Made by a program: the position numbers and the translations under genes. A DNA stretch of 64,000 nt from Bacteroides timonensis (lineage in GTDB: Bacteria; Bacteroidota; Bacteroidia; Bacteroidales; Bacteroidaceae), in assembly GCF_000513195.1 (NCBI RefSeq), contig NZ_CBVI010000002.1, positions 1 through 64,000 on the forward strand, written 5' to 3'. The notes below the pieces were generated by a model. The model was not told the origin of the DNA and searched no databases. It worked only from the letters and a program-made list of their open reading frames with translations. This document shows, in pieces, positions 1 through 64,000 of the stretch. Position 1 is the stretch's first letter. Every line of letters begins with the position of its first letter.

Positions 1-16
1 AAAATATAAATATCTT

Positions 17-1126
17 TCATCTGATTATCAAAGAGAGAATACGTTCTATTTCATGTTTTTGAATGCCATGATGCATTGGCAAACAAATCACACTATCAGC
101 AATCCGATGTGCTACAGGCAGATTTTCAGGTCTGGCAGACTCCAAACCTCGATATGTAGAAAATTCACTTATCAAAGGATAGAAATACCGCCGGCCTAAA
201 ACATTGTTTTCCTTCATCTTAAAATAAAGTTCATCCCGAGTCATACCATATTCTTCGGAATTAACAAAAATGGGAAAGTAAGAATAATTGTGACGAACTC
301 CAAGCACATCTTCCATAAAGCAAATACCTTTTACTTCCTTTAAAGCGCTCTGATATTGCAAAGCCACCTGATGCCGGGATTCAATAGCTGCATCCACTTG
401 CCTTAGATTAATTAAGCCATAAGCAGAACGAATCTCATCCATTTTTCCGTTAATGCCAGGTGCGACAATAGTTGTTTCCCCTGCAAAACCGAAATTCTTT
501 AAGTAGTCAATCCGCTCCTTTATTTTTTTATCATGACAAATTAAAGCACCACCTTCAACAGTGTTATAAACTTTCGTCGCATGAAAACTTAAAGTAGACA
601 TATCTCCAGCGTTAAGTATTGATTGTCCATTCACCTCCACACCAAAGGCATGAGCAGCATCATAAATCACCTTCAACCCATATTTATCAGCGATTGCCTG
701 AATACGCACTGTATCACAAGGCTTACCATAAACATGTACCGGCATGATAGCAGTAGTCTTCGGAGTAATGGCAGCTTCAATCTTATCAGGATCAATATTA
801 CAAGAAATAGGATCAATGTCCACAAACACGGGCTTAATGCCATTCCACCACAAGGAATGAGTGGTCGCCACAAAACTGTAAGGAGTAGTAATTACCTCAC
901 CCGTAATGCGTAATGCCTGCAAGGCACACATCAGTGGCAACGTACCGTTAGTAAACAAACAGATATAAGGTACTTTCAAATATTCGCACAAGGCTTTCTC
1001 TAATTCCTGATGGTAATGACCGTTATTAGTCAGCCACTTTCGATCCCAAATATCCTGAAGATAAGGCATAAAGTCATCCAAGGAGGGAAGTAAAGGAGAA
1101 GTAACCGTGATTATTTTATTTTCCAT
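17..1126 (-). CDS. DegT/DnrJ/EryC1/StrS-family sugar aminotransferase
   Basis: This is a PLP-dependent aminotransferase that would place an amino group on a nucleotide-bound 4-keto or 3-keto deoxy sugar for the capsule repeat unit, in the cytoplasm. The 369 residues match the usual family length. Visible signatures are the PLP-ring aspartate in IYDAAHAFG (D156) and the Schiff-base lysine in SFHATK (K185). It is the last capsule gene before the left edge, 27 bp after the wzx-like gene and in the same orientation. The rfbC homolog upstream suggests a dTDP-sugar substrate, but the exact sugar cannot be read from sequence. The family call is firm; substrate is inference. Confidence 0.9.
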   Translation of the reverse strand: MENKIITVTSPLLPSLDDFMPYLQDIWDRKWLTNNGHYHQELEKALCEYLKVPYICLFTNGTLPLMCALQALRITGEVITTPYSFVATTHSLWWNGIKPVFVDIDPISCNIDPDKIEAAITPKTTAIMPVHVYGKPCDTVRIQAIADKYGLKVIYDAAHAFGVEVNGQSILNAGDMSTLSFHATKVYNTVEGGALICHDKKIKERIDYLKNFGFAGETTIVAPGINGKMDEIRSAYGLINLRQVDAAIESRHQVALQYQSALKEVKGICFMEDVLGVRHNYSYFPIFVNSEEYGMTRDELYFKMKENNVLGRRYFYPLISEFSTYRGLESARPENLPVAHRIADSVICLPMHHGIQKHEIERILSLIIR

Positions 1127-1152
1127 CTTACTATAACATATGATTTATTTTT

Positions 1153-2598
1153 TTATTTACGCTTAAGTGTGGTAAGTACTAGTTGCCTGATTTCAAGATA
1201 TTCAACCAGCTGAAGACGTTCATAAATGAGCATAGCCAACAGTATTCCAACCAGTATTTGGATAGGTAACAGAATATAAAGAGAAATATTCCAAAAGGAA
1301 ATCCCCCACATCACAGCTGCCACAATGGATGAAACCATAAAAGTAGGTAATATGTCTTTAATTTGTTTTCCGGTAGGATAATGAATCAAATTCGCAGAAT
1401 AATAACTATTCAGAAAATAAGCAATAAATGAAGTACAAACACTTCCCCAAAGCATATATTCAATCCCATACAAAACACCAACCACAATGGGACCAACGGC
1501 AATCATTTTCTTTATTATTTCCAGTTTTAGAAACAGGTCTGAACGACCTTTAACTTGTAGAATATTCAGATTAATGGCATGAAGCGGATAAAGCATGCCA
1601 CTGAAGCAAATAATCTGTAAGAAATAAACAGCAGGCAGCCACTTCTCTCCTATCAGAATAATAATTAGAGGTTTTGCTACCGCTGCCAAGCCTAACATAC
1701 AAGCAAAAGTTATCAACATCGTAGTTCTTATCATCCGTCGGTAGGCTTCGCGCAGTCGTTCCGAGTCTTCTTGGATGGAACTGAGCACCGGATAACTAAC
1801 ACGCTGAATTACAGAGGTCAAATTACTTGAAAAAATTATATTAAACTGTTCTGCACGAGTATATTGCCCCAACTGTGCAGAAGTATAAAAACGGCCGATA
1901 ATAATATAATAGATATTCTTGTAAATTGTGTCCAGCAATCCAGAAAGTAATAATTTTGAACCGAAGCCAAACAATTCCTTAAAACTTTGCATGGAAAATT
2001 CCCATATCGGCCGCCAATGGCAATGTATCCACAAAAACAGCGTATTCAATGATTGGCGGGAAAGTTGTTGCCCTACCAAGCTCCATACTCCCATTCCCGA
2101 CACAGCCATACCAATTCCAATAATACCACTGCTGATACTGGAAACTAATGAAACCTTGGTCTGAACTTTAAAATTAACATCACGGACAAAAATAGTACGA
2201 GGAATAATTCCCAATGCATTAACCACCAGCATCAATCCAATAATTCTTACAATTCCCATCAATACCGGTTCTTTAAAGAATTTACTAATGGCAGGTGCAG
2301 CAAAAAATAAAGCAAGATACAGAACAATGCTAATCACTAAATTGAAATAGAAAACCGTATTATAATCCACGCGTTCAATATGTACCTTGCGTATCAATGC
2401 ATTGGAAAAACCGCTGTCAATAATAGAGTTGGAAATTGCTATAAAAATAGCAATCATGGCCATAATACCGTATTCGCTCGGAGTCAGCAAACGGGCTAAG
2501 ACAAGTCCTACCAAAAAGGTAATTCCTGAATTGGCAATATTATCAACAAAACTCCATCCGACACCTCGAATGGTTTTGTGTTTTAAGGATTCTGACAT
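1153..2598 (-). CDS. Wzx-like polysaccharide flippase (MOP superfamily)
   Basis: This 481-residue protein is hydrophobic almost throughout, consistent with 12 or more membrane helices. It resembles the lipopolysaccharide biosynthesis/Wzx group of the MOP exporter superfamily. The N-terminal stretch GWSFVDNIANSGITFLVGL and the following ARLLTPSEYG are typical of that group. Its expected job is to flip undecaprenyl-linked capsule repeat units across the inner membrane. It sits between rfbC and the aminotransferase in the capsule operon. No truncation is visible. Confidence 0.88.
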   Translation of the reverse strand: MSESLKHKTIRGVGWSFVDNIANSGITFLVGLVLARLLTPSEYGIMAMIAIFIAISNSIIDSGFSNALIRKVHIERVDYNTVFYFNLVISIVLYLALFFAAPAISKFFKEPVLMGIVRIIGLMLVVNALGIIPRTIFVRDVNFKVQTKVSLVSSISSGIIGIGMAVSGMGVWSLVGQQLSRQSLNTLFLWIHCHWRPIWEFSMQSFKELFGFGSKLLLSGLLDTIYKNIYYIIIGRFYTSAQLGQYTRAEQFNIIFSSNLTSVIQRVSYPVLSSIQEDSERLREAYRRMIRTTMLITFACMLGLAAVAKPLIIILIGEKWLPAVYFLQIICFSGMLYPLHAINLNILQVKGRSDLFLKLEIIKKMIAVGPIVVGVLYGIEYMLWGSVCTSFIAYFLNSYYSANLIHYPTGKQIKDILPTFMVSSIVAAVMWGISFWNISLYILLPIQILVGILLAMLIYERLQLVEYLEIRQLVLTTLKRK

Positions 2599-2647
2599 GT
2601 GTTAACGATTCACAAGCAAGTGGAAAAGATATCCTCCACATCAATTC

Positions 2648-3202
2648 TCATAACTCCGATGATAGAACCAAATCTCGCAGATTAGAATGCCGCATATCTT
2701 TTTCACTTACCAACACTTGCTCCACAGGTATTTTCCAGTTAATCCCCAAATCCGGGTCATTCCATGCCAAAGCACCTTCATACTCCGGAGCATAAAAATT
2801 ATCACACTTATATTGAAATATCACCTCATCGCTCAACACACTGAAACCATGCGCAAGACCTCTTGGTATAAAGAATTGACGATGATTTTCTTCTGTTAGT
2901 TCTACAGCTACATGCTGTCCGAAAGTCGGCGAACCTTTTCTTATATCTACAGCAACATCCAAAACAGTCCCCTTTACTACACGCACCAGTTTACTCTGTG
3001 CAAAAGGAGGTTTCTGAAAATGCAAACCACGAATGACACCGTAAGACGATTTAGATTCATTATCCTGCACAAATGTTGTCTTACAGACTTTTTCTTCAAA
3101 TTCTCTCTGATTGAAGGATTCAAAGAAGTAGCCACGTCCATCTTTAAAAAGACGTGGTTCTATGATGACAACCCCTTCAATGGCTGTTTTTATAATTTCC
3201 AT
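2648..3202 (-). CDS. rfbC: dTDP-4-dehydrorhamnose 3,5-epimerase (RfbC/RmlC family)
   Basis: The 184-residue cupin-type protein has the RmlC signatures GLHFQ, with the catalytic histidine, and FIPRGLAHGF. The length is normal for the family (about 180-190). RmlC converts dTDP-4-keto-6-deoxyglucose to the L-lyxo epimer in dTDP-rhamnose synthesis; close relatives perform single epimerisations for other deoxysugars. RmlA, RmlB and RmlD are not in the window, so they must lie beyond the left edge or elsewhere. The gene follows the foreign block at 3.2-5.3 kb and precedes wzx by 49 bp. Confidence 0.9.
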   Translation of the reverse strand: MEIIKTAIEGVVIIEPRLFKDGRGYFFESFNQREFEEKVCKTTFVQDNESKSSYGVIRGLHFQKPPFAQSKLVRVVKGTVLDVAVDIRKGSPTFGQHVAVELTEENHRQFFIPRGLAHGFSVLSDEVIFQYKCDNFYAPEYEGALAWNDPDLGINWKIPVEQVLVSEKDMRHSNLRDLVLSSEL

Positions 3203-3223
3203 ATTGATTCAAAAAAAGAGTAT

Positions 3224-3463
3224 TCATAGCTCTTTAAATTTCCGATACGCCACCTCCAACTTCACATCATACCTATTCTGCGCATAAGCAGGGCCGTTAT
3301 AGCATTTAGCAAACGCAGCCCAGTCCTTACATTGCAAAGCACGAAGCATCGGAGGATTCTTTTTGATGAAATTCGCAAAAAGAAGCAGTTGTTTGTATTC
3401 GCTTTCGCACATGCTCTGCACGAAGCTTTCTACGCTCTCCTCACCACAAGCGGCATAAATCAT
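3224..3463 (-). pseudogene. C-terminal fragment of an N-acetylmuramidase (DUF3380-type)
   Basis: The 79 residues read like only the last part of a DUF3380 N-acetylmuramidase domain: YAACGEESVESFVQSMCESE, then FANFIKKNPPMLRAL, then WAAFAKCYNGPAYAQNRYD. The full domain is about 170-180 residues and is normally preceded by a binding module. Upstream of the apparent ATG the frame stays open but translates to sequence unlike the family, so the N-terminal half with the catalytic site is missing. The apparent start overlaps the preceding ORF by ATGA. Muramidases of this type occur in phage lysis or effector-like modules; here it is probably a relic. Confidence 0.6.
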
Positions 3464-3849
3464 GGCTTTTCGTTTAATCCGGTCGGACGAATGGAATTGG
3501 TGTACATATCCAGTATCGCCAGCACCCCCTTGGGGAGGGAAAGGCCAGAGGCGTGGATGTTCACCTTCAGACGGCTCGACAGGGTGTTTTCATATTCTTC
3601 TTTCCGCACCTCCCCCCCCGGAGGCGCAAGACGACCGTTCAGCAAGACCTTACGCTCTACAAGCTGTATATTGCCGTTGTCTTTCGGCTTATAGACATAC
3701 GAGCCTACGGAAGTGATTTCAAGGTCGAAGTCCACATTCAGAATCTTCATAAACCAATCTTTCAAACGGAGAAACAGGCGGGAAAAGAGGCCTTTCCTTT
3801 TTCCGGGCTGGCCGATAGGGTAAAAACGGATGACAAGGCGTTCGCCCAT
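3460..3849 (-). CDS. Hypothetical protein, possibly degenerate, containing REP-like hairpin DNA
   Basis: I do not recognise this 129-residue ORF. It is basic near the N-terminus (GKRKGLFSRLFLRLKDW). Two G+C-rich palindromic patches, around 3527-3540 (accccctt ggggaggg) and around 3609-3625, encode the linker-like strings LSLPKGV and LAPPGGEV. Such strings are typical of translated REP-type hairpins in Bacteroides. That, and its fusion-like end at the muramidase fragment, suggest a decaying gene. Its role is unknown. Confidence 0.35.
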   Translation of the reverse strand: MGERLVIRFYPIGQPGKRKGLFSRLFLRLKDWFMKILNVDFDLEITSVGSYVYKPKDNGNIQLVERKVLLNGRLAPPGGEVRKEEYENTLSSRLKVNIHASGLSLPKGVLAILDMYTNSIRPTGLNEKP

Positions 3850-3861
3850 GATATACGCAGG

Positions 3862-3948
3862 TTACTCTTCCACTTCTTCCCAAGGACAGGGATTATCAAT
3901 CACATTCTGAAACTCCGCAATAGCTTCCCGCTGTTCTATTCTGAGCAT
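3862..3948 (-). CDS. Possible 28-residue small ORF
   Basis: A short ATG-started frame reads MLRIEQREAIAEFQNV then IDNPCPWEEVEE and stop. It lies 12 bp upstream of the 129-residue ORF in the same direction, so it could be a small translated protein or the tail of a lost gene. No family is recognised. The frame upstream of the ATG is closed by a TGA ten codons earlier. Confidence 0.25.
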   Translation of the reverse strand: MLRIEQREAIAEFQNVIDNPCPWEEVEE

Positions 3949-4038
3949 AAACCGGATCGTTATAGTATTACACTCTGACTGCGCTCAATGAAGTCTTGAG
4001 CAAACGCATAGAATAGTACCCTGATTTGAGTGCTTACC

Positions 4039-4533
4039 TCAAATCTCCCTCAGCCCCGTCTTCCACCCCTCAAACGGGCAAGACTTCATTATTTCATTAT
4101 AGAGTTTACAGCTATAGTTTAGCACCTCTATCATCGCAGCGGTTATGGCGGGATTGCCTACCAGTTCATAAGATTGCAGAAAGACATCCAAGTCTACCCG
4201 CTTCGCTATACCGCTGGCATTGTTTTCGTCAGGTAAAGTAATGCATTCAAATCCGGACTTCACTGTAAACAGATCAATCACTGTAGGGCACTGCTTTTCA
4301 AGCATTTTAAAGAGTTTATTGGGGTCGTCGTGATTATTCACGCGGTCGAAGTAATTTCCCCAGGAACAAAACAAAGATACTTGTTTCGAATTTGTAACAA
4401 TAAGATTGACTATGCCGTAAGTTCCCTTAGAAATCTTTACCACATACTCTATGTAGTCTTTACGGATAATGACTGTAGTCTTTTCGCCTTGGAAGAAGGT
4501 CGCACCGGCTGTATTTGAAAGGAAATTACGCAT
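4039..4533 (-). CDS. Hypothetical protein, 164 residues
   Basis: The family is not recognised. The protein is soluble, with no signal peptide or membrane segment, and a mixed alpha/beta composition (for example TTVIIRKDYIEYVVKIS and VIDLFTVKSGFECITL). It lies upstream of the muramidase fragment in the same direction, inside the block that splits the capsule operon. A partner or immunity-like role for the muramidase module is possible but is not shown by any motif. Confidence 0.45.
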   Translation of the reverse strand: MRNFLSNTAGATFFQGEKTTVIIRKDYIEYVVKISKGTYGIVNLIVTNSKQVSLFCSWGNYFDRVNNHDDPNKLFKMLEKQCPTVIDLFTVKSGFECITLPDENNASGIAKRVDLDVFLQSYELVGNPAITAAMIEVLNYSCKLYNEIMKSCPFEGWKTGLREI

Positions 4534-4560
4534 AATACTAGTTTTTTGGAGCTACAAACA

Positions 4561-4970
4561 TTACTTTCTATCTATCCAATTTTCTATCTTTACATTTTTA
4601 ACACGTTCAAAATGCCTCAAATTATCAGTCACCAACGTATAACCTTTAGCCATAGAGCACTGGCAATAAGTAAATCGAAATCATCTATAAGCAGACCTTC
4701 TTTACGAAGGCGTGACTTTTCGCGGGCATAAACATCTATACTGGCTTCAAAAGTAACAATATTGATGCAAGATAAAAAATGATCTAATTGATTACGTCTT
4801 TTAGAAGTAGCACCACCATATTCTAAACCATACTTGAGTTCAGCTACCGTAACAGATGATATATAGCAATTTTCAACACCTATTTCATCCATTTTTTGTG
4901 CAACATTATATTTGTCCCGAAATAGGAACACACAAATATTAGTATCAAGCAAATATTTCTTCATCCCCAA
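4561..4970 (-). pseudogene. vapC-like PIN-domain toxin, frameshifted near 4652
   Basis: The first 113 codons (4629-4970) encode a PIN-domain RNase: LLDTNICVFL with D9, VAELKYGLE, and IDDFDLLIASAL. They then run into unrelated WLKVIRW and stop. The missing C-terminus is present in another frame at 4561-4653, reading MAKGYTLVTDNLRHFERV then KNVKIENWIDRK, which is the standard VapC ending with the fourth acidic residue (VTDN). A one-base loss near 4652 explains this. The intact protein would have about 140 residues, normal for VapC. The gene overlaps the antitoxin by 10 bp. An assembly error or translational frameshift is the alternative. Confidence 0.8.
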
Positions 4971-5218
4971 GACTCAACTGTTCTTGTAAAAGTACGACTC
5001 TGGCGAATATCATCAATTATCTCATCTGTAGAACGAGAGTCATCATCCCACATCCCTCGAAATTCTTTCGTCCAACCTTCTTTGGCACCATTATTAGCCG
5101 GATTATCCAATAAGGAATTAGATAATTTGGCTATTAAAGCCAATTTTACATCTTTACCCAAGTTCTTTACAGAATTCCAATAAAGATCTATTTCGGAAAC
5201 TTTTGCATACTTATCCAT
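4961..5218 (-). CDS. VapB-like antitoxin partner of the PIN toxin
   Basis: This small protein (85 residues from the chosen start MDKYAKVSEIDLYW) precedes and overlaps the PIN toxin gene, the usual antitoxin-toxin order. The C-terminal FRGMWDDDSRSTDEIIDDIR and the RTF motif resemble antitoxins paired with PIN toxins in Bacteroidetes. An upstream in-frame ATG at 5263 exists, but an AGGAGG sequence 7 nt before the ATG at 5218 favours the shorter form. It would bind and neutralise the toxin and repress the operon. The antitoxin appears intact while the toxin is broken. Confidence 0.7.
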   Translation of the reverse strand: MDKYAKVSEIDLYWNSVKNLGKDVKLALIAKLSNSLLDNPANNGAKEGWTKEFRGMWDDDSRSTDEIIDDIRQSRTFTRTVESWG

Positions 5219-5393
5219 TGAACATCCTCCTATTACACCATTCATACTTTTAGAATAATACAAAGAACGGAATTTGGTTTATAAAAAGCAAATATTCAGC
5301 GAGGTTTCTATCAAACGCACTCTGTTTCTTTATTCTCCTAATGTCTACTATAGCATCATTATTGCATTCATATTTTATTCTTCAAATATACAC

Positions 5394-6494
5394 TCATCCA
5401 TCGGCAGACGTATCACGCAATCTATCCCACCACAAATTCAGCCCTATCCATACCACAATATCCACCATCAACATTATCGTATTATTCACATATGGCATCA
5501 ACAGTATATTTATCGCACTGAAAGCACATGACATGCCCAATAAGCCAATCATAGCTTTTCTCGGACTAAGTCCAATTGCCAATAATTTATGATGGATATG
5601 ATTCTTATCCGCCTCAAATGGACTTTTACCATTACGCACTCGAACCAATATCACTCGAATTACATCAAACGAAGGAATAATCAAAGTGCTGAAAGCAATC
5701 ACAAAGGCACCCTCTGTATATGACATTACATCAGGATTCACCTGGCTATATTTAATAGCAAGAAAACTCAAAGTGTATCCCAATGTCAAACTTCCTGTGT
5801 CTCCCATAAAGATCTTCCTGGCTCGTTCCGCGCTACCGAAAACATTATAGTAGAAGAATGGAACAAGAACGCCAAAGGTAGCGGCCGCCAACATTGCATA
5901 ACTCCAAAGCCCTTTCTCAATAAATAAAAAAGCAAAAATGAGAAGGGCTACACTGCTCAATCCGGATGCCAAACCATCAATTCCATCAATCAGATTTATT
6001 GCATTCGTGATAAATACAACAGTAAAAACTGTGAAAGGCATACCAATATAAGGAGCAAGTTCATGAATGCCGAACAAGCCGTACAAATTATTAATCCAAA
6101 GTCCGGACAACGGAAATAAACAAGCACAAAATATTTGGATAACAAATTTTTGACGATAACGAACACCCACCAAATCATCCGCTATTCCTGTCAGATAAAG
6201 CAAGGTCATTCCACATGCAAAAAGAAGCATTTCCGGCAACAAATAAGAAGCATAAAGAGTAGTAAGCTCACAGCCTAAAAGCAAACGGAAAGTGTAAACC
6301 AAACAATATGTAAAAAGCACAGTAGGAAAGAAAGAAACTCCACCTAAACGAGGAATGGCCTTCCTATGTATCTTACGGGAGTCCGGTATATCAAAAAGCT
6401 TCTTTCGCATAGATATCAGCAAGATACGCGGAATTAACATCCGAGCTATAAATACTGATATCAAGAAAGTTAGAAGAATAAATAGAATATTCAA
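5394..6494 (-). CDS. WecA/MraY-like polyprenyl-phosphate sugar-1-phosphate transferase
   Basis: This 366-residue integral membrane protein starts capsule repeat synthesis by moving a sugar-1-phosphate (often HexNAc-1-P) from a UDP-sugar to undecaprenyl phosphate. Family motifs are all present: PRLGG, the metal-binding DD in GIADD (D106-D107), NAINLIDGIDGLA, the FMGDTG motif, and the cytoplasmic HIHHKLL loop. About 10-11 helices are expected. The start is TTG at 6494; no ATG is available before residue 19. It directly follows upxZ in the capsule operon. Confidence 0.9.
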   Translation of the reverse strand: MNILFILLTFLISVFIARMLIPRILLISMRKKLFDIPDSRKIHRKAIPRLGGVSFFPTVLFTYCLVYTFRLLLGCELTTLYASYLLPEMLLFACGMTLLYLTGIADDLVGVRYRQKFVIQIFCACLFPLSGLWINNLYGLFGIHELAPYIGMPFTVFTVVFITNAINLIDGIDGLASGLSSVALLIFAFLFIEKGLWSYAMLAAATFGVLVPFFYYNVFGSAERARKIFMGDTGSLTLGYTLSFLAIKYSQVNPDVMSYTEGAFVIAFSTLIIPSFDVIRVILVRVRNGKSPFEADKNHIHHKLLAIGLSPRKAMIGLLGMSCAFSAINILLMPYVNNTIMLMVDIVVWIGLNLWWDRLRDTSADG

Positions 6495-6524
6495 GATGAA
6501 TATAAATTATAAATGATTAGTATG

Positions 6525-7007
6525 TTAACCAAGTACCTCAAAAGGATATTGATTTTCTTCAATATTCTTCAATTCTTCCATGACTTCCGCTTGTTCGGAA
6601 GTTAAAGTTCCTTTGTCCCACTGATCCATAATGGAATGAGCTTCTTGAAGCAAACTCTCTTCATAAATTTCGCCATAACAGTAAGTCAGCAAACGAACTT
6701 TAAGCAAAGAAGTTGGAAGCTGTTCCAGAATATTATAAGCGCGGTCTAATACAGATTGCTTCTTCTGCTCTTTATCTCCATAATCGTAGATCGTAGCATT
6801 GTAACCCATCAAAAGTGCCAGACACAGATTGGCTTCTTCTTCGATATCGGAACTCTTAGAGGAAAAAAGAGAATTGGACTTAACGAGAACTTCCTTATTC
6901 AACCGACAAAAAGTATCGGAATAGATAGGTTCGCCGTCCATACCAAGATACATCAGCTCATGAGCAGCACGTTGAAGCTCAAAAGCACAAGAAAGTAAAG
7001 AATTCAT
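6525..7007 (-). CDS. upxZ: UpxZ-like transcription anti-terminator antagonist
   Basis: The 160-residue soluble helical protein lies just after upxY, the conserved order in Bacteroides capsule operons. Its N-terminus (LLSCAFELQRAAHELMYLG) and overall length fit the UpxZ family. UpxZ proteins block UpxY proteins of other capsule loci, so one capsule tends to be expressed per cell. It is 16 bp from upxY. The family call rests on context plus resemblance. Confidence 0.85.
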   Translation of the reverse strand: MNSLLSCAFELQRAAHELMYLGMDGEPIYSDTFCRLNKEVLVKSNSLFSSKSSDIEEEANLCLALLMGYNATIYDYGDKEQKKQSVLDRAYNILEQLPTSLLKVRLLTYCYGEIYEESLLQEAHSIMDQWDKGTLTSEQAEVMEELKNIEENQYPFEVLG

Positions 7008-7023
7008 GGAGATTAATATATAA

Positions 7024-7563
7024 TTAGTTGATTAGCTTCAGATAAGACTTGGGGACTTTAATACTTGCGACTAAGACACCCTTGATACGAATAACAACAT
7101 AGGTTTTATTGGCTTGTGTGGCAATCTCACCTTCAATGCCGCTAAAATCCCCTTTGATGACCTTCACTTTATTCCCTATAGCAAAGGGTTCGCTATCAAA
7201 ACTGACTCCATCAGGATTCAAGTCCATAATAAACATGAAGTCTTCCATTTGTTTATTAGGGACCACCAACATGGAATGAGTGAAAAGGTCTTTCATATAA
7301 TAAAGGCGAACACCATAAACATTGGAAAGATCACAGGCAGTCTGCTTAGTAGCATAGATAAAGATTAAATTTCGAATAACAGGAACCTCAGTGCGCTTAC
7401 GGCGATACTTCAGCTGAGATACCACAATTCGCGTGGGAAGATAGTAATCAAGATCCAGGCCCTCTTCTGCCTTAAACTTATCTAGGGATTTTCGGACAGC
7501 AAACTCTTGCTTATCACGAGTACGGGCTGCAAACCAATATTTTTGATTTTCAATCACTTGCAA
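7024..7563 (-). CDS. upxY: UpxY-family NusG-like transcription antiterminator
   Basis: The 179-residue protein has an NGN-type N-domain beginning YWFAARTRDKQEFAVRK and a C-terminal KOW-type motif (about residues 127-160, IGNKVKVIKGDFSGIEGEI). UpxY proteins let RNA polymerase read through the leader of their own capsule operon. The start appears to be TTG at 7563 (GTG at codon 3 is the alternative). The frame stays open upstream to a TGA at 7654-7656 but has no ATG. As first gene of the operon it is separated from the promoter segment by a leader of roughly 140 bp. Confidence 0.9.
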   Translation of the reverse strand: MQVIENQKYWFAARTRDKQEFAVRKSLDKFKAEEGLDLDYYLPTRIVVSQLKYRRKRTEVPVIRNLIFIYATKQTACDLSNVYGVRLYYMKDLFTHSMLVVPNKQMEDFMFIMDLNPDGVSFDSEPFAIGNKVKVIKGDFSGIEGEIATQANKTYVVIRIKGVLVASIKVPKSYLKLIN

Positions 7564-7704
7564 AAAGTAAGTAGAGGATTTTACTATAGTTCCGGATGCG
7601 CTTCGCGGTTTGAACGAGACATATTCTCTTTCAAACCGTAACCAATAGATATTTCAATTTAATGAGCTATAAACGAAGATATTAAATTCGAAGAAACGCC
7701 TTTT

Positions 7705-7917
7705 AATCGTTCGTTTAATGGGCGTCAAGATTTGAGAAAAAACAGATAATTCAAAAACATAAAAAGGAAGAGATATTAAATATATTAAACGACAAAAATG
7801 TTAGACTGATTATCAATAATATAACTATATAAAAAGCCTAGTTCTAAAATATTTTTATTAAACATCTTGCAAGTTCAAAAAATACCCATTATCTTTGCGC
7901 CCATTAAACGAACGATT
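7705..7917. repeat. Inverted repeat pair bounding a probable invertible capsule promoter
   Basis: A perfect 20-bp inverted repeat has its left arm at 7705-7724 (AATCGTTCGTTTAATGGGCG) and the reverse complement at 7898-7917. Weaker symmetry extends about 7 bp inward (25 of 27 positions). The arms enclose 173 bp of A+T-rich DNA with one good Bacteroides promoter, directed rightward. The arm core ACGAACG resembles, from memory, the recombination site of the Mpi-type invertase at B. fragilis capsule promoters. In this orientation the promoter points away from upxY, so the capsule operon would be OFF. No recombinase gene is in the window. Confidence 0.85.
7867..7897 (+). promoter_or_regulatory. 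Promoter inside the invertible segment
   Basis: A -33 TTG at 7867-7869 lies 20 bp before a -7 element TATCTTTG at 7890-7897, matching the Bacteroides sigma-ABfr layout. The -7 box directly abuts the right inverted-repeat arm, so transcription would start within the arm. As sequenced it reads toward the plus-strand genes at 8.1 kb; after inversion it would read into upxY. Confidence 0.8.
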
Positions 7918-8013
7918 TTTGGACACCCCTATAATTTTAGAGTAACTATCTACATTTCAATATATTAACCAAACAAAAACCATCAACAAAAGAACTTTTT
8001 TTTATCAGTTCCA

Positions 8014-8045
8014 TTGCCAGTTACAAAAAGAAACTCCTACCTTTG
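8014..8045 (+). promoter_or_regulatory. Promoter for the AT-hook gene
   Basis: TTG at 8014-8016 and TACCTTTG at 8038-8045 are spaced 21 bp apart, outside the invertible segment. The expected start near 8052 gives a leader of about 54 nt before the ATG at 8106. Confidence 0.6.
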
Positions 8046-8105
8046 CCCGTTTTTCAAATCAAACATTTAATATAGATTTAATTATTACGTTAAATAAATA
8101 AAATT

Positions 8106-8494
8106 ATGGAACAAGAAGAAATGGCTGAAAGCCTTGAAAAAAAGACCTGAAACAGGCAAAAAAGTCACCTTTAAGAGGCAATGTATCAGAGATTAAGAGA
8201 AAACCCGGACGCCCTAAAGGTATAGTGGTAAAAGGGATACTTCCCAAATATCGAAAAGAAGGGATGATAGAACTGCTCAATTGGAGAGACAAAGGATTTT
8301 TCGGTAAAAAAGAAAACATATCCATTCACGAATTGGCAGACAAGGGTGCTGAATGGGAACTTTTTCTCTCTGACAGTAATACTCCACTATCAGCCAAGAC
8401 AATAGAAATAGAATTGGGAGAAATCTGGAGAGGTGAACATCTACAGAAAGTGATGGAGAAGAAGAGTAAAAACAAGAATAAAGACAAGAAATAA
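8106..8494 (+). pseudogene. AT-hook protein gene interrupted at an A7 tract
   Basis: From ATG 8106 the frame reads MEQEEMAESLEKKT and stops at TGA (8148-8150). Right after a run of seven A residues (8137-8143), another frame is open to 8494. It encodes DLKQAKKSPLRGNVSEIK, then the AT-hook core RKPGRPKG and about 90 more residues, ending in a Lys-rich tail. One extra A would join them into a continuous protein of about 128 residues. The downstream frame has no ATG before residue 14 of its GTG-started form. The gene is either broken, phase-variable, or read by polymerase slippage. AT-hooks bind the minor groove of A+T-rich DNA, so a regulatory role next to the capsule switch is conceivable. Confidence 0.6.
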
Positions 8495-8512
8495 ATGGAC
8501 AACAATTAAATA

Positions 8513-8545
8513 TTGACACCCTATATACAACCTGCTATATCTTTG
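8513..8545 (+). promoter_or_regulatory. Promoter upstream of the leader hairpin and DUF2693 gene
   Basis: TTG at 8513-8515 and TATCTTTG at 8538-8545 form a Bacteroides-type promoter with slightly long 22-bp spacing. The start would fall near 8552, 131 nt upstream of the DUF2693 gene. Confidence 0.6.
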
Positions 8546-8551
8546 CCCCCG

Positions 8552-8624
8552 CTTTAGCAAAGATTAAGCCCCGCAAATCGAGAAGATGTCGCTTTATCCC
8601 CAAAGTGATGTCTTCTCTTTTTTT
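8552..8624 (+). ncRNA. Candidate short leader RNA or sRNA of about 73 nt
   Basis: The promoter at 8513-8545 is followed after only about 30 nt by a full intrinsic terminator. A transcript that stops there would be about 73 nt and non-coding. It could be an independent small RNA or the terminated form of an attenuated leader for the gene at 8683. Only the arrangement supports this; no known RNA family is recognised. Confidence 0.35.
8580..8624 (+). terminator. Intrinsic terminator inside a gene leader
   Basis: Arms 8580-8595 and 8602-8617 pair over 16 positions (three of them G-U) around a 6-nt loop, ATCCCC. Seven T follow at 8618-8624. It is among the strongest hairpins in the window and lies between a promoter and the next coding region. 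Confidence 0.8.
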
Positions 8625-8682
8625 ATGCCCGACATAAACACCGACTAAAGAACTAAGAATTAATAATTTAAAATTAAACACA

Positions 8683-9030
8683 ATGAGAAATCGAAAGAAA
8701 CCCGCTTCAATCTATGAAGCACTCAGAAAGAAATGGAGAATACGAATCATGCTCGAAAAAGACTACACAGAAGACGCAGCACTATGGATGACCGACAGAG
8801 TAGAAAGCCTAATCAGCCACATGCAGTATGGATATGCACTCATAGCATACCATAAACAGGACGGAACCTTCAAGTTTGTAAAAGCAACACTACTTCCATA
8901 CGAAAAATGTTTCCGTCGGAAATACGATATACATCGTATAGAAGGGCACATCATCTACTGGGATGTGGAGTCACAAGCATGGAGAAGTTTCCAATTAGAG
9001 AATTTTCTGGAATGGAGACCGATCAATTGA
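8683..9030 (+). CDS. DUF2693-type SH3-like small protein
   Basis: The 115-residue protein resembles the DUF2693 family of small SH3/Sm-like beta-barrel proteins found in Bacteroides. Its core reads ALIAYHKQDGTFKFVKATLL and WDVESQAWRSFQLENFLEW. The N-terminus is Arg/Lys-rich (MRNRKKPASIYEALRKKWR). Function is unknown; genes of this type recur next to Bacteroides capsule loci with the DUF4373 gene, as here. The leader carries the terminator described at 8580-8624. Confidence 0.65.
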   Translation: MRNRKKPASIYEALRKKWRIRIMLEKDYTEDAALWMTDRVESLISHMQYGYALIAYHKQDGTFKFVKATLLPYEKCFRRKYDIHRIEGHIIYWDVESQAWRSFQLENFLEWRPIN

Positions 9031-9061
9031 ATGAAAGAATTAAAAATGAAAGAATAAAATT

Positions 9062-9910
9062 ATGGCAATGACGTATGGAGGGATTCAATATTATCCCATT
9101 TCAGTGGTACTCTTTGACGAGATATACATGGGGCTGATAGAAGCCAGGTTCGGAATGAAAGGCATAGCCATAGCGATGAAATTGCTATGCAAGATATACA
9201 AGGAAAACGGATATTACCTGCTTTGGGGAGAGGAACAATGCGCACTCTTCACCAATAAGGCGGGAAAAGATATCGATGAGGAAGAAATGCAGGGTATCGT
9301 GGATATTCTTGTAGATAAAGGATTCTTTGACAAACAAAGTTACGAGAAGCAGCAGGTTCTGACTTCCATAGAGATTCAGAAAGTATGGCTGGAAGCTACA
9401 AAACGTAGGAAAAGGGGGGATATAGCCTCCCTACCCTACATATTGGTGAAAACGGAAGAAGAAAAAAGCGATAAAGGTGATAAAGATGGTAAAGAGACAG
9501 AATGTATGCAAAATCCACAGAATTGCATACAGGACGTAGCCGATTCCACCGAAAATGCAGACAATTCCGGACAAAGCATAGTAGAGTATAGTAGAGCAGA
9601 GGAAAGCAAAGAACTCCCCCCACTAACTCCCCCGACGGGGGAGGATGTCGGTGTATGGAGAAGATATTCTTTCGTCGAGTTTCCGGGATACGCCTACAAC
9701 AAAAACACCCACAACCTGGAATGCCTCTTGCTCGCACTGGACGGACTGCATATCAACGATCCTAATGACGTGAAAGCGATTCTGAAGCTGTCCGACTACG
9801 GACGGCTGGGAAACGGGGTCTGGAAAATCATACATGCAACCAAGTGGAGCATAGTGAACAGCAAAGGGAAATATCTGGTCGGAGCACTGAACAAGGCGAG
9901 AAATCAATAG
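9062..9910 (+). CDS. DUF4373 (Lin1244/Lin1753-like) protein
   Basis: The 282-residue protein begins with the DUF4373 domain (about residues 5-110; YYPISVVLFDEIYMGLIEARFGMKG follows that family's pattern). This is a winged-helix-like replication-initiator-type fold common in Bacteroides and phages. The middle is a hydrophilic linker (about 130-200) that includes PPLTPPTGEDVG, encoded by a G+C-rich hairpin at 9627-9643. The C-terminal part (about 205-282) is more ordered. DUF4373 genes commonly flank capsule loci. The molecular role is not established. Confidence 0.7.
   Translation: MAMTYGGIQYYPISVVLFDEIYMGLIEARFGMKGIAIAMKLLCKIYKENGYYLLWGEEQCALFTNKAGKDIDEEEMQGIVDILVDKGFFDKQSYEKQQVLTSIEIQKVWLEATKRRKRGDIASLPYILVKTEEEKSDKGDKDGKETECMQNPQNCIQDVADSTENADNSGQSIVEYSRAEESKELPPLTPPTGEDVGVWRRYSFVEFPGYAYNKNTHNLECLLLALDGLHINDPNDVKAILKLSDYGRLGNGVWKIIHATKWSIVNSKGKYLVGALNKARNQ
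9627..9643. repeat. REP-like G+C hairpin inside a coding region
   Basis: CTCCCCCGACGGGGGAG is a palindrome with 7-bp arms and a 3-nt loop. It is in frame with the DUF4373 gene and encodes part of PLTPPTGED. Related patches occur near 3530 and 3615. Confidence 0.6.
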
Positions 9911-9961
9911 CTTGGAAAGCAGAAAAAAAGTCTAAAACCGGGCACTGATTATCAGAGGATT

Positions 9962-10034
9962 ACAAGGAGTTAACTTCCTGCCGACAAGGAGTTAACTTCT
10001 TGTAGACAAACTCTTAACTTCTTGTAAACAAGGA
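9962..10034. repeat. 22-bp tandem repeat, three units plus a partial fourth
   Basis: Units start at 9962, 9984 and 10006 with a partial unit at 10028. Unit 2 reads ACAAGGAGTTAACTTCTTGT plus AG and is itself nearly palindromic. Unit 3 is identical to the last unit of the repeat at 60083-60104. The array lies between two converging genes and could fold into a hairpin or terminator. Confidence 0.85.
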
Positions 10035-10103
10035 TTTGGTGGTAGAATGCGTCATCCGATAAACGTATTCCGTCCTTATCCTTTTCAGCTACACCCACAA
10101 ATT

Positions 10104-11087
10104 CTACCTTGACCGATTTACCAACGACAAATGTAACCAGCCATAAATACCCAATACAATAACCAGCAATGTCTGTATACCATGTACTATCAGGGCAAAA
10201 ACTCCCGCATCGGTAGCATTGACACCGTATAGCATCATCATTGTAATGACAGCGAAATGCCACGGTCCCGCCCCATTAGGAGTAGGGACAATCACAGCAA
10301 AAGTGCCGCCCACAAACATCACCAGACTTGCCAGAAAACTGAGATGTTCAGTAAAAGCGAAGCAATAGAAAGTGATATAAAAGTGATAAAAGTAGCATAT
10401 CCATATCAACACCGTGTAAAGGAGGAAAAGCGGTATATTCTTCACACTCTTCAATGACATCACACCTTCCCATACATTCAGCACCACTCCTTTCACTTTC
10501 TCGAAGAAAGAAAGCATACGCAGAAGGAAATAGAGTAATACTAATACACCAATGATACTAAAAAGAACGACATAAAACCAGGGAGATGTCACCAGATGCA
10601 CCAACGAAGGGACTTTCGTACCTGTCTCTTCAAAAAAACGAAGGAAGACAGGCATCTGCATCAGAAAAGTAATCCCGGTAATCAAAAGAATGGTCAATGT
10701 ATCTATCAAGCGTTCCGTTACCACTGTTCCAAGCGATTTGGCAAAAGAAACATCGTCATATTTGGCAAGCACACCGCAACGGGAAACTTCGCCTACACGG
10801 GGTAAAACAAGATTAGCGGCATAAGAAACAAAGATAGCATCCACACAATCGCTCGTCTTTGGATAAGCTCCGAGCGGAGCAAGCGTCTGTTTCCAACGCC
10901 AGCCACGGAAAACATGGCTCATCACACCAAAAAACAACGAAAACAGCATCCATCCCCAGTCCGTTCCATGCAGAAGTACCTCCTTGGCGCGTGCAAAATC
11001 AAAATCTCGATACACCCAATAAAGAATAAAACCGCCCAAAGCGACCGGTAAAAGGATCTTCAGTGTCTTTTTTAATAGTTTATTCAT
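10104..11087 (-). CDS. Flippase-like membrane protein (LPG synthase TM region/UPF0104)
   Basis: The 327 residues form a polytopic membrane protein with about 8 helices. It resembles the transmembrane half of MprF and the YbhN/UPF0104 group. Family-like segments include GWRWKQTL, the SYAANLVLPRVGEVSRCG stretch, and the late GGTFAVIVPTPNGAGPWHFA motif. The proposed role is lipid or lipid-linked substrate flipping, but the substrate is unknown. It diverges from ksgA with separate promoter elements in the 113-bp gap. Confidence 0.8.
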   Translation of the reverse strand: MNKLLKKTLKILLPVALGGFILYWVYRDFDFARAKEVLLHGTDWGWMLFSLFFGVMSHVFRGWRWKQTLAPLGAYPKTSDCVDAIFVSYAANLVLPRVGEVSRCGVLAKYDDVSFAKSLGTVVTERLIDTLTILLITGITFLMQMPVFLRFFEETGTKVPSLVHLVTSPWFYVVLFSIIGVLVLLYFLLRMLSFFEKVKGVVLNVWEGVMSLKSVKNIPLFLLYTVLIWICYFYHFYITFYCFAFTEHLSFLASLVMFVGGTFAVIVPTPNGAGPWHFAVITMMMLYGVNATDAGVFALIVHGIQTLLVIVLGIYGWLHLSLVNRSR

Positions 11088-11118
11088 GCAGAATTCGTTA
11101 TTCTTCGTCGAAAAGGAT

Positions 11119-11126
11119 TACCTTTG
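11119..11126 (+). promoter_or_regulatory. -7 element for ksgA
   Basis: TACCTTTG matches the Bacteroides -7 consensus, about 75 bp before the ksgA ATG. The -33 element is not clear. Confidence 0.45.
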
Positions 11127-11176
11127 TGGGCTGCAAATACAGCACTTTCCCAAAAGGACGGTCTCCGTTTGCGGTG

Positions 11177-11184
11177 CAAAAGTA
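11177..11184 (-). promoter_or_regulatory. -7 element for the flippase-like gene
   Basis: On the minus strand the sequence reads TACTTTTG, matching TAnnTTTG, about 90 bp upstream of the start at 11087. It overlaps the divergent ksgA leader. Confidence 0.5.
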
Positions 11185-11200
11185 ACGATTTAGTTGATAA

Positions 11201-12016
11201 ATGAAATTAGTAAAGCCTAAAAAGTTTCTCGGCCAGCATTTTCTGAAAGATCTGAAAGTGGCACAGGATATAGCCGATACGGTAGACGCATGTCCCGGCC
11301 TCCCCATTCTGGAAGTAGGTCCGGGCATGGGGGTATTGACCCAGTTTCTGGTGATAAAAGAACGTCCGGTGAAGGTGGTGGAACTGGATTATGAGTCCGT
11401 AGCCTATCTGCGTGAAGAATATCCGTCACTGGAAGACAACATCATTGAAGACGACTTCCTGAAAATGAATCTCCAACGCCTGTTCGACGGGCAACCTTTT
11501 GTGCTGACAGGAAACTATCCTTATAATATATCCAGCCAGATATTCTTCAAAATGTTGGATAACAAAGAACTGATACCTTGTTGTACCGGTATGATACAGA
11601 AAGAAGTGGCCGAACGTATTGCCGCCGGACCGGGCAGTAAGACGTATGGCATCCTGAGTATATTGATACAGGCATGGTATCGTGTAGAATATCTTTTCAC
11701 CGTACACGAACATGTATTCAATCCGCCACCCAAAGTGAAAAGTGCAGTTATTCGCATGACACGAAACGAAACGAAAGAGTTGGGTTGTGATGAGAAACTG
11801 TTCAAACAAGTAGTGAAAACGACTTTTAATCAACGCCGCAAAACCCTGAGAAATTCGATAAAGCCGATACTCGGCAAAGATTGTCCGCTGACGGAAGACG
11901 TTTTGTTTAACAAACGACCAGAACAACTATCGGTACAGGAATTTATCAGTCTGACCAACCGGGTTGAACAGGCCTTGAAAGAGATTAGAGAAACAAGTGA
12001 TGAAACCAAGAAATGA
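11201..12016 (+). CDS. ksgA: 16S rRNA dimethyladenosine transferase KsgA/RsmA
   Basis: The 271-residue enzyme dimethylates two adjacent adenosines in the 3' hairpin of 16S rRNA late in 30S assembly. Signatures are FLGQHFLKD at residues 9-17, the SAM motif LEVGPGMGVL (37-46), and catalytic GNYPYNIS. Length is normal. No frame damage is visible. Confidence 0.96.
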   Translation: MKLVKPKKFLGQHFLKDLKVAQDIADTVDACPGLPILEVGPGMGVLTQFLVIKERPVKVVELDYESVAYLREEYPSLEDNIIEDDFLKMNLQRLFDGQPFVLTGNYPYNISSQIFFKMLDNKELIPCCTGMIQKEVAERIAAGPGSKTYGILSILIQAWYRVEYLFTVHEHVFNPPPKVKSAVIRMTRNETKELGCDEKLFKQVVKTTFNQRRKTLRNSIKPILGKDCPLTEDVLFNKRPEQLSVQEFISLTNRVEQALKEIRETSDETKK

Positions 12017-12024
12017 TAATTAAA

Positions 12025-12185
12025 GATTTTAGGCGCGGATGAACGCGTTTTTTTCAGACACGGATTTCACGGGTTACACAGTTATTTCCGGAGTCATACA
12101 GTAAAGCCGTGAAATCCGTATCTGAAAATAATTTAATAGCGTAGCTTTTAATCCGTGGAATCCGCGTAATCCGCACCTAAAAATC
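12025..12185. repeat. Nested palindromic intergenic element
   Basis: The inner arms, 12052-12072 and 12107-12127 (TTTCAGACACGGATTTCACGG and its complement), match at 20 of 21 positions. The outer arms, 12025-12040 and 12169-12185, match with one mismatch and one indel. The motifs (ACGGATTTCACGG, GGAATCCGCGTAATCCGC) resemble dispersed Bacteroides intergenic repeats. The element fills most of the ksgA-mgtE gap and would fold strongly as RNA. Confidence 0.75.
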
Positions 12186-12233
12186 ATACGACTTAGCCCG
12201 CTAAATTATCATTTTAAAAAGAGGAGAAAGATT

Positions 12234-13580
12234 ATGGAGATGGACGAAGAATACATTGACAATGTCAAAAACCTCATAGAACAAAAGGACGCTGAGAACG
12301 TCAAAGCGCTCCTTATAGACCTGCACCCTGCGGATATTGCCGAACTGTGCAATGACCTGAGTCCTGAGGAAGCACGTTTCGTATACCGCTTACTGGATAA
12401 CGAAACGGCAGCAGACGTGTTGATGGAAATGGATGAGGACGTCCGTAAAGAATTCCTGGAAATACTCCCGTCAGAAACCATTGCCAAACGCTTTGTGGAC
12501 TACATGGATACGGATGATGCCGTAGACCTGATGCGTGAATTGGATGAAGAAAAACAGGAAGAAATTCTTTCTCACATTGAAGACATCGAGCAGGCAGGAG
12601 ACATCGTAGACCTGTTGAAGTACGACGAAGATACCGCCGGTGGTTTGATGGGTACTGAAATGGTGGTCGTAAACGAGAACTGGAGTATGCCGGAGTGCCT
12701 GAAAGAGATGCGTCAGCAAGCTGAGCAATTGGATGAAATCTATTATGTCTATGTCATCGACGACGAAAACCGCCTGCAAGGAGTGTTTCCACTGAAAAAG
12801 ATGATTACCTCCCCTTCTGTATCCAAGGTTAAACACGTGATGAGGAAAGACCCCATTTCTGTACGCGTAGACACATCTGTGGACGATGTGGTACAGACCA
12901 TTGAGAAATATGACCTGGTAGCCGTTCCTGTTATCGACAGTATCGGACGGCTTGTGGGGCAAATCACCGTAGACGACGTCATGGATGAAGTTCGTGAACA
13001 ATCGGAACGTGATTACCAGTTGGCATCCGGTCTTTCCCAGGATGTGGAAACGGATGATAATGTAATGCGCCAGACCAGCGCCCGCTTGCCATGGCTTATT
13101 ATCGGTATGCTGGGTGGTATCGGCAATTCCATGATTTTAGGTAATTTCGATGCTACTTTCGCAGCCCATCCCGAGATGGCACTCTACATACCGCTGATCG
13201 GTGGTACAGGCGGAAACGTAGGAACACAATCTTCGGCCATCATCGTACAGGGTCTTGCCAACAACTCGCTGGATGCAAAAGATACTTTCAAGCAAATTAC
13301 CAAGGAATCCGTAGTGGCCCTTATCAACGCTACTATTATTTCCTTATTAGTATATATATATAATTTTGTCCGGTTCGGCGCAACTGCCACCGTCACCTAT
13401 TCCGTTTCTATCAGCCTGTTTGCAGTAGTGATGTTCGCATCTATCTTCGGCACGCTGGTACCTATGACACTGGAAAAGTTGAAGGTAGACCCAGCCATCG
13501 CTACCGGTCCGTTTATTGCAATTACCAATGATATTATAGGCATGATGTTATATATGGGAATTACCGTACTTCTATCCTAA
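12234..13580 (+). CDS. mgtE: MgtE magnesium transporter
   Basis: The 448-residue protein has the MgtE order: an acidic N-terminal helical domain (about 1-130, DLHPADIAELCNDLSPEEA), a CBS pair (about 135-255), and a five-helix pore domain from about 285. The pore region has RLPWLIIGMLGG and GGTGGNVGTQSS, the latter part of the selectivity region. It is a Mg2+ channel gated by cytosolic Mg2+. The ATG at 12234 follows AGAGGAGAAAG, a reasonable ribosome binding site. Confidence 0.95.
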   Translation: MEMDEEYIDNVKNLIEQKDAENVKALLIDLHPADIAELCNDLSPEEARFVYRLLDNETAADVLMEMDEDVRKEFLEILPSETIAKRFVDYMDTDDAVDLMRELDEEKQEEILSHIEDIEQAGDIVDLLKYDEDTAGGLMGTEMVVVNENWSMPECLKEMRQQAEQLDEIYYVYVIDDENRLQGVFPLKKMITSPSVSKVKHVMRKDPISVRVDTSVDDVVQTIEKYDLVAVPVIDSIGRLVGQITVDDVMDEVREQSERDYQLASGLSQDVETDDNVMRQTSARLPWLIIGMLGGIGNSMILGNFDATFAAHPEMALYIPLIGGTGGNVGTQSSAIIVQGLANNSLDAKDTFKQITKESVVALINATIISLLVYIYNFVRFGATATVTYSVSISLFAVVMFASIFGTLVPMTLEKLKVDPAIATGPFIAITNDIIGMMLYMGITVLLS

Positions 13581-13696
13581 AACAAGAAAAATGAAAAAAA
13601 ACTAAGGAAAAAAGTATGAAGTAATTGTTTTATTTCATTAATTTGTGACCTAATGTAACCCGAACGGGTAAAACCGTTTTTTAAAATGTATGTACA

Positions 13697-15553
13697 ATGA
13701 TGGACACTCATGACACTAATCTCCCCGAAAAGGCGGTGGAATTAGAAGAAGAAAAGAAAGCAGCTGAGGTTTCAGAACCGGCTCTGACGGAAACTCCGGC
13801 TGAAGAAGCAACGCAGGAAGAGCAGCCGGTAGAAGCCGCACAAAAGCTAAGCAAGGAAGAAATCCTGGCTAAATTGAAAGAGATTTCCGCAGATGTGGAA
13901 AACGCCGGCAAACAGGAGATAGATAGTCTGAAACAGGCTTTCTATAAGCTTCATAATGCCGAACAAGAAGCGACAAAGAAGCTGTTTATCGAAAACGGGG
14001 GAATAGCAGAGAATTTCATTCCAACAACGGATGCTGTTGAAGAGGAATTCAAAAATATCATGTCCGTCATTAAAGAAAAGAGAGGTGCATTGTCAGCTGA
14101 ACAGGAACAACAAAAAGAGCTGAACCTGCAAATCAAACTTTCCATTATCGAGGAACTGAAAGAACTGGTAGAGTCACCCGACGATGCCAACAAATCCTAC
14201 TCAGAATTCAAGAAGTTACAGCAACAGTGGAATGAAGTGAAACTTATTCCGCAAGCCAAAGTCAACGAACTGTGGAAGAGTTATCAACTCTATGTGGAGA
14301 AGTTCTACGATCTGTTGAAGCTGAATAATGAATTCCGCGAATATGACTTCAAGAAAAACCTGGAAATAAAAACACATCTATGTGAAGCTGCCGAAAAGCT
14401 GGCTGATGAAGCAGATGTAGTGTCGGCTTTCCACCAGTTACAAAAGCTACATCAGGAATTCCGTGACACGGGTCCGGTTGCAAAGGAACTACGTGACGAA
14501 GTATGGAATCGATTTAAAGCTGCTTCCACAGCCGTAAATCGCCGTCATCAACAACACTTCGAATCATTGAAGGAAGTAGAGCAGCATAATCTTGACCAGA
14601 AAACAGTGATTTGTGAAATCATTGAAGCAATAGACTACAACGAATTGACCAACTTTGCTGCGTGGGACAATAAAACACAGGAAATCATTGCCCTGCAAAA
14701 CAAGTGGAAGACCATCGGTTTTGCACCGCAAAAGATGAACGTGAAGATATTCGAACGTTTCCGTAAAGCGTGTGATGAATTCTTCCGCAAGAAAGGTGAA
14801 TTCTTTAAAGCCCTGAAAGAGGGCATGAATGCAAACCTGGATAAAAAACGTGCTCTTTGCGAGAAAGCCGAAGCTCTGAAAGACAGTACCGACTGGAAAG
14901 CAACCGCTGACGAACTAACCAAACTGCAAAAAGAATGGAAGACCATCGGTCCGGTAGCAAAGAAATATTCTGATGCAATATGGAAACGGTTTATTTCTGC
15001 TTGTGACTACTTCTTCGAACAAAAGAACAAGGCTACTTCCTCCCAACGTTCCGTTGAGATAGACAACCTGAATAAGAAGAAGGAAATCATCGAGAAGTTG
15101 GGTGCCATTGATGAGAATATGGATACGGATGAAGCGACTCAGTTGGTACGCGAATTAATGAAGGAATGGAACAACATCGGTCATGTACCTTTCAAGGAAA
15201 AAGACCGTTTGTATAAGCAATACCACGGACAAGTGGATAAATTGTTCGACCACTTCAACATCAGCGCTGCTAATAAGAAGCTGAGTAACTTCAAATCCAA
15301 CATCAGCAGTATTCAGGAAGGCAGCCCGCAGTCACTCTATCGCGAACGCGAGAAACTGGTACGTGCAGCAGATGCCATGAAGAACGAATTGCAGACTTAT
15401 GAAAATAATCTTGGCTTCCTGACAGCTTCTTCAAAGAAAGGCAACAGCCTGCTGACAGAACTAAACCGCAAAGTAGAAAAACTGAAGGCAGATATTGAAT
15501 TGGTAAAACAAAAGATTAAGGTTATCGACGATTCCATTCGTAGCACCGAATAA
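13697..15553 (+). CDS. DUF349 domain protein
   Basis: The 618-residue protein is strongly helical and charged. The first 55 residues are Glu/Ala-rich and probably disordered. The rest contains repeated DUF349 units, seen as recurring W-x-x-I-G-x-x-P/A-x-K patterns (WKTIGFAPQK, WKTIGPVAKK, WNNIGHVPFKEK). Coiled coil is likely at the C-terminus. DUF349 proteins are conserved in Bacteroidetes; function is not established here. It ends at a strong shared terminator. Confidence 0.88.
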   Translation: MMDTHDTNLPEKAVELEEEKKAAEVSEPALTETPAEEATQEEQPVEAAQKLSKEEILAKLKEISADVENAGKQEIDSLKQAFYKLHNAEQEATKKLFIENGGIAENFIPTTDAVEEEFKNIMSVIKEKRGALSAEQEQQKELNLQIKLSIIEELKELVESPDDANKSYSEFKKLQQQWNEVKLIPQAKVNELWKSYQLYVEKFYDLLKLNNEFREYDFKKNLEIKTHLCEAAEKLADEADVVSAFHQLQKLHQEFRDTGPVAKELRDEVWNRFKAASTAVNRRHQQHFESLKEVEQHNLDQKTVICEIIEAIDYNELTNFAAWDNKTQEIIALQNKWKTIGFAPQKMNVKIFERFRKACDEFFRKKGEFFKALKEGMNANLDKKRALCEKAEALKDSTDWKATADELTKLQKEWKTIGPVAKKYSDAIWKRFISACDYFFEQKNKATSSQRSVEIDNLNKKKEIIEKLGAIDENMDTDEATQLVRELMKEWNNIGHVPFKEKDRLYKQYHGQVDKLFDHFNISAANKKLSNFKSNISSIQEGSPQSLYREREKLVRAADAMKNELQTYENNLGFLTASSKKGNSLLTELNRKVEKLKADIELVKQKIKVIDDSIRSTE

Positions 15554-15570
15554 TTTTAAGCCTATATATA

Positions 15571-15609
15571 CAAAGAGGGTGTTTCAACATTTTTGAAACA
15601 CCCTCTTTG
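15571..15609. terminator. Bidirectional terminator between converging genes
   Basis: Perfect 16-bp arms at 15571-15586 and 15594-15609 (CAAAGAGGGTGTTTCA and its complement) enclose a 7-nt loop. A/T-rich sequence flanks both sides. It serves the DUF349 gene and the formyltransferase gene. Confidence 0.92.
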
Positions 15610-15620
15610 TTATTTATATC

Positions 15621-16799
15621 TTAATGATGGAACAGACGAATACCTGTAAATGCCATAGCGATACCGTATTTATCGCAGGTTTCAATAACATGATCATCAC
15701 GTACTGAACCTCCTGCCTGGGCAATGTATTCCACGCCAGTCTTGTGAGCACGCTCTATATTATCTCCAAACGGGAAAAAAGCATCTGAACCAAGAGCTAC
15801 TCCTTTCAGAGTATTCAGCCATTCGCGCTTTTCCTCACGCGTCAGCACTTCCGGTTTTTCTGTAAAGAACTGCTGCCAAATACCGTCAGCCAACACATCA
15901 TCATGGTCATCGCTAATGTAAATATCAATCGTATTATCACGGTCGGCACGGCGGATTTTCTCTACCCAGGGTAAGTTCAATACTTTTGGATGCTGGCGAA
16001 GATACCAGATATCAGCTTTATTTCCAGCTAAACGGGTACAGTGGATACGGCTTTGCTGCCCTGCTCCGATACCAATCGCTTGTCCGTCTTTCACATAACA
16101 TACAGAATTGGACTGCGTATATTTCAAAGTAATAAGCGCTATCATTAAATCACGCTTTGCAGCATCCGGGAAAGTCTTATTCCGCGTAGGAATATTAGCA
16201 AACAATTCGCTACCATTCAGCTGAATCTCGTTACGTCCCTGCTCAAAAGTTATTCCGAACACATCCTTACGCTCAATCGGTGCAGGTTTATACGAAGGAT
16301 CAATCTTAATCACATTATAAGTACCCTTACGCTTGTTCTTCAGAATTTCGAGTGCCTCGTCCGTATATCCCGGAGCAATGACACCATCGGATACTTCGCG
16401 GTTAATAAAACGGGCAGTCGCCTCATCACAGACATCACTCAAAGCTATAAAATCTCCGTAAGATGACATACGGTCCGCACCACGGGCACGCACATATGCA
16501 CTGGCCAGAGGAGAAAGCGGCAAGTTATCAACAAAATAAATCTGTTTCATTGTCTCATCCAATTCCAGACCAATAGCAGCACCTGCAGGGCTAACATGTT
16601 TGAATGAAGTCGCAGCCGGCATTCCGGTAGCCGCTTTCAATTCTTTCACCAACTGCCAACCGTTCAGTGCATCCATAAAATTGATGTATCCCGGGCGTCC
16701 GTTCAGGACTTCGATAGGTAACTCCCCCTCCTGCATAAAAATGCGGGCCGGCTTCTGATTAGGGTTACAGCCGTACTTGAGTTCTAACTCTTTTGCCAT
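15621..16799 (-). CDS. AICAR formyltransferase-only protein (PurH C-domain type)
   Basis: The 392-residue protein is the AICAR transformylase part of PurH without the IMP cyclohydrolase domain. It would formylate AICAR using 10-formyl-THF in purine synthesis. The catalytic Lys-His pair is present in SFKHVSPAGAA (K67-H68). An upstream in-frame ATG at 16859 would add 20 hydrophobic residues unlike the family, so MAKELELKYG at 16799 is preferred. A separate IMP cyclohydrolase or full PurH would be needed elsewhere. Confidence 0.88.
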   Translation of the reverse strand: MAKELELKYGCNPNQKPARIFMQEGELPIEVLNGRPGYINFMDALNGWQLVKELKAATGMPAATSFKHVSPAGAAIGLELDETMKQIYFVDNLPLSPLASAYVRARGADRMSSYGDFIALSDVCDEATARFINREVSDGVIAPGYTDEALEILKNKRKGTYNVIKIDPSYKPAPIERKDVFGITFEQGRNEIQLNGSELFANIPTRNKTFPDAAKRDLMIALITLKYTQSNSVCYVKDGQAIGIGAGQQSRIHCTRLAGNKADIWYLRQHPKVLNLPWVEKIRRADRDNTIDIYISDDHDDVLADGIWQQFFTEKPEVLTREEKREWLNTLKGVALGSDAFFPFGDNIERAHKTGVEYIAQAGGSVRDDHVIETCDKYGIAMAFTGIRLFHH

Positions 16800-16855
16800 A
16801 GTTTTAATTATTTTGAATAGAATTGCTACATTATTACTTAAAACATAAAGTATGA

Positions 16856-17488
16856 TCAATCATTATAAATCCACAACAATACAGGCTTGGTTTCAGCCTT
16901 TAACAACACATCAATTTGCCTCATCGTTTCATTACAAATCACCGGACATCCCTGACTCATGCCTAATGGAAGATGTGAAGGATAAACCTCTGTCGCAGGC
17001 AAAGGAGTATAAGAATGTAATACGACAATACGTTTGAAAGCATTATCATTAGTGGGTTCCAGACCATGCAATTTATAATGAACATTGATTCCCCATTTGC
17101 TGTAAGCCCGAATACCGACTTTGTATTTTCCCAGAGAAGAGCAAAGACTTCCCGGTGTATTGCTAAAGACAGGTTTAGAAGGTGTACTATCTTTCCCATA
17201 ACCATGGGCACAAAGACTTGCATACTTAATGGAATCTCCTTTAAAATCCCAAACAAAGAAACGTTTTTTACCAGAATGTATGCTGAAATCTACTAAGAAA
17301 CAATAATTCGTACTGAATCCCTTACTAACGCAATATGCCTTTACTTCATGCGCTTTCGATTTCAGACGTAGATGATCGACAACATTTACCGTAATGCTTT
17401 CACTACATTCGGCACATGCTCTACCCTCTGATCCTAAAATAAAGAAAAATAGCAGCAGAAACTGAATGAATCTCTTCATAAGCTTCAT
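16856..17488 (-). CDS. Secreted murein L,D-transpeptidase-like protein (YkuD_2 type)
   Basis: The 210-residue protein has an N-terminal signal sequence (FIQFLLLFFFILGSEG) and a C-terminal catalytic domain with conserved His (H158, VVLHSYTPL) and the active-site cysteine in SQGCPV (C181). This is the family's H/S-x-G-C pattern. Enzymes of this fold make or edit 3-3 crosslinks in peptidoglycan or attach proteins to it. It is probably periplasmic. Confidence 0.82.
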   Translation of the reverse strand: MKLMKRFIQFLLLFFFILGSEGRACAECSESITVNVVDHLRLKSKAHEVKAYCVSKGFSTNYCFLVDFSIHSGKKRFFVWDFKGDSIKYASLCAHGYGKDSTPSKPVFSNTPGSLCSSLGKYKVGIRAYSKWGINVHYKLHGLEPTNDNAFKRIVVLHSYTPLPATEVYPSHLPLGMSQGCPVICNETMRQIDVLLKAETKPVLLWIYND

Positions 17489-17530
17489 TATTGTATTAGA
17501 CGTTAATAGACTTGGGGAGAAAAAGCAAAA

Positions 17531-17565
17531 AAGCTACGAACTTATTACATTCGCAGCTTTTTTTA
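17531..17565 (-). terminator. Terminator downstream of tRNA-Gln
   Basis: Arms 17531-17540 and 17550-17559 (AAGCTACGAA / TTCGCAGCTT) pair at 9 of 10 positions. T-rich sequence follows on the minus strand and a T run is also present on the plus strand, so it may work both ways. Confidence 0.75.
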
Positions 17566-17566
17566 G

Positions 17567-17637
17567 TTGGGCTACCTGGATTCGAACCAGGAATGACAGG
17601 ACCAGAATCTGTAGTGTTACCATTACACCATAGCCCA
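17567..17637 (-). tRNA. tRNA-Gln (anticodon CTG)
   Basis: A full cloverleaf can be drawn. The 7-bp acceptor is TGGGCTA/TAGCCCA, the D arm is GTG-CAC, the anticodon loop TTCTGGT gives anticodon CTG, and the T arm is CCTGG-TTCGAAT-CCAGG. The CCA end is not encoded. The last anticodon-stem pair is an A-C mismatch. Confidence 0.93.
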
Positions 17638-17665
17638 ATAACAGGTCGTTTCTGTTTTGCGGTTG

Positions 17666-17695
17666 CAAAGATACAAAGAATTTGATAATCCAAAA
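17666..17695 (-). promoter_or_regulatory. tRNA-Gln promoter
   Basis: On the minus strand TATCTTTG (17673-17666) is preceded by TTTTG (17695-17691), about 17 bp away. It lies 29 bp upstream of the tRNA 5' end. Confidence 0.6.
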
Positions 17696-17820
17696 CAATT
17701 TATCGTGTTTTTTTCTCTAAAATCTGCTAAGATGCCGTATGCCAAAGAAATATATACCTAAAAAAAATCAAAAATTGAAAGACTTTTTCCCTTTTAGGTG
17801 TTTGATACAAGAATTCAGCG

Positions 17821-17828
17821 TATATTTG
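17821..17828 (+). promoter_or_regulatory. -7 element of the rsfS-ftsH-cdsA unit
   Basis: TATATTTG matches the Bacteroides -7 element 28 bp upstream of the rsfS ATG. A TTTG at 17801-17804 is closer than the ideal spacing. Confidence 0.5.
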
Positions 17829-17855
17829 TCAACTGTTTAATTTTAATAATAAGTA

Positions 17856-18215
17856 ATGAACGAATCAAAGAAACTCATTCAACAAATAACCGAAGGTATA
17901 CAAGATAAAAAAGGAAAAAATATTGTAATAGCAGATCTTTCTAAAATTGGCGATACTATCTGCAACTATCTTGTCATTTGTCAGGGAAACTCCCCAAGCC
18001 AGGTGACCGCCATCGTAGAGTCCGTAAAGGAATTCACCCGCAAAGGCGCTAACAGCAAACCTTTTGCAATAGACGGATTGCGCAATGCCGAATGGGTAGC
18101 AATGGATTACTCCGACATACTGGTCCATGTGTTTCTACCCGAAACGAGAGACTTCTACAATCTGGAAAATCTCTGGGCCGACGCCAAATTAACCCAAATA
18201 CCTGACATTGATTAA
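17856..18215 (+). CDS. rsfS: Ribosome silencing factor RsfS
   Basis: The 119-residue protein matches the RsfS/Iojap family: DLSKIGDTICNYLVICQGNS followed by WVAMDYSDILVHVF. RsfS binds ribosomal protein uL14 and blocks subunit joining in starvation. It is 8 bp upstream of ftsH and probably co-transcribed with it, a common Bacteroidetes order. Confidence 0.95.
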   Translation: MNESKKLIQQITEGIQDKKGKNIVIADLSKIGDTICNYLVICQGNSPSQVTAIVESVKEFTRKGANSKPFAIDGLRNAEWVAMDYSDILVHVFLPETRDFYNLENLWADAKLTQIPDID

Positions 18216-18223
18216 TAAGCCCT

Positions 18224-20320
18224 ATGGACAACAATAATAATAACGCTAACAAAAAGCCCAATAAGGTAAATATGCCCAAGTTCAACCTGAACTGGCTGTA
18301 TATGATCATAGCTATGATGCTTCTGGGCTTGTACATCACCAATGAAAACAGTACCGGAATCAAAAGTGTCTCTTATGACGAATTCCAGCAATACGTACGT
18401 GACGGCTATATGAGCAAAATCATCGGTTATGATGATAACTCTGTAGAAGCATATATCAAGCCACAATACGTTAAAAACGTATTTCAGGCAGACTCTAGTA
18501 AAGTGGGTAAAAATCCCATGATTACGACTGAAGCACCGTCTCGTGAAAGCTTGGGAAACTTCCTGCAAAAGGAAAAAGATGAACTGCACTTTGACGGTTC
18601 TATCAACTACGAAAAGAAACGCAATTATTTCGGGGTCGTACTGTGGCAGATTCTGCCTATTGCTTTCCTTATAGGTTTCTGGATATTCATGTCACGCCGT
18701 CTGAGCGGTGGTGGCGGTGCAGGCGGTGGCGGCATTTTCAATGTCGGTAAATCGCGTGCCCAACTGTTTGAGAAGGGGACTCCCGTGAAAGTGACATTCA
18801 AAGATGTAGCCGGACTTGCCGAGGCCAAACAGGAAGTAGAGGAAATTGTGGAATTCCTGAAAGAACCGCAAAAATATACAGACCTGGGAGGTAAAATACC
18901 CAAGGGCGCATTGCTGGTAGGCCCTCCGGGAACCGGTAAGACCCTGCTTGCCAAAGCTGTGGCAGGCGAGGCCAACGTACCGTTCTTCTCACTGGCTGGT
19001 TCCGACTTTGTGGAAATGTTTGTCGGTGTAGGTGCATCACGTGTACGTGACTTGTTCCGCCAAGCCAAAGAAAAAGCCCCCTGTATAGTATTCATTGATG
19101 AAATTGACGCCGTAGGTCGTGCCCGCGCCAAAGCTGCCGCCATGGGTGGAAATGATGAACGCGAAAACACATTGAACCAGTTATTGACAGAAATGGACGG
19201 TTTCGGTTCCAACAGCGGTGTAATCATCCTGGCTGCTACCAACCGTGTAGACGTTTTGGATAAAGCCTTGTTGCGTGCCGGACGTTTTGACCGCCAGATT
19301 CATGTAGACCTTCCCGACCTCAACGAACGTAAGGAAGTATTCGGCGTACACTTACGCCCCATCAAAATAGATAATACAGTAGACGTAGACCTGTTGGCAC
19401 GCCAGACCCCGGGCTTCTCCGGTGCCGATATCGCCAATGTCTGCAATGAGGCTGCACTGATCGCTGCCCGCCACGGCAAAAAGTTCGTAGGCAAACAAGA
19501 TTTCCTCGATGCTGTAGACCGTATTGTTGGTGGCCTGGAAAAGAAGACGAAAATCACTACGGAAGCGGAACGTCGTTCCATCGCTATCCACGAGGCAGGA
19601 CATGCTTCCATCTCCTGGTTACTGGAATATGCCAATCCGCTGATTAAAGTAACGATTGTTCCACGCGGACGTGCCCTAGGCGCTGCCTGGTATTTGCCCG
19701 AAGAACGCCAGATTACCACCAAAGAACAAATGCTTGATGAGATGTGTGCCACACTGGGTGGACGCGCAGCTGAGGATTTGTTCCTGAAACGCATTTCGAC
19801 CGGTGCCATGAACGACCTGGAACGTGTTACAAAACAGGCTTTCGGCATGATCGCCTACCTCGGAATGAGCGAAAAGTTGCCCAACCTCTGTTATTACAGC
19901 AACGATGAATATTCTTTCAATCGCCCGTACAGCGAAAAAACAGCTGAACTGATTGACGAAGAAGTGAAGAATATGGTGAACGAACAGTACGAACGTGCTA
20001 AGAAAATACTTTCCGAACATAAGGATGGGCACGCCAAACTGTCACAGTTGCTGATAGATAAAGAAGTTATCTTTGCAGAAGATGTGGAAGAAATCTTCGG
20101 AAAACGTCCTTGGGCTTCCCGTTCTGAAGAAATCAGTGCAAACAAGATTTCGGAAGACCTTAAGAAAGCTGAAGAAGCAGCTGCCAAAGAAGCTGTGGAG
20201 AGCGAAAAAGAAGTAAAAGCGGAAGAAGAAAACAATGTTGAAGGCGGAACAGAAGCCGGCAAAACAAAGGTTTCAGCAGAAGGTACCAAAGTTTCTGTAG
20301 AACGACCCGCAAAAGAATAA
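18224..20320 (+). CDS. ftsH: ATP-dependent zinc metalloprotease FtsH
   Basis: The 698-residue inner-membrane AAA+ protease degrades misassembled membrane proteins and regulatory targets. Two membrane segments (about 23-38 and 138-157) flank the periplasmic part. They are followed by a Gly-rich linker, Walker A GPPGTGKT (233-240), Walker B and SRH motifs, and the zinc-binding HEAGH (456-460). The C-terminal 50 residues are Glu/Ala/Lys-rich and probably disordered. The N-terminus is Asn-rich. Confidence 0.97.
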
Positions 20321-20341
20321 AGAACTAAAAACGGAATTACC

Positions 20342-21184
20342 GTGAAAAGCAATTTCTTAAAACGCGCCATCACAGGTGTGTTATTCGTAGTAGTATTGGT
20401 GGGCTGTATCCTATACAGCCCCCTTTCATTCGGTATCCTGTTCACCATTATCGGTGCACTGAGCGTACACGAATTTGCCCACCTGATAAACCAAAACGGT
20501 GAAGTACAAATCAATAAAACAATTACCGCTTTGGGAGGCGCTTATCTCTTCTTGGCCGTAATGGGCTTTTGTCAATCTACTATCGGAGCCCAGGTATTTC
20601 TGCCTTATCTGGCATTACTGCTTTACCTGATAATTACAGAACTGTATCTGAAAAAGAAAAATCCCATTGGTAACTGGGCCTTTTCCATGTTAAGCCAGCT
20701 GTATGTAGCATTACCGTTTGCATTGCTCAACGTATTGGCTTTTCAATATAACCCGGCAGAAAGCAGCGTGACCTACAATCCCATCCTACCACTTTCCATC
20801 TTTGTATTTATATGGCTGAGTGACACTGGAGCGTATTGTATAGGCTCGTTAATCGGCAAGCATCGTTTGTTCGAACGTATTTCCCCCAAGAAGTCATGGG
20901 AAGGAAGCATCGGTGGTGGTGTGTTCTCTATTGCTTCTTCATTCGTATTCGCCCACTACTTCTCATTCCTGTCTGTTTGGGAATGGGCCGGACTGGCACT
21001 GGTTGTTGTCATCTTCGGTACTTGGGGTGATCTAACGGAGTCGCTAATGAAGCGCCAGTTAGGTATCAAAGATTCGGGTCACATCCTACCCGGCCACGGT
21101 GGAATGCTCGACCGTTTCGACAGTGCTTTACTGGCAATCCCCGCAGCAGTGGTTTACCTCTACGTTTTAATGTTGATGAAATAA
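20342..21184 (+). CDS. cdsA: Phosphatidate cytidylyltransferase CdsA
   Basis: The 280-residue membrane enzyme makes CDP-diacylglycerol from phosphatidate and CTP. The CTP_transf_1 signature is near the C-terminus: GDLTESLMKRQLGIKDSG then LPGHGGMLDRFDS. The start is GTG at 20342, since the frame is continuous with the ftsH stop and contains no ATG between. It is the last gene of the rsfS-ftsH-cdsA unit. Confidence 0.95.
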   Translation: MKSNFLKRAITGVLFVVVLVGCILYSPLSFGILFTIIGALSVHEFAHLINQNGEVQINKTITALGGAYLFLAVMGFCQSTIGAQVFLPYLALLLYLIITELYLKKKNPIGNWAFSMLSQLYVALPFALLNVLAFQYNPAESSVTYNPILPLSIFVFIWLSDTGAYCIGSLIGKHRLFERISPKKSWEGSIGGGVFSIASSFVFAHYFSFLSVWEWAGLALVVVIFGTWGDLTESLMKRQLGIKDSGHILPGHGGMLDRFDSALLAIPAAVVYLYVLMLMK

Positions 21185-21188
21185 AAAA

Positions 21189-21216
21189 GGCCGGAGGAAT
21201 TCACATTCACCCGGCC
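21189..21216. terminator. Terminator between cdsA and the nigD-like gene
   Basis: GGCCGG (21189-21194) pairs with CCGGCC (21211-21216). On the minus strand the hairpin is followed by T6, so it suits the nigD-like transcript best; cdsA converges on the same spot. Confidence 0.7.
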
Positions 21217-21235
21217 CTACACAAAACACTTTACT

Positions 21236-22003
21236 TTACTTCAATTGCATCTTTGAGAAATCTAAGCTAGAAGCTTTTTGGGAATTATCCGATTGTTTTT
21301 CAAAGGTAATTTCGACTTCATCGTTCACTTCTGAATTCAGCTTCAACTTGATACCTTTCGTTTCAGAAGTTATATTCAATTCTTTCAGATTGAACGACAC
21401 TAATCCGGGAGCACGAACTCCACTCAGGTCATCATAATCATTGTATCGAAGTTCCAGATGGATATATCCGTCATCATTACCTTCTTCCGCTAAAGGAACC
21501 TCGGCATCTTCTGCACGTTGTACCAGACTGATGCGATGTTTCGTACCCGAATTCTTCGGCAGATTCTGCATAAAGATAACGTTCATATATCCCCCACTGA
21601 TGGTGATATCCCCTTTATAGATAAATACCGGATCATTACCATATTCCTCATCATTCTCCGATGTCAGCGGTTCCACACTTTTCGTCAGGGCATGCCAGAT
21701 CTTCTCAATCTTCACGGCATGATCATATCCTTCATAATTATCATAGATGGGATTAAAGATTGTTATTATACGCTGCCCGTCTACAGGCTGATACCAACCC
21801 ATATTAGTATTAATAGGCCAAAGCGTTCCCCAAGTGTCACTTTCCAGATAGAAAGTATTCCCCTTCACGCGTACGGTACTCCAATTCGGATAAGAAAAAT
21901 CACCGATAGAGTATCCGTCATCTAAATCATCGCATGATTGCAACGCAGGTAGTACTGCCAAGCACATCATAAAAAATAGCCAATGTAATCTCTTCATAAT
22001 CAA
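21236..22003 (-). CDS. NigD-like outer-membrane lipoprotein
   Basis: The 255-residue protein has a lipoprotein signal ending in LQSC (C24) and the two beta-rich domains typical of NigD-like proteins (W-x-x-L-W-P-x-N pattern at TWGTLWPINTNMG). NigD was first noted in the nig bacteriocin locus of Bacteroidetes; the function of the family is unclear. The more likely start is the second Met (MKRLHW). Single-gene unit with its own terminator. Confidence 0.8.
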   Translation of the reverse strand: MIMKRLHWLFFMMCLAVLPALQSCDDLDDGYSIGDFSYPNWSTVRVKGNTFYLESDTWGTLWPINTNMGWYQPVDGQRIITIFNPIYDNYEGYDHAVKIEKIWHALTKSVEPLTSENDEEYGNDPVFIYKGDITISGGYMNVIFMQNLPKNSGTKHRISLVQRAEDAEVPLAEEGNDDGYIHLELRYNDYDDLSGVRAPGLVSFNLKELNITSETKGIKLKLNSEVNDEVEITFEKQSDNSQKASSLDFSKMQLK

Positions 22004-22072
22004 AGTCCTTTTGCTTGTTTTCGTAAAAATTGTTAGTTCATAATCTTTCGTGTATTCTGACTATAAAATACG

Positions 22073-22100
22073 AAAGCCGGGCATTTACTGCACCGGCTTT
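22073..22100 (-). terminator. Terminator of the surE-lpxB unit
   Basis: Perfect 8-bp arms AAAGCCGG (22073-22080) and CCGGCTTT (22093-22100), with T-rich sequence after the hairpin on the minus strand. Confidence 0.65.
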
Positions 22101-22160
22101 ATCTCTTTTAACTATTTTATATCCTTTTGAAGCAAAAAGACTTTCATTATGTAACTCCTT

Positions 22161-23315
22161 CTAAATCCTACCACAATAATGCAGGTGTAACAGGCGTATC
22201 ATTTCTTGTGCAGCATGCTTCGGAGCACCGGCATCTCCCAGACGCGATGCCATGTACTCATAGCCTTCGAGCATTCGTTGCCGATACTCCTTATTATATA
22301 AGATACGTTCCAGTTCGGCACGGGCCTGCTCTACTGTCATCGTATCAGCCACGAGCTCTTTCACCACCTCACGGTTTGCAATAAGATTCACCAATGAAAT
22401 ATACTTTACCGTCAGTATATGACGGCGCAGGAACGAAATGACCTTCCCTATCGGCGTATGATAGCAAACAGCCTGCGGCACCCGGAACAAGGCCGTTTCC
22501 AGCGTAGCAGTTCCCGAAGTTACCAATGCAGCTTCAGCCTGTTGCAGCAAACGATAGGTTTGTCCGAAAAGGATCTTTACTTTCGCACCGCCTATATATT
22601 CGTGATAATAGTCAGGAGAAATACCGGGCGCACCGGCCAAAACCAATTGGTACTCAGGAAAGGCAGAAGCTGCACGAAGCATATCGGGCAAGTTATCTTT
22701 TATCTCCTGCTTCCGGCTACCCGCCAGTAAAGCGATTATCGGCTTAGGCTCCAATCCGGTCTCACGAATAAAATCATCGTACGTTTCAGGATGTTCCGCA
22801 CGAAAAGCGGTCACTTCATCTACCGTAGGATTGCCTACATAATGTATCGGATAATGATGCTTGCCTTCGAAAAACTCCACCTCGAACGGCAGAATGGAAA
22901 ACAATTCATCCACATCCCGCTTGATATTCTTGATACGGTATTCTTTCCACGCCCATATCTTCGGAGAGATATAATAATAGACTGGGATTTGCGTCTTAGC
23001 TCGCAGGAACTTGGCAATATTCAGGTTAAAACCGGGATAATCCACCAGTATCACTACATCCGGCTGCCATGCCACAATATCCTCTTTACATCGTCTCATG
23101 TTGGCAAAGATTGTGCGCAAATGCAGTAACACCGGGATAAAGCCCATATAAGCCAGTTCCTTATAGTGCTTCACCATCGTTCCACCCACTGCTGCCATCA
23201 GGTCGCCCCCGAAGAAACGGAATTCCGCCTGCGGGTCTTCAACCTTCAAAGCAGCCATCAGGTGAGACGCGTGTAAGTCACCGGAAGCTTCACCGACAAT
23301 CAAGTAATACTTCAT
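22161..23315 (-). CDS. lpxB: Lipid-A-disaccharide synthase LpxB
   Basis: The 384-residue GT19 glycosyltransferase joins UDP-diacylglucosamine and lipid X to make the lipid A disaccharide. Recognisable parts are IVGEASGDLHASHL at the N-terminus, VDYPGFNLNIAKF, YYISPKIWAWKEYR, LLAGSRKQEI, and TSGTATLETALF. It follows surE by 11 bp. Confidence 0.95.
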   Translation of the reverse strand: MKYYLIVGEASGDLHASHLMAALKVEDPQAEFRFFGGDLMAAVGGTMVKHYKELAYMGFIPVLLHLRTIFANMRRCKEDIVAWQPDVVILVDYPGFNLNIAKFLRAKTQIPVYYYISPKIWAWKEYRIKNIKRDVDELFSILPFEVEFFEGKHHYPIHYVGNPTVDEVTAFRAEHPETYDDFIRETGLEPKPIIALLAGSRKQEIKDNLPDMLRAASAFPEYQLVLAGAPGISPDYYHEYIGGAKVKILFGQTYRLLQQAEAALVTSGTATLETALFRVPQAVCYHTPIGKVISFLRRHILTVKYISLVNLIANREVVKELVADTMTVEQARAELERILYNKEYRQRMLEGYEYMASRLGDAGAPKHAAQEMIRLLHLHYCGRI

Positions 23316-23326
23316 ATCAAATTAGA

Positions 23327-24097
23327 TTAGAACCAGCTTTGCAGTTCATCTATAAGTTCGTAAGCCGTAACATCCACCTTGGTCGGAGTAATAGCTACAT
23401 ACCCGTTATCAAGTGCCCAATGATCATTCTTTTCATTATCGGAATCGGTATTCTGGAACTCACCGGTCAGCCAGTAGTAATGGGTATCACCGCGATGCGC
23501 GAAATTCTCCCATTCATTGGTCCACTGTCCTTTGGACTGTTCGCAGACTTTAACTCCCTTGAGTTCCTGCACATTGGGGAAATTTACATTGAGGCAAGTC
23601 AACGGAGGCAGCCCCTTTTCCAAAACCTGACGGGCTATCTCGCGGATATAAGGACCGGAAGGCTCAAAATCAGGATTCGGATCATGACAGCAAAGAGAGA
23701 AACCAATGGAAGGCACACCTTTCAGGCAGCCTTCAATTACCACTCCCATCGTACCGGAATAATGCACATTCACGGCAGAGTTATCACCGTGATTGATACC
23801 ACCGACTATCAGATCGGGTTTGCGATCGAGCACCGTATGTAAAGCAAGTTTTATGCAGTCTACCGGAGTACCGGAACATTTATAAACTGTCAGCCCTACA
23901 TCTTTACGAACCAACTGGTAATGAATGGGTTCCGTTACAGTCAGCGCACTTGCACTACCCGAACGCGGCGCATCCGGCGCCATCACAACTATTTCTCCCA
24001 GCGGACGAAGAAACTTAACCAACTCACTAATGCCTTTTGCAATGACACCATCGTCATTGGAAACCAATATCAAAGGTCTCTGATTTTCCATATTCAT
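23327..24097 (-). CDS. surE: 5'-nucleotidase SurE
   Basis: The 256-residue protein carries the SurE metal site SNDDGV (D15-D16) and the conserved [14 protein letters not shown] and [19 protein letters not shown] stretches. SurE dephosphorylates nucleoside monophosphates and is linked to stationary-phase survival. It heads a two-gene unit with lpxB. Confidence 0.95.
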
Positions 24098-24111
24098 CTT
24101 TATTTTCTATG

Positions 24112-24119
24112 CAAAAGTA
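24112..24119 (-). promoter_or_regulatory. -7 element of surE-lpxB
   Basis: The minus strand reads TACTTTTG 15 bp before the surE start, implying a very short leader. No clear -33 element is seen. Confidence 0.45.
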
Positions 24120-24177
24120 GGCAAAAATAAAGAAAGCACCTAATACAATACTTTGCTTTTGTTGTCCCAAAGTTTGC

Positions 24178-24317
24178 GTTTCATTCGATTATCGAACAAT
24201 ATTGTAAGTAGTCAATCAGAATGAATTCGTAGTATAAATGGGAATTTAGTTACCTATTATTATGTGAACTAATTATGAACACTTACTTATTATTTTTATT
24301 CGATAATCGAATAAAAC
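24178..24317. repeat. 22-bp inverted repeat pair with palindromic cores
   Basis: 24178-24199 and 24296-24317 are inverted copies matching at 20 of 22 positions. Each contains the 13-bp palindrome TTCGATTATCGAA. They enclose 96 bp of A+T-rich DNA with no gene and no good promoter motif. Possible meanings are paired operator sites, a MITE-like remnant, or a small invertible segment. Confidence 0.7.
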
Positions 24318-24329
24318 CAGCGTAAACCG

Positions 24330-24821
24330 TTATTCTTCGTGATGTCCGTCATCTCCTCCCGTCGCACTCAACACGATATTGCGTGCGACATGCGCCTCAT
24401 TTCCGGCAGCATCTGTACAGTAAACCATCAGGTGGTAATCTCCCGGAGTGGCATTAGCCGGTATCACGATATCATGATGATGGATATGAGCCGTCCTTTG
24501 TTCCGAAACATCGTAAGACTTATTAAAGGTGAAATCAACAGTCGTCTCAGCAGTGCGGGTATCATGCGAATGATGGTCGAAGTTATTGTGAATCTCTATC
24601 TTGTACGATTTCAACATGACATCATCCGATAAGTCCATCTCAAAATGTACTCCGTGTTCACTGCCTATTGCCAGCACTCCGCCTTCGGCAGGCGATTTAA
24701 GATCAATCACCGGTTTTGTAGTATCACTAAGCGGATTGTCACTGTCTCCGCAAGCTGTAAGTAATGAGACACTTATCACTAAAAGGGAAATAATCATCGG
24801 GAAATAAAATCTTGTTTTCAT
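24330..24821 (-). CDS. DUF4625 lipoprotein of a metal-type TonB unit
   Basis: The 163-residue protein has a lipobox signal (SLLTAC) and a single Ig-like DUF4625 domain ending in GDYHLMVYCTDAAGNEA. Histidine clusters (HNNFDHHSHD, TAHIHHHD, and the GHHEE tail) suggest metal binding. It overlaps the TonB receptor gene by 4 bp (ATGA), so the two are coupled. Probably a surface-exposed or periplasmic accessory protein; the ligand is inferred, not shown. Confidence 0.75.
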   Translation of the reverse strand: MKTRFYFPMIISLLVISVSLLTACGDSDNPLSDTTKPVIDLKSPAEGGVLAIGSEHGVHFEMDLSDDVMLKSYKIEIHNNFDHHSHDTRTAETTVDFTFNKSYDVSEQRTAHIHHHDIVIPANATPGDYHLMVYCTDAAGNEAHVARNIVLSATGGDDGHHEE

Positions 24822-26977
24822 TTGAATAATTTTTTAAATGGTACTTTGATTAATAATTGAAAGTTTCGCCCCGGTTCGGGAATCTCCACTTTCCGATAAA
24901 AACTGAGATGATTGTAATACCGCGTATTGAATAAATTACGGACAGTCAGAGTAATCTCCACTTCCGTTCCGGCAACGGGTAAATCAAGAGAGCCAGCTAT
25001 ATGAAAGAGGTTTGCACCCGGCGTGCGGTCTTCGTTGCGATCCACACGGTTTTGCCTGGCTATGCTCTGCCATTCGGCATAAAGCATATACCGCTTCCTT
25101 TGCCAGGTGAGCGTGTTGCGCAGCGTGGCAGGTGGAGAAAAGCTCAAAGGAATACGTTCATCACAATTGTAGGTATAGACATACTCACCGGATATACGGT
25201 AGTTGAGAGTAGGCAAAATAGTTAGTTCCACACTCGCCTCCACTCCGGCAAACAAGGCTTCCGTCTGCGTATAACGGTAAATCTGTCCCGTATGGGGTAA
25301 AACAGACCATTCCCCCGTAGGCCGCAGAAAGATATAATTACTAAACCAATTGACGAAAGGAGAAACATATACAGACCATCTCCCGTACTTCAACTGATAA
25401 GAAGCATCCATCTGCCAACCCTGTTCGGACGAAAGTGTGGCATCTCCCTGTTCATGACGGAATGTGCCGTGATGCACACCATTCGAAGCCAGTTCATTAG
25501 CTCCCGGAAGACGAAAACTCCGCCCGACATTTACCTTCAACTGATGCCGCGTCGAGGGCGTCCATACCACACCCAATGATAAAGAATAGTCGCCAAAGCT
25601 CCTGTTTACCCGGCGGCTGTTCCACCGGTAGAACTCCACCTGCTCTTCAGCATATCCCTGTTCTTGCAAATAAGTAGCCAGATAAGGATCATCATGGGCA
25701 AAGACACGCATGCGACCATAGTCATACCGTACACCTCCACTGACGGATAATGTATTATCCGGACGATACGTCGTAAGCCAGGATATACCGGTAGTAAAAC
25801 GATCATATTCCGGCAACAAGAAAGAATAACCGGAAATCGTATTTCGCTGGAATTGAGAATCCCATCCCATCCGGTGTTCCCAAGAAGAAGAACCGATCCA
25901 CCGTCCTTTTGCCGAAAAACTGAAAGTATTCAGATTAAAGGCCAGTTCTTTGTCAGGATCAGTTTCCGGCAGAAGTTGTGTTCCGTAATGGGTATGAAAC
26001 GCACTCCATTCCTCGCGGTGATTGTTCTGATAACCGATATCACCCGACAGGATAAACTTCTCCCAGGCATACTGCTGATGAGTGGTCACTTTCAGGTGAT
26101 TTACCTTACTATAAGGAAGATCGATGTTCCGGCTGTCACCGTCGTCTTCCAGACGTGACAAGTCGGGTACCCCATGTGCTCCGGGGAAGAACCCCGTCTT
26201 CTGAAAAACATTGGACACAGCAAGATTCGACTTATATCCCTTCTTCTGATATTGGGTAAAGAAATTGACGTTGCGTTCCCATCCCGCCGTATTTTTCAGC
26301 CGACGACCGTAGACCGGCATCTTCTGAGTCAGATAAACAATCGTGTCTGCCGGGATACGGTAATCTCCAAAGCGCTGTTCCGAGTAACGCAACCGCGTAT
26401 ACCAGGCATTTCTTTTGATACCCAACATCAGTGAAGCGCCTATGGTTTCGTTCACAGACTTACCCAACAGCGTCACGTCACCAAACAACATATTCTCTGC
26501 CGGCACCTGCACCGGAGCAATATCAATTACTCCGCCCATGGCGTCACTGCCGTAAAGCAGCGAAGCAGGACCTTTCATTACATTCACGGCATCCACATTG
26601 AAAGCATCCAGCTCCAGACCATGGTCTGCACCCCACTGCTGCCCTTCCTGTTTGATGCCATTCTCCAATACAGCCACCCGATTAAAGCCCATGCCACGAA
26701 TCATCGGCTTGGAGAATCCCGAACCGATATCCATAGCCTGCACGCCGGGGATATTTTCCATAGCCTGCATGAAGTTACCCGTGAAATGTTTCCGCAAGAA
26801 ATCCCTGTCAGCCACTTCGAGCGTAAGTGCAGTCTTTTTGTTCTGAAGCTGTTGATAGGTTTCCGCTATCACGACTTCAGGCAAAGCTACATTACGGACT
26901 GAATCGGATTCCTGCGCATGAACGGAAAGGGTTGTACACAACATCCCCATCACGCCCGGAATAATTCCTATACGCAT
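24818..26977 (-). CDS. TonB-dependent outer-membrane receptor, probably for metal
   Basis: The 719-residue protein has a signal peptide, a plug domain (about 45-160; NFMQAMENIPGVQAMDIGSG, MIRGMGFNRVAVLENG) and a 22-strand barrel. It lacks the SusC-specific N-terminal extension, so it is a classical receptor rather than a glycan importer. Neighbouring His-rich proteins point to a metal or metal complex as ligand. It lies between the His-rich small gene and the DUF4625 gene, all minus strand. Confidence 0.88.
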   Translation of the reverse strand: MRIGIIPGVMGMLCTTLSVHAQESDSVRNVALPEVVIAETYQQLQNKKTALTLEVADRDFLRKHFTGNFMQAMENIPGVQAMDIGSGFSKPMIRGMGFNRVAVLENGIKQEGQQWGADHGLELDAFNVDAVNVMKGPASLLYGSDAMGGVIDIAPVQVPAENMLFGDVTLLGKSVNETIGASLMLGIKRNAWYTRLRYSEQRFGDYRIPADTIVYLTQKMPVYGRRLKNTAGWERNVNFFTQYQKKGYKSNLAVSNVFQKTGFFPGAHGVPDLSRLEDDGDSRNIDLPYSKVNHLKVTTHQQYAWEKFILSGDIGYQNNHREEWSAFHTHYGTQLLPETDPDKELAFNLNTFSFSAKGRWIGSSSWEHRMGWDSQFQRNTISGYSFLLPEYDRFTTGISWLTTYRPDNTLSVSGGVRYDYGRMRVFAHDDPYLATYLQEQGYAEEQVEFYRWNSRRVNRSFGDYSLSLGVVWTPSTRHQLKVNVGRSFRLPGANELASNGVHHGTFRHEQGDATLSSEQGWQMDASYQLKYGRWSVYVSPFVNWFSNYIFLRPTGEWSVLPHTGQIYRYTQTEALFAGVEASVELTILPTLNYRISGEYVYTYNCDERIPLSFSPPATLRNTLTWQRKRYMLYAEWQSIARQNRVDRNEDRTPGANLFHIAGSLDLPVAGTEVEITLTVRNLFNTRYYNHLSFYRKVEIPEPGRNFQLLIKVPFKKLFK

Positions 26978-27058
26978 TGATTACAATCTTAATTTAGAAT
27001 AAAACAATGAGAGGCAAGCTACAGAAAGCCCGTCTCCACATGAATGTAAATTATGTAA

Positions 27059-27388
27059 TCAAGCTATGGGAGGTGCGCGTAGATAATGTGAATAAGACAG
27101 TGTATAAACAATCTTATCCTGATGAACAACCTGCTCAAATGTGATGGGCGTTAAGATGCAACGGAAGTCAATAGACTGCGCTTCCGTGAAAAGAGAAAGA
27201 GAAAAGTGACAGATAGCACAATCATCGGACGAATGCCGCGGATGATCTGCATGGGAACAGGAAGCAGCATGCTCGTCCTCGTGATGGTGAAAAGCCTTCA
27301 CCACGAAGAACGGTAGGAGTGCCATCATCAGCACCCATGCTATAACTACTCTCTTCTTTCCGCTGTTATTCACTTTCTTAATCGACAA
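27059..27388 (-). CDS. Small His/Cys-rich secreted or membrane protein
   Basis: The 109-residue protein has one N-terminal hydrophobic segment (VVIAWVLMMALLPFFVV) followed by AFHHHEDEHAASCSHADHPRH and CAICHFSLSLF, a clear metal-binding look. It ends with YLRAPP. It is the first gene of the receptor unit, 81 bp upstream of the receptor. Similar small proteins precede metal receptors in Bacteroidetes; the exact family is not named here. Confidence 0.65.
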   Translation of the reverse strand: MSIKKVNNSGKKRVVIAWVLMMALLPFFVVKAFHHHEDEHAASCSHADHPRHSSDDCAICHFSLSLFTEAQSIDFRCILTPITFEQVVHQDKIVYTLSYSHYLRAPPIA

Positions 27389-27445
27389 GTATTTGAATAG
27401 GCTGCGAAGATATGTATCTCTAACTAAAAACGCAAACTACGGCAC

Positions 27446-28729
27446 TTAATATGTGTTACCGCTCCGGCTTTTATCAATCTGAATAAGCCATTTCCAGACA
27501 GGCAACACCTCTATTGAAAGCCCATCCTTTTCTACCACCCGTTCATCATTACGAGTCACAATCTGAAGTCTTTCCGCATTCAGGAATTTAGCCGCTTTCA
27601 CAAGCCCATTGACTTCACGTTCAAAAGTCTGCACATCCGAGATATTATATGAAGCCTGAATCAGCCAACTTTCTTCCGGCATATAGAAGTCAACTTCTAT
27701 ATTCTGATTGTAGAAATAAACCTTTTCTCCAAACTGACGATGCAAGGTTATCGCAACAAGATTCTCCAACAATAAAGTTTCCGGCCGGAAAATAAACAAA
27801 TTCAAGATTCCATTATCAATAAAGTAATATTTACGGTTACTCTCACGCTCTGCGAACCTCGCAGCATAGTTTTCCAAACTGAATATAAGCCAAGTCTCTT
27901 GCAGATAGCCCACATAATCAATAATGGTACGCACCCCCACACTTTCTCCCGCTGAAGAAACTATATTCTTCAAACGATTATAAGAAGAAGGTTGCATCAC
28001 ACTCTCCGCCAATTTTTTCACCAACAACCGCATTGAATCCGAATTACGCAAAGAATAACGGGCAACTAAATCGCCGAAAAATATCTTCTGATACAATCCG
28101 CTCAACCATGAACGCTTGTCTTCAAAAGAAAGTAGTTCCGGAAAACCGCCATTATAGAAATAAGTATCAAAACTACGCACCACCCCATTTCTAATACCCG
28201 GTGTATAAAGCCAATTTGATTTCAATTCAAATCCTTCGAAATTTAAAAATTCCCTAAAGGAGAATGGATATACATTCTGTATCAGGAAACGCCCGCCTAA
28301 GGTCGTAGCAATCTCAGAACTCAGCATTTTAGCATTGCTTCCCGTAACAAATACCCGATAGCTCTTATCTGCCAGTCGACGAACAAATTTTTCCCAGCCT
28401 GGCACAATCTGTATCTCATCCAGAAAGAAAATTGGACGAGAAGAAAATGTTTCTTCATACACCTGCTTTATCTCATCCAAATCTTCCGACTTCAGTCCTA
28501 TGAAACGTTCGTCTTCAAAATTAAGATAGAGAATTTCTTCTATATCAGTTCCCCTTTTCATAAGCTCATGGATCCGTTGAAACATAAGATAAGACTTTCC
28601 GGTACGGCGAATGCCTAAAAAGACATAATTCCCGTTGTCTTCAAACTTGAAAGGACGTTGCAGCAACTTCACATTCTGAACAAACTCCTGATTTTCACCT
28701 ATAATCTGCTTTATCAGTTCTCGATCCAT
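27446..28729 (-). CDS. AAA-type ATPase with C-terminal DUF4143
   Basis: The protein (427 residues from MDRELIKQII) has a P-loop GIRRTGKSYL, the Walker B-like FFLDEIQIVPGWEKF, sensor VTGSNAKML, and a DUF4143 nuclease-like tail (YYFIDNGILNLF, NIEVDFYMPEE). Many Bacteroides genomes carry several copies; function is unknown. An ATG at 28789 is in frame, but the -7 box at 28758-28765 would lie inside that longer reading frame, so 28729 is the better start. Confidence 0.82.
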   Translation of the reverse strand: MDRELIKQIIGENQEFVQNVKLLQRPFKFEDNGNYVFLGIRRTGKSYLMFQRIHELMKRGTDIEEILYLNFEDERFIGLKSEDLDEIKQVYEETFSSRPIFFLDEIQIVPGWEKFVRRLADKSYRVFVTGSNAKMLSSEIATTLGGRFLIQNVYPFSFREFLNFEGFELKSNWLYTPGIRNGVVRSFDTYFYNGGFPELLSFEDKRSWLSGLYQKIFFGDLVARYSLRNSDSMRLLVKKLAESVMQPSSYNRLKNIVSSAGESVGVRTIIDYVGYLQETWLIFSLENYAARFAERESNRKYYFIDNGILNLFIFRPETLLLENLVAITLHRQFGEKVYFYNQNIEVDFYMPEESWLIQASYNISDVQTFEREVNGLVKAAKFLNAERLQIVTRNDERVVEKDGLSIEVLPVWKWLIQIDKSRSGNTY

Positions 28730-28745
28730 CTTCTTTATTTGTTTT

Positions 28746-28817
28746 ATATACGCAACACAAATATAGGATTTTTGTTTCATATACGACACAAAATACCTAT
28801 ATTTTTATTTCATATAC
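28746..28817 (-). repeat. 33-bp tandem repeat over the ATPase promoter
   Basis: ATATAC plus flanking sequence recurs at 28746, 28779 and 28812, exactly 33 bp apart. On the minus strand each unit starts GTATATgAAAyAAA, and the first two full units continue to a TnTTTGTGT-like segment. The middle unit supplies TATATTTG (28765-28758) as the -7 element. Confidence 0.65.
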
Positions 28818-29036
28818 AATACAACCTAACGAAAGAAACTTCCCACCGCATAAAGAGGCACGTTCACAAAAATCAGGAGGAGTTTACTCCACTCAATCAC
28901 ATTTTCAAGAGGAGTTTCCCGCTTTAAGCGTTACTAAGCGGCTAAAAGGAGGAGAAGTTTCGGTTATTTAACGTCCGCGCTACAGCATCCCCTTCCCCAT
29001 CACGCACATCTCCCTTACCTTTCCCCCGCAAAAAGC

Positions 29037-29067
29037 TTGCATATCTACTGAAGCATGATTACCTTTG
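29037..29067 (+). promoter_or_regulatory. Promoter of the HU-like gene
   Basis: TTG (29037-29039), a 20-bp spacer and TACCTTTG (29060-29067) match the Bacteroides consensus well. The start near 29074 falls in the first operator-like palindrome. The leader to the ATG at 29253 is about 180 nt. The rest of the gene-free stretch 28818-29036 shows nothing I can name. Confidence 0.75.
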
Positions 29068-29137
29068 CCGCTCAAGATGGTATCTTGTGTTGTTCAAGAT
29101 CACATCTCATACTACATAAGATGCCATCTTGAGCGGC
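29067..29137. repeat. Three phased palindromes inside a 20-bp inverted repeat
   Basis: Near-palindromes CAAGATGGTATCTTG (29073), CAAGATCACATCTCA (29095) and TAAGATGCCATCTTG (29117) start exactly 22 bp apart. The outermost sequence also forms an inverted repeat, 29067-29086 with 29118-29137, 19 of 20 matching. The array begins at the last base of the -7 box, suggesting operator sites or an RNA hairpin at the 5' end of the transcript. Confidence 0.8.
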
Positions 29138-29252
29138 TAAACAAAGAGAGCTACAGTCCATAGGAATATGAGTTCCATGCGCTAAGCCCCTATGCAGCTG
29201 ACATTAAGAAGCATAGCTGTCATCAACAACACCAATCAACAGAAACAAGGAT

Positions 29253-29762
29253 ATGGGAATGATTTATTTAGTAAGGAAGAAACTCTTCCGCTCCAAGGAA
29301 GGAATGAAACAACTGTACTACGCTGTGCAACGTACCCTGCAACCACGCGGCGGAGTAACTACCGAAAAGCTGGCGCAACGCATGGCCAGCCGTAAAGGCA
29401 TGAGCGAAGGCGACGTGCAAAGTGTACTGGTGGACTTACCCAAATACATAGAAGAAGCGCTCAGAGAGGGCGAGTCCGTCACCATCAGAGGACTCGGCTC
29501 CTTCAACCTCGCCATAACCAGCGAAGGCTTCGAACATCCCGACGACGTAATGCCGGGCAAGGTGCAGGTTTCACGCATTTACTTCAAACCGGATCGCACG
29601 TTGGTGGGAAGGCTACGCCAGGACATGGATTTCTTCCGTTACCCGCTGAGCAAGTACTTCCCCCACGAAATGCTACGTCCCGAAACGCTGGAACGCGAAC
29701 GGGTACAGACCAAAAATAAGCCGGAAGACGAAGCAAAGGATATTGATACGGTAACAAGCTGA
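29253..29762 (+). CDS. HU-related DNA-binding protein
   Basis: The 169-residue protein belongs to the Bacteroidales HU-related group: an N-terminal helical part, then the HU-like beta-arm region VTIRGLGSFNLAI and YFKPDRTLVGRL. The C-terminal 45 residues are charged and likely flexible. HU-like proteins bend DNA; the specific role is unknown. The second Met (MIYLVRKKLF) is an equally good start. Confidence 0.8.
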   Translation: MGMIYLVRKKLFRSKEGMKQLYYAVQRTLQPRGGVTTEKLAQRMASRKGMSEGDVQSVLVDLPKYIEEALREGESVTIRGLGSFNLAITSEGFEHPDDVMPGKVQVSRIYFKPDRTLVGRLRQDMDFFRYPLSKYFPHEMLRPETLERERVQTKNKPEDEAKDIDTVTS

Positions 29763-30139
29763 AAGCACTGAAAGCCGTCCCCGACCGGACATTTCAGTCT
29801 AAACGCCTTACACACAACGGCCTAAAGCCGCTGAAAGAGATGAAAGCGCAGAACGCATGATTATTCGCACAAACCACGCCCCAAATGCGGACAGGCACTT
29901 AAAACAAATCTTAATCTTCTGCAAGCGAGACAAAAAAGATATTTCATTTCAAGATAATTACGTATATTTGCAAGCTGAACAAGAGAACGAAAAGTGCCGG
30001 AACAGGTCGAAATGAAATAAAACGGCTTTGAGTTATTAACAAAAAAGGCGACTTATCAACAGATTTTGCAATCTTTCTCTTTTTTAGTAGGCGCAATACG
30101 GAATTATCACTTATTTCGCTGCCAATAAACACTAAGATT
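29763..30139. other. Gene-free stretch before parA
   Basis: No coding region or RNA gene is visible in these 377 bp. It holds a -7 element TATATTTG at 29963-29970, a likely parA promoter with a leader of about 165 nt. No recognisable parS palindrome was found here. Confidence 0.5.
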
Positions 30140-30904
30140 ATGGGAAAAATTATTGCTTTGGCAAATCAAAAAGGTGGTGTAGGAAAAACAACGACTACGA
30201 TTAACCTCGCAGCCTCACTCGCCACCCTGGAAAAGAAAGTGCTCGTTGTGGACGCAGACCCGCAGGCAAACGCCTCTTCCGGTTTGGGTGTCGACATCAA
30301 GCAGTCGGAATGCACTATTTACGAATGCATTATCGACCGGGCTGATGTTCGCGAAGCTATCCATGACACCGAGATTGATACACTGAAAGTGATATCCTCA
30401 CACATAAACTTGGTGGGCGCCGAGATAGAGATGCTCAATCTGAAAAACAGGGAAAAGATATTGAAAGAAGTACTTGCCCCGCTGAAGGAAGAGTTTGATT
30501 ATATCTTGATAGACTGCTCGCCCTCACTGGGACTGATTACCATCAACGCACTGACCGCAGCCGACTCTGTGATTATCCCCGTACAAGCGGAATACTTTGC
30601 ATTGGAAGGCATCAGTAAGTTGCTGAATACAATCAAAATTATCAAGTCGAAACTGAACCCGGCACTCGAAATCGAAGGTTTCCTGCTAACCATGTACGAC
30701 TCACGCCTGCGCCAGGCCAACCAGATTTACGACGAAGTGAAACGCCACTTCCAGGAACTGGTGTTCGAAACCGTGGTGCAACGCAACGTCAAACTGAGTG
30801 AAGCCCCCAGTTATGGTCTGCCTACCATCTTGTATGATGCAGACTCCACAGGAGCCAAAAACCACATGGCACTTGCCAAAGAACTGATTAGTCGCAACAA
30901 TTAA
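30140..30904 (+). CDS. parA: Chromosome-partitioning ATPase ParA (Soj)
   Basis: The 254-residue protein starts with the deviant Walker A box KGGVGKTTT (11-19). It has DADPQANASSGLG and DYILIDCSPSLGLITINAL (Walker B region). It works with ParB to move origins. First gene of parA-parB-DUF5683. Confidence 0.96.
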   Translation: MGKIIALANQKGGVGKTTTTINLAASLATLEKKVLVVDADPQANASSGLGVDIKQSECTIYECIIDRADVREAIHDTEIDTLKVISSHINLVGAEIEMLNLKNREKILKEVLAPLKEEFDYILIDCSPSLGLITINALTAADSVIIPVQAEYFALEGISKLLNTIKIIKSKLNPALEIEGFLLTMYDSRLRQANQIYDEVKRHFQELVFETVVQRNVKLSEAPSYGLPTILYDADSTGAKNHMALAKELISRNN

Positions 30905-30921
30905 TTTAAAAACGAAGAACC

Positions 30922-31809
30922 ATGGCACAAAAAAGAAATGCATTAGGACGCGGGCTCGACGCTCTGCTCTCAATGGACGAAGTGCAGACCGAAGGCTCTT
31001 CTTCCATCAACGAAATAGAGTTGTCGAAGATTGTCGTCAACCCGAATCAGCCACGTCATGAATTTGACGAAACGGCGCTTCAGGAACTTGCCGACTCAAT
31101 CTCTGAAATAGGTATCATTCAGCCCATCACCTTGCGTAAGCTCTCGGACGATGAATATCAGATCATTGCCGGAGAACGCCGCTTCCGCGCCTCGCAACTT
31201 GCCGGACTGACAAGTATCCCCGCCTATATCCGCACCGCCGACGACGAAAACGTCATGGAAATGGCGCTTATCGAGAACATACAGCGCGAAGACCTGAATT
31301 CTGTGGAAATCGCTCTTGCCTACCAGCACCTGTTGGAACAATACGGCCTGACGCAGGAACGCCTCAGCGAACGTGTAGGTAAAAAGCGCACTACCATCGC
31401 AAACTACCTGCGCCTGTTGAAGCTGCCTGCACCTATTCAGATGGCCATACAAAACAAGCAGATTGACATGGGGCATGCCCGTGCACTCGTCACTCTGGCC
31501 GATCCGAAGCTGCAAGTGAAGATATTCGAAGAAATCATCGAGCATGGATACTCCGTACGCAAGGTGGAAGAATTAGTAAAATCTCTGAGCGAAGGCGAAA
31601 CCGTGAAAAGCGGCGGACGCAAAATAGCTCCCAAACGAGCCAAGTTGCCCGAAGAATTTAATATGCTGAAACAACAGCTATCCGGCTTCTTCAGCACCAA
31701 AGTGCAGCTGACCTGTTCGGAGAAAGGAAAAGGTAAAATCAGTATCCCGTTCAATAACGAAGAGGATTTAGAACGTATTATCGGCATACTCGATACTCTA
31801 AAAAAATAA
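30922..31809 (+). CDS. parB: Chromosome-partitioning protein ParB (Spo0J)
   Basis: The 295-residue CTPase-type ParB has PNQPRHEFDE, the GERRFRASQLAGL motif, ENIQREDLNSVEIA and a helix-turn-helix (TQERLSERVGKKRTTIANYL). The C-terminus carries the dimerisation domain. It binds parS sites and loads SMC. It is 17 bp after parA. Confidence 0.96.
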   Translation: MAQKRNALGRGLDALLSMDEVQTEGSSSINEIELSKIVVNPNQPRHEFDETALQELADSISEIGIIQPITLRKLSDDEYQIIAGERRFRASQLAGLTSIPAYIRTADDENVMEMALIENIQREDLNSVEIALAYQHLLEQYGLTQERLSERVGKKRTTIANYLRLLKLPAPIQMAIQNKQIDMGHARALVTLADPKLQVKIFEEIIEHGYSVRKVEELVKSLSEGETVKSGGRKIAPKRAKLPEEFNMLKQQLSGFFSTKVQLTCSEKGKGKISIPFNNEEDLERIIGILDTLKK

Positions 31810-32655
31810 ATGACGAAAGGAACTAAAACATATCAATGGTGTATCGCCCTGCTGCTTTGCCTCGTGCAGACGGCAGGGATTGCTATGTATGGGCAGGACC
31901 GTCCGCGTGCCGCTGCCAAACGACAGCAAAAAGAGCTTGCGGACACATTGCGGAAGATACCGCAAATTGTACCGGATAGCCTGGATGCACTAAGCGATCC
32001 TATTCTGCAACGGGTTTCAACCGCTGATAGCCTCGCAGTAGCCGACAGTATTGCTGCCGAAAATAAAAAGCGTTTGTTGGAGATGACCTCCGCCCCCACC
32101 CCGCAAGTGCCCGATACGCCAGCGGACAGTCTGAACAAAGAACTCAATAAAAAAGTTTTTATTCCCAATCCGACCAAAGCGACATGGCTTGCTTTGGTAA
32201 TTCCGGGAGGGGGACAGATTTATAACCGGAAATACTGGAAACTACCTATTATATATGGTGGCTTTGCCGGATGTGCATATGCACTGACTTGGAACGGGAA
32301 AATGTATAAAGACTACATGCAAGCGTACAAGGATGCCTCCAAAGGCAACTGGGATGCCAGCAGTATCACTGATCTGCTCCCCCCGGGATACATCGACAGA
32401 GTTTCCCAGACACAAATAGTAGAAACGCTCCGAAAACGAAAGGATACATACCGTCGATATCGCGACCTGAGTATCTTCGCTTTTATCGGCGTTTATCTGA
32501 TATCGGTTATCGATGCGTATGTAGATGCGGAATTATCTAATTTCGATATAACGCCCGACCTCAGTATGAGAATAGAACCGGCTGTTATCAACAACCAATA
32601 TAGCACCGGTACCTCCAATAAATCCGTCGGACTGCAATGCAGTTTCCGTTTTTAA
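31810..32655 (+). CDS. DUF5683 membrane protein
   Basis: The 281-residue protein starts right after the parB stop with no gap. It has a signal peptide, a Asp/Ser-rich linker with several DSL repeats, then the DUF5683 domain (about 118-235; LALVIPGGGQIYNRKYWKLP). Two membrane helices follow. The gene is conserved after parB in Bacteroidales. Function is unknown; the position suggests a link to cell envelope or division. Confidence 0.85.
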   Translation: MTKGTKTYQWCIALLLCLVQTAGIAMYGQDRPRAAAKRQQKELADTLRKIPQIVPDSLDALSDPILQRVSTADSLAVADSIAAENKKRLLEMTSAPTPQVPDTPADSLNKELNKKVFIPNPTKATWLALVIPGGGQIYNRKYWKLPIIYGGFAGCAYALTWNGKMYKDYMQAYKDASKGNWDASSITDLLPPGYIDRVSQTQIVETLRKRKDTYRRYRDLSIFAFIGVYLISVIDAYVDAELSNFDITPDLSMRIEPAVINNQYSTGTSNKSVGLQCSFRF

Positions 32656-32689
32656 ATGAGAATAAAGCCATACCAAAGAATAATCACAC

Positions 32690-33997
32690 ATGAAGAATAA
32701 ATCTGTAAATATGAAGAAGTTTATCGCCACTCCGTTCCTGTTTTGTCTGTCACTCTTCACCTTCCAGGTGCAAGCGCAAGAAAGCGTGGATGTACTCATC
32801 CGCGACAACGGAACGGAAAGAAAGGAAAGCATCGAACTTCCTCCAAGTATGACCTATCCGCTGGACAGCCTGCTCAACGACTGGAAAGCAAAGAATTATA
32901 TTGATTTAGGCAAAGATTGCAGTACCTCCACCGAGAATCCGTTTTTCAGTGATTCCGTCTACATCGACCGTCTCAGCCGCATCCCTGCCGTGATGGAAAT
33001 GCCATACAATGAAATTGTACGTAAATTCATAGATATGTACACAGGACGCTTACGCAATAACGTATCGTTCATGCTGAGCGCCTGCAATTTCTATATGCCT
33101 ATCTTTGAAGAGGCACTCGATACTTACGGACTGCCCATCGAACTCAGATACTTGCCCATTATCGAATCCGCCCTTAATCCTTCTGCCCGCTCTCGTGCAG
33201 GAGCTTGCGGACTGTGGCAGTTCATGCTGGCTACCGGAAAAATGTATGGTCTGGAAAGCAACAGTCTCGTTGACGAACGCTGCGATCCAATCAAGGCCAC
33301 CTGGGCTGCCGCCCGCTATCTGAAGGATCTGTATGCCATTTACCAAGACTGGAATCTGGTGATTGCCGCCTACAATTGCGGTCCGGGCACCATCAACAAG
33401 GCCATCCGCCGTGCCGGAGGGAAAACGGATTATTGGGAAATCTATAACTTCCTGCCGAAAGAAACCCGTGGATATGTGCCCGCGTTTATCGCCGCCAACT
33501 ATGTGATGACCTACTACTGCAAACACAACATCTGCCCCATGGAAACCAACATTCCCGACGCAACAGATACAGTACAGGTAACAAAAAACTTACATTTCGA
33601 ACAGCTTGCCGATATCTGTAACGTGAGTATGGAAGAGATCAAAAGTCTTAATCCCCAATATAAAAAGAATATAATTCCTGGTGAAAGCAAGGCGCAAACC
33701 CTCCGCCTGCCAATGAATTACATCAGCACATTCATCGACAGCCAGGACACCATCTATGCCCACCGTTCTAATGAATTATTCAAAAACCGCCGTACTGTAG
33801 CTATCCCCGAAACCCGTTCTACAGCAAGACGCGCTACAACCGGCAACGGAAAGCCGACTTACCACAAGATACGGAATGGCGAAACACTGGGTGGCATTGC
33901 AGGTCGCTATGGCGTCACCGTCAAACAACTTCAGAGTTGGAATGGATTGCGCAATACCAACATTTCTGCCGGAAAGCAATTGAAGATATATAAATAA
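32690..33997 (+). CDS. MltD-like lytic transglycosylase with LysM
   Basis: The 435-residue periplasmic enzyme has a signal peptide and a Slt/MltD domain with catalytic Glu in PIIESALNP (E159). GACGLWQFM and AAYNCGPG motifs follow. The C-terminal LysM motif (about 392-435; HKIRNGETLGGIAGRYGV) binds peptidoglycan; a weaker LysM-like part precedes it. MKKFIATPF (8th codon) may be the true start. Confidence 0.92.
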   Translation: MKNKSVNMKKFIATPFLFCLSLFTFQVQAQESVDVLIRDNGTERKESIELPPSMTYPLDSLLNDWKAKNYIDLGKDCSTSTENPFFSDSVYIDRLSRIPAVMEMPYNEIVRKFIDMYTGRLRNNVSFMLSACNFYMPIFEEALDTYGLPIELRYLPIIESALNPSARSRAGACGLWQFMLATGKMYGLESNSLVDERCDPIKATWAAARYLKDLYAIYQDWNLVIAAYNCGPGTINKAIRRAGGKTDYWEIYNFLPKETRGYVPAFIAANYVMTYYCKHNICPMETNIPDATDTVQVTKNLHFEQLADICNVSMEEIKSLNPQYKKNIIPGESKAQTLRLPMNYISTFIDSQDTIYAHRSNELFKNRRTVAIPETRSTARRATTGNGKPTYHKIRNGETLGGIAGRYGVTVKQLQSWNGLRNTNISAGKQLKIYK

Positions 33998-34009
33998 AGG
34001 CACAAATGC

Positions 34010-34039
34010 TTGCGTGATGTTGAAAATTGCTTATTTTTG
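34010..34039 (+). promoter_or_regulatory. Promoter of rel
   Basis: TTG (34010-34012), a 19-bp spacer and TATTTTTG (34032-34039) form a good Bacteroides promoter. Because it lies inside the longest possible reading frame, it also sets the translation start at 34067. Confidence 0.75.
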
Positions 34040-34066
34040 CAGCAACTGAAGAAAGGAGAACAGGAT

Positions 34067-36325
34067 ATGGAAGAGAATGTGGGCCAGAAAGATAAAGAAA
34101 AAGTCGAAGAAGAAATGATTGAACAGGCTTTCCAGCAACTGTTAAACGACTACTTGGCAACCAAACACCGCAAGCGTATTGAAATCATAACAAAGGCATT
34201 CAACTTTGCCAATCAGGCGCATAAGGGCATCAAACGCCGTTCGGGCGAACCCTACATTATGCATCCCCTCGCCGTGGCACAAATTGTATGCAACGAAATA
34301 GGTCTTGGTTCTACATCCATTTGTGCCGCCTTGCTGCACGATGTGGTAGAAGATACGGACTATACCGTAGAAGACATAGAAAACATATTCGGTCCGAAGA
34401 TCGCCCAGATTGTAGACGGGCTGACCAAAATATCCGGTGGTATTTTCGGTGACCGTGCTTCGGCACAGGCAGAGAACTTCAAGAAGTTGCTGCTGACAAT
34501 GTCAGATGATATACGCGTAATTCTGATCAAGATAGCCGACCGGCTGCACAATATGCGCACGTTAGGTTCGATGCTTCCCAACAAGCAATTCAAAATTGCA
34601 GGCGAGACATTGTATATCTATGCTCCCCTCGCCAATCGCCTGGGACTGTACAAGATAAAGACAGAACTGGAGAATCTGAGTTTCAAGTACGAACATCCCG
34701 AAGAGTATCAGGAAATCGAAGAAAAGCTGGCAGCCACAGCAACCGAACGTGATAAAGTATTCAATGATTTCACTGCTCCGATACGTGCCCAGCTGGACAA
34801 AATGGGGCTGAAATTCCGTATTCTCGCGCGTGTTAAATCCATCTATTCCATCTGGAACAAGATGCAGACCAAGCATGTACCGTTTGAAGAAATCTATGAC
34901 TTACTTGCCGTACGTATTATCTTTGAACCACGAAATGCGGACGAAGAACTGAACGATTGTTTTGATATCTATGTCTCCATCTCTAAAATATACAAACCCC
35001 ACCCCGACCGTCTGCGCGACTGGGTGAGTCATCCCAAAGCCAACGGTTACCAGGCCTTGCACGTCACCCTTATGGGAAACAACGGGCAATGGATTGAAGT
35101 ACAAATCCGCAGTGAACGGATGAATGATGTAGCCGAACAAGGTTTCGCCGCCCACTGGAAATATAAAGAAGGCGGAGGCGGTGAAGATGAAGGTGAACTG
35201 GACAAATGGCTGCGCACCATCAAAGAAATACTTGATGACCCGCAACCGGATGCCATTGACTTCCTCGATACCATCAAGCTGAACTTGTTTGCATCGGAAA
35301 TATTTGTGTTTACTCCCAAAGGCGAAATCAAGACTATGCCGCAGAACTCTACGGCACTGGATTTTGCATTCTCCCTGCACACTGACATCGGTAGCCACTG
35401 TATCGGCGCAAAAGTAAACCATAAGCTTGTCCCTCTGAGCCACAAGCTTCAAAGTGGTGACCAAGTGGAAGTTCTGACTTCCAAATCACAACGCGTACAG
35501 CCGGAATGGGAAGTATTCGCCACTACTGCCCGTGCCCGTGCCAAGATAGCCACCATCCTGCGCAAAGAGCAAAGGAACAGCCAGAAAGAAGGCGAAACCC
35601 TTCTGAACGAATTCTTCAAAAAAGAAGAGCTGCGATTGGACGACCTGTTGATAGACAAGTTGGTGAAAGCCCATAATATGAAGAACCGGGACGAGTTTCT
35701 GATAGCTATCGGCAATAAAAAGATCGTATTGGGCGACCTGGATAAAAATGCCCTGAAAGAGAAACAAGGAACCAACTGGAAGAAGTTTCTCACCTTCTCG
35801 TTCGGCGGTAACAAGGACAATAAAGAACCGATTGAAGAAAAACCACTGCAAGAAAAGGAGAAAATCAATACAAAGCAAATCCTGAAACTGACGGAAGAGA
35901 ATATCCAGAAGAATTATATCATGGCAGAATGTTGCCACCCCATTCCGGGTGACGATGTACTGGGATATATGGACGAAAACGACCGTATCATTATCCACAA
36001 ACGCCAGTGTCCCGTCGCCGCACGTTTGAAGAGCAGTTACGGAAACCGTATTCTGGCTACAGAGTGGGATACCCATAAAGAACTCTCCTTCCTGGTGAAT
36101 ATATATATAAAAGGTATAGATGCCATGGGATTGCTGAACGAAGTAACGCAGGTTATTTCCCGTCAGCTGAATGTAAATATCCGTAAGTTGTCCATCGAAA
36201 CAACAGACGGTATTTTTGAAGGAAACATCCAATTGTACGTGCATGATGTGGATGATGTGAAAACCATCTGCAATAATCTGAAACAGATACAAAACATTAA
36301 GCAAGTAACCCGCGTAGAAGGATAA
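34067..36325 (+). CDS. rel: RelA/SpoT-type (p)ppGpp synthetase/hydrolase
   Basis: The 752-residue RSH enzyme has an HD hydrolase domain with LLHDVVEDT, a synthetase domain (RVKSIYSIWNKM, YDLLAVRIIF, GYQALHVTL), a TGS domain (FVFTPKGEIKTMP), a zinc-finger-like C-H-C segment and a C-terminal ACT domain. It makes and degrades (p)ppGpp in the stringent response. ATG 34067 (MEENVGQKDKEK) follows AGGAGA and is preferred over a TTG 57 bp upstream that overlaps the promoter. Confidence 0.94.
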   Translation: MEENVGQKDKEKVEEEMIEQAFQQLLNDYLATKHRKRIEIITKAFNFANQAHKGIKRRSGEPYIMHPLAVAQIVCNEIGLGSTSICAALLHDVVEDTDYTVEDIENIFGPKIAQIVDGLTKISGGIFGDRASAQAENFKKLLLTMSDDIRVILIKIADRLHNMRTLGSMLPNKQFKIAGETLYIYAPLANRLGLYKIKTELENLSFKYEHPEEYQEIEEKLAATATERDKVFNDFTAPIRAQLDKMGLKFRILARVKSIYSIWNKMQTKHVPFEEIYDLLAVRIIFEPRNADEELNDCFDIYVSISKIYKPHPDRLRDWVSHPKANGYQALHVTLMGNNGQWIEVQIRSERMNDVAEQGFAAHWKYKEGGGGEDEGELDKWLRTIKEILDDPQPDAIDFLDTIKLNLFASEIFVFTPKGEIKTMPQNSTALDFAFSLHTDIGSHCIGAKVNHKLVPLSHKLQSGDQVEVLTSKSQRVQPEWEVFATTARARAKIATILRKEQRNSQKEGETLLNEFFKKEELRLDDLLIDKLVKAHNMKNRDEFLIAIGNKKIVLGDLDKNALKEKQGTNWKKFLTFSFGGNKDNKEPIEEKPLQEKEKINTKQILKLTEENIQKNYIMAECCHPIPGDDVLGYMDENDRIIIHKRQCPVAARLKSSYGNRILATEWDTHKELSFLVNIYIKGIDAMGLLNEVTQVISRQLNVNIRKLSIETTDGIFEGNIQLYVHDVDDVKTICNNLKQIQNIKQVTRVEG

Positions 36326-36347
36326 AAAACTATAAAAGCACACTAAT

Positions 36348-36740
36348 ATGTTTAACTCAAAAAAAGGAATAGATGACAAGGTAAGCAATAAATTAACCAC
36401 GCTTTCCAGTCAAAGTTTAATTAAAGGTGATTGTTCCATCGATGGGGATATGCGTATCGACGGAACTGTAGAAGGAAATATCCGGTGTACCGGAAAAATA
36501 GTCATCGGTCCGGAAGGAAAAATACACGGCAACCTGTCTTGTACACACGCTAGCCTTCACGGAACTATCATCGGTGATGCATACGTGAAGGAAGAACTCA
36601 CCCTGAAAGCCAACTGTGTGATGCAGGGCAATATCTATACCACCAAATTGGAAATAGAATCACAGGCTAAATTCAATGGAAGCTGTAATACGAATGATAC
36701 CAGTCATGAGATAAAATTGTTGGAAGCTGTTACTGAATAA
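36348..36740 (+). CDS. Bactofilin-type polymer-forming protein
   Basis: The 130-residue protein shows the bactofilin right-handed beta-helix pattern: repeated short G-x-I/V turns such as DGDMRIDGTVEGNIRCTGKI and IGPEGKIHGNLSC. Bactofilins form cytoskeletal filaments that localise wall or envelope enzymes. It follows rel by 22 bp and probably shares its transcript. Confidence 0.9.
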   Translation: MFNSKKGIDDKVSNKLTTLSSQSLIKGDCSIDGDMRIDGTVEGNIRCTGKIVIGPEGKIHGNLSCTHASLHGTIIGDAYVKEELTLKANCVMQGNIYTTKLEIESQAKFNGSCNTNDTSHEIKLLEAVTE

Positions 36741-36815
36741 CATTATTTACAATATATTCAGGTCCGTCAAAAACCACCTTGCAGAAAAAAGTTTTATTTT
36801 GCATAGACATCTATT

Positions 36816-36853
36816 ATTGATATAAAATAGCTATTTTTGCAGTCTATATCAAT
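36816..36853 (+). promoter_or_regulatory. Promoter and dyad operator of the aryl polyene operon
   Basis: The -7 element TATTTTTG (36832-36839) lies inside two nested dyads: AAAATAGCTATTTT at 36824-36837 and ATTGATATA (36816-36824) with TATATCAAT (36845-36853). The right outer arm overlaps the ATG at 36852. A clear -33 is missing, which suggests activation or repression by a protein bound at the dyad. It is the only evident promoter for the 22-kb operon. Confidence 0.65.
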
Positions 36854-38393
36854 GAAGTATACTATGATAGTCGGCAAATATATAAATTTGGGAACGCTCC
36901 AGAAGCTACTGTTTGATGATGAAAAAGTAATTATTTCCGATGAATGTATTCAAGAAGTAGATAAGAGTTTTCGTTTCTTGAAGGATTTCTCCAGTGATAA
37001 AATTATTTACGGAATTAATACAGGGTTCGGTCCTATGGCTCAATATAGGATTGAAGATAAATCATTAACGGAATTACAATACAACATCATCAGGAGCCAC
37101 TCTACTGGAGCGGGAAAACCATTGCCTCCTCTTTATGTGAAAGCAGCAATGATTGCCAGATTATTCACTTTTCTTCAAGGGAAATCAGGTATACATACAG
37201 AGCTGGTCGAATTACTCGTCAAGTTTATTAATCTGGATATTTTTCCGTATATACCGGAGCATGGCAGTGTAGGTGCCAGTGGCGATTTAGTGCAATTGGC
37301 GCATATAGCGTTGACGCTGATCGGTGAAGGAGAAGTGTTCTATCAAGGGCAGCTACAACCCACTGCCCAGGTACTTGAGAAGAATCATCTCAAACCTTTC
37401 TCCATACATATCCGTGAGGGGCTTTCAGTAACAAACGGCACTTCTGTCATGACAGGCATTGGCATTGTTAACTTGATTTATGCCCGCCAATTGCTCAACT
37501 GGTCCGTATGCGCCTCGGTAATGATGAATGAAATTGCTGCATCGTATGATGATTTTGTTTCTCAACCGCTGAATGATGCCAAACTTCATAAAGGGCAGCA
37601 AAAGATAGCTGAAATGATGAGAGTCTGGATGTCCGACAGTAAATGTACTCTCAAAAGAGAAAATGAACTGTACGGACAGAAACACGAAGAAAAGATTTTT
37701 GAACATAAAGTGCAGCCTTATTACTCGTTAAGATGTACTCCACAGATATTGGGACCGGTTTATGACACCCTTATAAATACGGAAGAAGTATTGATAAACG
37801 AAATCAACTCAGCTTGCGACAATCCGATTGTTGATCCGGAAACCCAAAATGTATATCATGGCGGAAACTTTCATGGTGATTACGTCTCTTTTGAGATGGA
37901 TAAACTGAAAATAGCCATAACGAAACTGACAATGCTAAGTGAACGCCAATTGAACTATCTGTTCCATGATCGCATCAACGGAATACTTCCTCCATTTGTC
38001 AATCTGGGAGTATTAGGGTTGAATTATGGGTTACAAGCCTCACAATTTACAGCTACTTCCACAACAGCCGAGTGTCAGACGTTATCTAATCCCATGTATA
38101 TACACAGTATCCCAAACAACAATGATAATCAGGATATTGTAAGCATGGGAACTAACTCTGCGTTAATAGCCAAAACAGTCATAGAGAATTCTTTCCAGGT
38201 TATGAGCATCCTGTTTATGGGTATCGTACAGGCTGTAGATTACTTAAAGATACAGAAAAAGCTCAGTACGGAATCGCGTTGCGTATACAATGAGATCCGG
38301 GCATTTTTCCCTGTATTTACCCAGGACACTCCCAAGTACAAGGAAATAGAGGCTATGAGTGAATACTTGAAAAATAAGAAATTCAATTTATAA
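36852..38393 (+). CDS. Tyrosine ammonia-lyase (HAL/PAL superfamily)
   Basis: The enzyme (513 residues from ATG 36852) deaminates an aromatic amino acid using the MIO cofactor. The MIO triad is GSVGASGDLVQL (A142-S143-G144), and the catalytic Tyr is in YGINTGFGPMAQYRI (Y53). It closely resembles, from memory, the Flavobacterium tyrosine ammonia-lyase, including LQYNIIRSHSTGAGKPL and MYIHSIPNNNDNQDIVSMG. Its product would be p-coumarate, the usual aryl head of flexirubin-type polyenes. It is first in the operon. Histidine ammonia-lyase is the alternative, less likely by context. Longer TTG start would overlap the promoter. Confidence 0.88.
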   Translation: MKYTMIVGKYINLGTLQKLLFDDEKVIISDECIQEVDKSFRFLKDFSSDKIIYGINTGFGPMAQYRIEDKSLTELQYNIIRSHSTGAGKPLPPLYVKAAMIARLFTFLQGKSGIHTELVELLVKFINLDIFPYIPEHGSVGASGDLVQLAHIALTLIGEGEVFYQGQLQPTAQVLEKNHLKPFSIHIREGLSVTNGTSVMTGIGIVNLIYARQLLNWSVCASVMMNEIAASYDDFVSQPLNDAKLHKGQQKIAEMMRVWMSDSKCTLKRENELYGQKHEEKIFEHKVQPYYSLRCTPQILGPVYDTLINTEEVLINEINSACDNPIVDPETQNVYHGGNFHGDYVSFEMDKLKIAITKLTMLSERQLNYLFHDRINGILPPFVNLGVLGLNYGLQASQFTATSTTAECQTLSNPMYIHSIPNNNDNQDIVSMGTNSALIAKTVIENSFQVMSILFMGIVQAVDYLKIQKKLSTESRCVYNEIRAFFPVFTQDTPKYKEIEAMSEYLKNKKFNL

Positions 38394-39122
38394 ATGAAAT
38401 ACGCATTAATAACAGGCGGAAGCCGAGGTATAGGACGTTCTGTCAGCATCAAGTTGGCAGCAATGGGATATACCGTGCTGATTAATTATCAAAGTAACGA
38501 TAAGGAAGCGGCAAACACACTGCAATTAGTTCGTGAAAACGGAGGCGCCGGAGAATTATTGAAGTTCGATGTCACTGATCCAAAGGCAGTATCCGAAGCT
38601 TTAAATAACTGGAGCGAACAACACCCGGATGAATATATCGAGGTGCTGATAAATAATGCAGGCATCCGCAAAGACAATCTGATGCTTTGGATGACCGAAG
38701 CAGAATGGAGCGGGGTACTGAACACCAGCCTGAACGGCTTCTTTTATGTCACCCAGGCATTGCTTAAGAACATGCTTGTCAAACGTTTCGGACGCATTGT
38801 CAACATCGTTTCATTATCAGGAATCAAGGGCATGCCAGGACAAACCAATTATTCTGCCGCCAAAGGAGGTGTCATTGCTGCTACCAAAGCATTAGCTCAG
38901 GAAGTGGCGAAGAAGCACGTGACCGTCAATGCGGTGGCTCCCGGATTCATCCGCACGGAAATGACCGAAGATATCAACGAGAACGAATGGAAAAAACATA
39001 TCCCTGCCGGACGCTTCGGCGAACCGGAAGAAGTAGCTGATCTCGTAAGTTTCTTAGTATCTCCCAATGCATCTTATATTACAGGTGAGGTTATTTCAAT
39101 CAATGGAGGACTGCATACATGA
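38394..39122 (+). CDS. FabG-like 3-ketoacyl-ACP reductase
   Basis: The 242-residue SDR protein has the NADPH motif GGSRGIGRS near residue 8, NNAG, and a Ser-Tyr-Lys active site in VSLSGIKGMPGQTNYSAAK. It reduces 3-keto groups during polyene extension. It abuts the lyase stop codon and overlaps the next gene by 4 bp. Confidence 0.93.
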   Translation: MKYALITGGSRGIGRSVSIKLAAMGYTVLINYQSNDKEAANTLQLVRENGGAGELLKFDVTDPKAVSEALNNWSEQHPDEYIEVLINNAGIRKDNLMLWMTEAEWSGVLNTSLNGFFYVTQALLKNMLVKRFGRIVNIVSLSGIKGMPGQTNYSAAKGGVIAATKALAQEVAKKHVTVNAVAPGFIRTEMTEDINENEWKKHIPAGRFGEPEEVADLVSFLVSPNASYITGEVISINGGLHT

Positions 39123-40339
39123 GAAGAGTTGTCATTACAGGAATGGGGATTTACTCATGCATAGGCAAAAACCTGAGCGAAGTAACAGACTCATTATATA
39201 ACGGTAAATCGGGCATCGGCATTGATCCTCAACGGAAAGAGATGGGATATCTGTCTGCACTGACCGGCTTGTTGGAGCGTCCTGATCTCAAAAAGATGCT
39301 GGACAGACGAAAACGTCTCTGCCTGCCTGAACAAGGAGAATATGCCTATCTGGCAAGTGTGGAAGCCTTCAAAAATGCAGGTATTGATGAAGCATTCCTG
39401 GAAGCGAACGAAGTAGGAGTGCTCTATGGAAATGATAGTAGCACTGCACCGATTATTAATGCTGTGGATATTATCCGGGAAAAGAAGAATACCGTTCTGG
39501 TAGGTTCCGGTTCTATCTTCCAGTCGATGAATTCAACTGTGTCGATGAACCTGTCGGTCATCTTTAAACTCAGAGGAGTAAACTTCACAATCTCCGGTGC
39601 TTGTGCAAGCGGTTCCCACGCCATTGGCATGGGATATCTGCTTATCAAATCGGGATTGCAGGACTGTATTCTTTGTGGTGGCGCACAGGAAGTAAATCCA
39701 TTCTCAGTGGGTAGTTTCGATGGGTTAAGCGCATTTTCCAACCGTGAAGCTGAACCCCAGAAAGCATCCAGACCTTTTGATAAAAGCAGGGACGGGCTTG
39801 TACCCAGTGGAGGTGGCGCCAGCCTGGTACTGGAAAGTTATGAATCAGCTGTCAGGCGAGGAGCCCCCATACTGGCAGAAATTATCGGCTACGGTTTTTC
39901 ATCCAACGGAGATCACATATCTGTTCCTAATATAGACGGGCCAAAGCGTTCATTGGAAATGGCCACTCGGAATGCCGGAATCGCATTGGATGAAATTAAA
40001 TACATCAATGCGCACGCCACTTCTACACCAATAGGTGATTTGAATGAAGCAAAAGCCATAGCGGAAGTATTTGAAGGACATCGCCCATACGTGACGTCCA
40101 CCAAGTCTATGACCGGTCACGAAATGTGGATGGCAGGTGCCAGTGAAGTAATCTATTCTACTTTAATGATGCAAAATAACTTCATTGCTCCCAATCTGAA
40201 TTTCGAAGAGCCGGATGAAGCATCTGCCCAACTTAATATCCCCACCCAACGAGTAAATATGGAATTTGATACATTCCTCTCAAACTCATTCGGATTCGGA
40301 GGAACCAATTCTACATTAATTATTAAAAAAGTAAAGTAA
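39119..40339 (+). CDS. Ketosynthase 1 (FabF-like, catalytic triad intact)
   Basis: The 406-residue ketosynthase has Cys-His-His intact: C162 in SGACASGSHA, H299 in NAHATSTPIGD and H334 in KSMTGHEMW. It would condense malonyl-ACP onto the growing chain. Length and motifs are those of a KAS II enzyme. Confidence 0.93.
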   Translation: MRRVVITGMGIYSCIGKNLSEVTDSLYNGKSGIGIDPQRKEMGYLSALTGLLERPDLKKMLDRRKRLCLPEQGEYAYLASVEAFKNAGIDEAFLEANEVGVLYGNDSSTAPIINAVDIIREKKNTVLVGSGSIFQSMNSTVSMNLSVIFKLRGVNFTISGACASGSHAIGMGYLLIKSGLQDCILCGGAQEVNPFSVGSFDGLSAFSNREAEPQKASRPFDKSRDGLVPSGGGASLVLESYESAVRRGAPILAEIIGYGFSSNGDHISVPNIDGPKRSLEMATRNAGIALDEIKYINAHATSTPIGDLNEAKAIAEVFEGHRPYVTSTKSMTGHEMWMAGASEVIYSTLMMQNNFIAPNLNFEEPDEASAQLNIPTQRVNMEFDTFLSNSFGFGGTNSTLIIKKVK

Positions 40340-40346
40340 TATAAGT

Positions 40347-40604
40347 ATGACCCACGAAGAAATCATTGAAAAGATAAGAGAAACCTTATCCGAGGAATTT
40401 GAAGTAGATATCGATCTTATCCAGCCTGATGCTCCGCTCATGCAAACCCTTGAGTTAGACAGTCTGGACTTGGTAGATATGGTAGTGTTGATTGAAAAGA
40501 ACTTCGGTTTTAATGTAACCGGGCAAGATTTTGTCGGAATCAAAACGTTCCAGGACTTCTATAATCTCGTTATCACACGTATGGCCGAAAACAAAAACGA
40601 ATAA
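40347..40604 (+). CDS. Acyl carrier protein 1
   Basis: The 85-residue acidic helical protein carries the phosphopantetheine serine in LELDSLDLVDMV (S39). It would hold the growing polyene. A phosphopantetheinyl transferase is not seen in the window. Confidence 0.93.
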   Translation: MTHEEIIEKIRETLSEEFEVDIDLIQPDAPLMQTLELDSLDLVDMVVLIEKNFGFNVTGQDFVGIKTFQDFYNLVITRMAENKNE

Positions 40605-40609
40605 ACAAG

Positions 40610-41494
40610 ATGTGGAAAGGTAAAACCCGTGGCGGTGTATCCGGATACCTGTTTTTCATTTACCTAATCAGGTATTGTGGTGTAAAAGCCGCTTATGGTT
40701 TTCTGTCTCTGATTGTTCTTTATTTTATTCCGTTCGCTCCGAAAGCAACAAAGAGTATCTGGCAATATGCCCGTCGTATCTTAAAACGGAACCGCATACA
40801 GTCGGTGGGACTATTACTGAATAACTATTATCGTTTGGGACAGATACTTATAGACAAGGTAGCCATTGGAAATGGAATGATCGACAAGTATCATTTCAAA
40901 TTCAACCACTATCAGGAGTTTCTAAATGTATTGGATGGAAATCAGGGAGTAATCATGATCGGTGCACATGTTGGTAATTGGGAAATCGGAACTCCCTTTT
41001 TCAATGACTACAGCAAGAAAATGAATGTGGTGATGTACGATGCCGAACATCAAAAGATTAAAGAAATACTGAAAAAGAACGGGCAGCAGCAACCTTACAA
41101 GATTATACCGGTCAACGAAGATAATCTGGCACATATATTTAAAATTACAGAGGCACTGGATCATAAAGAATATGTCTGTTTTCAAGGAGACCGCTATCTG
41201 AATGCAGATAAACTGCTGACTTGCAAGTTCATGGGACACGAAGCACGTTTTCCAATCGGTCCTTTCCTATTGGCATCGCGGATGAAAGTTCCGGTAGTCT
41301 TCTATTTTGCCATGCGGGAGGCTAAACAAACCTATCATTTCCATTTTATACTCGCGGAGCAAGTGTCCGGTTCGAAAGAGAAAAGAGCAGAACAATTATT
41401 ATTGGAACAATATGTGAATGCTCTGGAAAAAATAATCGGCCAATATCCCGAACAATGGTTTAACTATTATTCTTTCTGGAACCCGTCTGAATAA
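40610..41494 (+). CDS. LpxL/HtrB-like membrane acyltransferase
   Basis: The 294-residue protein has an N-terminal hydrophobic region and the late lipid A acyltransferase motif H-x4-E in GAHVGNWEIG (H120, E125), then CFQGDRYLN. In this operon it would acylate the polyene or attach it to a lipid rather than act on lipid A. The target is inferred from context. Confidence 0.85.
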   Translation: MWKGKTRGGVSGYLFFIYLIRYCGVKAAYGFLSLIVLYFIPFAPKATKSIWQYARRILKRNRIQSVGLLLNNYYRLGQILIDKVAIGNGMIDKYHFKFNHYQEFLNVLDGNQGVIMIGAHVGNWEIGTPFFNDYSKKMNVVMYDAEHQKIKEILKKNGQQQPYKIIPVNEDNLAHIFKITEALDHKEYVCFQGDRYLNADKLLTCKFMGHEARFPIGPFLLASRMKVPVVFYFAMREAKQTYHFHFILAEQVSGSKEKRAEQLLLEQYVNALEKIIGQYPEQWFNYYSFWNPSE

Positions 41495-41509
41495 ACAAAA
41501 ATCAACAGA

Positions 41510-42595
41510 ATGAAACTATTCCCTTCATTACAAAAAAGATATGCCAAAGAGCGATTCACCGCTGTGCAAGCACAGCGATTGGCCCAGGAAATCGCTTTTG
41601 GCCCCGTCGTATTTCAGGTCTCACGCCTGATGCTGAAATTCGGTATTTTCCGCCTGCTATCCGATAATCGGGAAGGTCTGTCACTGGAACAGATCAGCCA
41701 GAAAACCGAATTATCCAGATATGCAGCACAAGTTCTACTGGAAGCCTCCCTCACCATAGGTACTGTATTGGTAAAAGACGATCAATATATACTGGCAAAG
41801 GCCGGATGGTTCCTGTTGAACGATGAGATGGCACAAGTGAACATGAATTTTAATCAGGACGTCAATTACAAAGGTCTGTTCCACCTGGAAGAAGCGTTGG
41901 TAAATGGCCGCCCCGAAGGTTTGAAAGAACTGGGAGACTGGCCTACTATTTACGAGGGATTATCCGACTTACCCGGGCAGGCACAGAAAAGTTGGTTCGG
42001 CTTCGACCATTTTTATTCGGACAATTCTTTCGATCAGGCACTCGAAATCGTATTCAGCCACTCTCCCCGAACTCTGCTTGATGTAGGAGGCAATACAGGT
42101 AGATGGGCTACCAAATGTGTGCAATACAACAAGCAAGTAGAAGTTACCATTATGGATTTACCTCAACAACTGGAAATGATGAAGCAAAAGACGGAAAAAA
42201 TTTCCGGCCACGAGCGTATTCATGGACATGGTGTAAATCTTCTCGATGAAAATGTACCTTTCCCGAAAGGTTTTGATGCGATCTGGATGAGTCAGTTTCT
42301 GGATTGTTTTTCCGAGAAAGAAGTTATCAGTATACTCTCACGGGCTGCTCAGTCCATGTCTACAGAAGGGCGACTCTACATCATGGAAACATTCTGGGAC
42401 CGACAGAAGTTCGAAACTGCTGCCTACTGCCTGACACAGATCAGTATATACTTTACTGCTATGGCAAATGGTAACAGCAAAATGTATCACTCCGACGATA
42501 TGGCACGGTGCATTCAAGAATCAGGGCTGGAAATAGAAGAAATATATGATAACCTGGGATTGGGACACAGTATTGTAAAATGTAAACTGAAATGA
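41510..42595 (+). CDS. SAM-dependent O-methyltransferase-like protein
   Basis: The 361-residue protein has a winged-helix dimerisation half (about 20-110, FGIFRLLSDNREGLSLEQIS) and a class I methyltransferase fold with LLDVGGNTGRWA (190-201). This is the plant/bacterial O-methyltransferase layout. It may methylate the aryl ring or a related position. Overlaps the next gene by 4 bp. Confidence 0.82.
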   Translation: MKLFPSLQKRYAKERFTAVQAQRLAQEIAFGPVVFQVSRLMLKFGIFRLLSDNREGLSLEQISQKTELSRYAAQVLLEASLTIGTVLVKDDQYILAKAGWFLLNDEMAQVNMNFNQDVNYKGLFHLEEALVNGRPEGLKELGDWPTIYEGLSDLPGQAQKSWFGFDHFYSDNSFDQALEIVFSHSPRTLLDVGGNTGRWATKCVQYNKQVEVTIMDLPQQLEMMKQKTEKISGHERIHGHGVNLLDENVPFPKGFDAIWMSQFLDCFSEKEVISILSRAAQSMSTEGRLYIMETFWDRQKFETAAYCLTQISIYFTAMANGNSKMYHSDDMARCIQESGLEIEEIYDNLGLGHSIVKCKLK

Positions 42596-43026
42596 AAAGA
42601 ACTCCTATCATATCCGGTGAAGGAATCCTGAACCTGATACCACAACGACCGCCAATCGTTATGGTAGACTCATTCTGTGGCATTGAAGATAATTGTTCCT
42701 ATTCAGGTCTCACAGTCACTGACGATAATATCTTCTGCCAGGAAGGCAAATTGCAGGAAGCAGGTATTATTGAACACATAGCCCAATCGGCAGCGGCACG
42801 GATCGGATATATCTATTTACAGAAAAATGAACCGGTACCCTTAGGCTTTATCGGTTCGGTAGATAAATTAACCCTTCATCGTTTACCGGAGACAGGACAG
42901 GAATTATCCACTGAAATTACGGTTATTCAAGAGGTATTCGACATTACTTTGGTATCTGCTTGTGTAAGTACTACGGAAGGAGTGATTGCAGAATGTAGGA
43001 TGAAAATATTTTTAGATAAGAAATGA
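42592..43026 (+). CDS. ApeP-type hotdog dehydratase subunit (Glu-bearing)
   Basis: The 144-residue hotdog protein resembles ApeP-type 3-hydroxyacyl-ACP dehydratases. It keeps the catalytic-type Glu in AGIIEHIAQS (E61) but lacks the GHFP histidine of FabZ. The complementary subunit, with the histidine and without the Glu, is encoded at 49413-49790. In proteobacterial aryl polyene systems ApeI and ApeP form a heterodimer, which this pair fits. Confidence 0.8.
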   Translation: MKRTPIISGEGILNLIPQRPPIVMVDSFCGIEDNCSYSGLTVTDDNIFCQEGKLQEAGIIEHIAQSAAARIGYIYLQKNEPVPLGFIGSVDKLTLHRLPETGQELSTEITVIQEVFDITLVSACVSTTEGVIAECRMKIFLDKK

Positions 43027-43466
43027 GGCAAAAAACGAATCTGCATACACCTGCACTCATTGACCGCACCACAATAAAGGTACGTTTCAGTGAAATAGAC
43101 TCCATGCAAATCGTATGGCATGGTGAATATGTACGCTATTTTGAGGATGGAAGAGAGTCTTTCGGAAAGCATTATAGTTTAGGATATATGGACATCTACA
43201 GTGAAGGATATATGGTACCCATCGTTGAATTAAATTGCCAATTTAAGCAATCCTTATCCTTCGGTGAAGAAGTTATCATTGAAACCCGATACATTTCTTG
43301 TGAAGCTGCCAAGATTAAATTCGAATATGTACTATATCGGGCTACAGACAACAATATCGTTGCTACCGGAAGTACGACTCAGGTTTTTCTAAATACTAAC
43401 AGGGAGCTGGAGTTAGCAACTCCGGCCTTTTATCAGGAATGGAAAAGGAAATGGAACATTCTATAA
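43023..43466 (+). CDS. YbgC-like hotdog acyl thioesterase
   Basis: The 147-residue protein has the 4-hydroxybenzoyl-CoA thioesterase pattern RFSEIDSMQIVWHGEYVRYF with the catalytic Asp (D26). It may free chains from ACP or edit stalled ones. It overlaps genes on both sides. Confidence 0.85.
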   Translation: MRQKTNLHTPALIDRTTIKVRFSEIDSMQIVWHGEYVRYFEDGRESFGKHYSLGYMDIYSEGYMVPIVELNCQFKQSLSFGEEVIIETRYISCEAAKIKFEYVLYRATDNNIVATGSTTQVFLNTNRELELATPAFYQEWKRKWNIL

Positions 43467-45175
43467 CTGTATATATCACAGCTGATACTCTGATTAGTTC
43501 TTTAGGAGCAACTACCCGGGAGAATATAAAAGCAATCCGGGAATATCGGAGCGGAATCACCAGGCATGAAGCAGGAATCATATCTGATACTTCTATATTA
43601 GCTGCCACGATTCAACCGGAACAATGGGAAAGAGCAAAGAAATTGGGTACGTACACACGCTTGGAACAACTATTCATACTTGCCATTCAGGATATTCTGT
43701 CCCATTCCGAAATGAATCTGGCGGATAAAGACTGCGGCCTCATCCTATCCACTACTAAAGGTAATATCGACCTGTTGGCCAATCATCCCGACGACCTTGA
43801 TATCAGAGTTCATCTATGGGAAATGGGAAGAAGAATAAGCGAATATTTTCAGGCCGGCAACCGGGTAGAAGTTATTTCTAATGCCTGCATATCAGGAGTA
43901 TCCGCTTTGGTTGTAGCAAAGCGGTGGATCGAATCCGGCAAATACAAGAAAGTCATAGTAGCGGGAGGTGATATCCTCTCCCACTTCATTACCAGCGGAT
44001 TTCTATCTTTCAGATCCATCAGTTCCGAAAGATGCCGCCCTTATGATGCCCGGAGAGACGGACTCAATTTAGGAGAGGCCTGTGGTGCTATCCTGCTGAG
44101 TTCGGAAGGAAACGATACGGATATCATCCTGTCCGGAGGAGCCATTAGTAACGATGCCAATCATATTTCAGGCCCGTCACGTACAGGAGACGGACTTTAC
44201 TTCGCCATACGGCAGGCCATGGAAGAAGCCGCACTCCTTGCCGAAGACGTTAGTTTCATGAATACACATGGAACGGCTACTGTCTATAACGATGAAATGG
44301 AATCGAAAGCTATTCATTTAGCCGGATTGGAAACCGTTCCGGTTCATAGTTTGAAATCTTATTTCGGTCATACTTTAGGGGCATCGGGAGTGATTGAATC
44401 TATTATCTGTATTCACGAACTAAAGGAAAACGTACTATTCGGCACATTAGGCTATGAAAAGCCCGGTGTCAGCATGCCTATTCTGGTGCAAGCTGACCAT
44501 CAGGAAATACCCATGAAGCATTGTATCAAAACAGCATCCGGTTTCGGAGGTTGTAATGCTGCTATCGTATTGACACTTCCCGCATATCAGAAACAGTCCT
44601 CAAGAGTACAATCACTGGTGACAGTTCATACAACCGCAACTGTTTCCATTGAGAATAGCTGTTTAAGTATGAATGGAGAGACCGTTTTTTCATCATCTGC
44701 CCCAAACTTTGCGCAGTTTATCCGCGAAGCATATAAAAATACAGGCGGAAGTAACATGAAATTCTACAAAATGGACGACCTTTGCAAACTGGGATATACT
44801 GCTGTTGAATATCTGTTAAAGGAGAAAAACTTTCAACCGGAAGAAATAGGTATATTGCTGGTTAATGCTGCCGCCTCACTGAATACGGATATTCGTCATC
44901 AGATGATTATCAATCAGGAAGGTGACCATGCAGCCAGTCCGACGGTATTTGTATACACTCTGCCTAACGTTGTAGCAGGTGAGATATGTATCCGTCATAA
45001 AATACAAGGAGAAAATACTTTCTTCATAGAAAAAGAATTCGATGCGGACAAATTGGAAGAATATGCACGAATTGTAATGAAGAAAGGTAATTTAAAAGCT
45101 TGCATCACCGGATGGTGCAACCTTTTAATGGAAGAGTATAAAGCTGATTTTAAACTAATAGAAGTACAACATTGA
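43439..45175 (+). CDS. Ketosynthase 2 with a C-terminal extension
   Basis: Residues 1-380 form a ketosynthase with a full triad: C150 (SNACISGVSAL), H277 (NTHGTATVYND) and H311 (KSYFGHTLGAS). Residues about 385-578 are an added domain that includes VFVYTLPNVVAGEICIRH, reminiscent of an isolated N-terminal half of a ketosynthase and lacking its own triad. This makes the protein about 170-200 residues longer than usual. ATG 43451 (MEHSITVYIT) is an alternative start. Confidence 0.82.
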   Translation: MEKEMEHSITVYITADTLISSLGATTRENIKAIREYRSGITRHEAGIISDTSILAATIQPEQWERAKKLGTYTRLEQLFILAIQDILSHSEMNLADKDCGLILSTTKGNIDLLANHPDDLDIRVHLWEMGRRISEYFQAGNRVEVISNACISGVSALVVAKRWIESGKYKKVIVAGGDILSHFITSGFLSFRSISSERCRPYDARRDGLNLGEACGAILLSSEGNDTDIILSGGAISNDANHISGPSRTGDGLYFAIRQAMEEAALLAEDVSFMNTHGTATVYNDEMESKAIHLAGLETVPVHSLKSYFGHTLGASGVIESIICIHELKENVLFGTLGYEKPGVSMPILVQADHQEIPMKHCIKTASGFGGCNAAIVLTLPAYQKQSSRVQSLVTVHTTATVSIENSCLSMNGETVFSSSAPNFAQFIREAYKNTGGSNMKFYKMDDLCKLGYTAVEYLLKEKNFQPEEIGILLVNAAASLNTDIRHQMIINQEGDHAASPTVFVYTLPNVVAGEICIRHKIQGENTFFIEKEFDADKLEEYARIVMKKGNLKACITGWCNLLMEEYKADFKLIEVQH

Positions 45176-45176
45176 T

Positions 45177-45437
45177 ATGGAAGAATTAATAGAAAAACTA
45201 AAAAGAGAATTAATAGAAGAACTGAATCTTGAAGAAGTCACACCCGAAGAGATTGATCCCAATGAGCCTCTGTTTGGTGACGGTGGTTTAGGACTTGATT
45301 CTATTGACGCACTTGAAATTATTCTTATTTTAGAGCGTAACTATGGAATCAAAATAAAGAATCCTGCAGAAGGGAAACAGATTTTCTACTCAATACGTAC
45401 ATTAGCTAACTATATCTCTGAAAATCAGAAACAATGA
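45177..45437 (+). CDS. Acyl carrier protein 2
   Basis: The 86-residue protein has the phosphopantetheine serine in GLGLDSIDALEII (S42). It starts 2 bp after ketosynthase 2 and overlaps ketosynthase 3 by 4 bp. Confidence 0.93.
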   Translation: MEELIEKLKRELIEELNLEEVTPEEIDPNEPLFGDGGLGLDSIDALEIILILERNYGIKIKNPAEGKQIFYSIRTLANYISENQKQ

Positions 45438-46624
45438 AGATATATGTAACCGGTTTAGGTGTTGTTTCAGGTATTGGTCTGGGTGTTGCAGAAAATATAG
45501 CTTCACTCAGGAAACATCAGCATGGTATGGGGAAAGTAACCCTTTTCCCAACGGAACTGAATGTACCCGTATCAGAAGTAAAATACAGTAATGAAGAACT
45601 AAAACGGTTACTCTCTTTAGATATACAAAAAACGTTTTCCCGGACAGCCTTATTAGGCATGTTAGCTGCCCGGGAAGCAGTCGATGACGCCCGGTTAGAT
45701 TTGAATTCTTTGCGTGTAGGTCTCATATCTTCCACCTCTGTAGGTGGTATGGATTTGAGTGAACATTTCTACAATGCCTTTAAAAAAGACAATAGAAAAG
45801 GAAGATTACGGGAAGTCATCTCTCATGACTGCGGCGCAAGTACTGAAATGATAGCGGATTATCTGAAAGTAAATGACTTTGTAACCACTATCAGTACAGC
45901 CTGTTCATCAGCTGCTAATGCTATCATGTTAGGAGCCCGCATGATCAGGAATGGCCAACTGGACGCTGCCATTGTAGGAGGTACAGATGCCTTATGCAAG
46001 TTTACCCTCAACGGTTTCAACTCACTTATGATTTTGGATAAGGAACACTGCCGTCCTTTTGACGCATCCCGTGCAGGCCTCAACTTAGGAGAAGGAGCCG
46101 GATATATTGTCCTTCAATCAGAGAAATTACTCCGGAAAGAGTCTTATTGCTTATTAAGCGGATATTCGAATGTGAATGAAGCTTTTCATCAGACCGGCAG
46201 TTCACCCGAAGGAAACGGACCATTCTGGTCTATGACAGAAGCCATAGCTAAGAGTGAAATTCCTCCCGAAGAGATTGATTATATCAATGTACATGGCACA
46301 GGAACTCCAAGTAATGATCTTTCAGAAGGACTTGCTATCCGGCGGATTTTTGGTGATAAAATACCTCCGTTCAGTTCTGTCAAAGCGTTTATTGGTCATA
46401 CATTAGGAGCTTCGGAAGGAATTGAAGCGGTTTATTCTGTTCTCTCCGTATATCATGGTTGCATCTATCCCAATCTGAACTTCAAAGAACCTATAGGAGA
46501 AAACAAGTTGATGCCCGAAACCTCATTCCGCGAGGGACTACCCATTCGTAATGTACTATCGAATTCATTTGGATTCGGTGGAAATGATTCTTCGATCCTG
46601 TTTTCCACATTAAAAGAGAGATGA
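45434..46624 (+). CDS. Ketosynthase 3 (FabF-like)
   Basis: The 396-residue enzyme has all three catalytic residues: C157 (STACSSAANA), H287 (NVHGTGTPSND) and H322 (KAFIGHTLGAS). It would pair with the chain-length-factor-like protein that follows, as in other polyene systems. Confidence 0.92.
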   Translation: MKIYVTGLGVVSGIGLGVAENIASLRKHQHGMGKVTLFPTELNVPVSEVKYSNEELKRLLSLDIQKTFSRTALLGMLAAREAVDDARLDLNSLRVGLISSTSVGGMDLSEHFYNAFKKDNRKGRLREVISHDCGASTEMIADYLKVNDFVTTISTACSSAANAIMLGARMIRNGQLDAAIVGGTDALCKFTLNGFNSLMILDKEHCRPFDASRAGLNLGEGAGYIVLQSEKLLRKESYCLLSGYSNVNEAFHQTGSSPEGNGPFWSMTEAIAKSEIPPEEIDYINVHGTGTPSNDLSEGLAIRRIFGDKIPPFSSVKAFIGHTLGASEGIEAVYSVLSVYHGCIYPNLNFKEPIGENKLMPETSFREGLPIRNVLSNSFGFGGNDSSILFSTLKER

Positions 46625-47577
46625 TGCTACCTGTCTATATCAATCATATTGCTTCTATTCACGCGGATACTGCTTCCGGAGAATCCCCTTATTTATCCGC
46701 CAACGAACCGGACTACAAGAGTATTATCACAAATGCCGCACTACGGAGGCGTATGAGCCGGATCATCAAAATGGGAGTTGCATGCGGACTGGAATGTATC
46801 AGTACCCTACCTTCCGAAAAAGTACATGCGATCATCACCGCAACCGGACTCGGATGCCTGGCAGATACAGAGAAGTTCCTGAATACAATCATTGAGAATG
46901 AAGAACAACTACTGAATCCGACACCCTTTATCCAGTCAACCTTCAACACCATCGGAGCCCAAATAGCATTACTCCGCCAGATACACGCTTACAACATGAC
47001 GTATGTGCATCGGGGATTAAGTTTCGAAAGTGCACTATTGGACGGTATGATGAGAATCTGGGAAGGTGATGAAAATGTCCTTGTAGGAGCTATTGATGAG
47101 ATTACCCCTAACAGTCACACTATACAACAACGTCTGGGACTGCTAAGGGGCATACAAGCAGGCGAAGGTGCTCAGTTCTTCCTGCTGGGACGAGAAGCCA
47201 CCGAATCCACATTAGCAGAACTTGCCGGTATATCAACTTTTATTCATGCGAACAGTACACAGGAAGTAGCTGAAAAGATTCATCGCTTTTTGCAAAGCAA
47301 CCGATTAACAGCCGGACAAGTCGATTGGTTTGTTACCGGTAAAAATGGAAACCCGAAAGAAGATACCCTGTATACTGATTTAGAAAACAGCCTGTTTCCC
47401 ACAGCAGCATATACCACCTTTAAGAATGAATGTGGTGAATATCCTACAGCATCTTCCTTTGCTTTATGGAAAGTGGCTAAAACTTTTGAAGAGAATCTAA
47501 ATCCGGGACAGACAGCTCTGATATATAATCATTATCACTTCATTAACCATTCACTTATTTTAATCCGGAAAAAATAA
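46621..47577 (+). CDS. Chain-length-factor-like degenerate ketosynthase
   Basis: The 318-residue protein has a shortened ketosynthase fold. The active-site region reads TYVHRGLSFESALL (about 127-140) with no cysteine, and the usual second and third His motifs are absent. It resembles the Ketoacyl-synt_2/chain-length factor group, which partners an active ketosynthase to set chain length. Overlap of 4 bp with ketosynthase 3 suggests a 1:1 partner. Confidence 0.8.
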   Translation: MMLPVYINHIASIHADTASGESPYLSANEPDYKSIITNAALRRRMSRIIKMGVACGLECISTLPSEKVHAIITATGLGCLADTEKFLNTIIENEEQLLNPTPFIQSTFNTIGAQIALLRQIHAYNMTYVHRGLSFESALLDGMMRIWEGDENVLVGAIDEITPNSHTIQQRLGLLRGIQAGEGAQFFLLGREATESTLAELAGISTFIHANSTQEVAEKIHRFLQSNRLTAGQVDWFVTGKNGNPKEDTLYTDLENSLFPTAAYTTFKNECGEYPTASSFALWKVAKTFEENLNPGQTALIYNHYHFINHSLILIRKK

Positions 47578-48245
47578 TGATAGTAGAAATCCTGATCACA
47601 TTACTGATTATCTTTCTAGTCTACGCATCTTGCAACATCCGTTCTAACATCTATCTCAAGGTATTTTGTAAGAAACAGACTGAAGATAAAATTGTAGCTA
47701 TCACCTTTGATGATGGACCGGACCCGGTACAAACTCCCAAAATATTGCAAGTACTCAAAGAACAACAAATACCGGTTTGTTTTTTCTGCATCGGTCACAA
47801 AGTGCAGGAGAATGAAGAGTTGATCCGACAAATCATCAACGAAGGACATCTGATTGGTAATCATTCTTTTACTCACACTAATCATTTTCCCTTGTACAGC
47901 CTGTCGAGGATGAAAAAAGACTTGCAAGCTTGCCAGTTTGCATTAGAACGAGTAACTTCGCAGAAAATCAAGTTATTCCGCCCACCGTTTGGAGTCACGA
48001 ATCCTACTATAGCAAAAGCTGTCCGCATATTGGGATACACGCCTATTGGCTGGAATATCAGAACACTCGATACACTGCAACCTTCCAAAGAGAAAGTTTT
48101 GAAGCGTATTCAGAGAAGGTTACGCCCCGGTTCTATCATCCTTCTACACGATCGGATGCCGGACAGTGACCTGTTATTAAAAGAGATACTTAACTTAATT
48201 AAAGAACAGGGATATACAGTTGTCCGTCTGGACAGCATGTTATAA
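47577..48245 (+). CDS. Polysaccharide deacetylase (NodB family)
   Basis: The 222-residue protein has one N-terminal membrane helix and the NodB motifs: ITFDDGPDP (D45-D46) and zinc-binding IGNHSFTH (H96, H100), RPPFG and LLHD. Such enzymes remove N-acetyl groups from glycans. Its presence inside an aryl polyene operon suggests that a sugar or a glycan surface is modified along with the pigment. It overlaps the previous gene by 1 bp. Confidence 0.85.
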   Translation: MIVEILITLLIIFLVYASCNIRSNIYLKVFCKKQTEDKIVAITFDDGPDPVQTPKILQVLKEQQIPVCFFCIGHKVQENEELIRQIINEGHLIGNHSFTHTNHFPLYSLSRMKKDLQACQFALERVTSQKIKLFRPPFGVTNPTIAKAVRILGYTPIGWNIRTLDTLQPSKEKVLKRIQRRLRPGSIILLHDRMPDSDLLLKEILNLIKEQGYTVVRLDSML

Positions 48246-48252
48246 AAGCATT

Positions 48253-48885
48253 ATGAGAACCATACTAATAATATTATCAATCATATTGGGTATTTCCTAT
48301 ACCCATGCCCAGACAATGAAGAAACTAATCCATACCCAGGATTTTGAAAACCGTCTGGCAAAGGAAGCACAAACCATGCAGTCCATTGAAAGTGACTTTA
48401 CACAAGTGAAGTACCTGGATATTCTGGATGAGAAGGTAACCTCCAAAGGAAAATTCTATTATCAAAAGAGTGGCAAAATACGTATGGAATACGCCCAACC
48501 CGTCAACTACCTAATAGTGATAAACGACTCCCGGCTTAAAATTGTATCGGACGGTAAAAAGAGCGTTATGAGCCTAACCGCCAATAAGATGATGAATCAA
48601 ATGCAAGATATGCTCACAGCTTGCATGATAGGCGATCTCTCAAAAATGTCTTCCGATTACAAACTGGAATATTTTGAAAATGATCCCTATTATATAGTGA
48701 AGATTAAGCCGGTCAATAAAGCCATACAAGCCTACATTTCGGAAATTGAAATATACCTGGATAAGAAAGATATGTCGGTTTACAAATTGCGTCTTTCCGA
48801 AACAGCCACCAATTATACGGAATATGAGTTCTACAACAAAAGATTTAATGCTTTGAAAGATGAAACAAAGTTTTCTATTCGCTAA
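48253..48885 (+). CDS. LolA-like outer-membrane carrier protein
   Basis: The protein (210 residues from MRTILIILSIILGISYTHAQ) has a signal peptide and a LolA-type beta fold (QSIESDFTQVKYLDILDEKV, SKGKFYYQKSGKIRMEY). It likely shields a hydrophobic product or lipoprotein during periplasmic transit. The 11-codon longer frame has no reason to be used. Overlaps the next gene by 26 bp. Confidence 0.83.
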   Translation: MRTILIILSIILGISYTHAQTMKKLIHTQDFENRLAKEAQTMQSIESDFTQVKYLDILDEKVTSKGKFYYQKSGKIRMEYAQPVNYLIVINDSRLKIVSDGKKSVMSLTANKMMNQMQDMLTACMIGDLSKMSSDYKLEYFENDPYYIVKIKPVNKAIQAYISEIEIYLDKKDMSVYKLRLSETATNYTEYEFYNKRFNALKDETKFSIR

Positions 48886-49411
48886 TCTGATCTTTATTCT
48901 GTATCTATTCACTTCCTGCGGCTCCTCAAAAACAATAGCAGGAGATGCCACATCTTATGTGACACCTATCATTTGCGCTGAAGAATATTCGCAAAAATAC
49001 AATATGCAGTTAGACTTCATGAAGCATCACTTCAGCGGTTTATTAATTGTACGGAAATTGCCGGATAATGAAATAAGAATATTGGCATCTACTTACTTCG
49101 GCCTCAGTCTTTTTGATTTTTCACTCCGGGAAAATGAATTTCACGTCAACAGCTGCATAGAGCCCATGAAGAAAAAGAAAATGCTGTTATTACTGGAAAC
49201 AGACTTCAAGAATCTATTTTTAAGTGGAAAGAATATCCGTATCAAAAAGAAAAGCGGTACCTTTGAAAAAAGAGTCACAGGCAGAGGATTCGGAAAATCA
49301 GTATTCTATCTATCGGAGTTCGCATCAGGACATCCCGAACAGATAAAAATCAAACATCCCTGGTTGCGACTAAGTATACAGTTGGACAAATTAAAAGAAA
49401 ACCCAAACTAA
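48860..49411 (+). CDS. Lipoprotein, possibly DUF3261-like
   Basis: The 183-residue protein has a lipobox LFTSC (C20) and a beta-rich body (HHFSGLLIVRKL, IRILASTYFGLSLFDF). In other aryl polyene clusters a small lipoprotein of this kind sits next to the LolA-like gene, and this position matches. The family name is tentative. Confidence 0.65.
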   Translation: MKQSFLFANLIFILYLFTSCGSSKTIAGDATSYVTPIICAEEYSQKYNMQLDFMKHHFSGLLIVRKLPDNEIRILASTYFGLSLFDFSLRENEFHVNSCIEPMKKKKMLLLLETDFKNLFLSGKNIRIKKKSGTFEKRVTGRGFGKSVFYLSEFASGHPEQIKIKHPWLRLSIQLDKLKENPN

Positions 49412-49412
49412 T

Positions 49413-49790
49413 ATGGCTGAACTTCTTCCCAATTTCTATAAAGTCACGCACTCTGAGCATATCAATGAAACAGACTGGGTAGTGCAAGTCATGCTCAACC
49501 CACAACATGCTATTTATAACGGACACTTTCCACAACAACCCGTAGTTCCGGGCGTTTGTATGCTGCAAATAATAAAGGAGTGCATAGAGAAAATACAACA
49601 AGCTCCCCTGCAATACAAGCAGATAGCCTCATGCAAGTTTCTTTCTGTTATTAATCCGAATGAAACACCGGAATTAAAGTTCACATTGACTATCAAGAAC
49701 AACGAAACGGGTACATTCCAGATTCTGGCTGAAGGAGCATCCTCAAAAGATATCTGTATCAAATTAAAAGCACAACTAATCGGCAAATAA
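49413..49790 (+). CDS. ApeI-type hotdog dehydratase subunit (His-bearing)
   Basis: The 125-residue protein has the FabA/FabZ catalytic histidine in NGHFPQQPVVPG (H38), but the usual Glu/Asp position reads Gln (CMLQIIKE, Q52). It appears complementary to the Glu-bearing subunit at 42592-43026. Together they would supply one complete dehydratase site. Confidence 0.83.
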   Translation: MAELLPNFYKVTHSEHINETDWVVQVMLNPQHAIYNGHFPQQPVVPGVCMLQIIKECIEKIQQAPLQYKQIASCKFLSVINPNETPELKFTLTIKNNETGTFQILAEGASSKDICIKLKAQLIGK

Positions 49791-49792
49791 AT

Positions 49793-50983
49793 ATGGAAGA
49801 ACGTAGCGAGGAACTATGGCATGAGAAAGCCAGGCAACTTGGTATTGTAGTTATTATACCTACCTACAATAATGAAAAGACGCTGACTACCGTAATTGAA
49901 GATGTACTCTTCTATGTAGAAGATATCATCGTTGTCAATGACGGCTCTACCGATAGCACCCCTACTCTTCTGGAAAACTATCCGAACCTGCATATCATCA
50001 CCCATCCTACCAATAAAGGAAAAGGAACTGCCTTAAAGAACGGATTGAAGCAGGCCAAAGCAGCCGGCTACCGATATGCCATCACTATAGATTCCGATGG
50101 ACAGCATTTTGCTTCGGACATTCCTATCTTCATGGAAGAAATAGAAAAAGAACCGGATACGTTGCTGGTAGGTGCCCGTAATCTGACTTCGGACAATATG
50201 CCGGGCAAGAATACTTTTGCCAATAAATTCTCCAACTTCTGGTTTAAACTTGAAACCGGAGTAAAGCTTCAGGATACCCAATCGGGTTACCGGCTCTATC
50301 CATTACATAAAATCAATGTGCAGAGATTCTACTATACCGCTAAATATGAATTTGAGCTTGAAGCACTGGTCTTTGCAGTATGGGGAGGAACTACAGTCCG
50401 CAATATACCCATACATGTCTATTATCCGCCCCAGGAAGAACGTGTCTCCCACTTCCGTCCTTTCCGGGATTTCACTCGCATCAGCATATTGAATACCTTC
50501 TTAGTGTTCATTACTTTCCTCTGGATTTATCCGCGTAACTTCTTCCGGAAACTAACCTGGAGTAATTGCCGGAAATTCTTCCGGACTCACATTACACAGT
50601 CCGAAGAATCGAATCTGAAGATTACCTATGCCATTATGTTAGGTGTATTTATGGGAATAGTCCCGATTTGGGGATACCAGATGCTTGCCACTTTGTTTTT
50701 GGCTCATGTGCTTAAACTCAACAAAGTAATAGCTATTGTAGCAGCTAATATCAGTATTCCTCCCATGATTCCTTTCCTATTATATGGCAGTTACCTGACA
50801 GGATGTAAAGTCCTGAACAGGCCGGTTGAACTTCATCTTACCGATATCTCATTTGAAAATGTGAAATCGGTTTTAGAGCAATATTTAATTGGAAGTGTTA
50901 TCTTTGCAACCGCTTGTAGTATACTGGCAGGTATTATAACGATCAGCCTGCTTACTATATACAGAAGGCCGAAAACAACATGA
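49793..50983 (+). CDS. GT2 glycosyltransferase fused to DUF2062
   Basis: Residues about 18-240 are a GT2 domain (IIPTYNNEKTL, VVNDGSTDS, and TIDSDGQH with D100-x-D102). Residues about 265-390 form a DUF2062 membrane domain (AIMLGVFMGIVPIWGYQ) with about three helices. It may add a sugar to a lipid or to the polyene head at the inner membrane. Sugar and acceptor are unknown. Confidence 0.85.
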   Translation: MEERSEELWHEKARQLGIVVIIPTYNNEKTLTTVIEDVLFYVEDIIVVNDGSTDSTPTLLENYPNLHIITHPTNKGKGTALKNGLKQAKAAGYRYAITIDSDGQHFASDIPIFMEEIEKEPDTLLVGARNLTSDNMPGKNTFANKFSNFWFKLETGVKLQDTQSGYRLYPLHKINVQRFYYTAKYEFELEALVFAVWGGTTVRNIPIHVYYPPQEERVSHFRPFRDFTRISILNTFLVFITFLWIYPRNFFRKLTWSNCRKFFRTHITQSEESNLKITYAIMLGVFMGIVPIWGYQMLATLFLAHVLKLNKVIAIVAANISIPPMIPFLLYGSYLTGCKVLNRPVELHLTDISFENVKSVLEQYLIGSVIFATACSILAGIITISLLTIYRRPKTT

Positions 50984-53900
50984 CTCAGTTCTTTATCAGA
51001 CTATATAATTATTTTCAAAGACACAAAGTTCTCTTCTACTTGTCACTCTGTGTTTGTGTCCTTTTTATGGGGTACTTCGCCTGGCAAGTCAGGTTTGAAG
51101 AGAATGTGACCCGTTTCTTTCCTGATACGAAAAACAGCCAGAACATCACCAAAGTATTTGATAACCTAAAAATAAAAGATAAGATTATCATCTTAATCTC
51201 TCCTGCCGACTCTACAGTAACTCCGGATTTAATGATAGAGGCCGGAGACCAACTGAAACAAAGCTTATTAGAAGAGTCTAACCAAACCTGGATTAAAGAT
51301 ATCTTTTCGGAAGTAGATGAAACAACCATTGAAAAAGCAACAGATTTTGTTTATGAAAATCTTCCGCTGTTCCTGACGGAAAAAGACTATCAGCACTTCG
51401 ACTCACTTTTAACGCAAGAAGGCATAGAAGCCATGATGCGAAAGAACTATACCAACCTTCTTTCTCCCGCAGGTATAGCATTGAGAAGTTATATACAAAG
51501 AGACCCGTTAGGACTTGGGAATAACGTATTAAAGCATCTGCAGGATTTTCAGTTGGAAACCAATTATGAAATCAACAACGGACACATCTTTTCGAAGGAT
51601 GGAAATACATTGCTGATGTTTATGACTCCGGTATTCGGAACAGGAAGTACCGGTGAGAATGAAAATCTGATCCGAATACTTGAAAATGAGTTGCAACAGG
51701 TTCAGAAAGAGTATCCTTCCATTCACGTATCTTACTTTGGAGGTCCCTCTGTCAGTGTCTATAATGCGCGACAGATTAAAAAGGATACCATTATTACTTC
51801 TTCGATCGCACTGCTGATTATCATTGTTTTCATCTCGCTGGTGTTTAAGCACAAGAAATCAATCCCTCTCATTGTCACTCCCGTTTTATTCGGGGGATTG
51901 TTCGCTTTATGCCTGATTTACTTTATTCAGGGATATATTTCTGCAATTGCCGTAGGTGCCGGATCGGCTATTCTGGGTATTGCGCTGAGTTACTCCATAC
52001 ACATGCTGGCCCATCAAAATCATGTTTCTACCGTCCAGCAATTGATTAAAGAAATAACTTATCCGCTTACAGTAGGCAGTTTCACTACAATAGGTGCATT
52101 CTTCGGACTTACTTTTACCACTTCCGAACTACTGCGTGATTTCGGTTTGTTTGCTTCTCTGGCACTTATCGGTACTACCCTTTTCTGTCTTATTTATCTT
52201 CCGCACTTCCTGAAAGGACAAGCAGATGTGAAACAAGGCAGGGTCTTACGCTTTATTGAGAAAATCAATGCCTATCCTTATGAAAAGAACAAATGGTTAG
52301 TAGGTGGTATCGTTATTATTACCCTTATCGGCTTATTTACTTCACAAAAAGTCAAGTTTAACGAAGACATGATGAGCCTCAACTATGAACCTCAACACTT
52401 AAAACAAGCAGAGGCTAAACTGGAACAGCTTTTCAATGCCCAAGAGAAAACCGTACTTTTTGTCAGTGTAGGTAAGAACATGACGGAAGCACTCGAAAGT
52501 TATGCAAATACCAATCAGCACTTATCCACTTTTAAAGAGCAGGGACTTATTAAAGCGTATGCATCTGCCGAGCAATTCTTAATTTCACCGGAAGAACAGC
52601 AAAAGCGTCTGGAACAATGGAACCAGTATTGGGGAGAGTCGGGAAAGATATCAACTATCCGTAAATACATAGACACCGCCGCCCGTACCTATCACTTCCG
52701 GGAAGGTAGTTTCAATGCATTTTACCAATGGTTAGAACACCCATTCCAGCCCTATAATTATCAGGACGATACAAATAGCATTGCCACTACCCTACTGAAC
52801 GAATGGCAAACAAGTGCTGACTCCATCACGATGCTTGTTACCCAAGTACGCATCACTGATGATAATAAGGAAGAAGTCTACCAACAATTCAAGGATAATA
52901 CGGATGTTGTAGTCTTCGACCGGAGTTATTTCACTAATCAATGGGTCTCTGCCATCAATAATGACTTTTACCTGATACTTTATATTTCTTCGTTCCTTAT
53001 ATTCCTGGCCCTATTGATTTCGTACGGGCGTATAGAATTAACCCTGATCTGTTTCCTGCCCATGCTCATCAGCTGGACCATTATTTTGGGCCTGATGGGG
53101 ATTCTGGGTATCGAATTCAACATTATCAATATTATCCTCTCTACTTTCATTTTCGGTATCGGAGACGACTTCAGTATCTTCATCATGGATGGACTCCAAA
53201 ACAAATACCGGACAGGGAAAGCAATCCTGAATTCCCATAAGACAGCTATTTTCTTCTCTGCATTCACAGCCGTTGTGGGAATGGGAACTTTAGTATTTGC
53301 CAAACATCCCGCCCTGCAATCCATTTCACTGATTTCCATCCTTGGAATGGTAGCGGTGGTATTAGTAGCCTATACCATACAACCTATTATTTTCCAGTTC
53401 TTTATTGTTAAACCGACTTCTAAGGGATTACCTCCGTATACCTTAATAGGCTTACTCCGCACGATCATCCTTTTCATGCTCTTCGTTACAGGATGTATAA
53501 TTCTGAGAATTTTCATTTTCTTATTATACCTCATTCCGGTACGCCGCAGTTATAAGCAGCAGCTTGTTTGCCGGATTATCAACATTACTTGCAAAGGTAT
53601 ATTGGTAGTGGCAACATTCGTACGTAAAGAACACATCAACGTAACCAATGAGACATTCAAAAAGCCGGCTATCATAATAGCCAATCACCAGTCTTTCATT
53701 GATATCCTGGAGTTATTATCTTTTTCCCCGAAGATCATCATGATAACCAATCACTGGGTATGGAACTCTCCGGTATTTGGAAAAATCATTCAGTATGCAG
53801 GCTTCTTCCATGTAGACGAAGGATATGAACTTTGTGTGGAACGGATGCGGGAAAAAGTAAGAGAAGGATACTCCATTGCCATTTTCCCCGAAGGTACCCG

Positions 53901-54837
53901 GACCTATGACGGCAAGATGAAACGTTTTCATAAAGGTGCTTTCTATTTATCAGAAACTCTGCAATTGGATATTATTCCTATTCTGCTATACGGCAATGGA
54001 GAGATTATAGCCAAGGCACAACCTTTCTATGTCCGCAAAGGCATTATTTACTCTAAAATATTGCCTCGCATACTTTATAACGATGATTCATTCGGAACTA
54101 CCTATCAGGAACGTACCAAGCGCATCTCTTCCTACATGAAAGAAGAATATGCACGTATTTGCCTGGAAAAGAATACACCGGCGAATCCGGCATTTTATGA
54201 GGCATTGGTACTGAACTATATCTATAAAAGTCCTGTCATCGAGTGGTACATCCGCATCAAAGTAAAGATGGAACACAATTACCAGTTATTCAATCAACTG
54301 ATTCCAATGGAAGGACAGATTACGGATATCGGTTGTGGTCTAGGTCCTCTGTGTTATATGCTGTCTATGATATCCAAAGAAAGGCAAATATTAGGAATCG
54401 ATTATGACGAAGATAAAATAGCTATAGCTCAACACGGCTGGCTTCGTGGCGAAAACCTTCGTTTTGAACATGCTGACGCATCGGTTTATGAGTTCCCGGA
54501 AAGTGATGTCTTCATCCTGAATGACGTATTGCATTACATGAATTATGAACATCAACATGACTTGCTAGTGAAATGCGCCAATCTTCTTCGTCCTGAAGGA
54601 ATGATTATCGTACGTGATGGAAATTCCGCTGAAACCCATAAACATCGGCTAACCCGCCTCACTGAAGTTCTCTCTACCCAAGTTGTCAAGTTCAATCGCA
54701 CTACGGATAAGCTCTGTTTCACTTCCGAAGCTCAAATTCAGAGCATAGCCCGGGAGTGTGGAATGGAAGTAAAGACTATCCGCAACGATAAATATACATC
54801 GAATACCATCTATATACTTAAAAAGCAATTACCATGA
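50980..54837 (+). CDS. MMPL exporter fused to a PlsC acyltransferase and a methyltransferase
   Basis: The 1285-residue protein joins three parts. Residues 1 to about 850 are an MMPL/RND-type exporter with two six-helix blocks and two periplasmic loops (IGDDFSIFIMDGL is the conserved late segment). Residues about 880-1070 are a PlsC acyltransferase with NHQSFID (H903, D908) and FPEGTR (969-974). Residues about 1105-1285 are a SAM methyltransferase (TDIGCGLGPL, D1116). The reading frame is continuous. It would acylate, methylate and export the product in one complex. Confidence 0.87.
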   Translation: MTQFFIRLYNYFQRHKVLFYLSLCVCVLFMGYFAWQVRFEENVTRFFPDTKNSQNITKVFDNLKIKDKIIILISPADSTVTPDLMIEAGDQLKQSLLEESNQTWIKDIFSEVDETTIEKATDFVYENLPLFLTEKDYQHFDSLLTQEGIEAMMRKNYTNLLSPAGIALRSYIQRDPLGLGNNVLKHLQDFQLETNYEINNGHIFSKDGNTLLMFMTPVFGTGSTGENENLIRILENELQQVQKEYPSIHVSYFGGPSVSVYNARQIKKDTIITSSIALLIIIVFISLVFKHKKSIPLIVTPVLFGGLFALCLIYFIQGYISAIAVGAGSAILGIALSYSIHMLAHQNHVSTVQQLIKEITYPLTVGSFTTIGAFFGLTFTTSELLRDFGLFASLALIGTTLFCLIYLPHFLKGQADVKQGRVLRFIEKINAYPYEKNKWLVGGIVIITLIGLFTSQKVKFNEDMMSLNYEPQHLKQAEAKLEQLFNAQEKTVLFVSVGKNMTEALESYANTNQHLSTFKEQGLIKAYASAEQFLISPEEQQKRLEQWNQYWGESGKISTIRKYIDTAARTYHFREGSFNAFYQWLEHPFQPYNYQDDTNSIATTLLNEWQTSADSITMLVTQVRITDDNKEEVYQQFKDNTDVVVFDRSYFTNQWVSAINNDFYLILYISSFLIFLALLISYGRIELTLICFLPMLISWTIILGLMGILGIEFNIINIILSTFIFGIGDDFSIFIMDGLQNKYRTGKAILNSHKTAIFFSAFTAVVGMGTLVFAKHPALQSISLISILGMVAVVLVAYTIQPIIFQFFIVKPTSKGLPPYTLIGLLRTIILFMLFVTGCIILRIFIFLLYLIPVRRSYKQQLVCRIINITCKGILVVATFVRKEHINVTNETFKKPAIIIANHQSFIDILELLSFSPKIIMITNHWVWNSPVFGKIIQYAGFFHVDEGYELCVERMREKVREGYSIAIFPEGTRTYDGKMKRFHKGAFYLSETLQLDIIPILLYGNGEIIAKAQPFYVRKGIIYSKILPRILYNDDSFGTTYQERTKRISSYMKEEYARICLEKNTPANPAFYEALVLNYIYKSPVIEWYIRIKVKMEHNYQLFNQLIPMEGQITDIGCGLGPLCYMLSMISKERQILGIDYDEDKIAIAQHGWLRGENLRFEHADASVYEFPESDVFILNDVLHYMNYEHQHDLLVKCANLLRPEGMIIVRDGNSAETHKHRLTRLTEVLSTQVVKFNRTTDKLCFTSEAQIQSIARECGMEVKTIRNDKYTSNTIYILKKQLP

Positions 54838-56324
54838 GTAAGTATGACATCATCATCATTGGAAGCGGGTTAGGTGGCCTTGAATGTGGAGCCATACTTA
54901 GTAAAGAAGGGTATAACGTATGTGTGCTCGAAAAGAACGAACTGTTTGGAGGATGCTTTCAGACCTATCGCCGGAAAGGACATTTGTTGGATACAGGAAT
55001 TCATTATATAGGTAGCCTGGACGAAGGACAAGTCATGAATCAGTTTTTCCGGTATGTAGGAATCATGGATCACCTCAAAGTCCGGAAACTGGATGAAAAT
55101 GCTTTTGATAAGATTTTCTATAAGAATCGCATATATGATTATGCAATGGGATACGAACGTTTTACCGATACCCTTTGCCGATCATTTCCTCACGAAAAAG
55201 AAAATCTCTGGCAATATACAACGTTACTGAAAGAAGTAGGCAACCTGATCAGTGTGGACAATCTGAAGAAAGGTATTATTTCTACTGAAGGAATGAAGTT
55301 CTTCAATACCTCAGCAGCAGGAATGATAGATAAGATTACCACCAATCCTGATTTGCAATCGGTATTGGCCGGCTCGGCACTTCTGTATGGTGGTTTAAGA
55401 GAACATTCCAACTTCTATGAACACGCCATGATTAACAACTCCTACATACAAGGAGCCTATCGGTTCATTGACGGAAGTATGCAAGTGGCCTCTGAAATGA
55501 TCAATGTGATTCGTACTCATGGCGGAACAGTTTTGAACAACTGTGAGGTCACCCGTATCATTGTAGAGAACAATCAGGTAGCAGGGGTAGAGATAAACCA
55601 TGTAGAGCGGATAGAAAGCAAATACATCATCTCTAACGTACACCCCAAACAAACATTAACCTTGCTGGACAAAACCCGCTGTATCAAAAATGCCTATATC
55701 TCCCGTATTAGTTCTTTAGAAAACACATACGGCATTTTCACTCTTTATCTGATTATGAGAGAGAAAAGTTATCCGTATCAGAACCAGAACCTCTATCTGC
55801 ATGGAAACAACGATGTATGGTATGACAAGAAAGTCAATATGGGATATACCACCAATTGCATGATCTCCACACAAGCATCTTCCCGCAACAGTGATTATGC
55901 AGACGTCATTTCCATTCTGACTCCCATGTATATAGATGAACTGTCCGCCTGGCAGGATACACTTCCCGAACAACGAGGTGAAGACTATAAAGCCTTCAAA
56001 ATGGGAAAAGCCAGGCAGTTATTGGAGTTCATCAAAAATCACGGGATCGATTTTACCGATCACATCGAGACAATGTATACCACTACTCCACTTAGCTACA
56101 GAGACTTTACGGGTACTTGCGACGGTTCCGCCTATGGAATTATCAAAGATTATAAATGTCCGCAAATCGGCTTTGTTTCCACCCGAACCAAATTGGGAAA
56201 CTTACTTCTCACAGGACAGAACCTAAACGTCCACGGTGCTTTAGGAGTAACATTAACCTCCATCATCACTTGCGGCGAATTACTCGGACATGAATATTTA
56301 GCTAAACGAATAGGCCATGCATAA
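54834..56324 (+). CDS. FAD-dependent oxidoreductase (phytoene desaturase/retinol saturase-like)
   Basis: The 496-residue protein has the N-terminal dinucleotide motif IIIGSGLGGLECG (6-18) and GGCFQTYRRKGHLLDTG. The C-terminal FAD segment is TGQNLNVHGALGV. Enzymes of this family act on conjugated chains, by desaturating, saturating or isomerising them. It could adjust the polyene double bonds. Overlaps neighbours on both sides. Confidence 0.85.
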   Translation: MSKYDIIIIGSGLGGLECGAILSKEGYNVCVLEKNELFGGCFQTYRRKGHLLDTGIHYIGSLDEGQVMNQFFRYVGIMDHLKVRKLDENAFDKIFYKNRIYDYAMGYERFTDTLCRSFPHEKENLWQYTTLLKEVGNLISVDNLKKGIISTEGMKFFNTSAAGMIDKITTNPDLQSVLAGSALLYGGLREHSNFYEHAMINNSYIQGAYRFIDGSMQVASEMINVIRTHGGTVLNNCEVTRIIVENNQVAGVEINHVERIESKYIISNVHPKQTLTLLDKTRCIKNAYISRISSLENTYGIFTLYLIMREKSYPYQNQNLYLHGNNDVWYDKKVNMGYTTNCMISTQASSRNSDYADVISILTPMYIDELSAWQDTLPEQRGEDYKAFKMGKARQLLEFIKNHGIDFTDHIETMYTTTPLSYRDFTGTCDGSAYGIIKDYKCPQIGFVSTRTKLGNLLLTGQNLNVHGALGVTLTSIITCGELLGHEYLAKRIGHA

Positions 56325-57984
56325 GATAGTAAAGAAAACAATTAAATATACGGCATGTGGCATAGGGGTGCTTCTCTTTGCCATTATCCTCTTTGTTAGC
56401 ATACTCTATTTCTCTGCGGATATGCTGACTCCCGACTACTCCCCAAAAGCCAACGGAGAATTGGTACAGACAGATAGTCTTCGGGAATATGCGGGCAATT
56501 ATCTGCGGCAAAGCAACAGTGGTCTGTGGGAATTGAAGGTGAGTGGCGACGCATTCCAGCGCGGTGAGGCCATAGGCAGACTTTCTTCTGATTTACTATA
56601 TTATCAGGAGAAAGTCTTTGTTGACCAGATACGCGAAATCGTACCTTCTGACAATTATCTTAAGTTTCTCCGCTTCTTCATCGTACTTTTCAACCGTAAT
56701 TTAGGAAAGAATGTCCCGGAAGAATTCAGAGATGAAATTTATGGCATTTCGCTCTCCTGTACCCATGAGTACGACTTTATCGGTACTCCCTACGAGCGCC
56801 AACTCAATTATCATTCGGCTCACGATCTGGGACATGCCATGCAAGATTACATGTTGGTAGGTTGCAGTTCCTTTGCCACCTGGGGAGAAAACAGTACCGA
56901 CTCTTCCCTCATCATCGGACGCAATTTTGATTTTTATATGGGGGATAAGTTTGCACACAACAAACTGGTATCTTTTTATCAGCCCGAGCAAGGTTATAAA
57001 TTTGCATCCGTGGGTTGGCCGGGTATGATCGGTGTACTTTCGGGCATGAATGAAACCGGACTCACGGTGACTATCAATGCTGCAAAATCGGATATGCCGA
57101 CTGCTTCCGCTACTCCCATCTCTATCCTGACCAGAGAGATACTGCAATATGCCTCAACGATTGATGAAGCTTATGCCATCGCCCTGAAGCGGAAAACATT
57201 TGTTTCCGAATCCATACTGATCGGTTCCGCGCGGGATGGCAGAGCCGCTATCATTGAAAAGTCACCGGAGAAAACGGTACTTTTTACGAGTAGCGGTAAT
57301 CTGATTATTTGTACGAACCATTATCAGTCGGATGCCTTCCGCAACGATGAACGTAACCAGGAAAACATTGCGACTTCCGATAGTCCCTATCGTTTTGCCC
57401 GTCTGCAAGAACTGTTGAAAGAGAATAATCCTATCGCCCCCATGAAAGCTGCTTCCATACTCCGCAACCAAAAAGGATTGGACAATATTGATTTGGGCAT
57501 GGGTAATGAAACGGCTATCAATCAACTCATAGCCCATCACTCTGTTATTTTCCTGCCAGAGAAGCAGATCATGTACGTATCCACTTCTCCCTGGCAATGC
57601 GGCAAGTATATGGCATACGATCTGAACAAAATATTCAGCGATACTGTAAATTTCCATCACGAAATCGCCACTTTGAATCTGACTATTCCCGAAGACAACT
57701 TTATCAGACAAGCAAGCTACAAACAGTTCATGGCTTATAAACAGCTAACAAAGCTCATCCGGGAAAAGACCCGACGGAAAGAAACAATAGAAACAAAGGT
57801 TCTGAATCTTTATGAGGCATCCAATCCTTCGTTCTATTACGTTTACGAAGTATTGGGAGATTATTATGCTGCAATACAGCAAACAGATACAGCTATAACC
57901 TATTGGCAGAAAGCACTAACAATGCCCATACCCAAACAAGCAGAAAAAGTACGAATCCAACAAAAAATCAACAAAAACCAATAA
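56317..57984 (+). CDS. C45-type autoproteolytic Ntn-hydrolase with membrane anchor and TPR-like tail
   Basis: The 555-residue protein has one N-terminal membrane helix (about 13-32) and a C45/AAT-type Ntn-hydrolase domain. The candidate nucleophile, exposed by self-cleavage, is the Cys in MLVGCSSFATWG (C183). GRNFDFYMG and GMNETGLTVTINA follow, as in the family. After about residue 480 there is a helical TPR-like stretch (YYVYEVLGDYYAAIQQTDTA). Family members are amidases or acyltransferases; here it might attach or release an acyl group. Substrate unknown. Confidence 0.78.
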   Translation: MHKIVKKTIKYTACGIGVLLFAIILFVSILYFSADMLTPDYSPKANGELVQTDSLREYAGNYLRQSNSGLWELKVSGDAFQRGEAIGRLSSDLLYYQEKVFVDQIREIVPSDNYLKFLRFFIVLFNRNLGKNVPEEFRDEIYGISLSCTHEYDFIGTPYERQLNYHSAHDLGHAMQDYMLVGCSSFATWGENSTDSSLIIGRNFDFYMGDKFAHNKLVSFYQPEQGYKFASVGWPGMIGVLSGMNETGLTVTINAAKSDMPTASATPISILTREILQYASTIDEAYAIALKRKTFVSESILIGSARDGRAAIIEKSPEKTVLFTSSGNLIICTNHYQSDAFRNDERNQENIATSDSPYRFARLQELLKENNPIAPMKAASILRNQKGLDNIDLGMGNETAINQLIAHHSVIFLPEKQIMYVSTSPWQCGKYMAYDLNKIFSDTVNFHHEIATLNLTIPEDNFIRQASYKQFMAYKQLTKLIREKTRRKETIETKVLNLYEASNPSFYYVYEVLGDYYAAIQQTDTAITYWQKALTMPIPKQAEKVRIQQKINKNQ

Positions 57985-57985
57985 T

Positions 57986-59281
57986 ATGGAAAAGAATCCA
58001 GACATACAGTTTCGTTCTCCCGAAGAGATTAAATTGTATCAGGAAGCCAGACTCACTGAGACCTTGGCTTACTTGCAGGCACATTCCCGCTTCTATCAGC
58101 AAATGTTCAAAGAACATTCCATAGACATCACCCGAATCAAGAAGATAGAAGACCTCCAACAAATTCCCGTTACCACCAAAACAGACCTGCAACTACATAA
58201 TAGTGAATTCATCTGTGTAGACCCGGATGATATTATCGACTATGTCACCACTTCCGGAACTTTAGGAGATCCGGTTACTTTTGTACTGACCTCCAAAGAC
58301 CTGGACCGTCTGGCATACAACGAGTTTTTGTCCTTCAATACCGCCGGATGCAGCCGACACGATATACTGCAACTGATGACCACCATAGACCGCCGCTTCA
58401 TGGCAGGGCTGGCGTACTACTTGGGAGCCAGAGAGCTCGGTATGGGAGTAGCCCGTGTAGGCAACGGGATACCGGAACTGCAATGGGATACCATTCACCG
58501 TATTCACCCTACCTGCGGCATGGTCGTTCCTTCATTCCTTATTAAATTGATAGAGTTTGCCGAGAAAAATCAGATTGATCATAACACCTGTTCTATGAAG
58601 AAGTGTGTATGTATCGGCGAAGCACTGCGTAACCCTGACTTTACATTGAACACCCTTGGACAGCGTATCAGCGAAAAGTGGCCGTCACTCCAACTCTATT
58701 CCACTTATGCCTCTACGGAAATGCAATCGTCCTTCACCGAATGTTCTGAATTCCATGGCGGACACCTGCAACCCGAGCTTATTATTGTAGAATTTTTAGA
58801 TGACAAGAACCTTCCGGTGAAAACAGGAGAACCGGGAGAAGTAACCATTACCACCTTAGGGGTAGAAGGTATGCCTTTACTTCGTTTCAAAACCGGAGAT
58901 ATCTGTTACCAATATACGGAAGCTTGTGCATGTGGCAGAAACACCATCCGGTTAAGTTCTGTGCTGGGACGAAAAGGACAAATGATAAAATACAAAGGAA
59001 CAACTCTGTATCCACCTGCATTATTCGACATATTGGATGATATTCCCCGGGTAAAGAACTATGTTGTTGAGGTGTACACCAACAAGTTAGGTACAGACGA
59101 GATACTGATTCGGATTGGCAGTGACGAGAACAGCGAAAGCTTTGCCAAAGAAATTAAAGATTTATTCCGCTCTAAAATACGGGTAGCTCCTACTATCCGG
59201 TTTGAACCGGCAGAATATATCTCCCAGATACAAATGCCTCCGATGAGTAGAAAAAGCATCAAATTCTTTGATTTACGATAA
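57986..59281 (+). CDS. PaaK-like AMP-forming aryl acid ligase
   Basis: The 431-residue adenylate-forming protein has DYVTTSGTLGDPVTFV (85-100), YASTEMQSS, RFKTGDICYQY and a Cys cluster ACACGRN, all as in phenylacetate-CoA ligase types. With the tyrosine ammonia-lyase it suggests activation of p-coumarate to a thioester on CoA or an ACP. It is the last gene of the operon. Confidence 0.85.
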   Translation: MEKNPDIQFRSPEEIKLYQEARLTETLAYLQAHSRFYQQMFKEHSIDITRIKKIEDLQQIPVTTKTDLQLHNSEFICVDPDDIIDYVTTSGTLGDPVTFVLTSKDLDRLAYNEFLSFNTAGCSRHDILQLMTTIDRRFMAGLAYYLGARELGMGVARVGNGIPELQWDTIHRIHPTCGMVVPSFLIKLIEFAEKNQIDHNTCSMKKCVCIGEALRNPDFTLNTLGQRISEKWPSLQLYSTYASTEMQSSFTECSEFHGGHLQPELIIVEFLDDKNLPVKTGEPGEVTITTLGVEGMPLLRFKTGDICYQYTEACACGRNTIRLSSVLGRKGQMIKYKGTTLYPPALFDILDDIPRVKNYVVEVYTNKLGTDEILIRIGSDENSESFAKEIKDLFRSKIRVAPTIRFEPAEYISQIQMPPMSRKSIKFFDLR

Positions 59282-59297
59282 CTAATTTCTAATTTTG
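59268..59297 (+). promoter_or_regulatory. Promoter of the secreted protein gene at 59340
   Basis: TTG (59268-59270), 19-bp spacer, TAATTTTG (59290-59297). It overlaps the end of the ligase gene and starts transcription near 59304, so the next gene can be made independently of the polyene operon. Confidence 0.65.
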
Positions 59298-59339
59298 ACA
59301 GAATAATAAACTGAGTACTGATTCTAAATTATTAATTGT

Positions 59340-59909
59340 ATGAAAAAGTTATTCACCCTTCTGTTCCTTGCAACAAGCATGATTTGTTTCGGACAAAACA
59401 AGAACTTCCTTAAAGAAGTTGAAAGTATCAATTTCTATGGAGTGGACTATTCAGCAGCTAAAGTATTTGGCGCAGCAGAAACCCCGGCACAATTTAAAGT
59501 GGCATTTGATGGAATTAACCAATTGTTCATTACCGAAGCCAAGAAATATGACGTAAGTAAGAAGCTGAAAGTAAGAGTTAATGAAATCTCACTCGATGCT
59601 GTCAATCAGGTCAATGAAGCTATCGATCCACAAGAATTGATGACGACCAATGCAAGCTATGTGCTGAGTGAAGATCAGATTAAGCAAATTGTAAACGCAC
59701 TTCCCACGCAAAAGAAACCGGGTATTGGCTTGGTTATCATTGCCAAATTACTGAACAAAGCAGAAGCATACGGTTCTTATCAAGTAGTATTCTTCAACAC
59801 GGAAACGAAAGAAATAATACAAGACTGGGCAACCGGTGGTAAAGCAAGAGGTTTCGGGCTGCGTAATTATTGGGCAGGCTCCATCCATAAGGTTATAAGG
59901 AATCTATAA
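59340..59909 (+). CDS. Secreted protein of unknown function
   Basis: The 189-residue protein has a clear signal peptide (KKLFTLLFLATSMICFGQ). No family is recognised. The mature part is mixed alpha/beta (NFYGVDYSAAKVFGAAE, GSYQVVFFNTETKEIIQDW). It is 58 bp after the polyene operon but has its own promoter, so membership in that pathway is unclear. Confidence 0.6.
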   Translation: MKKLFTLLFLATSMICFGQNKNFLKEVESINFYGVDYSAAKVFGAAETPAQFKVAFDGINQLFITEAKKYDVSKKLKVRVNEISLDAVNQVNEAIDPQELMTTNASYVLSEDQIKQIVNALPTQKKPGIGLVIIAKLLNKAEAYGSYQVVFFNTETKEIIQDWATGGKARGFGLRNYWAGSIHKVIRNL

Positions 59910-60038
59910 AAGCAAGATTGTATAAAAGAGATGATCCGTTAAGTAAAATTAAGCGATATTTATACACAAACCACGCTTCTACACGAAGAGGTTTTATCGC
60001 TAACTATCAACGGGTTACAAGATATCATTTTTTAGTAG

Positions 60039-60104
60039 ACAAGAAGTTAAGAGTTTGTTGACAAGGAATTAACTTCTTGTCGACAAACTCTTAACTTCTT
60101 GTAA
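60039..60104. repeat. 22-bp tandem repeat, three units, forming a 20-bp hairpin
   Basis: Units start at 60039, 60061 and 60083. The first 20 bp (60039-60058) are the exact reverse complement of 60083-60102, so the array can fold with a 24-nt loop. The last unit is identical to 10006-10027. It lies between converging genes and may terminate both. The rest of 59910-60157 shows nothing else. Confidence 0.88.
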
Positions 60105-60157
60105 TCGGGGACTTGAGACTTTATCCATTTTCCTTACACGGTATAAAGTAATCCTAT

Positions 60158-60541
60158 TCATCCTTCTATTTCCTGAATATCTTTTTTCAGTTCATCCACC
60201 TGTTCATAAGTAAATCCGTCAAGAGCTCTCTTCATATTAAGCAGTTCTTCACGAACAGCTTTCAGACGATCTACAATTTCAAAGTTACGAAGAGTGTTTT
60301 CTTTATTGTCCTTCATTCGCTGGCGGGCACCGGGTAATGTCATTCCCCGTTCCTTCACCAGATGATAGATCAGCTTCACAGTTTCAATATCCTCTTTGCG
60401 ATATTGCCGCACCCCACGACTCCCCTTCTTCGGAGAAAGTTGTGGAAACTCTTTCTCCCAGAAACGAAGCAAGGACTCGTTCACATCGAACATCTGGGCT
60501 ACCTCACTGATGGAATAATATAATTTCAAGTCTTTATCCAT
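60158..60541 (-). CDS. MerR-family transcriptional regulator
   Basis: The 127-residue protein has the MerR DNA-binding domain (YYSISEVAQMFDVNESLLRF, then RQYRKEDIETVKLIYHLV) and a short coiled-coil tail. No effector domain is present. It follows the M23 peptidase gene by 5 bp. Its target is unknown. Confidence 0.9.
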   Translation of the reverse strand: MDKDLKLYYSISEVAQMFDVNESLLRFWEKEFPQLSPKKGSRGVRQYRKEDIETVKLIYHLVKERGMTLPGARQRMKDNKENTLRNFEIVDRLKAVREELLNMKRALDGFTYEQVDELKKDIQEIEG

Positions 60542-60546
60542 AGCTG

Positions 60547-61515
60547 TTAATCGAGAACTTTACCATGGTTGGCAGCAATCTGTATCATCCGGTCGTAATC
60601 CTCAGCACTCAAGTCCATAAAGTAATAGTTGACAGGGTTGACTACCTGACCTTTTACGTGAACTTCATAATGCAAGTGAGGGCCTGTACTCTTTCCCGTA
60701 CTACCTACTCCGCCAATAACTTCACCGCGTACCACCTTCTTTCCGACCTTGGTACGGAAATCACGCAAATGCGCGTATACGGTCTGATAACCAAATCCAT
60801 GATCTACCACAATCCGGTTACCATATCCGGTTTGCCACCCCATCTGTATCACCGTACCATCTCCTGTGGCATAAACATCCGTACCCAAAGGTGCCGAGAA
60901 GTCCATACCTGCATGGAATTTTGTAGTTCCGTAAATAGGGTCGATACGCGTTCCGTAACCGGAAGCTGTTTTGCGAAGGTCTTTATTGGAAACAGGCTGG
61001 ATAGCCGGGATACAACGCAACATTTCATCATGGCTCTTACACATATCCACCACATCATCGAAGGAACGCGACTGGATATAGAGTTGCTTGCTGAGCATAT
61101 CCATCTTCTGAGTTGTATTCACTACCAGATCGGAGTTCGCCATATCCATCAGGTGTTCATAACGGTTAGTGCCGCCATACCCTGCCTGGCGAATAGCCGA
61201 AGGTACAGGGTCAGCCGCAAATATAACCCGATACAGGTTATCATCACGCTGTTGCACATCCTGCAACACCCCCATTGCCTCGTCCAGACGACGGGAAAGC
61301 ACATTATATTGCGCTAAAAGTTGGCTATTTTCCTTCCTCAACTCTTTCTCGGAAGGTGAACCGAAGATAATCAGCAGAATAATGAAACTACCTGCCCCTA
61401 AGCCCATGCCGATAAACAAACGGCGCAGGAGACTCACCATCCGTTGCCGGACAGTAGGGTAAATACGGTCATAAGTCTGCGTCTGTGGATTATAAATGTA
61501 GTAAACTTTGCGCAT
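60547..61515 (-). CDS. M23-family murein endopeptidase, membrane-anchored
   Basis: The 322-residue protein has one membrane helix (about 33-52), a coiled-coil-prone segment (about 55-95), and a LytM domain with all zinc ligands: KFHAGMDFS (H201, D205) and GPHLHYE (H280, H282). It would cut peptide crosslinks in the periplasm or activate an amidase. Confidence 0.92.
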   Translation of the reverse strand: MRKVYYIYNPQTQTYDRIYPTVRQRMVSLLRRLFIGMGLGAGSFIILLIIFGSPSEKELRKENSQLLAQYNVLSRRLDEAMGVLQDVQQRDDNLYRVIFAADPVPSAIRQAGYGGTNRYEHLMDMANSDLVVNTTQKMDMLSKQLYIQSRSFDDVVDMCKSHDEMLRCIPAIQPVSNKDLRKTASGYGTRIDPIYGTTKFHAGMDFSAPLGTDVYATGDGTVIQMGWQTGYGNRIVVDHGFGYQTVYAHLRDFRTKVGKKVVRGEVIGGVGSTGKSTGPHLHYEVHVKGQVVNPVNYYFMDLSAEDYDRMIQIAANHGKVLD

Positions 61516-61545
61516 CTTTTGGAAATATTTCGCTCATTAATACGG

Positions 61546-61553
61546 CAAAAGTA
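61546..61553 (-). promoter_or_regulatory. -7 element of the M23-MerR unit
   Basis: The minus strand reads TACTTTTG, 31 bp upstream of the M23 gene start. It is divergent from the alaS promoter. Confidence 0.5.
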
Positions 61554-61565
61554 ATAAAAACAAGC

Positions 61566-61573
61566 TATCTTTG
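61566..61573 (+). promoter_or_regulatory. -7 element of alaS
   Basis: TATCTTTG about 95 bp before the alaS ATG. No good -33 element is visible; the two divergent -7 boxes are only 12 bp apart. Confidence 0.55.
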
Positions 61574-61667
61574 CACAGTTTTTTCAAGAATATTAATACT
61601 AAGTAGCAAGTAGTTAGTAGATAATAGCGAACAGAAGATAGTAACAGATTAAGATAAATAGAAGAGT

Positions 61668-64000
61668 ATGTTGACTGCAAATGAAATCCGGAACTCATTC
61701 AAGAGTTTCTTCGAGAGCAAAGGCCATCAGATAGTGCCCTCGGCTCCAATGGTAATTAAAGATGACCCGACACTGATGTTTACTAATGCGGGGATGAACC
61801 AGTTTAAAGATATTATTTTGGGTAACCACCCGGCAAAATATAAAAGAGTCGCGGACTCGCAGAAATGCCTGCGCGTTAGCGGAAAACATAATGACCTGGA
61901 AGAAGTAGGACACGATACGTACCACCATACCATGTTCGAGATGCTGGGTAACTGGTCGTTCGGTGACTACTTTAAGAAAGAGGCTATCAACTGGGCATGG
62001 GAATATCTGGTGGATGTACTGAAGATAGACCCTAAGAATCTGTATGCCACCGTATTCGAAGGTAGCTCCGAAGAAGGATTGGAACGGGACAATGAAGCTG
62101 CTGCCTTTTGGGAACAACACCTTCCGAAAGACCATATCCTCAACGGTAACAAGCATGATAACTTCTGGGAAATGGGCGATACAGGCCCGTGTGGTCCGTG
62201 TTCCGAGATACATATAGACTCACGTTCGGAAGAAGAGAAAGCCAAAGTTCCGGGTAGCCAATTGGTGAACAAGGATCATCCGCAGGTTATTGAAATCTGG
62301 AACCTCGTATTCATGCAATTCAACCGTAAAGCCGACGGAAGTCTGGAAGGACTTCCCGCCAAAGTTATCGATACAGGTATGGGTTTTGAACGCTTGGTAC
62401 GCACACTGCAGGGCAAGACTTCAAACTATGATACGGACGTATTCCAGCCGATATTGAAAGCCATCGCTCACATGGCAGACACCACCTATGGCAAAGATAA
62501 CCAACAGGACATCGCCATGCGTGTGATTGCCGACCACATTCGTACAATCGCTTTCTCTATTACAGACGGTCAGTTGCCTTCGAATGCAAAGGCAGGTTAT
62601 GTAATCCGCCGTATTCTGCGCCGCGCAGTTCGTTACGGTTATACATTCCTGGGGCAGAGACAGGCATTCATGTATAAATTACTGCCGGTTCTGATTGAGA
62701 ATATGGGTGAGGCTTATCCTGAACTGGAAGCACAGAAAGAACTGATCAGCAAGGTTATTAAAGAAGAAGAAGACTCTTTCCTCCGCACACTGGAAACCGG
62801 TATCCGCTTGCTGGATAAGACGATGGCTGACGCCAAAGCCGCCGGAAAGACAGAAATCAGCGGTAAGGATGCCTTTACCTTATATGATACTTTCGGTTTC
62901 CCGCTCGACCTGACGGAACTGATTCTTCGTGAAAACGGTATGACTGCCGACATCAAGGAGTTCGATGCCGAGATGCAACAGCAGAAACAACGTGCCCGCA
63001 ATGCCGCTGCCATAGAAACCGGCGACTGGATCACACTGAAAGAAGGAACTACTGAATTTGTAGGCTACGACTATACGGAATATGAAACAAGCATCCTCCG
63101 TTACCGTCAGGTGAAACAGAAAAACCAGACATTGTATCAGATCGTACTGGACTATACCCCGTTCTATGCCGAAAGTGGTGGCCAGGTAGGTGATACAGGT
63201 GTATTGGTCAGCGAATTCGAAACAATTGAAGTAATTGATACAAAGAAGGAAAATAACCTTCCGATACATATCACCAAAAAATTGCCTGCACATCCGGAAG
63301 CTCCGATGATGGCTTGCGTAGATACCGACAAACGTGCTGCCTGTGCAGCCAATCACTCGGCTACCCACTTGCTGGACTCTGCACTCCGCGAAGTACTGGG
63401 CGAGCATGTAGAGCAAAAGGGTTCTTTAGTAAGCCCCGACTCACTGCGTTTCGACTTCTCTCACTTCCAGAAAGTGACAGACGAAGAAATCCGCCAGGTA
63501 GAACATCTGGTGAATGCTAAAATCCGTGCCAACATACCTTTGAAGGAATATCGCAATATTCCTATTGAAGATGCCAAAGAATTGGGTGCTATCGCCTTGT
63601 TCGGTGAAAAGTACGGCGACCATGTGCGTGTTATTCAGTTCGGTTCATCCGTTGAGTTCTGTGGAGGTACACACGTTGCCGCTACCGGAAACATCGGTAT
63701 GATAAAGATCATATCTGAAAGTTCCGTTGCTGCCGGCGTACGCCGTATCGAAGCTTACACCGGTGCACGCGTAGAGGAATTGATGGACACCATCGAAGAT
63801 ACGCTGAAAGATCTGAAAGCTCTCTTCAACAATGCACCCGACTTGGCCGGAACCATCCGCAAGTACATTGAAGAGAATGCCGGATTGAAGAAACAGATGG
63901 AAGACTTCATGAGGGAGAAAGAGGCACAGATAAAGGAAAGATTGCTGAAAAACATGCAGGAAATCCACGGCATAAAAGTAATTAAGATTTGTGCTCCGAT
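61668..64000 (+). CDS. alaS: Alanyl-tRNA synthetase AlaS, 3' end outside the window
   Basis: An open frame from ATG 61668 runs to the window end (777 codons of about 870 expected). It begins [20 protein letters not shown] and has the class II motifs, the [14 protein letters not shown] segment, and [12 protein letters not shown]. The editing domain has [12 protein letters not shown] (zinc histidines) and [11 protein letters not shown]. The C-Ala oligomerisation domain is only partly present. No frame damage is visible. Confidence 0.97.

Follow-up and report, generated by a model that had tools for sequence, protein, structure and literature searches.

The segment at positions 7725-7897 of the Bacteroides timonensis DNA analyzed here (the window, a stretch of 64,000 nucleotides) is predicted to be an invertible capsule promoter lying in the OFF orientation. 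The enzyme that would flip it and thereby turn on the upxY-upxZ operon is a serine invertase, most likely the Mpi orthologue of contig C130; we give this reading a probability of about 93%. The initial annotation had proposed an invertible capsule promoter caught OFF, and this proposal is supported by paired copies of the element, by flanks that are kept among them, by a reversed relative, by the Mpi orthologue and by identity with elements of B. intestinalis.

Repeat and promoter scans bore out what the initial annotation gave for 7705-7917, namely the coordinates, the two arms, the promoter and its direction. Over 20 bp the arms (7705-7724 and 7898-7917) match each other perfectly as reverse complements; 173 bp lie between them, and the extended repeat covers 27 bp at 93% (7705-7731 versus 7891-7917). 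The perfect 10-bp inverted repeat GTTCGTTTAA forms the core of both, at 7709-7718 on the + strand in the left, upxY-proximal arm and at 7904-7913 on the - strand in the right, upxY-distal arm, with 185 bp (7719-7903) between the two cores. The core had been likened to the Mpi site; both window arms (AATCGTTCGTT) have one mismatch to the published core ARACGTTCGTN, and several distal sister arms read AAACGTTCGT. Of the perfect inverted repeats with a loop of 50-400 bases, the window has two of at least 14 bp (20 and 14 bp), the one at 7705-7917 being the longest; none was present in 30 dinucleotide shuffles, and a chance repeat was rejected on this ground. The wider alternative, that the repeat arose by chance or forms a structured regulatory element that does not invert, is scarcely credible, as it is also opposed by the many copies with near-constant geometry and, for the element class, by the reversed interior between genomes at a locus of the same kind (C125, described below). 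An Rfam identity for the region was also considered and rejected; at positions 5000-11000 two matches with E up to 1 were obtained, both under their gathering scores.

The promoter TTG-N20-TATCTTTG (7867-7897, + strand) fits the Bacteroides consensus, lies inside the segment and ends where the right arm starts. It is the only strict -33/-7 match in the 173-bp interior and points away from UpxY and UpxZ, which are encoded on the - strand to the left, as first described. Its direction and the flank comparison given below assign the OFF orientation to the interior in this assembly. The earlier statement that no other leftward promoter was seen in the segment holds for the strict pattern, which has no leftward match at 6001-10000. 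With one mismatch allowed, the segment has a leftward candidate at 7844-7872; estimated roughly by hand, chance alone would give about 0.3 matches of this kind over the 391 bases scanned. Mirrored about the repeat centre, 7867-7897 falls at 7725-7755, some 160 bp from the TTG that opens the longest upxY frame; the initial annotation had put the inverted promoter about 150 bp upstream of upxY.

To the left of the element lies a capsule operon on the - strand, with upxY and upxZ as its first genes. The transcription antiterminator gene upxY (7024-7563) matches NCBIfam NF033644 with 162 bits (cut-off 100), and its start is uncertain, since the longest frame opens with TTG and has no in-frame ATG. 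It is followed by upxZ (6525-7007; PF06603, 159 bits, cut-off 21), by family an antagonist of antitermination. Profile matches further identified a WecA-like glycosyl transferase family 4 protein below the WecA cut-off (5394-6494), the dTDP-4-dehydrorhamnose 3,5-epimerase gene rmlC (2648-3202), a polysaccharide flippase of the Wzx type (1153-2598) and a DegT/DnrJ-family sugar aminotransferase (17-1126), all on the same strand. A PIN-domain protein (PF01850) is encoded at 4629-4970, inside the capsule operon region.

Several sister copies were found in the same genome (G000; 7.0 Mb, 211 contigs). A 17-base arm pattern with up to three mismatches occurs at 24 places, 16 of them with up to two. 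Fifteen of these 16 sites, together with one three-mismatch site, form eight pairs spaced 189-192 bp start to start, and the sixteenth is single, on contig C116. Among the eight three-mismatch matches one is the arm of the C86 pair; the seven unpaired ones were dropped as chance, because a reversed control pattern gave 26 places versus 24. All eight pairs have one strict promoter against one arm and an adjoining upxY-upxZ. The comparison of the arms with the other capsule loci of the genome agrees with the proposed switch. The genome has 10 upxY matches over the NCBIfam cut-off and nine upxZ matches. The tenth upxY over the cut-off (C15:30488-31984) has no upxZ match and is preceded by a tyrosine recombinase match; perhaps this locus has a different type of switch.

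The orientation of the eight pairs is OFF in seven (C2, which is the window copy, C24, C48, two on C73, C86 and C104) and ON in one (C125). In the seven OFF copies the upxY-side flank ends with TTTTAATCG and the far flank resembles TGTTCAAAAAACG, a likeness that is weakest in C86, where the far flank resembles the near flank. The ON copy has the same near flank, TTTTAATCG, and far flank, TGTTCAAAAAACG, with the promoter opposite to that of the OFF copies. The same flanks at upxY with a reversed promoter indicate that the flanks stayed in place and the interior turned.

Inversion is visible between genomes, at the sister locus on C125 rather than at the window locus, as judged from sequence comparison. 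The C125 locus is ON in the own genome, in B. cellulosilyticus (G042) and in G073, and OFF in G057. In the alignment of the own locus with that of G057 (G057e), 488/503 and 498/501 flank columns are identical, while the interior has 115/215 identical columns as it stands and 200/203 when inverted. For the window locus the assembly gives one orientation, and the loci compared include no ON copy; OFF is also the state of its orthologue in B. cellulosilyticus, whose UpxY is 98% identical, and of a related locus in B. oleiciplenus.

The single site on C116 (L162, G000:C116:38600-39450) belongs to a locus where the promoter faces upxY and the proximal site is kept, but the second arm is absent. A colinear region is present in 6 of the 8 genomes searched, with the same appearance in four (L195-L198). 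In C116 and these four loci, the best match to a second arm within 600 bp upstream has at least 4 mismatches of 13. The promoter is also kept in L199 and L200, where the site is beyond one mismatch. From its sequence, the C116 locus is apparently fixed ON.

For the genus, a strict pair was defined as GTTCGTTTAAT-N165-190-ATTAAACGAAC, which occurs in 19 of 149 genomes, and in none as the reversed control. The 58 elements examined in these 19 genomes comprise 57 of the 61 listed strict pairs (the other four are three of G061 and one of G148) and the own C86 pair, which the strict pattern misses. An upxY could be assigned to 50 of the 58, and 48 of these 50 have a strict promoter abutting one arm, 9 ON and 39 OFF; this count leaves out the eight elements with no assigned upxY and the two with no strict promoter, and its loci are not independent events, many being related and some near-copies (e.g. 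G117a/G043 and G073a/G073b). Of the 48, 38 have TATCTTTG as the -7 box; spacers measure 19 or 20, and in every case 15 or 16 bp separate the box from the core end. None of the 50 loci gave a strict promoter within 600 bp between element and upxY, and two have a looser -7-like box within 170 bp. With the pattern used, no paired arms were found in viral contigs. Pairs with the same core also occur at L151-L155 (G061, G148 and G049), where no upxY was found in the stretches fetched.

The orientation counts bear on the very unlikely case that the window element is a former invertible promoter, now stuck OFF. Two related loci, L109 and L128, are likewise OFF, and arm loss does occur, as the one-armed C116 locus illustrates. 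However, two OFF relatives say little, because most scored copies (39/48) are OFF anyway, and at the window both arms keep the 10-bp core and their 20-bp identity, with a promoter that fits the consensus.

The site of exchange may be located by symmetry. Over 100 sites of 50 elements, symmetry peaks at the central TT of CGTTCG (8.66 of 14 positions), against at most 5.53 at 16 other centres. At the eight outermost half-site positions, whose outer side is not fixed by the search pattern, 4.15/8 positions are symmetric, versus 2.46 after shuffling, with a maximum of 2.83 in 1000 shuffles. A 2-bp centre is usual for serine invertases, which argues against a tyrosine recombinase as the acting enzyme. 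The central TT of CG-TT-CG would be the exchange point, given that symmetry is highest there and that upxY keeps its outer flanks. The invertase would invert 7725-7897 and so switch on the capsule operon to the left. The turned promoter would then have its transcription start within the proximal arm, some 160 bp ahead of upxY, a placement reported for B. intestinalis. According to the literature on both families, UpxY would carry the polymerase through the operon, and UpxZ would hinder other loci.

Two genes of the genome are over the cut-off of the NCBIfam Mpi family (NF009949, 272 bits), one on C130 (287.5 bits) and one on C3 (302.9 bits). The C130 match extends past the stop of the gene, and the gene itself is open; the C3 gene, at G000:C3:7016-7612, encodes a second Mpi-family serine recombinase. 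Primers for B. fragilis mpi and for PSA are given in PMC10939037. Among 30 loci checked, only the G081 gene has both published mpi primers with no mismatch, and G081 also holds an arm that is the reverse complement of the PSA primer. With this primer-matched mpi gene of G081 the C130 gene, the Mpi orthologue of the genome, shares 77% identity. Orthologues of C130 are present in 27 of the 149 genomes (at least 64% identity; the next matches have at most 55%), and strict pairs in 18 of these 27 carriers versus 1 of the 122 other genomes (Fisher p about 1e-15, kinship not corrected for). The exceptions include G035 (87% complete), with an orthologue and no pair found, and G148 (60% complete), with pairs and no orthologue found. 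A relaxed core was run on 34 genomes, namely the nine carriers with no strict pairs, G148 and 24 other non-carriers. It matched in 8 of the 9 carriers (seven of them at 2 or more places), in G148 and, on one strand only, in 2 of the 24 other non-carriers. This evidence is weaker than the strict count, because 16 of the 34 genomes also had matches to the reversed control, one or two on a strand.

C130 is the probable acting enzyme, although the genome also has the second Mpi-family gene on C3. The switch might be worked by this C3 gene, which is over the Mpi cut-off, or by one of the tyrosine recombinases, of which the genome has 36 matches, rather than by C130, and we regard both as improbable. 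None of the 45 genomes with only distant C130 matches (at most 55% identity) has a strict pair. No PF00589 match is on the window contig C2 among the 36 listed, and no recombinase gene was matched beside the switch, whereas tyrosine-recombinase switches of this kind are described with an adjoining recombinase gene in PMC12118408 and PMC11892184. The Mpi orthologue on C130 remains the preferred candidate.

To the right of the element lies a divergent cassette on the + strand. It has a promoter-like site of its own outside the switch (8014-8045), whose -7 box starts 125 bp from the element core. A small gene with two overlapping frames follows (8106-8494), in which the ATG frame at 8106-8150 and the long frame at 8138-8494, in -1, meet at A AAA AAG (8138-8144). 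The stretch KRKPGRPKG of this gene is one that we take to resemble an AT-hook. The promoter scan gave a second promoter-like site at 8513-8545, and about 35 nt past it a 16-bp terminator-like hairpin with a T-run (8580-8624, z -5.2) precedes a WYL_2 gene (PF10902, 8683-9030); perhaps this site and hairpin (8513-8624) form a short RNA or an attenuated leader. A Lin1244_N gene (PF14297, 9062-9910) comes next, the last two genes being assigned by profile matches. No literature linking DUF4373 with capsule was found.

A WYL_2 gene divergent from upxY occurs in 24 of the 50 loci, each time preceded by a long frame (107-136 codons) that has no ATG at its start; only ATG was considered as a start, and an ATG lies further inside the frame in three of the 24. 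In all 24, a short frame opened by an ATG at about 156-193 bp overlaps the long frame around an A-run of at least 6. The shift between the two frames is -1 in 17 loci and +1 in 6, both are possible in one, and the two are in frame in none. The long frame is under protein-level constraint outside its first 30 codons (e.g. G117a versus G047e, pS 0.28 and pN 0.02; 14 pairs tested); over the first 30 codons the constraint is weaker and, in some pairs, absent. Among 18 database relatives of the small gene, eight of which were read, P0122 has both parts in a single frame and P0121 has a different beginning, in frame. From these frames we infer that the small gene is decoded by programmed frameshifting or slippage. 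In the window, the sequence 3' of the A-run has no unusual stimulatory fold (z -0.55).

The position of these genes raises the possibility of a two-way switch, in which the OFF promoter drives the divergent small gene and the WYL_2 and Lin1244 genes. All 24 divergent WYL_2 genes are directed away from the element, with their starts 634-816 bp off, and in the window the OFF promoter faces the cassette, with the first strong terminator-like hairpin about 700 bp on and a weaker one at about 450. However, 16 of the 24 loci, window included, have a -7 box belonging to the cassette at 121-125 bp from the element, so that the cassette need not depend on the switch. The terminator-like hairpin ahead of WYL_2, with similar ones in 10 other loci, speaks against this reading as well. 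A two-way switch is thus unlikely, and slightly less likely still is a full toggle in which capsule OFF would be ON for the cassette, with its frameshift-decoded AT-hook-like gene, WYL_2 and Lin1244-type protein. If such a toggle were true, each of these loci would set capsule expression against that of its own regulator. The more uncommon feature may be the gene with the split frame next to the switches.

On the preferred reading, of a capsule switch that would act on upxY-upxZ, the genome would join the bacteria that shuffle capsules by promoter flipping, and the arms are tied to a named invertase by co-occurrence over 149 genomes. The rule that the outer flanks stay with upxY makes ON and OFF legible from bare assemblies in the clade. 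In B. intestinalis, sensitivity to phages has been linked to the state of the capsule (PMC8375218), so that such an ON/OFF census would be of use.

The system can be compared with three others. In B. fragilis, seven of the eight capsule promoters (PSA-PSH) invert under one global invertase, as stated in PMC12632263 and PMC3090145; here, eight of the nine upxY-upxZ loci have paired arms, and the single-arm C116 locus recalls the one non-invertible capsule locus of B. fragilis. Both have upxY and upxZ as first genes and an orthologous invertase, 77% identical, but the arms differ outside the ACGTTCGT core, as the PSA primer reads ACGTTCGTCTTTTGGAACACC (PMC10939037). Tyrosine-recombinase invertons, described for example for B. 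xylanisolvens in PMC12118408 and with cluster 3b invertases in PMC11892184, likewise place an invertible promoter before an upxY capsule operon, and UpxY is enriched beside invertons in a defined community according to PMC11892184. However, these invertons have another repeat, segments of about 280-290 bp and an adjoining recombinase gene, while none of this kind was matched on the window contig.

The closest likeness is to B. intestinalis, the species described in the literature found for GTTCGTTTAA and capsule, part of which also covers other species. In strain APC919/174, PVR7, 8, 9, 11 and 12 are phase-variable capsule promoters (PMC8375218), with the same 10-bp repeat GTTCGTTTAA, a segment of 183-186 bp (185 in the window) and adjacent capsule operons. 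For these CPS loci PMC8375218, restated in PMC12118408, gives read-based measurements of both orientations and places the approximate start of transcription within the proximal repeat, while for the window element orientation and start are inferred. In wild-type B. intestinalis a single locus is mostly ON and the rest mostly OFF (PMC8375218), as in this genome, which for its part has eight paired copies and one single-arm copy. The shared core, spacing and capsule context suggest that the window element is a further member of this kind; the system would then be one already known, of which the window most likely holds one more copy.
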